Source: a virus
IMG/VR virus record: IMGVR_UViG_3300027902_000013
Span: 1 to 44,989 of that record
Length of the DNA stretch: 44,989 nt
Direction: 5' to 3' (one strand)
Position numbers and translations under genes: made by a program. Positions 1 to 44,989 of this stretch are shown here, one piece after another. Positions within the stretch are counted from its first letter, which is position 1. Every line of letters starts with the position of its first letter. Below the pieces are notes generated by a model. The model was given only the letters and a program-made list of their open reading frames with translations, made no database searches and was not told the DNA's origin.

Positions 1-2681
1 ATCAACATATATTCTTCAGGACTTGGAATTGGATCCAGAGGAATAGTGCATTGAATCATATCAAATCTATCTTGTAGTAATTGAATAACTGACGACCACG
101 AATCTCCAACAGCAACAATACTTCCAACAGTATTCTGTCTCTTTGGACAAACAATATACTCACCACCATATTTTGAATAGTATTCTAACTTCAACCATTC
201 TTCAGATCCTGTTGGAGCTTTTATGTTTACCCACCCACAATCTAAATCCTTTGAAGTAATTATCACAGCGCTTCCAACAAACTTCTTCTTTGGAATAGGA
301 TCTATCGCTTGATTTCTTGCTAGACTATTAACCACTTCAGTAAAGTTAGTGTAAACTTCAGGTAGTATCCCCGATACATGAATGTTAGATAACCTCATCG
401 TAGTATCAAGGTAGTATGCATACACCTTATCAAACATCGCTTCGTAAGAGAAGAATCCCTTAGTCGAGCGGTTAGCAAATATCTTTAAGAGGTTGTCATT
501 GACACCCCTAAAAGGAGCAGGGATCTGTCCTATGTCGAGTATTTTTCCGAGATATGAGTAACCGCTCGTTATCCCAAATAACATATTTGATAAGTACTTT
601 CCATTGAACACAATTCCTTCGCAACCAAGTTCGATTCCATCTATCATATCCTCAACAAGAAATTCAAACTGTTCCGCGAAGGGACCTAACTTAAGTGCTA
701 CTTCCTGTAATTTTGTTCGGGATGTGAACTCATCAATATATTTCCATGTCTCTGATTCGCCTCTATACTTAACTGGTTTTACAATCTTATAAGTCTTATC
801 CTTTAAATAATTGGTTAGATTCGTAACACCTTTAACTATTACTCCAAAAGGAACTTTGATTCCAGCATTTATAGCTTCTTCTCTCATTACATACTTGTTT
901 AGCTCTAACTCTGCTGATTTAGAATCAGCACCAAGTATATTCTTTCCATTCTTAATTAAATAGTCTACTGTATCGCCTGTGTATACATCTGGACATAAAA
1001 TTACATCAGCTCTATCTACATATGACCAGAAGTTATCAATTATCGTTAGTTTGTTTAGTCCTTCGCCAATCCTAGGACGTTGAATATTCTGATCTGAACT
1101 ATAAAATGGACAAAAATACCACGTATTATCGTATTTTTTGGCCAAAGATTCAACAATTGATGGATACATTCCTCCTTCCATAACAAGCAAGTTACCAAAA
1201 GGTGTCTCTTGTGGATTAGAATCTACTTGCTTTTTAACTGATTTTCCATCAGTTACAGCAGGTTCAACTCCTACATTCTGTAGTCCAGCTGGTCCAATAT
1301 CTGGTTTTGGAAGTGGAGTATCTGTTGGAAGTTCTGGTATAGTAGTAGGATCATATGGTGTCATACCTGGTTGCATGATTGGAAACTCACCCCAGTTGAC
1401 AGGGTCCATATTATTTCTAACTCTTTCTTCATTGATTGAAGTAAATCCAACCTTTAAGTTGGTTTCTCGTTCTTTTAAAGCATACTCTGCGTCAACGGGA
1501 ACGTTCTCTTCGTATGCAACGAATAGATTATCATCATACAGCGGCATGATAGCTGAATTGATTCGTTCTTCTAGTCGTCTTAACTTTGGAGTAATAGTAT
1601 CTCTTTGATATCTAGTTTCAGACGTATCCATATTACTTCTATTTACTTCGTCAGTAGATATTTTACTCAAAGGAACACCATAAGCTCCTAAAATCTCTTG
1701 CATAGTAATTTTTCTACCAGTTACATACGACATTTCTTTTGGAGTCATTGTTATAGCTTCGTAAGTGAATCGTCTATCAAGAACTAATAGTTTTCCAGCT
1801 TTAGCAGGACCAGAATATCTATTCTTCCAATCTTCTTGAATTCTTTTAATCTCGTCTTCGTCAATTCCTTCTACATCAACTGACATGATTCCTTCAGGTC
1901 GACCAGCATTTCTTAATAAAGAAGTTTCAAACGCTTTAACTTGCTCATCAAATACAACACTTTGTGCTATAGCCGCCATTGGAGAGAAACCATAGTAAGA
2001 ATTTGTTGGATTAGATGTCTTCATATGAACAATTTCATCCACATCAAAAGGAATCTTATCTGGTCCTCTAATTCCAACGTATCCAGCTATAAACTCTGTC
2101 TTACTTGGAACGATTCTCATTAGTTGGGAGGGAAGTATCCATAGTTGCGCCGGAATCCCAAACTTATTTTTGATAAGATATACATATGTATTACCTGTCA
2201 GTTCTTGAAACAACTGTATCTCTTCAAACAACTGGAATCTTGTAGTCCACGGATTTGGATTATCTAACAATTCAATCCAAGGATGTTGAAATACTTCTTC
2301 TATCTCTACTGCGTCATTTAATTTCTTTGTTAAGACAGGATTAGTATGTAACCTAGCTTTAGTTTTTCTATCCACTGGTTTGGTTGCTAATATAGACTTC
2401 ATATTCTTCTTGGGTATCTTCAAGTATAACTTAAGCGGAACTTTAGCAACTGATTGTGCATTGATATTAGAACAGATGTAGACGTATGAACGGTACTGAT
2501 GTACTTGATACATCCAATCTTGATCTGGAGCTACTTCATGCGCGGGATATCCCCAAGGAAATTCAAAGAATGTTACTTTTCTTTCTCCTGGTCCTGTTCC
2601 TGTCTGGTCAACTGTTTTAACTACAGACCCACCATTTGGTAGTTTCTGGAGTTGTTCTGAACTTTGAACTTCTGGTGTCAT
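1..2681 (-). CDS. Portal protein fused to a C-terminal ATP-grasp ligase module (partial)
   Basis: One open frame runs from an ATG at 2681 past the left edge, giving at least 893 codons. I read it base by base across the junction at 1040-1210 and found no stop. Residues about 30-430 read as an HK97-type portal: the first 100 residues match the domain, a helical stretch with YYGFSPMAAIAQSV is present, and so is the region LRRLEERINSAIMPLYDD. A Pro-rich linker spans about 437-496. From residue 500 the protein resembles a GARS/PurD-like ATP-grasp: a Rossmann-like pre-domain (VILCPDVYTGDTVDYL), the nucleotide-binding strand YKIVKP (635-636), ELGCEGIVFNGK near 690, and a PurD-like tail (VGSIVAVGD). 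The SD AGAAGGA lies inside the end of the upstream zinc-ribbon gene. The portal forms the DNA entry vertex. The ligase substrate is unknown. Confidence 0.88.
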   Translation of the reverse strand, partial: MTPEVQSSEQLQKLPNGGSVVKTVDQTGTGPGERKVTFFEFPWGYPAHEVAPDQDWMYQVHQYRSYVYICSNINAQSVAKVPLKLYLKIPKKNMKSILATKPVDRKTKARLHTNPVLTKKLNDAVEIEEVFQHPWIELLDNPNPWTTRFQLFEEIQLFQELTGNTYVYLIKNKFGIPAQLWILPSQLMRIVPSKTEFIAGYVGIRGPDKIPFDVDEIVHMKTSNPTNSYYGFSPMAAIAQSVVFDEQVKAFETSLLRNAGRPEGIMSVDVEGIDEDEIKRIQEDWKNRYSGPAKAGKLLVLDRRFTYEAITMTPKEMSYVTGRKITMQEILGAYGVPLSKISTDEVNRSNMDTSETRYQRDTITPKLRRLEERINSAIMPLYDDNLFVAYEENVPVDAEYALKERETNLKVGFTSINEERVRNNMDPVNWGEFPIMQPGMTPYDPTTIPELPTDTPLPKPDIGPAGLQNVGVEPAVTDGKSVKKQVDSNPQETPFGNLLVMEGGMYPSIVESLAKKYDNTWYFCPFYSSDQNIQRPRIGEGLNKLTIIDNFWSYVDRADVILCPDVYTGDTVDYLIKNGKNILGADSKSAELELNKYVMREEAINAGIKVPFGVIVKGVTNLTNYLKDKTYKIVKPVKYRGESETWKYIDEFTSRTKLQEVALKLGPFAEQFEFLVEDMIDGIELGCEGIVFNGKYLSNMLFGITSGYSYLGKILDIGQIPAPFRGVNDNLLKIFANRSTKGFFSYEAMFDKVYAYYLDTTMRLSNIHVSGILPEVYTNFTEVVNSLARNQAIDPIPKKKFVGSAVIITSKDLDCGWVNIKAPTGSEEWLKLEYYSKYGGEYIVCPKRQNTVGSIVAVGDSWSSVIQLLQDRFDMIQCTIPLDPIPSPEEYML

Positions 2682-2687
2682 AGGTTA

Positions 2688-2885
2688 TTATCCTTCTGGA
2701 CAATTTTTACATTCCGTATTATTCAAACACCATGTCGGCATTTGTACTACTTTCTTAATAACAGCTAAATTGATTTCTAAATCTTTACTTTTACATTTTG
2801 GACATTCTAGATTCTGATCTGTAAGTCGTGTGAAAATGTATCCGCACCCCCTACAGTCAATTCGATACAATTGGTCTTTGAGCAT
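2688..2885 (-). CDS. Small zinc-ribbon protein between terminase and portal genes
   Basis: This 65-aa protein has a clear zinc ribbon: C12-x2-C15 (CRGCGYIF) and C28-x2-C31 (LECPKCKS). Two more cysteines in a CKNC motif sit near the C-terminus. Its start overlaps the end of the upstream amber-containing frame by 29 bases, and its stop lies seven bases before the portal ATG, so translation is probably coupled. Small zinc ribbons near packaging genes occur in other phages, but none has a role I can assign here. It could bind nucleic acid or act as an adaptor. Confidence 0.75.
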   Translation of the reverse strand: MLKDQLYRIDCRGCGYIFTRLTDQNLECPKCKSKDLEINLAVIKKVVQMPTWCLNNTECKNCPEG

Positions 2886-3174
2886 CTTGTTTATATTTCT
2901 CCATTATTTCTTCTATAAGTTTGAAGTTGGGTTCATTAAACTTCGCTGGGTGTTCAATTTTTTCATAAGGAGTACCTCTCAGCATTGAGTATGCAATATG
3001 ATGGTGTCTGTATTCTCTCTTTACTTGATTGATTTGGTATTGTATCTTCCAAAGAGGTTCTGTCCTTATGTATTGTTTCCCATTGATGATACACGTTTGT
3101 TTACGAGATAGCTTGAGTGTCCGTAAACTTAAACCCCACTCTTTTAGTTGCTTCTTTAATTCTTCCTACCGCAT
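2857..3174 (-). pseudogene. Conserved-looking 105-codon ORF with an in-frame amber stop at codon 3
   Basis: A strong SD (AAAGGAG, 7-base spacer) precedes ATG-CGG-TAG-GAA-GAA at 3174. After the TAG at 3168-3166 the frame stays open for 102 more codons to TGA at 2859. The predicted protein is basic and helical and contains HHHIAYSMLRGTPYEKIE, which looks like a real conserved phage protein. No alternative start lies close behind the TAG; the next in-frame ATG leaves only about 40 codons. The frame overlaps the zinc-ribbon gene. Options are a nonsense mutation, amber suppression, or a base error. TAG acts as a normal stop in several other genes here, so global recoding is not supported. Confidence 0.6.
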
Positions 3175-3203
3175 AGTATTACTCCTTTCAATGTAGTATA
3201 GTA

Positions 3204-3277
3204 GTGGGGAAGTAGGAGTTATTCTTAAATAGGAAACTTCCTAAGAAAACCTATTCAAACTCCTACTTCTATCCCAC
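3204..3277 (-). promoter_or_regulatory. Large nested inverted repeat upstream of the amber ORF
   Basis: Arms GTGGGGAAGTAGGAGTT (3204-3220) and 3258-3277 pair over 12 plus 5 bases with a small bulge. Between them a second hairpin forms: TTCTT/AAGAA (3222-3226 with 3243-3247) enclosing AGGAA/TTCCT (3231-3235 with 3238-3242). The element sits in the 210-base gap after terL, just upstream of the SD for the amber ORF. On the minus-strand transcript it could be a processing site, an attenuator or a translation control element. No T-run follows, so a simple intrinsic terminator is less likely. I see no gene in 3278-3384. Confidence 0.6.
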
Positions 3278-3384
3278 ACTTAGAAGATTATGTCTAAATA
3301 TATCAGAATTTGAACTATGATTTGTTGATTATTAAGCACAAAACATAACAAATTGTTCCAAATTTCACTTAAAATGTCCACTTT

Positions 3385-4857
3385 TTACATGTCCCAGTCA
3401 TCATTTTCTTCGGAATTTGTATCCAAAACCATCGAAAATAATCTTTTTCTTCTCGCTAAATTCGAGAAAGCTATCAGAATTGCGTCTAATTTATCGGGAG
3501 AGTGACCGTTCAAAAGTAGTTTTTCATCTGATTTTGGTTTCAATTTGTTGACGCCTTGACCACTTTTTAGTACCATTTCGGTCTTTACTTTGGAAATTTG
3601 TCTCTTTAAGTCATCATCTTTCGATAAACAGATAGTTTTTTCTTCCAGTCTACTTTTAAAAGCGAATGCACATTCTGTTCTCTTGTCTGCGAAACGGTTC
3701 CATTGCATAGCTGCGCCAGCTGAATGATAAGGAACTACTTTGTGTCCAAGTTTCTTTAACGATTGGATACATGCGCTTCCATACCCACCATCAGCGTCCA
3801 CAGCAGTAGATGTAACTTTGTTCTCTCTAATTGTCTCATCTAACTTAGCAACAAGCGCTTCATTAGAAATTCTTTGTTGATATACAATCTGTTTACATTC
3901 TACATCTTTTAATAGATATGCAGTAGTATAGTCTTGACCTTCACCACTTGGGTCCACGCCTAGCACGCATATATCTTTGAAGCCTTCTAATTTTTCTGGA
4001 TCTATGTCTTTCGCATCTCTATTCATAGCGTTGTCAACAGACTTATGACTGAAGAGAATATCTTTACTAGCTTCAGGAAAGACGCTTAAAACTTTCGCAA
4101 GGTATTCTGGAGATTCCTCTCCATACTCAGCTTTCATGAACTCAACCCATTCTTTTGAGGGTAAGTTCGGATTTACTACTTTACCCGCAAGAACGTTCGG
4201 CGTCTGAAGCGCACTTATGGATAGTTTGTTCCACCCATTACTACTATCCGGTGGTCCTGATAAGAAAGTATTGTAGAAATAACCATCCATTGAAATTGCA
4301 TTTCCAATTGCAAGTATACGAGATTCAGGATTTGTACACATGGTCAGCGCACCCTCAAATACGCTATCGTCTAGTCCTGCCGCTTCGTCTAAGCACAAAA
4401 GTAAATGTTTGGAATGCAAACCCTGGAAACGAGAACCCAAACTCTCATCAGCCTGTGACTTCTTCTCAGACGTATAACCCATAATGAAATGATCTGGTTC
4501 AAGAGGATCTTTCAACATCAAAGTTTCGTAGATTTTAACTCCAGTTGGAAACGGGATTTCTTTGAACTGAGAATAGATCTCTCGAAACAATATCGCAGCA
4601 CAAAGTTTGTAAGTAGGAGCTGTACAAATCACAATCGCATCTGGATATGAGAAGAACCACCACAAACAAATTCGGGCAGCAACAAAGCTTTTACCGCATC
4701 CAAACGCGGACTTTACTGTCGTTCGCGGCCACCGCATTACACTCCTCCAAATGTCGTATTGTTTCTCCCAACACTTTGTTTTAAAAAAGTAGGACTCAAA
4801 CAATTCTGGTTTGGATCTAAATTCTTTTATTACGTTTACACCAGCTGATTCAAGCAT
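3385..4857 (-). CDS. terL: Terminase large subunit (TerL)
   Basis: This is the packaging ATPase and nuclease. Counting from the ATG at 4857, Walker A is SAFGCGKS (50-57) and Walker B is LLLCLDEAAG (152-161, D157 E158). The RNase H-like nuclease starts at VLGVDPSGEGQD, and the acidic residue in SPDKLDAILIAF lies near the end. The length of 490 aa is typical. I chose 4857 over the ATG at 4872 because GGAG lies seven bases before it, and because ATG and the upstream stop share ATGCTTGA, a coupled overlap. It follows a homing endonuclease gene that separates it from the TerS-like gene. Confidence 0.93.
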   Translation of the reverse strand: MLESAGVNVIKEFRSKPELFESYFFKTKCWEKQYDIWRSVMRWPRTTVKSAFGCGKSFVAARICLWWFFSYPDAIVICTAPTYKLCAAILFREIYSQFKEIPFPTGVKIYETLMLKDPLEPDHFIMGYTSEKKSQADESLGSRFQGLHSKHLLLCLDEAAGLDDSVFEGALTMCTNPESRILAIGNAISMDGYFYNTFLSGPPDSSNGWNKLSISALQTPNVLAGKVVNPNLPSKEWVEFMKAEYGEESPEYLAKVLSVFPEASKDILFSHKSVDNAMNRDAKDIDPEKLEGFKDICVLGVDPSGEGQDYTTAYLLKDVECKQIVYQQRISNEALVAKLDETIRENKVTSTAVDADGGYGSACIQSLKKLGHKVVPYHSAGAAMQWNRFADKRTECAFAFKSRLEEKTICLSKDDDLKRQISKVKTEMVLKSGQGVNKLKPKSDEKLLLNGHSPDKLDAILIAFSNLARRKRLFSMVLDTNSEENDDWDM

Positions 4858-5869
4858 TATTAGTCTCCACAAATTGTTTAATTTTCTCTTCTACTTGTTT
4901 CATATCATCTAACTCTGTATACCAAATTACTAAAGTATCCCAACCATACTTCTTAAAATGATCTATTCTATCTTTTTCATGAATCTCTCTTGGAATATGA
5001 TTCCATTCTTCTGTGTGTCTCCATCCAAAATGTTCTATCAACTTCATTTGATCTTTATTAGTAAAGTCTGGGTTTCTCCTATCTATAATGTGAGTTTTGT
5101 TTCCGGTATATTTCCACTTACCCGGATACATCTCTTTCAAAAGATTTAAGATTATAGTTTCTGGTATATTAGGTCCTTCTGCTGCTACTGCGTCTGCCAT
5201 CTTTTGTAAAAATTCTGGATCTGTCCAACATTCTTTTCCAGCAGTAGAATGTCTTTCTAAAGTTTCTGGGCTATTATGAATCTGGAGCATTTTTTCTCTA
5301 TGTTTCGGATCTTCCCACTTTTTCTTTTGAGCTATCCTATTCTTTTCTATTGTCTCTGGTTTATTTAGTGATATCTTTAAACTCTTTCTGTGCTCTTCTG
5401 ATAAGGGTTTTTTATGTACTTCAGATAATCTTTTTCTATAATCCAGATCTTTCCAAAGATCTATACTTCGCTGTCTATTAACTTCTCTCTGTTCCGGTGT
5501 TGCTTTCTGTCCCTTTCTACCTTTACCACCGACTGCCCATTTGTTTCCTATTCCAAAAGTTTTTCTTCTTAAAGTTTCTTTCTCTGTAAGAACCATTTTC
5601 TTCTTGTTTGGTCCGCGCTTGTATCCTTTTGGTTTATGAGTTTTCTTTATGGTTGTTGGGCATTGTGAAGCGTATTGACTACAACACAAAGCTCCATTCT
5701 TAAACTGATACTTCCAAGGACGGCCGCATCCAAAATCACAAAGACTTGGATTAAGTCTTACCTTTTCTATCTTCAGTTTCTTTTTCCTATGTCCTCTAAT
5801 GAACCTATTTGGTTTTTTAGTATCTCTACCGATTTTAGTTTCTCTACCGCAACCACACTCGCAAAGCAT
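4850..5869 (-). CDS. EDxHD (Vsr-like) homing endonuclease between terS and terL
   Basis: This is a 339-aa free-standing nuclease gene. The N-terminus has two zinc-knuckle-like blocks (CECGCGRE and CDFGCGRPWKY...CCSQYASQC). The middle (about 125-225) has NUMOD-like DNA-binding repeats such as SEEHRKSLK and WEDPKHREKM. The C-terminal domain matches the EDxHD/Vsr-like fold of the I-Bth0305I type: E237 (IPETIILNLL), D268 (RNPDF), IEHFGWRH with H285, D300, and the final strand WDTLVIWYTEL. Its SD AAGGAGG overlaps the TerS-like stop, and its own end overlaps the terL start by eight bases. Two related genes are at 13602 and 36498. Activity is inferred, not shown. Confidence 0.85.
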   Translation of the reverse strand: MLCECGCGRETKIGRDTKKPNRFIRGHRKKKLKIEKVRLNPSLCDFGCGRPWKYQFKNGALCCSQYASQCPTTIKKTHKPKGYKRGPNKKKMVLTEKETLRRKTFGIGNKWAVGGKGRKGQKATPEQREVNRQRSIDLWKDLDYRKRLSEVHKKPLSEEHRKSLKISLNKPETIEKNRIAQKKKWEDPKHREKMLQIHNSPETLERHSTAGKECWTDPEFLQKMADAVAAEGPNIPETIILNLLKEMYPGKWKYTGNKTHIIDRRNPDFTNKDQMKLIEHFGWRHTEEWNHIPREIHEKDRIDHFKKYGWDTLVIWYTELDDMKQVEEKIKQFVETNNA

Positions 5870-6538
5870 TTATTCCTCCTTCTTTTCTTCTATTTGTTTT
5901 GGTTCTTCTGGAGTAACATCTATAGCTTCTGAATTATCAACTTCTCCTCTCAATCTTAATAGATCCAAGAAAGATACTTGGTGTTTAATCTCCCCCTCTA
6001 CAAATACTTCTTGAACTGGATTTCCCCATCCCCTACGCTCCAATATGTTAATAGCACTTAACTTATCCTGCAACTTATGAGGAATAGTAGCTTTCTTTCC
6101 AGTAATTGGGTCTAACCCGTGTATAACATTGATCAAAAAGTCAACTAACATCTCTCCGTCTCTTGTTTTCTCCCTAATAACCGCCATTAGTTTCTTTTGA
6201 CCTGATTTAACTACAGATGCTCTTTCTTGTGAAGTATTTTTAATTCCAGCTAAAGCTCTTTCAGTAGTTTCCAGTTTTAATTTCTCTTGTCTTTGTTTTA
6301 ATAACTCCTTTTCCTTCTTTTGATCTGGAGTTAATTCTAGTTCTGGATTTTCAATAGATACTAACAATTTAGCAGTATCTGTTTCTAATCCTTTTGTGTC
6401 TTGAGCTAATTGAAAACTTATATCTTCTGGTCTAATTTCTACTTCTGGAAGTTGTGGGGGATTCTCTGTTTCAAAACATTTACTTTCTATCATAGCATTT
6501 AGTTTATCAGAGATTTCTTTAAGAGTTTTATCCTTCAT
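5870..6538 (-). CDS. Probable terminase small subunit
   Basis: This is a 222-aa charged helical protein. Its core, about 110-180 (IREKTRDGEMLVDFLINVI then LQDKLSAINILERRGWGNP), resembles small phage DNA-binding or TerS proteins. In that pattern a DGE-type helix is followed by a helix ending in RGWG-P. The N-terminal half is predicted coiled coil, with a KKEKELLKQRQEKLKLE run. Position supports the call: it sits upstream of terL, with only the homing endonuclease between. The start overlaps the preceding stop as ATGA. Functional identity rests mainly on context. Confidence 0.6.
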   Translation of the reverse strand: MKDKTLKEISDKLNAMIESKCFETENPPQLPEVEIRPEDISFQLAQDTKGLETDTAKLLVSIENPELELTPDQKKEKELLKQRQEKLKLETTERALAGIKNTSQERASVVKSGQKKLMAVIREKTRDGEMLVDFLINVIHGLDPITGKKATIPHKLQDKLSAINILERRGWGNPVQEVFVEGEIKHQVSFLDLLRLRGEVDNSEAIDVTPEEPKQIEEKKEE

Positions 6539-6699
6539 TTTAGATACCTCTTTATCTCTTGACTAATCGGTCCATTGGTTCTGATGTCTTCTATGATAAC
6601 TTTAATGATAGTTTGTTTAAGTTCTTTGTATTTAGTTTCTTCTTTGAGTCTTTCTCTTACTAATCTATTCTTAATCTGTTCGAGAGATTCTGTTTTCAT
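6535..6699 (-). CDS. 54-aa hypothetical helical protein
   Basis: The short frame begins MKTESLEQIKNRLVRERLKE and ends SQEIKRYLK. It has an SD (GGAG, seven bases before the ATG at 6699) and ATGA overlaps with both neighbours: the stop of the RHH-like gene and the start of the TerS-like gene. That tight coupling is the main evidence that it is real. It is highly charged and probably one or two helices. No family is recognised. Confidence 0.7.
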   Translation of the reverse strand: MKTESLEQIKNRLVRERLKEETKYKELKQTIIKVIIEDIRTNGPISQEIKRYLK

Positions 6700-6890
6700 T
6701 TCTTATCTCCTTGTATTGGAACTGTATTCTTATCTATCCAACTACATATACCTTCTCGTAGTACTGAAGATAATGTTGGAGGTTTTAATCCCTTGAGTAT
6801 TTGTTGAGCTTGAAACCTCTTAAAAGTATCATAGTGAAGCTTTGAGATACATACGCTGATTGTCTTATCATTCTTCAGATTGTTAGTCAT
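6696..6890 (-). CDS. Ribbon-helix-helix-like small protein
   Basis: The 64-aa protein has a short beta strand (KTISVCISK), then two helices (YDTFKRFQAQQIL and LSSVLREGICSWIDKN), the pattern of an Arc/MetJ-type DNA-binding dimer. It is the first full gene of the leftward packaging operon and is preceded by a 9-codon leader whose stop overlaps its start. It may regulate its own divergent promoter region. A second protein of similar build is encoded at 12026 in the opposite operon. Confidence 0.6.
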   Translation of the reverse strand: MTNNLKNDKTISVCISKLHYDTFKRFQAQQILKGLKPPTLSSVLREGICSWIDKNTVPIQGDKK

Positions 6891-6912
6891 AGTATTTTAA
6901 TGATCCTTTCAT
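6883..6912 (-). CDS. 9-codon leader ORF overlapping the RHH-like gene
   Basis: ATG at 6912 has the best SD of the region (GGAGGAG, nine-base spacer). It encodes MKGSLKYYD and stops with TAA at 6885-6883. The ATG of the RHH-like gene (6890) lies inside its last codons in another frame. The downstream gene has only a poor, distant SD of its own, so translation of the leader probably delivers ribosomes to it. Confidence 0.5.
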   Translation of the reverse strand: MKGSLKYYD

Positions 6913-7068
6913 AGTATTTCACTCCTCCCAGTATATATGTTCTATGTGTATCATATATTATCTTGTAAATAATTCATGTTCAGCAGGGGGATTTTCGTAT
7001 AAATAGTTATTTTACATATTCACTACCTAATATCATTCATCTTCAAAATGTAATGTATCAAATAAATC

Positions 7069-7094
7069 ATACATTTTCTAGTGGGGGTTCATGA
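7069..7094. repeat. 26-bp direct repeat, copy 1
   Basis: ATACATTTTCTAGTGGGGG begins this copy. It matches 7171-7196 at 25 of 26 positions, 102 bases apart, and both are followed by an AATTTAATTAG-like tract. It lies upstream of the leftward operon in gene-free DNA. Possible roles are regulator binding or phage promoter sites. Apart from the repeats I see no gene in 6913-7416. Confidence 0.7.
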
Positions 7095-7170
7095 TCAATT
7101 TAATTTAATTAGAATCGAATTATACCAGTATTCAATGATTCTAACTACTTACCGCTATTGACTAATTTTT

Positions 7171-7196
7171 ATACATTTTCTAGTGGGGTTTCATGA
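7171..7196. repeat. 26-bp direct repeat, copy 2
   Basis: This is the second copy, differing by one base (G to T in the G-run). It is followed by AATTTAATTAG. See 7069-7094. Confidence 0.7.
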
Positions 7197-7369
7197 ATTT
7201 TAGAATTTAATTAGTTTACAGTACAATTATTTCCGTATGTTTTAAGTTTCAAGTGCTAATTATACTGGTCAAGAACTGTCCCAAATTTTCAAATCAAGAT
7301 TTCGATTGTACAATTTTAACATCTAATAAAATTGTCAAGTCTTCAATAGTAATGTCAAGAACATATAAA

Positions 7370-7450
7370 TGAGTGGAGATAGATACCCACTCAATTCCTT
7401 TCTTTCTCCTTTCACTTGGGACTAGCTCTTCGGAACTAGTCCCATTTTTT
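7370..7450 (+). terminator. Tandem hairpins ending in an intrinsic terminator; possible small RNA 3' end
   Basis: Hairpin 1 is TGAGTGG/CCACTCA (7370-7376 with 7387-7393). Hairpin 2 is TGGGACTAG/CTAGTCCCA (7417-7425 with 7436-7444) with TTCG in the loop, followed directly by six T (7445-7450). This is a textbook plus-strand terminator, yet no plus-strand gene lies upstream within the window's divergent region. The transcript it ends may therefore be a non-coding RNA starting somewhere in 7100-7360. Confidence 0.75.
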
Positions 7451-7571
7451 ACGTTGTTCTTGTAGTGGATATCAATAATTACGTTGTCTTAGGATCCGAA
7501 CTATACTTGTAGCAAGATCGGATCTTACTTCGTTTAGATGTTAGATTTCAGTTAGAGGATTAGTTAGATAT

Positions 7572-7607
7572 ACAGTTAATTATATAGTTAATTATACAGT
7601 TAATTAT
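7572..7607. repeat. Three tandem 12-bp repeats (iteron-like)
   Basis: ACAGTTAATTAT, ATAGTTAATTAT and ACAGTTAATTAT follow each other without spacing, then ACA. The TTAATTA core is nearly palindromic. Tandem short repeats like this often bind initiator or repressor proteins. Confidence 0.8.
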
Positions 7608-8084
7608 ACATTGGGAATACATAATGAATAAGAAGAATTAGTTATGGTCGTGTGTTGGAATTGTGTGTGGAACTTGTAGTGTTTATATATGGTAATACTG
7701 AGTAGATCTGTTCCAATTTAGTTTAAACTTTACCCCTCCCCTCCATCGTTCGCAGTTCCGTTCGCAATCCACTTACATTCCAACCAGTTATCCACCCAGT
7801 GAGCACCGAACTGTCCACTACTACGTCTTGAACTACTACTTACACACTATATAGACTACTGAACCACCTACTGTCTACTACACAAGTCTACACACTGTCA
7901 GATACACTTGCAACACACCGCTTTACTTGGTTAAACTGAAGGATCCGATCTGTTTATCGTCAATTTAACAAGATCTACCGTAGATAGTCAGTTCTGAACT
8001 AAAAGATCCGATATATTATTATATTATATTATTATATATCGAAAAGACCACCCAGTATTCGATACACACGTCATCTATAGACTA

Positions 8085-14453: not shown

Positions 14454-14622
14454 GAAAATCTTTAATACAAAACAACTAGAAGAACAGCTGAATAAAATGG
14501 AATCTTCGAAGAACGTACTGTTGGAAAGATTAAATGAAATATTTACAGACATGAAAACCACTGACGAATTGTTTAGAGAGTTTGAATTGTTCTTATTAAA
14601 GAAAGGGTTTAAGAAAGAATGA
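14365..14622 (+). CDS. Small membrane-anchored coiled-coil protein
   Basis: GTG at 14365 follows AAAGGAGACAAGAC. The 85-aa product has one transmembrane helix (MLMWVVLAIVILWGIGLEL), then a charged helix (SKVEKIFNTKQLEEQLNKM) likely to be coiled coil. It overlaps the end of the endonuclease gene by 89 bases. Its stop overlaps the next start (ATGA). Possible roles such as inner-membrane superinfection control or lysis timing are guesses. Confidence 0.65.
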   Translation: MLTVDMLMWVVLAIVILWGIGLELRLSKVEKIFNTKQLEEQLNKMESSKNVLLERLNEIFTDMKTTDELFREFELFLLKKGFKKE

Positions 14623-14795
14623 AGGAAAATGATCTTACTGGAGGATATATAGTTCCAAAAGAGTTTGTGAATGATTTGTATAATGTAATACTTAAATCAA
14701 AGATAAAGACCAGTAAAATTTGTAAAAAGTGTATCGTTAAACCATGCTGTTCGCAAGTATGTAGTCCTTTTATAAAAGAACAAACGGAGAAGTAA
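14619..14795 (+). CDS. Cys-rich small protein with CIVKPCCS motif (copy A)
   Basis: ATG 14619 overlaps the upstream stop. The 58-aa protein ends with ICKKCIVKPCCSQVCSPF, a C-x2-C-x5-CC-x3-C arrangement that could bind zinc or an iron-sulfur cluster. The gene at 16520 has the same core (FCKECIVKPCCSEPC). Such short Cys motifs recur in small proteins of many phages, without a known function to my knowledge. Confidence 0.7.
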   Translation: MKENDLTGGYIVPKEFVNDLYNVILKSKIKTSKICKKCIVKPCCSQVCSPFIKEQTEK

Positions 14796-14797
14796 GA

Positions 14798-15211
14798 ATG
14801 GAACCAAAAGAAGGATATTACAAATGCAGTAAATGCAACGGTGAGGGAAAACTATCTGATAAAGTTTATTGTGAGAAATGTCTTGGAACCGGAATAGTTG
14901 ATTGGGTAGAACAGGTAACCGGGAAGAGAATACCAATATATCATAATTTAACTAACTGGTCCTTTACCACAACTATAGATCCAATCGAAGTTGCTTCATT
15001 TGGTGATAATTACAAACGATTTGTTTCATCCAGAACAGAAATTTCTGTAGAGTTTGATACAGATCTTTCTGGAATTTTATGTAACGTTGGTGATATAATT
15101 AAGCTCGAATATCCACCAGGAAGTAATCTTAAAAACTTTATTATAACAAGTATAGAAACATCTTCATTTGACCAAAAATGTAAGATTAAAGCTATTAAGT
15201 CTAACATCTAA
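14798..15211 (+). CDS. DnaJ-type zinc-finger protein with a C-terminal beta domain
   Basis: The 137-aa protein has an N-terminal CSKCNGEGKL...CEKCLGTGIVDWVEQVTG, two CxxCxGxG repeats followed by DW and a G. This is a zinc module known from DnaJ and found in several phage structural proteins. The C-terminal half is beta-rich (TEISVEFDTDLSG; FIITSIETS). A relative of the zinc module is in the protein at 19937. It starts two bases after the stop of the Cys-rich gene. Confidence 0.65.
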   Translation: MEPKEGYYKCSKCNGEGKLSDKVYCEKCLGTGIVDWVEQVTGKRIPIYHNLTNWSFTTTIDPIEVASFGDNYKRFVSSRTEISVEFDTDLSGILCNVGDIIKLEYPPGSNLKNFIITSIETSSFDQKCKIKAIKSNI

Positions 15212-15232
15212 CAAGAAAGGGAGGAAGTAAAA

Positions 15233-15490
15233 ATGTTCAAAGGAAAAGATGTAGAAATTAAAGATTTGACAGTAAGTGTTAGAGGAAGAGAAATTAAACT
15301 AGGAGGTGTAAAATCTATAGATCTCCATACAGAAACTGGTGGACTAATGACGTATCATATAGAAGGATTTCTGAACTGTAGTCAAGAAGATGCTGAATTC
15401 TTGATGAGAGAGTTAATTGGTTCAAACCGAGAAAAACCAGCGAGTGCTACATTTGATGATAAAAAATTTACACTTGATGGAACAGTGTAA
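15233..15490 (+). CDS. 85-aa hypothetical beta-rich protein
   Basis: The SD AAAGGGAGG precedes ATG 15233. The sequence MFKGKDVEIKDLTVSVRGRE is followed by IKLGGVKSIDL and a helix of acidic residues (SQEDAEFLMRELIG). The first part resembles a strand-rich fold used in tail and baseplate accessory proteins, but I cannot name the family. Confidence 0.6.
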   Translation: MFKGKDVEIKDLTVSVRGREIKLGGVKSIDLHTETGGLMTYHIEGFLNCSQEDAEFLMRELIGSNREKPASATFDDKKFTLDGTV

Positions 15491-15502
15491 AGGGAGACTT
15501 AA

Positions 15503-15754
15503 ATGACACAACTACCAAGTCCCGAAGTAATGATGTATTCATTCTACAATACACAGTTAACCAAATGGATGGAGAAACATTCAAATATTGAAGTAGAATC
15601 AAAAAAATTACAAATAAAGATACAAGAAGTACTTGTTGAACTTGCAGAAACCAACTTTTATATTACAATGTTTGGAAAAATGATGGAAGATCTAGAAGTT
15701 AAAAGACCAGGAACAAAAGAAGAATATCTAAAAACACAACCAAAGTCAAACTAA
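15503..15754 (+). CDS. 83-aa hypothetical helical protein
   Basis: ATG 15503 has AAGGGAG. The product starts MTQLPSPEVMMYSFYNTQLT and is a long helix or coiled coil (IEVESKKLQIKIQEVLVEL). No known motif. It precedes the glycosyltransferase at 15772 in the same operon. Confidence 0.6.
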   Translation: MTQLPSPEVMMYSFYNTQLTKWMEKHSNIEVESKKLQIKIQEVLVELAETNFYITMFGKMMEDLEVKRPGTKEEYLKTQPKSN

Positions 15755-15771
15755 AAGAAAAGAGAAAGAAG

Positions 15772-16533
15772 TTGACAAAAATTGACATCACAATGACCGC
15801 CACGTTAAGACCCAATATAGTCCAACAAACATTAGAATCTTTTTGTAAAAACTTGTTCATAGAAAGAGATAGGTATAGACTAATAGTAAACGTTGATCCT
15901 GTGGGGGAAAGTGTTAAACAAGAAGACGCATTAGATGTTTGTAAAGAATATTTTAAAGATGTAATCTATAATTTTCCAACTGAATCTTCTCTAGCGAAAG
16001 CTGTTAAGTGGGTTTGGAGTCAAGTATCTGCAGATTTTATTTTTCATTTAGAAGATGACTGGCTACTGACAACTAAATTAAGTATTGATGATATGATTCG
16101 AATTCTCAATGAACATAACGAAATTGCATGTTTAAGACTTCCGAAAGTTGATATTCCCAAAAAAGGTAGAATAAATTTTCTTAGTGCTGTTTATAACTAT
16201 AAAGGAGATAATCATTTTGTTACAGAGAATCCTAAACATTTTGGATTAAATCCGGTATTGATAAAGAAAAATTTTATAACACAAGCACTTCCGTTTCTAA
16301 CTGATGACTTTAATCCAGAAAAACAGTTTTTAATTCCTCAAAACGAAGACATGATTCATTTGATAAATTGTTGGAAGTATGCGATCTACGCTTTTCCCGG
16401 AATTAAAGCGTTAGTAGTTGATAATGGAGAAAACTGGAAAATAAAGAATGGATTTAGAAAACCGGAATCCGCTTATCTAAAAGAATATTCAACAAACGCA
16501 TTTACAGTTTGGGAAAAATATGCCAAAGTCTGA
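15772..16533 (+). CDS. GT-A type glycosyltransferase
   Basis: TTG 15772 follows AGAGAAAGAAG and gives the conserved opening MTKIDITMTATLRPNIVQQT. The 253-aa protein has a Rossmann-like start, NVDPVG, then a metal-binding DXD-type motif in FIFHLEDDWLL. A late acidic block is PQNEDMIHLI. This matches a phage-borne family of GT2-like enzymes with TATLRP and DPVG. The sugar and acceptor are unknown; the host surface, phage DNA or virion proteins are all possible. An internal ATG at 15793 would delete the first strand. Confidence 0.75.
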   Translation: MTKIDITMTATLRPNIVQQTLESFCKNLFIERDRYRLIVNVDPVGESVKQEDALDVCKEYFKDVIYNFPTESSLAKAVKWVWSQVSADFIFHLEDDWLLTTKLSIDDMIRILNEHNEIACLRLPKVDIPKKGRINFLSAVYNYKGDNHFVTENPKHFGLNPVLIKKNFITQALPFLTDDFNPEKQFLIPQNEDMIHLINCWKYAIYAFPGIKALVVDNGENWKIKNGFRKPESAYLKEYSTNAFTVWEKYAKV

Positions 16534-16720
16534 AGCGGTTGTTGAAATGGTTGTGAATATTAAATACTACTGGAGTAAACCTGGTTTTTCTTTTAGGAAG
16601 ATTATAACAAACAAATCTCGTTTTTGTAAAGAGTGTATTGTTAAACCGTGTTGTAGTGAACCATGCATCGACGTTCTTAAAGAAGTAAAAGAACGATATA
16701 AAAAATTTGGCATAGTATAG
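16520..16720 (+). CDS. Cys-rich small protein with CIVKPCCS motif (copy B)
   Basis: ATG 16520 lies inside the end of the glycosyltransferase gene. The 66-aa protein contains FCKECIVKPCCSEPCIDVL, nearly the same core as the protein at 14619. Both have an upstream helical region and a short Lys-rich tail. The two copies lie 1.7 kb apart and are probably paralogues. Confidence 0.7.
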   Translation: MPKSEAVVEMVVNIKYYWSKPGFSFRKIITNKSRFCKECIVKPCCSEPCIDVLKEVKERYKKFGIV

Positions 16721-16730
16721 GGGGATTAAA

Positions 16731-17042
16731 ATGAAAAAGAAAAAAGACAGTGACATTTCAATAAAAGAACTTGGAATTAAAATAGGAGAACTAGATTATC
16801 AAGAACCAGAAGAGATTTCAACAATTCCTCTCATTCCAAAAGATACACAAATTAGAATACCTGTTTTGAATAGAGTGGAGTTGGTTGGACTTCGCGGTAA
16901 AGTTATTGAGATGATTTCAATTGGAAAAGATGATCAAAAACAACCAACTATGTTTTTTGATTTTAAAAAGGGAGAGCAACTGGTAGTTGGATTCAATTAT
17001 TTTGAGTGGACTGGACAATCCGAGAAAAATAAGAAGAAATAG
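16731..17042 (+). CDS. 103-aa hypothetical protein
   Basis: The SD GGGGATTAAA precedes ATG 16731. The protein is Lys-rich at both ends, with beta strands in the middle (RVELVGLRGKVIEMISIG and TMFFDFKKGEQLVVGFNYF). No motif is recognised. It ends in TAG three bases before the next ATG. Confidence 0.6.
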   Translation: MKKKKDSDISIKELGIKIGELDYQEPEEISTIPLIPKDTQIRIPVLNRVELVGLRGKVIEMISIGKDDQKQPTMFFDFKKGEQLVVGFNYFEWTGQSEKNKKK

Positions 17043-17044
17043 AG

Positions 17045-17236
17045 ATGAAACAAGACCATAAAGAGTGGATATGGAATGGTGTAACAAACTCATATCGGAT
17101 TGACTTCAACAAACAAGAAAAGAATATTAAAGAAGATCCACGAAACTGGAGAGATGAAATTCCACCAAAGATTAAGTTAGAGATCTTAAAACAATATCTA
17201 CCAAAGAAATCGGAGAAAACAATTGAAACTACTTAA
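17045..17236 (+). CDS. 63-aa hypothetical protein
   Basis: This short hydrophilic protein starts MKQDHKEWIWNGVTNSYRID and has PPKIKLEILKQYLPKKS near its end. It overlaps the TTG start of the zincin-like gene by 14 bases, and that gene's SD lies within it. Real because of its frame and coupling. Function unknown. Confidence 0.55.
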   Translation: MKQDHKEWIWNGVTNSYRIDFNKQEKNIKEDPRNWRDEIPPKIKLEILKQYLPKKSEKTIETT

Positions 17237-17837
17237 ACCAGGTAGATTTATCTTAAGTTGTTTACAAGAAATCCAAAAAGATCTAGACGAACGAGAAATC
17301 AGAATCAAACTCCAGATTTATCCAAGTACTTCCTGGGGAGTCCCTAACAAACAAACAATTATAGGTGTACCGTGGTGGTATTACATAGACAATTTACTAA
17401 ACGAAGACGGGATTGGTCTGTGTAATAAGGAACCAGTAATTCAATTCTTAAGACATGAAACGGGTCATATAATAAACTACTCGTTCAAACTTTATCAAGA
17501 ACCACAATGGAAAGATGTATTTGGAAACTTCAACGAGAAATACATTTATCCACCTAAAGATTGTAGTAAGAAAGACCAGTTGAAGTATTGTTACTATCTT
17601 AAAGAGTATACTAACAAGAAATTACATCCAGATGAACAATTTGCCGAGACATTCGGAGTAGTTACAGATTCAGGTCTAAAAGGACTAGTTTCTTTGTGGA
17701 AATCTTTAACTAATCAAACACAAAGACTTATAAAGTATAACTATGTAAAAGAAACACTTGAATATCTTAGAAATAAGGAACCATTAGTAGTTAGTAAGAA
17801 GTTAGATAAACCAGTAGGGAGGATAACAATTACATGA
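17223..17837 (+). CDS. Zincin-like metallopeptidase-like protein
   Basis: TTG 17223 has GGAG and a seven-base spacer. The 204-aa protein holds an HExxH-type site in FLRHETGHIINYSF and a downstream HPDEQFAETFGVV block in the usual place for the third metal ligand of gluzincin-type folds. WGVPNKQTIIGVPWWYY is also conserved-looking. It resembles phage and bacterial putative zinc peptidases with 'PDE-FAE-FA'. The substrate is unknown. It may be a structural zincin-like domain rather than an active enzyme. Confidence 0.65.
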   Translation: MKLLKPGRFILSCLQEIQKDLDEREIRIKLQIYPSTSWGVPNKQTIIGVPWWYYIDNLLNEDGIGLCNKEPVIQFLRHETGHIINYSFKLYQEPQWKDVFGNFNEKYIYPPKDCSKKDQLKYCYYLKEYTNKKLHPDEQFAETFGVVTDSGLKGLVSLWKSLTNQTQRLIKYNYVKETLEYLRNKEPLVVSKKLDKPVGRITIT

Positions 17838-18040
17838 CAAAAAGAGAGCGTCTGATTTATCAAAACGAAGCTCGAATTGAGTATGCAAAGATTTGCTTAA
17901 AGAATCATCCTGAAACCAAAGCTTGGTATCTTGAAGAAGATAGAGATGTTTCATTAAGAGAGTATATTGATATATGTAAGAAAAGAATACAAACAATAAA
18001 TAGGTTGACAGACGAAGAACTTGATATAACTGTAAATTAG
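17834..18040 (+). CDS. 68-aa hypothetical helical protein
   Basis: ATG overlaps the upstream stop (ATGA). It starts MTKRERLIYQNEARIEYAKI and is entirely helical and acidic. It ends with TAG, followed by an SD (GGAGG) for the arginine decarboxylase gene. No family known. Confidence 0.6.
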   Translation: MTKRERLIYQNEARIEYAKICLKNHPETKAWYLEEDRDVSLREYIDICKKRIQTINRLTDEELDITVN

Positions 18041-18055
18041 GAGGATTGAAATAAG

Positions 18056-18598
18056 ATGATACCAAAACAACTTTGGTTAACTAGAGGATTTGGATTCCAC
18101 AAGGACAGACTTAATTCATTCGAAATGTCTTTACGTGATGCTAAAATATCCAACTATAACTTAGTCCAAGTATCAAGTATCTTTCCTCCTAAATGTAAAA
18201 TTATAAGTTCTAAAAAAGGAACCAGTCTTTTAAGACCAGGTCAGATAGTTTATACAGTTCTATCTAGAAATCAAAGTAACGAAAGAGGAAGGTTGATATC
18301 TGCGTCAATTGGTCTTGCACTTCCAGAAGATAGATCCGTTCATGGATATTTGACTGAGTTACATACTGAAGGAATGAATGAATTAGAAACAAGAGATTGG
18401 AGTGAAGACCAAGCAGCAGAAATGTTAGCATCAACTTTAGGAATTCAATTTGATGGAGACAAGGCGTGGGATAAAGAAAAGGACATATATCGACTTGGGA
18501 ATCGAGTAGTAAAAACAAGAAGTATTTGTTCAGCTGCAGAATGTTTGAAAGGTGGTTGGACTACTGTGGTTGCTGCATGTATTTTTATAACGGAGTAA
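18056..18598 (+). CDS. Pyruvoyl-dependent arginine decarboxylase
   Basis: The 180-aa protein matches the PvlArgDC family (PF01862 type) throughout: LWLTRGFGFHKDRLNSFEMS, LRDAKISNYNLVQVSSIFPP, LRPGQIVYTVLSRNQSN, RLISASIGLALPEDRSVHGY and LTELHTEG. The family cuts itself between two serines, here Ser40-Ser41 in VSSIFPP, to make the pyruvoyl group that decarboxylates arginine to agmatine. The SD is AGGAGG, 11 bases upstream. It sits between small genes and two glycosyltransferases. A phage copy would change host arginine or polyamine supply. Specificity is inferred from the family. Confidence 0.88.
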   Translation: MIPKQLWLTRGFGFHKDRLNSFEMSLRDAKISNYNLVQVSSIFPPKCKIISSKKGTSLLRPGQIVYTVLSRNQSNERGRLISASIGLALPEDRSVHGYLTELHTEGMNELETRDWSEDQAAEMLASTLGIQFDGDKAWDKEKDIYRLGNRVVKTRSICSAAECLKGGWTTVVAACIFITE

Positions 18599-18601
18599 TC
18601 T

Positions 18602-19270
18602 ATGATCTCAGTAATTCTTCCAGTCCTAGAAGAACGAGAAATGACGTCTAACATTCTCAACAACATTTCTGTCAATACAATTAAACCAGATGAGATAGTT
18701 TTGATAGATAATAGTAGTACACATGATATACAAAATCTCGTCCCACAGTACACATGTTTGGATATTGTCTATCTGAAACAGAAAAAGAACATAGGAGTTA
18801 ACGCTTCTTGGAATCTCGGAATCGAACGTGCTCAACATGAATTGATAAGTATCTTAAATAACGATTTAATTTTGAATAACTTGTTTTTTGAGAACATTGA
18901 AAAAGTTATGGTTGAGTATCCAGATGTAGGAATTTGCGTTCCAAATACAACTAAAGAAATACCAATTGATAATCCAAATACTAAGATCGCTATATTAGGT
19001 ACAAGAGAGGGGTGGGCGTTTACTATAAGATCTGAGATAGCTAAACGAGCACTTCCGATTCCAGAAACATTATTCATGTTCTTTGGCGATGATTATCTGT
19101 TTCATTTCGCTAGATCATTAGGATACAAAATAGTTAAAGTTTTAAACAACGAAATAGTTCATTTAAAAGAAACAACAGTAAGAAAGGTTTTGGGAAAGAA
19201 GTATCAAGATACATTAGACAAGGAAGGAAAAGAATGGAGGAAGATCTATGATAAAATCTATCTTACATAG
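18602..19270 (+). CDS. GT2-family glycosyltransferase
   Basis: The 222-aa protein opens with the typical GT2 strand MISVILPVLEEREMTSNIL, then EIVLIDNSSTHDI. The nucleotide-binding core is KKNIGVNASWNLGIERA, and LNNDLIL is the DXD-type metal site. A late FFGDDYLFHFARSLGY carries the usual acidic catalytic residues, as in rhamnosyltransferase-like enzymes. The SD is weak. It overlaps the next gene by 23 bases, so the two probably act in one pathway. Confidence 0.83.
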   Translation: MISVILPVLEEREMTSNILNNISVNTIKPDEIVLIDNSSTHDIQNLVPQYTCLDIVYLKQKKNIGVNASWNLGIERAQHELISILNNDLILNNLFFENIEKVMVEYPDVGICVPNTTKEIPIDNPNTKIAILGTREGWAFTIRSEIAKRALPIPETLFMFFGDDYLFHFARSLGYKIVKVLNNEIVHLKETTVRKVLGKKYQDTLDKEGKEWRKIYDKIYLT

Positions 19271-19940
19271 TGGCGCTAATGGAGATTTGATTTATGGTCT
19301 CTACATTGTAAACCAATTAAAATGCGAGAATTTTTATGTAGGAAACAAGTATATCACACCAGAATACTACAAGTTGCTTCTTCCTTTACTACAAGCTCAA
19401 CCTTACATAAAGAATGTTGAATATGTTGATAGTAAAAAAGAAGTAGAAATAAACCTAGATTGTTGGAGAAAAGCTGGGCGAATGATCTATTATCAACATA
19501 TAGTTTTGTCTCACATTCTGATGTTAGAGAAAGTTTATAAAATCAAGTTAGAATACAACTTAAAAGATCCGTGGATTTACAATGTTCCAAAACTTACTAA
19601 ACCAATGGACTACATTTGTGTTAATAGAAGTTTCAAGTGGCATGTCCCTTTTCCATACGATTTCTATATTAAAGATAGAAACGTAGTTTTCTGCGGATTG
19701 AAAGAAGAGTTTGAATATTTTTCTAGATTCCTAGCGAAGATAAAATACTACCACCCAAAAGACTTTCTAGATTTTGCTAAAGTAATTCAAGGATCTAAAT
19801 TCTTCCTTGGAAATCAATCAGTTGGATCAGCGATAGCACAAGGATTAGCGCATCCCCAAGTTCAAGAAATTTGTTTCTTATTACCGAACTGTGTTCCATA
19901 TCATACTCCACCTGAATACGGTGTAAACGAGGAACCATGA
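19248..19940 (+). CDS. GT-B glycosyltransferase, heptosyltransferase (GT9)-like
   Basis: The 230-aa protein has an N-terminal LHSGANGDLIYGLYIVNQL resembling the G-x-GD start of ADP-heptose transferases. VVFCGLKEEFEYF leads to the C-terminal nucleotide-sugar-binding half, with FFLGNQSVGSAIAQGLAHP, the GN-S...A..G...P...E pattern of GT-B enzymes. It is short for the family (usually over 300 aa), so parts may be reduced. It is coupled to the GT2 gene upstream and to a zinc-finger gene downstream. Confidence 0.7.
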   Translation: MIKSILHSGANGDLIYGLYIVNQLKCENFYVGNKYITPEYYKLLLPLLQAQPYIKNVEYVDSKKEVEINLDCWRKAGRMIYYQHIVLSHILMLEKVYKIKLEYNLKDPWIYNVPKLTKPMDYICVNRSFKWHVPFPYDFYIKDRNVVFCGLKEEFEYFSRFLAKIKYYHPKDFLDFAKVIQGSKFFLGNQSVGSAIAQGLAHPQVQEICFLLPNCVPYHTPPEYGVNEEP

Positions 19941-20431
19941 TTACTAGAAAACAAATCTATAGATTCTTAATAAGAAAAATATTCAAAGTTCCAGAAGGAG
20001 GAATTATTCCCAATCGCATTCGGTGGGTTGGATTTATACTATTCCCGTTAAGAAGTTTCTTTTACTTCAACAAAGAAATTAGATATAGACTAGACAGAGA
20101 TTGTTTTGAGATCAACGGAATTAGACTTACGTCAGATTTCATTGATACTTTAGCTGCTGAAATGTGTAGGAAAAATATGTTTCATCAATTTGTAAAAGTA
20201 GAAGATGGAACGTTACATATCAGAACTTTTGATGTAAAACCATTGATTGGAACTTTGATATTCGATTGTTCCGAATGTAATGGGACAGGAATGAAAACGA
20301 TAAATGATCCACATTATAGAACCCATGAAGATTTTTGTGGTACTTGTTATGGAACTGGGTATGTAGATTGGACAACTAATATAACGAGGAGGAGTGAAAA
20401 TGGCAACAAGAATAACAACTACGAGAGATAA
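19937..20431 (+). CDS. Protein with a DnaJ-type zinc module
   Basis: The 164-aa protein has a basic N-terminus (MITRKQIYRFLIRKIFKVPE) with a short hydrophobic stretch (WVGFILFPLRSFFYF). A C-terminal zinc module reads CSECNGTGMK...CGTCYGTGYVDW. The same CxxCxGTG-then-DW plan is in the protein at 14798. ATG overlaps the upstream stop. The end overlaps the next gene by 32 bases. Confidence 0.6.
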   Translation: MITRKQIYRFLIRKIFKVPEGGIIPNRIRWVGFILFPLRSFFYFNKEIRYRLDRDCFEINGIRLTSDFIDTLAAEMCRKNMFHQFVKVEDGTLHIRTFDVKPLIGTLIFDCSECNGTGMKTINDPHYRTHEDFCGTCYGTGYVDWTTNITRRSENGNKNNNYER

Positions 20432-20642
20432 ACAAGTAACTGAAAATAATGTATCTACTGGAGTTCAAGTAACTACTACTGAAGGAAAACAAACTGTTAG
20501 AGTAGCATTAGTTCTAAAAGAAAAACAGAAGTTTGTTATAGGAGGAGTACAATACCAGGTTTTGAAAGCATTAAAACAGGGAGTGTTCATCATAAAGATT
20601 AGAGGAATGTCTAGTAAGATTCAGGAGATGGAGAAAGGTTAG
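20400..20642 (+). CDS. 80-aa hypothetical protein, last gene of the rightward operon
   Basis: ATG 20400 has GAGGAGG at a good distance; GTG 20394 is possible but lies inside the SD region. It begins with Thr-rich MATRITTTRDKQVTEN and has a beta core (VRVALVLKEKQKFVIGGVQYQV then GVFIIKIRGMSSK). Function unknown. It is the last clear gene before the convergent junction. Confidence 0.6.
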   Translation: MATRITTTRDKQVTENNVSTGVQVTTTEGKQTVRVALVLKEKQKFVIGGVQYQVLKALKQGVFIIKIRGMSSKIQEMEKG

Positions 20643-21077
20643 GAGGAGAAAGCAAATTTTTGTGTTATAAGATCCTATCTCATTTATTTGGGATCATTTT
20701 ACATCTAACGAGAACAAATAAGCGTATTTGTTAGCGTATAGACTAGTTGGATAGATAGAGGATACATAGAAGTAAAGTAACACAAGTTAGAACGAGTTTG
20801 AAACTGGAAAGAACAAGTAAGGAACTAAAGTAAGTAGAAGTGGATGTCCGAGCTCTTTTAGGTCTGTCCGAAGGACCGAACCCGGCGGACGGGTATAAGA
20901 TAACACAAATTTCAAATTTTAGGTTTTTTAATTCAATTAGCTGTACAATTCTTTCTTTGATTGATCCAGTTAAAGTTCTGGATCAAGTTCAAATCTTCTC
21001 TTGTTTGAATCAAGAATCAACTCTTCCCGCCCGAATTACAGCAAAGCAGTTTTCCAATCTAAAGTATCTAGAAGTAA
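20643..21077. other. Convergent intergenic junction with hairpins
   Basis: The rightward operon ends at 20642 and the leftward KamA-like gene ends at 21078. GATCC/GGATC (20671-20675 with 20691-20695) followed by ATTTT is a weak plus-strand terminator. AACAAATA-AGCG-TATTTGTT (20713-20732) is a perfect 8-bp hairpin usable on either strand. The GC-rich element at 20846-20890 follows. The frame 20840-21106 is not convincing as a gene. Confidence 0.55.
20846..20890. ncRNA. GC-rich compact structured element of unknown type
   Basis: In strongly AT-rich surroundings, GTCCG (20846-20850) pairs with CGGAC (20886-20890). Inside, GGT (20861-20863) pairs with ACC (20880-20882), and GTCC-GAA-GGAC (20866-20876) forms a terminal hairpin. 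The minus-strand version has GTCC-TTC-GGAC. It could be the 3' end of the leftward KamA transcript or an unknown RNA motif. I could not match it to a riboswitch or ribozyme I know. Confidence 0.35.
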
Positions 21078-38884: not shown

Positions 38885-39349
38885 TTAAAATCCTCTAGTT
38901 CGTTTCTGTGGAGATACAACTGTTGTCGGATATGGTGGAGTTGGTGCTGATACTCCTGGATCTCTAACACCAAAAGATCTAGCTTTTTCTTTAGCAGGTC
39001 TTAACCACGGCCTCGGTCTCATCTTAGATGTTCCTAGTTCAAGATAAAGACCATACTTTTTATTAGTTCCAACTCTCACTGTAAAGTAACTTGGATTTGA
39101 TGAAGAAGGTTCACCAACTATATCTACTCTTCCTCCACGATCACCAAGTCCACTCCAAGCTGTTGATATTGACGATTGTAATGCTTTTGTTTGAGTGTAT
39201 GGTGGACTTCCCGGAGGACTATGTTTTCCTTTACCTTCTTTCATACTTAGTTTAGCATCTCGTTCTATTGAATAACCTATATTCTTTACTCTGGTCTTAG
39301 CTGGTTCAAGAACTTTTTCTCCAGCTTGTGGAAACCATTCTGATCTCAT
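38885..39349 (-). CDS. HK97 gp10-like head-tail completion protein
   Basis: The 154-aa protein has SPPGSPPYTQTKALQSSIST, a short strand FTVRVGTNKKYGLYLELGTS and the diagnostic KMRPRPWLRPAKEKA. The LELGTSKM-RPWLRPA block defines the gp10/lambda Z-like family. It overlaps the upstream gene's stop (ATGA). Its role is to complete the neck-tail joint. Confidence 0.85.
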   Translation of the reverse strand: MRSEWFPQAGEKVLEPAKTRVKNIGYSIERDAKLSMKEGKGKHSPPGSPPYTQTKALQSSISTAWSGLGDRGGRVDIVGEPSSSNPSYFTVRVGTNKKYGLYLELGTSKMRPRPWLRPAKEKARSFGVRDPGVSAPTPPYPTTVVSPQKRTRGF

Positions 39350-39693
39350 TATGTTACCTTCTGTCTAATTGTTAAGTCAAACAAGTACATCTTACGATTG
39401 AACGGACTATCAACTACCATGATATCATAAATATCGTTTGTTTTCTCATTTAAGAATCTATCTTTTTCTGTTGGGACAACATCTGTAAAAAAATAAGAAT
39501 AAAATCTATGAGTTATAGTAACTGTTTGTTTGTCTCTTACAACAGTTTTATTCCCTTTCGCTGATGTAAGTACTCCCTTGACAGTCTTTTTAGCAATCCA
39601 AGACCTAGTTTGTCCACCCATGTTGTCGGATACGTCCCGATATTGTTCAAGCGTAAGTCTACTTTTAGGTCCTATCACTTGTGCTGTCTCCAC
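39349..39693 (-). CDS. Head closure / head-tail joining protein
   Basis: The 114-aa protein opens METAQVIGPKSRLTLEQYRD. It has DNMGGQTRSWIAKKTVKGVL and a strand block DKQTVTITHRFYSYF, ending RKMYLFDLTIRQK. This is the SPP1 gp16/HK97 gp9-like plan (PF05521 type). It lies between the adaptor and the gp10-like gene. Confidence 0.8.
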   Translation of the reverse strand: METAQVIGPKSRLTLEQYRDVSDNMGGQTRSWIAKKTVKGVLTSAKGNKTVVRDKQTVTITHRFYSYFFTDVVPTEKDRFLNEKTNDIYDIMVVDSPFNRKMYLFDLTIRQKVT

Positions 39694-39710
39694 ATTATCT
39701 ATCCTCTATT

Positions 39711-40556
39711 TTACCACAAAGTGTGACGAGTGTATTTGTCAAGTATCAGTTTAGCATCCAACGGAATATCAGTTTGAAAAGTCATCTTAATTCCCTCTAG
39801 AGAGTAGTCTGTGACAGAATATGATTCTTCATCTTTCTTCTGATAGTAGTGTTTGACAAGAATCTTAATTGCTAATTTCAAATCTTCGGGAACAGCTGTT
39901 GAATCGTATCCGCTAGTATAATCACAGAAGATGTTATTATGTCCTCTTGGAAATCCTCCGCTACGATATACTTGTCCTTTTTCTGGATAAACTTCGAACT
40001 GCCACTCGGGTTCATAAGGAATTGCAAGTGTTACTTGGTTTCTGTCTCTAGCATTCCAACCAAAGATAGGAATAAGATCATCTGATCTATAACTATTCAA
40101 ATATGTATCTGTGCTATCAGCCTGCCACCCATTTCCAATTCCGTTGATAGCTGTGACCATATCACCAATAGTTAAAACTGAAGTAGAATCTGGAGCGAAC
40201 AAGATTTTATTTTCTATCCCATCTTTGTATAGATATACATAAGTGTCAGTTACAGATACAGATGCGATAGTTGGTTTAGAGGTATTATATACATTTATAC
40301 AATCTTGGATACTGATGCATAATCTCAAGAAGTTTATAATCGGCCAGTTTCTTAAATTCAAAATAGTTTGTGGCGGTCCTTCTCCATCGTATCTATCTAG
40401 TCTCCAGAATTTCTTGTAAAAAGTTCTTTTACAATACACATTCTGTACTATCTCTTCTATAGAATCTCTTAGATTAGCTATGATTGGATAAGCTGAATCT
40501 GAATCATCTTCTCCTAAGAATGCATAGATTTCATCATCACTAACAAGTGTTGTCAT
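39711..40556 (-). CDS. Head-tail adaptor (gp6-like)
   Basis: The 281-aa protein begins with a helical gp6-like segment (SDDEIYAFLGEDDSDSAYPI, IEEIVQNVYCKRTF). It contains a longer beta-rich insert in the middle (about 95-220, SVSVTDTYVYLYKDGI), then returns to helix (EDLKLAIKILVKHYYQKKDE). The insert is unusual, as simple gp6 adaptors are about 100-200 aa. It binds the portal in the neck. Confidence 0.75.
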   Translation of the reverse strand: MTTLVSDDEIYAFLGEDDSDSAYPIIANLRDSIEEIVQNVYCKRTFYKKFWRLDRYDGEGPPQTILNLRNWPIINFLRLCISIQDCINVYNTSKPTIASVSVTDTYVYLYKDGIENKILFAPDSTSVLTIGDMVTAINGIGNGWQADSTDTYLNSYRSDDLIPIFGWNARDRNQVTLAIPYEPEWQFEVYPEKGQVYRSGGFPRGHNNIFCDYTSGYDSTAVPEDLKLAIKILVKHYYQKKDEESYSVTDYSLEGIKMTFQTDIPLDAKLILDKYTRHTLW

Positions 40557-40559
40557 TGG

Positions 40560-40841
40560 TTATCCCTCTATAATCCGAATCTTAAGCTTTTCGTTTATTC
40601 TATCATCAGCAGCCGTATCAATTTCAAAAAATAAGTTATAAACACCTCCCAACACTCCACCACCTATCTGAACGTATATAAAAGGACTGTTAATTACTGG
40701 AGAAGCTATAACTATCGCAGTAGAATCACAAGTAATACCAACAGATGAGATTGAGTCTGCCGTAGCTAAACTGTCACTTTCATCTATAGTAATCGTACGA
40801 ACGTCTGAGACGGGCTTGTTCCATACGTTAGGCGTAAGCAT
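40560..40841 (-). CDS. 93-aa hypothetical structural protein
   Basis: The protein is beta-rich with SDVRTITIDESDSLATADSI, SSVGITCDSTAIVIASP and FFEIDTAADDRINEKLKIRI. The pattern 'V-T-IT... DE-L-I-I' is seen in small phage structural proteins near the head-tail genes. No name. It sits four bases from the adaptor start. Confidence 0.6.
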   Translation of the reverse strand: MLTPNVWNKPVSDVRTITIDESDSLATADSISSVGITCDSTAIVIASPVINSPFIYVQIGGGVLGGVYNLFFEIDTAADDRINEKLKIRIIEG

Positions 40842-40858
40842 ATTATATACCTCTCCAT

Positions 40859-41107
40859 TCAGCAGTCGTGTTCTTTAACTCCATAGAAAATGGGCTGTCC
40901 AGTTCCTTTGAATATAAGACCAGGTCCACTTACAAAAGTTTTTCCTTGAGTACAGAGAAAATCTCCCCAAGGTTCTTCATCAAATACAACAACATCTTCT
41001 AAAATCGATAGATCTCTTTCTACAGACTTTTGAAATACTGGTTGAGCTTTGAATACTAAATTTTGTTCTCCAAAGAACGTTAGTTTGGGTTCTGATTTGA
41101 ATAACAT
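40859..41107 (-). CDS. 82-aa hypothetical protein
   Basis: The protein begins MLFKSEPKLTFFGEQNLVFK and has two loose repeats of strand-turn units (PKLTFFGEQ, PGLIFKGTGQ). It ends in EHDC. No family. It probably goes with the accessory virion proteins around it. The SD is GGAGATG. Confidence 0.5.
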   Translation of the reverse strand: MLFKSEPKLTFFGEQNLVFKAQPVFQKSVERDLSILEDVVVFDEEPWGDFLCTQGKTFVSGPGLIFKGTGQPIFYGVKEHDC

Positions 41108-41116
41108 CTCATCTCC

Positions 41117-41797
41117 TTAATTTATACAAACTCCACCAACGTGACTTTCTGAAGCGTTTGCTAAACTATTAACTTTTAAGATACTAGTTCTAGAAACTCC
41201 AGCTACTTTAGCTAATGGGATAGTAAATATTACAACTACTTTTCCAGCAGCACCATCTCCACCAGGTAGAGGACTACCACTAGAATAAGTAGCTCCACTA
41301 CCACCGCCACCAGCACCTGAATTAGCAGTTAGAGCAGAACCACCACCATAATATGGAGGCGCTCCGATTCCACCAGAACCAGTTACTGGTCCAGCACCAC
41401 CATTTCCACCAGTTCCACCACTTTGAGGTAAACCTGCATTTCCCGCTGGAGAACCAGCTCCACCTTGAGCACCAGTCATAATACCACTACCGCCACCAGT
41501 AGCTACAACAGTAGGAGTTTTGAATCTAGATGTATATCCACTTTGTCCATCTGATCCATATCCTCCGCCACCTACTGCACCAACTACATACGCAACGTTA
41601 GATCTTGGAGTTACTACAACAGCAGTATCTTGTTTATATCCACCACCGCCACCCCCTCCACCTCCAGTAGATTGGGTTTTTGCAGCTCCTCCTCCGCCAC
41701 CTCCGCCACCAGTAACTTGTGCAGTGCAGAGAACTACTCCACCAGGACATTTCCAGTTTCCACTTCCTGATGTATATGTTGTTGTTTTTGTAGCCAT
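41117..41797 (-). CDS. Glycine-rich domain protein, fibre or decoration-like
   Basis: The 226-aa protein has TYTSGSGNWKCPGGVVLCTA followed by long Gly-rich tracts and a final VVVIFTIPLAK. This matches the Gly-rich domain often found at the tips of phage tail fibres and as virion decorations. The reverse strand has a Pro-rich frame, but it is only the shadow of the Gly codons. ATG overlaps the CxxC gene. Confidence 0.75.
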   Translation of the reverse strand: MATKTTTYTSGSGNWKCPGGVVLCTAQVTGGGGGGGGAAKTQSTGGGGGGGGGYKQDTAVVVTPRSNVAYVVGAVGGGGYGSDGQSGYTSRFKTPTVVATGGGSGIMTGAQGGAGSPAGNAGLPQSGGTGGNGGAGPVTGSGGIGAPPYYGGGSALTANSGAGGGGSGATYSSGSPLPGGDGAAGKVVVIFTIPLAKVAGVSRTSILKVNSLANASESHVGGVCIN

Positions 41798-42060
41798 TAT
41801 AGTGTTCCTAATCTTTTAGAAAACTCATAAAGTTTTTTATTTGTAAATTCGTTAAAGCACTGTTCGTCATGTAAGAAGAACTTGTAATTTTGTTTTAATA
41901 CTTCTAACTCCAAACCTTCTTTACTAAAGTTATTATCGTATTCAGTATCAAGTCTAAACTCTTCTGGATATTCTATAATTCTTAAACAGTAAACTTTTTT
42001 AGAAGATTCTTCATCAGAAGTATCTATATTTAGTTGACAGTTATCACAAGTAAGTATCAT
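41797..42060 (-). CDS. 87-aa CxxC protein
   Basis: The protein begins MILTCDNCQLNI, with a later Cys in HDEQCFNEFTNKKL. The pattern (CxxC at the N-terminus, then D-x2-C near a C-terminal helix) looks like a small treble-clef zinc protein. It lies between the fibre and the Gly-rich gene. Function unknown. Confidence 0.55.
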   Translation of the reverse strand: MILTCDNCQLNIDTSDEESSKKVYCLRIIEYPEEFRLDTEYDNNFSKEGLELEVLKQNYKFFLHDEQCFNEFTNKKLYEFSKRLGTL

Positions 42061-42071
42061 TTTAGTTCCTC

Positions 42072-44432
42072 TTACACGTGTTCTACTTGAACTAGTTCAG
42101 CTTTAAATAATATTGTTGTAGCAGATAAAGCAACTCCAAGAATCTGAATAACATTATTAGCTGCACTTGGAGCTGTTTGAGTAAGAGTATTTCCGGTAGT
42201 TCCTGTAATAGTAAGATATATCAATCCACCTATCGTCCAGTTCCATGAATCATCTCGAATTATACCACTATATAAGTAAGTTCCAGATGATCCATTACCT
42301 ATTGAAGCTTGTCCAACTATAACTGCAGCGTTAGCATTTGCAATAGCATCAGCTTTAGCTATGTTAGCAGTTCCATCAGACTTAATATAACAAGCGTCTC
42401 CAATATTTTGAGCTTGTGCAGAAGTTAGAGTTATTGTTTGTCCACTAACTGTATGATCAGATCCTGGACTTGTAAGAGTAGCTGCTAGTCCAGAATAACC
42501 CGAGATACCACTATATCCGCTAATTCCTGAGTAACCACTTGTTCCTGCACTTCCTCCAGCACCTGCTGTTCCAGAGTAACCCGAGATTCCACTATAACCA
42601 GAGATTCCAGAGTAACCACTCGTAGAAGTTAGACCAGAGTACCCAGATAATCCAGAGTATCCAGAGATCCCAGAGTAACCACTTATTCCTGAATAACCAC
42701 TAATCCCACTATATCCGCTAGTTCCAGTTAGACCAGAGTAACCGCTAATCCCACTATAACCGGAGATACCTGAGTAGCCAGATATTCCAGAGTAACCACT
42801 AATCCCGCTATATCCAGAACGTCCAGAGTAACCGCTAATTCCTGAGTAACTAGAGTATCCTGAGATTCCACTATATCCACTTGTTCCTGAGTAACCGCTT
42901 GTTCCTTGGGGTCCACTTCCTATTAGTTGAACAGATAGATAGTTCCTATAGTTCGCGGAATTAGCATATCCAGAACTTGGAGCACCCATTCCCATAAGTA
43001 CCCACAACTCTACATAATCAGTAGTTCCATTAAAATATAAAACATCTGAAACTTGTGAAGCTACACCATTAGCAAATCCATAGTTTGTATTTCCGTATGT
43101 AGTTCCTGTAGATTTTAAGTTACCATTTTGGTATAATTGAGCTTCAAAATAATCTCCTTGTTTCCCAGTTCCAATCCCTCCAAATTCAACTCTCGCAAGA
43201 CCATTTACGTAGTAATAACCAGATGTTCCTGGAGTAATTCTTTTATTAACAGTATCACATGTACAACCAACATTAAAATCAACCGTATCTATATTAAACT
43301 TTTCTGGCGTGTCTGAATCTGAAACTGTAAAATTTTGAGTTGCAGTTAAATACATTCTAGCAGCTATATTACCTGGAGCTTGTCCAGAGTAACCTGATAT
43401 TCCTGAGTATCCAGAAGCACCTTGATATCCAGCACCAGCATCATAACCAGAAATACCAGAATATCCACTAGTCCCTACAACCCCTGAATAACCAGACGTA
43501 CCAGTTGTTCCTACGATACCTGAGTATCCTGAGACTCCACTATAACCACTTATTCCAGAATATCCACTAGATCCAGGACTTCCAGATCCATCTATTCCCG
43601 AATAACCAGAGATACCAGAATAAGAACTAAATCCCGAGTATCCTGATGTACCATCTACTCCTTGAATTCCTGAGTAACCACTTGTTCCAATTATCCCACT
43701 ATATCCTGAGATTCCAGAGTAACCTGACGAACCTACAATTCCACTGTATCCTGAAATACCAGAATATCCGCTAGTCCCTATAATACCCGAGTATCCGCTG
43801 ATGCCTGAGTATCCACTAACTCCGCTATACCCAGATGTTCCTGTTATACCTTGAACGCCTGAGTAACCAGATACGCCGTCAGCACCCACACTCCCACTAA
43901 AACCAGAATAACCAGAAGTACCTGCATTTCCTTGTACCCCCGAATAGCCACTTGTTCCTACTAGTCCACTATAACCACTGATACCAGAGTAGCCAGATAC
44001 TCCACTGTATCCAGAAAGTCCGGAGTAACCACTTACACCATCTATTCCTTGTACTCCAGAATAACCACTTGTTCCAACTACTCCAGAATAACCTGAGACT
44101 CCAGAGTATCCCGATGTTCCAACAATACCAGAATATCCACTAACACCATCAACTCCGTAATGTCCAGAATAACCAGACGTTCCAACTATTCCACTATACC
44201 CACTAATTCCTGAGTAACCGCTAGCTCCATCTACTCCATAATGACCACTATATCCAGAGATTCCAGAATAACCCGAACCACCCAAAGACCAACCAGAAGA
44301 AGTACCATAATAAATCATTCCGTCAGCTTTGTTGTACAAAAGTCTAGCTTCATCATCAGAAGTCCACGACGGTAAACTATTAACTTCTTGTAAAATTAGT
44401 TTACCTTTTGAATTTATTCCATAGTATTTCAT
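42072..44432 (-). CDS. Collagen-like fibre with an inserted C1q-like domain
   Basis: The 786-aa protein has, after a 50-residue head (MKYYGINSKGKLILQEVNSL), Gly at every third residue for about 310 residues, in SGYSGISGYSG units with Thr, Val and Asp variants. Residues about 365-500 form a globular C1q/TNF-like domain (FNIDTVDFNVGCTCDT, GYYYVNGLARVEFGG, QLYQNGNLKSTG). A second collagen-like run follows, then a C-terminal head (GLIYLTITGTTGNTLTQTAP, VIQILGVALSA) seen in phage fibres. Unusually there is almost no Pro. It is probably a trimeric surface fibre. Confidence 0.82.
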   Translation of the reverse strand: MKYYGINSKGKLILQEVNSLPSWTSDDEARLLYNKADGMIYYGTSSGWSLGGSGYSGISGYSGHYGVDGASGYSGISGYSGIVGTSGYSGHYGVDGVSGYSGIVGTSGYSGVSGYSGVVGTSGYSGVQGIDGVSGYSGLSGYSGVSGYSGISGYSGLVGTSGYSGVQGNAGTSGYSGFSGSVGADGVSGYSGVQGITGTSGYSGVSGYSGISGYSGIIGTSGYSGISGYSGIVGSSGYSGISGYSGIIGTSGYSGIQGVDGTSGYSGFSSYSGISGYSGIDGSGSPGSSGYSGISGYSGVSGYSGIVGTTGTSGYSGVVGTSGYSGISGYDAGAGYQGASGYSGISGYSGQAPGNIAARMYLTATQNFTVSDSDTPEKFNIDTVDFNVGCTCDTVNKRITPGTSGYYYVNGLARVEFGGIGTGKQGDYFEAQLYQNGNLKSTGTTYGNTNYGFANGVASQVSDVLYFNGTTDYVELWVLMGMGAPSSGYANSANYRNYLSVQLIGSGPQGTSGYSGTSGYSGISGYSSYSGISGYSGRSGYSGISGYSGISGYSGISGYSGISGYSGLTGTSGYSGISGYSGISGYSGISGYSGLSGYSGLTSTSGYSGISGYSGISGYSGTAGAGGSAGTSGYSGISGYSGISGYSGLAATLTSPGSDHTVSGQTITLTSAQAQNIGDACYIKSDGTANIAKADAIANANAAVIVGQASIGNGSSGTYLYSGIIRDDSWNWTIGGLIYLTITGTTGNTLTQTAPSAANNVIQILGVALSATTILFKAELVQVEHV

Positions 44433-44445
44433 TCGTTACTTCCTT

Positions 44446-44989
44446 TTAGATGATACCTGGGTCCTGAAATAGTAAGGGTCCTGACCGTGATTGAACTACT
44501 GGTCCTGTATATGTTATCCGAAGATAGAACATTGATATGTAATCCTCAAAAAGAACACCATACAAATTGCTATCATACACATGAAAATCTGTAGGTAGTA
44601 TATTGTTCCAATCATATATTTGACCAGCTTTAGTACAATCAAAGAAAAAGTCAGTATCCACACCTGTTAGACTTGCGCTATGTGTTCCTGGTGATGCAAG
44701 ATACGGACTAGTAATAACCACTGGAGTTGCAGTATGAGCAGCGCCAGTTGTTTTTGCTCTAATACCGCCTTCTACTTTTGTTATTGCTGACCACAAATGA
44801 GGTACCACTATAGGAACATTCAACGCAACTAAATTGTATGAATAGTATTGATTTACGTTAATTGTTACAGTAGCGTATGTTCCTACATTCCCATCAAATG
44901 CATAATTTACATTAACCCAAGGTACATCACTGGGTCCCGAATGTTGAGCTTGTGTCCCACTATTATATACAAAAGTAACTGTATTAGTA
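44446..44989 (-). CDS. Structural protein, start beyond the right edge
   Basis: The frame is open from the stop at 44446 to the right edge (about 180 codons). A TTG at 44823 is internal and is not the start. The sequence is beta-rich (VNVNYAFDGNVGTYATVTIN, VVPHLWSAITKVEGGIRAKT) and ends SRSGPLLFQDPGII. A jelly-roll-like or carbohydrate-binding virion protein is plausible. It precedes the fibre gene in the leftward operon. Confidence 0.6.
   Translation of the reverse strand, partial: TNTVTFVYNSGTQAQHSGPSDVPWVNVNYAFDGNVGTYATVTINVNQYYSYNLVALNVPIVVPHLWSAITKVEGGIRAKTTGAAHTATPVVITSPYLASPGTHSASLTGVDTDFFFDCTKAGQIYDWNNILPTDFHVYDSNLYGVLFEDYISMFYLRITYTGPVVQSRSGPLLFQDPGII

Follow-up and report, generated by a model that had tools for sequence, protein, structure and literature searches.

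The stretch of viral DNA analyzed here (the window: IMG/VR virus record IMGVR_UViG_3300027902_000013, linear, 44,989 nucleotides) opens inside a long reading frame that the initial annotation interpreted as a phage portal protein joined in a single frame to a PurD-like ATP-grasp ligase. The locus raises the question of whether these two halves truly form one protein and, if they do, what a ligase attached to a portal ring might accomplish. The features relevant to the first part of this question are:

3..2681, minus strand: portal-ATP-grasp fusion ORF, 893 aa with an ATG start, truncated at its 3' end by the contig edge
1359..2681, minus strand: HK97-type portal domain, residues 1-441 (PF04860, TIGR01537, phrog_2662 and phrog_12)
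1206..1358, minus strand: Pro/Thr/Asp-rich linker, residues 442-492
3..1205, minus strand: PurD-fold ATP-grasp module, residues 493-893 (AF2 model, PDB fold matches and a profile match at E=1e-85)
2688..2885, minus strand: zinc-ribbon-like ORF of 65 aa that separates TerL from the fusion gene (CxxC pairs seen by eye)
3385..4872, minus strand: terminase large subunit, upstream of the fusion gene (phrog_2, E=5e-29; tblastn to phage terminases)

The N-terminal half is a complete portal of the HK97 type. PF04860 matches residues 126-422 (E=2.8e-53, 181.6 bits against a cut-off of 39.1), the portal_HK97 model TIGR01537 scores 135 bits against a cut-off of 112, and phrog_2662 matches this half at E=1.1e-60. 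As expected of an HK97-type portal, the gene also follows the large terminase gene, with one small ORF between them; the contig does not extend to the head protease gene. Elsewhere in the window, two ORFs (4850-5869 and 36498-37136) look homing-endonuclease-like by eye, one of them immediately upstream of the gene for the large terminase, and a glycosyltransferase-like gene (37693-38448; phrog_12406, E=3e-8) is flanked by tail-terminator-like and major-tail-like genes. A long ORF at 42072-44432 consists of collagen-like GTSGYSG repeats, and a similar repeat occurs in another contig (L122:7225-7893).

The portal-ATP-grasp fusion is a real single-frame protein, known from one contig, and the profile, relatives and fold described below bear out the identity of its two parts. 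The ORF reaches the left end of the record without a stop, and the contig ends within the gene, leaving the module about 14-15 C-terminal residues short by reference to L064, a stand-alone phage protein of 428 aa. The idea that the frame resumes at the right end of the contig (44446..44988, in register) was considered and dropped, as the ORF there looks fibre-like, the relatives stop about 14-15 residues past the window edge and the record is classed as linear. A hidden stop or frameshift near residues 437-500 had been named as what would undo the fusion, and none was seen. Codon log-odds trained on the other genes of the window favor the ORF frame across the linker (+9.1, +19.8 and +10.7 per 30 codons over residues 421-510), and the sole 30-codon block in which another frame scores slightly better (residues 691-720) is inside the ATP-grasp module, where both flanks align to relatives. 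The start-codon list holds no in-frame ATG, GTG or TTG between residues 440 and 498, the latter falling within the first strand of the module, so that, were the linker to hold a stop, the second half would have no start of its own unless initiation occurred at M425, M436 or M440 in the portal tail. An assembly or sequencing error that merged two neighboring genes would fit the restriction of the fusion to a single contig and the occurrence of stand-alone relatives, one of which (L092/L116) lies just downstream of a portal, but the codon signal is unbroken through the linker, the second half has no start codon of its own at residues 440-498 and no GC step was seen, making such an artefact very improbable.

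Two further features delimit the C-terminal half:

846..1205, minus strand: pre-ATP-grasp Rossmann-like region, about residues 493-612 (secondary structure of the model, alignment A1)
3..311, minus strand: GARS_C-like C-terminal domain, about residues 791-893, its end cut at the contig edge (alignments A1 and A2)

Searched alone, the 401-residue module gave no Pfam, PHROG or PDB match at the limits used. NCBIfam returned a weak PurD match (residues 572-697, E=2e-4), and a plain PurD profile did not clearly separate the module from shuffled sequences; the link was made via intermediate phage proteins, with the PurD-like protein of a Manatee Spring phage as the bridge to relatives. A degenerate motif scan recovered L064, which is 39% identical to residues 498-891 (E=5e-91), and a second motif scan together with an alignment-based scan added about a dozen other distinct stand-alone phage relatives at 24-30% identity. 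With the window's own proteins as queries, viral and genome contigs yielded either no relatives or L064 alone in single-protein and two-sequence scans. A weak tblastn match among phage records to a protein of phage arall annotated as nicotinate phosphoribosyltransferase (E=0.1) was treated as chance.

Alignment A1 comprises seven divergent sequences. For scoring the module, a profile was built from ten stand-alone phage relatives, leaving out the window and L064, and it scored the window module at 273 bits (E=1e-85), whereas the best of 300 shuffles reached 3.1. The same profile scored up to 48 bits on the Manatee-type family and 8-22 bits on six PurD proteins, and the portal part, included as a target, gave no listed match. 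AlphaFold (AF2) with 23 sequences modelled the module at a pLDDT of 90.4 and a pTM of 0.89; a model made without an alignment (pLDDT 32) was discarded. A fold search of the PDB with 569 matches at E<=0.001 agrees with the three-part ATP-grasp fold, in that the best 50 of the 569 are all ATP-grasp enzymes and the 15 top matches are all GAR synthetases (1vkz, 2yrx, 2yw2 and others; E 1e-19 to 9e-17), with PurT, L-amino acid ligases, carboxylases and PurK ranking below them. By sequence alone, a profile of the AlphaFold alignment recovers PurD chains at E=2e-19, or at best 2e-7 without the Manatee-type members. The predicted fold, the PDB matches and the relatives' profile together uphold the assignment of the C-terminal half to the ATP-grasp enzymes.

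The active site can be followed on three stretches (residue numbers of the module are the fragment position + 492):

744..779, minus strand: nucleotide-loop motif KPVKYRGESETW, with K635, R640, G641 and E644
624..656, minus strand: VEDMIDGIELG strand, carrying the Glu residues E677 and E684, which do not vary within the close group
393..443, minus strand: metal-ligand strands with E747 and D759-x-T-x-R763, conserved in the close group

K635, R640, G641, E677, E684, E747 and D759 are invariant in all 16 sequences of the close group (the window and 15 close relatives), position 644 is E or D throughout, and R763 is present in every member except L123. From the alignment and general knowledge, we take K635 to be the catalytic Lys, E677 and E684 the Glu pair, and E747 and D759 the metal ligands; the catalytic Lys, the Glu pair and the two acidic metal ligands of an ATP-grasp enzyme are in place on this assignment. 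In L123 (9381-11702) the D-x-T-x-R motif is split by an intein-like insert that begins with CFDEQTEILTDKGW, ends in AGN/C before CRFPAPLG, and by eye has the look of a LAGLIDADG-type endonuclease. Inteins are frequently located at active sites. An ExR motif in the first metal-ligand strand has been tied to a peptide-like ligase assemblage of ATP-grasps (PMC4431377); at its R position 10 of the 15 relatives have R, L064 and L107 have I, and the window, which lacks the motif, has M.

T761 of the fused copy stands where the usual ExN metal motif has N, which would suit a catalytically dead domain acting as a structural plug or as a DNA-spooling extension of the portal, and long C-terminal barrels are a feature of some portals. 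A dead domain is nevertheless improbable, given the seven invariant catalytic-site residues, the conservation of R763 outside the split L123 copy, and the occurrence of T at the ExN position in several stand-alone relatives as well.

The description of the module as PurD-like holds for the fold and fails for the PurD signatures. It shares with GAR synthetase (PurD) the whole fold, the domain order and several catalytic positions, but at only 12-15% identity in the fold alignments. The GGREHA motif found in six of six PurD sequences is not in the module, which also has MRLSNI in place of RFGDPE (R[FL]GDPE in five of the six), and its score with the TIGR00877 equivalog is 20.3 bits against a cut-off of 288. 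Synthesis of GAR is unlikely and was rejected on the missing GGREHA and RFGDPE motifs. L-amino acid ligases (BL00235, RizA) are likewise matched in fold (E 4e-16 to 8e-16) but rank under the GAR synthetases, the comparison being one of overall fold. Because the PurD signatures are absent though the catalytic residues are kept, we regard the module as a PurD-fold ligase rather than a GAR synthetase: it is folded like PurD and has the active site of an ATP-grasp enzyme, but its substrate is probably different from that of PurD.

Many of the relatives are found among virion genes. ATP-grasp enzymes had been stated to sit near portal or terminase genes in some phages; the neighborhoods recovered here agree as far as virion-gene clusters are concerned, one ligase lying just behind a portal, but all of these ligases are stand-alone proteins. 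The proposed scan of related phages for separate and fused forms thus yielded the separate form and no fused one, the portal fusion being confined to this contig among the ATP-grasp relatives found. In L092/L116 the order is terminase, portal, two very short ORFs, ligase, scaffold-like ORF and capsid, and in L064 it is ligase, homing-endonuclease-like ORF, Peptidase_S77 protease and Gp23 capsid; the window's portal had no match in the L064 record. The ligase follows long ORFs in L089, L101, L115, L117, L118 and L120, several times ahead of fibre-like genes (in L089, L101 and L115 the preceding ORFs are very long and the fibre-like genes come after). Around the L107 ligase there are glycosyltransferase-like and B12/radical-SAM ORFs instead of clear head genes. 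A B12-binding radical SAM ORF (PF04055, PF02310) at 6708-8030 of this 100-kb record is close to the stand-alone ATP-grasp gene.

Members of this family (L064, L092, L089, L074, L097, L107, L108, L117 and L121) resemble the module in having the full-length domain and the catalytic residues and, in several cases, a virion-gene neighborhood, and differ from it in lacking a portal fusion in the loci found. At E <= 0.1 they gave only weak PurD/GARS_A and marginal PHROG matches. In phages that are otherwise different, this ligase family, which has no clear match in the family libraries searched, turns up repeatedly near virion genes. Two of the ATP-grasp ORFs (L114:9719-11272 and L118:9668-11054) bear an added N-terminal stretch of roughly 90 aa, that of L114 (9719-10060) having no Pfam match. 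Separately, a closely related PurD-like gene (67-73% identity) occurs in 49 viral contigs (L005:8001-9329 and L007-L055); it is unannotated in GenBank phage MW202796.1, where it comes after a 505-aa ORF at the end of the tail-gene run.

The portal C-terminus is itself known to accept additional domains. Streptomyces phage Gilgamesh and Geobacillus phage GBK2 have portal-MuF proteins of the same portal family as the window's (about 25-30% identity) with the extra domain attached after the portal, but the cargo is MuF-type in those phages and an ATP-grasp ligase here. MuF is annotated in Gilgamesh, and by BLAST GBK2 and Roos have that C-terminus too. Five relatives of the window's portal range from 434 to 817 aa, and no signal of an ATP-grasp domain was found in the five related portals checked. 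The MW202897.1 portal (L124:1866-4103) has a C-terminal extension of ~300 aa without a BLAST match to the MuF-type domains compared. To judge from these sequences, the ligase is a new cargo on an already known fusion site. No earlier ATP-grasp-portal fusion was reported in the PMC literature searched, most subscription papers lying outside it.

Enzyme domains fused to portal or MuF proteins are predicted to be packaged and injected effectors (PMC5512222, PMC9503650), and the window protein has the enzyme-to-portal fusion that characterizes such effectors. The main rival to the mechanism that we propose below is accordingly one in which the portal carries the ligase into the procapsid, a head protease cuts the linker, and the enzyme is ejected with the DNA and, early in infection, modifies a protein or metabolite of the host. 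The MuF-type C-terminal domains on relatives of the window's portal are in keeping with this, as is the proposal that a phage R2K ATP-grasp clade modifies host proteins (PMC4431377), but a copy still bound to the portal would stay out of the cell, and we consider this route unlikely.

Instead, we tentatively favor, at slightly less than an even chance, a ring-tethered PurD-fold ligase that would work in the procapsid on a nearby protein. The portal half would build a dodecameric ring, with the ligase hanging from its C-terminal (crown) side. The stem, wing and crown of the T4 portal are inside the capsid (PMC9958956) and the crown of the YonE portal is its C-terminal domain (PMC12847820), so the ligases should face the capsid interior. 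The initial annotation had placed about 12 ligase copies on the DNA entry vertex; the copy number is retained, but the expected place is the capsid interior rather than the outer face, and roughly twelve ligases of about 45 kDa each would line that interior at the portal. Action before the head is sealed is favored by the reasoning that no entry of the portal itself into the host is known and that a sealed virion should lack usable ATP; the ligase would thus act during assembly, while ATP still reaches the procapsid interior. It would turn a carboxylate into an acyl phosphate and couple this to an amine, the most likely outcome being the addition of an amino acid or peptide to a protein located at the portal or close to it, with the portal itself, the scaffold, the capsid or an internal protein as candidate targets.

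This mechanism is favored by the conserved catalytic residues and by the stand-alone relatives located between portal and scaffold/capsid genes (L092/L116), shortly before protease and Gp23 genes (L064), or behind very long ORFs and ahead of fibre-like genes (L089, L101, L115). Against it are T761 in the ExN position, the single contig with a fusion and the neighborhood of L107, and a head-protease cut in the linker would free the ligase from its tether. If the portal ring itself were the target, the mark might hide it from portal-sensing host defences. The portal YonE activates SpbK (PMC12847820), and modification near portal or terminase has been suggested as a countermeasure against immune detection of the packaging apparatus (PMC9503650). 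However, the stand-alone relatives accompany different portals and PADLOC gave no match, and evasion of this kind seems quite improbable.

Returning to the procapsid ligase, it is possible, if doubtful, that this protein is the first case of an ATP-grasp ligase forming part of a phage portal and modifying virion proteins covalently from inside the procapsid. If true, this would be a mode of head maturation without description in the PMC literature searched. Portals are mostly viewed as channels and assembly nucleators, and about twelve copies of an enzyme domain anchored to the ring would tie head assembly to protein or metabolite ligation.

Follow-up and report, generated by a model that had tools for sequence, protein, structure and literature searches.

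The window analysed here is the whole of one IMG/VR virus record (IMGVR_UViG_3300027902_000013; 44,989 bases). It carries, at 18056–18598 on the plus strand, an open reading frame that starts with ATG and encodes a 180-residue protein of the pyruvoyl-dependent arginine decarboxylase (PvlArgDC) family, embedded among phage genes. The features considered are as follows.

3–2681, minus strand: portal protein, truncated where the contig stops (phrog_2662, 1.1e-60), its C-terminus carrying a PurD-like ATP-grasp domain (about 3–1247)
3385–4872, minus strand: terminase large subunit (phrog_2, 5.3e-29; tblastn matches to 210 phage records)
14619–20431, plus strand: run of 14 closely packed genes that includes the decarboxylase (gaps of -23 to +21 nt)
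18039–18044, plus strand: AGGAGG ribosome-binding site, separated from the ATG by 11 nt, read directly
18056–18598, plus strand: PvlArgDC proenzyme of 180 aa, a PF01862 member of the long bacterial subtype (E 2e-51; fold match 1n2m/2qqd)
18122–18124, plus strand: codon of Glu23, at the archaeal Asp35 position (Glu in 91 of 93 sequences)
18173–18178, plus strand: Ser40-Ser41 codons, where self-cleavage is predicted, with Ser41 as source of the pyruvoyl group (pairs with Ser52-Ser53 of M. jannaschii; Ser41 unchanged across 93 sequences)
18356–18358, plus strand: codon of Glu101, counterpart of catalytic Glu109 (invariant in 93 sequences)
18602–19270, plus strand: family 2 glycosyltransferase, directly after the decarboxylase (PF00535, 2.8e-13)
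25583–29680, minus strand: tail tip attachment protein J-like (phrog_31, 1.3e-144; PF24801)

A preliminary description of this DNA, made from the letters alone, had named the product a pyruvoyl-dependent arginine decarboxylase of PF01862 and proposed a profile search as the check. That search agrees with the call: residues 2–178 match model positions 1–161 of 161 with E 2e-51 and 174.5 bits, a full-length match above the curated cut-off of 22.7. The protein also scores above the cut-off of TIGR00286 (122.7 against 106.95) and below that of NF009064 (176.3 against 207). In the whole record, the PF01862 search found this single place; the SpeD fold (PF02675) was matched neither by the window protein, which matches PF01862 only, nor anywhere else in the record. 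Judged by these scores, the similarity to PF01862 lies far beyond chance, and the gene is an intact member of the family that very probably converts arginine to agmatine, the first step towards polyamines.

The contig derives from a tailed phage. The plus-strand run of 14 genes, which is probably one transcript, is flanked by minus-strand packaging and tail blocks, so that the decarboxylase has the terminase and portal genes on one side and tail genes on the other; a PHROGs search recognised a head-tail adaptor as well. No capsid gene was recognised in the 44,989 bases, and the record is therefore probably incomplete. The GC content of the decarboxylase gene (0.355) equals that of the contig (0.354) almost exactly. 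The operon contains neither an Rfam family nor a tRNA, and its plus strand has no terminator-like site. The placement of the gene in a phage, also part of the preliminary description, is thus borne out.

Alignment with the Methanocaldococcus jannaschii enzyme pairs Ser40-Ser41 with Ser52-Ser53, Glu101 with Glu109, and Asn35 with Asn47. Over residues 15–112, the M. jannaschii reference sequence used here is the same as the PDB match, apart from the site of the S53A mutation in 1n2m. Across 93 homologues, Ser41, Glu101, Asn35, Leu19 and Leu26 are invariant. The self-cleaving serine pair proposed from the letters is therefore present in the alignment as a predicted cleavage site, and loss of the catalytic Glu or of substrate-binding residues, named beforehand as what would speak against the enzyme, is not seen at Glu101, Asn35, Leu19 or Leu26. 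The preliminary reading of the residues was right for the catalytic ones and passed over one position: at archaeal Asp35, which we take to be the guanidinium-binding residue, the window protein has Glu23. Glu occupies this position in 91 of the 93 sequences, including every long-type sequence aligned, and Asp solely in two archaeal-type rows. An AlphaFold2 model built with 30 homologues has a mean pLDDT of 92. Searched against the PDB, it gave 12 matches at E <= 0.001, all 12 of them PvlArgDC chains (the S53A, N47A and E109Q mutants among them), with TM-scores by target of up to 0.92 against the M. jannaschii enzyme.

The nearest relatives of the window enzyme are cellular. A scan of genome contigs yielded 575 confirmed stretches. 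Among the best 80 of these, to which the comparison was limited, an Omnitrophota sequence comes first (54% identity), and most of those after it are from Acidobacteriota and Gemmatimonadota, with about 50% identity; by its sequence, the window enzyme belongs to the bacterial ‘long’ subtype of PF01862. At least 11 long-type cellular loci have an agmatinase-like gene no more than about 2 kb away, in most cases as the direct neighbour, and so does the archaeal-type locus L003. Within four ORFs, the whole set holds genes resembling agmatine deiminase (at least 25 loci), N-carbamoylputrescine amidase (at least 23) and deoxyhypusine synthase (at least 20). When representatives were checked against NCBIfam, two agmatinases scored above the TIGR01230 cut-off, and the AguA, AguB and deoxyhypusine-synthase representatives had their best matches in those families, below equivalog cut-offs. 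These cellular neighbourhoods, with agmatinase or AguA/AguB-like genes beside the decarboxylase, are the main ground on which we infer arginine as the substrate. Because cellular members with the same Glu adjoin agmatinase, Glu23 is better seen as a subtype trait than as a family-defining one; in the alignment, the bacterial subtype as a rule has Glu for Asp35, which would be no argument against arginine. L003 (3989–6177), filed as a Klebsiella pneumoniae plasmid and possibly a contamination, encodes a decarboxylase of the archaeal type, and genes resembling spermidine synthase and agmatinase come after it; L015 (8001–8543), on a contig labelled Micrarchaeota, encodes a decarboxylase of the bacterial long subtype.

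The gene recurs in other phages. Alignment-based scans of IMG/VR retrieved nine further distinct phage sequences: L084 (the same as L085 and L086), L087, L089 (the same as L088), L090, L091, L093 (the same as L092), L099, L100 and L101. Alignments were needed, as pattern scans of viral contigs with single sequences of the decarboxylase, the terminase and the KamA-like gene described below returned nothing. A terminase gene lies near the decarboxylase in L087, L089, L093 (with the major head protein) and L099. The neighbours are a major head protein in L090, a portal in L101, amidase and thymidylate synthase in L084, DNA polymerase A and a helicase in L091, and in L100 only a ribonucleotide reductase, a weaker hallmark. 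Gene order is similar within the pairs L084/L093 and L089/L090, and about eight phage groups therefore carry the gene. The serine, the catalytic Glu and the Asn are conserved in each of the ten phage sequences; the cleavage pair of L099 reads Thr-Ser instead of Ser-Ser. To account for the phage copies, the tree requires seven label changes, and a constraint to one clade was rejected (p-AU 0.016). A single phage origin is thus weakly rejected and the enzyme was apparently taken up by phages more than once, the number of acquisitions being uncertain because most branches are poorly resolved and that of L087 is long. In two related phage pairs, pS is 0.85–0.86 and pN about 0.27, a ratio that is approximate because synonymous sites are saturated; it points to purifying selection on the coding sequence in those two pairs, to which the test was confined, the window's own lineage having no close relative. 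No PF01862 decarboxylase was found in 50,697 catalogued phages or in PHROGs, and none at E <= 0.001 in a viral structure library; INPHARED gave no match to the window enzyme or to that of L091. Annotation by PHROGs alone would therefore miss the family. One carrier, L090, has at 11386–14992 a NeuB-family gene (PF03102) and, by eye, a sugar cytidylyltransferase gene, possibly a pathway for a sialic-acid-like sugar encoded in one gene block with the decarboxylase.

Viral arginine decarboxylation is also known with PLP-dependent enzymes. Pyruvoyl-dependent arginine and ornithine decarboxylases of phages have been published for pelagiphages and other phages, with the SpeD fold (PMC9992855, PMC10407285). 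They resemble the window enzyme in being phage-encoded, in their pyruvoyl cofactor and in the expected product, agmatine or putrescine, but their SpeD/AdoMetDC fold is unrelated, and the M. jannaschii enzyme has been called non-homologous to them (PMC9992855). The initial remark that phage enzymes producing agmatine are uncommon is therefore half right: phage arginine decarboxylation was already known (PMC9992855), and what appears to be new is the PF01862 fold in phages, with about ten uncultivated carriers. A search of the main texts of open papers found none on a phage PF01862 protein. With the M. jannaschii enzyme (1MT1, 1N2M, 2QQC, 2QQD; PF01862), the window protein shares the fold, the Ser-Ser pair, the catalytic Glu and the Asn47 equivalent; it differs in being phage-encoded, in its 24–29% identity, in Glu23 instead of Asp35 and in its greater length, with extra segments around residues 46–58 and 130–150. 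The long-type enzymes of Omnitrophota, Acidobacteriota, Gemmatimonadota and other bacteria share its subtype and Glu23 at 48–54% identity over the full length, but they often occur with agmatinase or AguA/AguB and deoxyhypusine-synthase-like genes, whereas the phage gene stands alone. AaxB of Chlamydia pneumoniae, for which homology to the M. jannaschii enzyme has been stated, is by description likewise a pyruvoyl arginine decarboxylase self-cleaving at serine; unlike the window enzyme, it works with the porin AaxA and the antiporter AaxC in arginine:agmatine exchange (PMC2720952). Phages have thus taken up a further, unrelated enzyme fold for arginine decarboxylation. Convergent acquisition, if true, would suggest that the supply of agmatine or putrescine is a real bottleneck of infection. 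The ten phage sequences are ready material for enzyme tests.

We favour, with good though not full confidence, a phage auxiliary metabolic gene: a stand-alone PvlArgDC whose product the host carries on from agmatine to putrescine. The 180-residue proenzyme would fold and cleave itself between Ser40 and Ser41, Ser41 would become the pyruvoyl cofactor with no need for PLP, and the enzyme, as is typical of the family, would assemble as a trimer. It would remove CO2 from host arginine to give agmatine, which a host agmatinase, or agmatine deiminase with N-carbamoylputrescine amidase, could turn into putrescine and longer polyamines; these may benefit translation or replication of the phage, or the packing of its DNA. 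DNA packaging and a modification path are among the uses that the preliminary description had put forward as possible. The window phage showed no partner from the polyamine pathway: searches of its record for agmatinase, agmatine deiminase and SpeD came back empty, although downstream enzymes may lie outside the fragment. In all, seven carrier records, themselves fragments, hold no agmatinase/arginase, agmatine deiminase or SpeD, in searches whose controls responded in known genomes. Agmatine is therefore probably handed to host enzymes, and by analogy with what has been proposed for pelagiphages with SpeD-derived enzymes this appears the most likely arrangement.

Several other readings start from the same observations. 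The Glu23 subtype might have moved to a different substrate, whether ornithine, lysine or a related amino acid, in a shift such as is documented for SpeD homologues (PMC9992855, PMC10407285); the exchange of Asp35 for Glu would suit such a shift, as would the mere 54% identity of the phage copy to its closest cellular relative among the best 80 of 575. We think it unlikely, given that cellular members with the same Glu adjoin agmatinase or agmatine-deiminase-like genes and that Leu19, Leu26 and Asn35 are invariant. The lack, in the carriers, of downstream polyamine genes of the tested families would also fit a benefit from removing arginine or consuming protons, for instance by blunting acid stress or an arginine-dependent host process. 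However, no AaxC- or AdiC-type antiporter was spotted in the neighbourhood of the gene, and the arginine and ornithine decarboxylases already known from phages have been read as a means of supplying polyamines, which makes this benefit quite improbable. Least credible of all is a non-functional passenger or a host gene in a mixed contig. The window phage is represented by one contig only and the closest relatives are cellular, but the phage genes on both sides, the matching GC content, the tight gene packing, the strong ribosome site, the intact catalytic residues and the recurrence in other phages speak against it; on phage context, base composition and recurrence together, we reject an assembly artefact or host fragment.

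A last alternative stems from the portal gene, the C-terminal half of whose product resembles a PurD-type ATP-grasp ligase, a rare domain. The domain is related (E 7e-35) to a separate gene at 8712–9992 in L089, whose stop overlaps the start codon of the decarboxylase there (ATGA), and it is the only gene besides the decarboxylase common to the window and the fetched loci of other carriers. Neither it nor the L089 homologue has relatives in INPHARED, and a scan for relatives with weak patterns found L088 only. Agmatine might then be a building block and not feed the polyamine pool: the phage ligase would join its amine to a carboxylate group on a small molecule, a glycan or a protein of the virion. 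Glycosyltransferase genes do adjoin the decarboxylase. We hold this to be very unlikely: there are two cases only and the other carriers are without the domain, the window domain is about 17 kb from the decarboxylase on the other strand, the ATP-grasp likeness is weak (PDB profile E 8e-05; TIGR00877 5.3e-05), and the structure model of the domain has a pLDDT of just 36. From the two cases, a joint amine-ligation function of domain and decarboxylase is possible; the narrower claim, that agmatine is the substrate which a PurD-like ligase conjugates to a virion component or glycan, we regard as highly doubtful. We know of no description of such conjugation by a phage ATP-grasp ligase.

The window holds another gene for an enzyme of basic amino acids, 2.5 kb from the decarboxylase: a KamA-type radical SAM protein (21078–21983, minus strand), which matches the lysine 2,3-aminomutase model at 3.8e-74, below every cut-off, the match stopping short of the model's C-terminal part. 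Relatives occur in 20 phage records, mostly of large phages. KamA was not found in the other decarboxylase carriers, in a search in which no positive control responded, and the pairing therefore looks peculiar to the window phage. Within the 14-gene run, two small proteins (14798–15211 and 19937–20431, plus strand) have DnaJ-type zinc-finger motifs (CxxCxGxG), both below the Pfam cut-off, and two short proteins (14619–14795 and 16520–16720, plus strand) share the segment CK.CIVKPCCS and are likely a duplicated cysteine-rich gene. Three look-alike proteins with a zinc-knuckle-like N-terminus and an endonuclease-like C-terminus (4850–5869, minus; 13602–14453, plus; 36498–37136, minus, the last with a DUF559/MTES_1575 match) are perhaps free-standing homing endonucleases. 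A long collagen-like GXX repeat protein with many SGYSG units (PF01391, 1.6e-57) is encoded at 42072–44432 on the minus strand.
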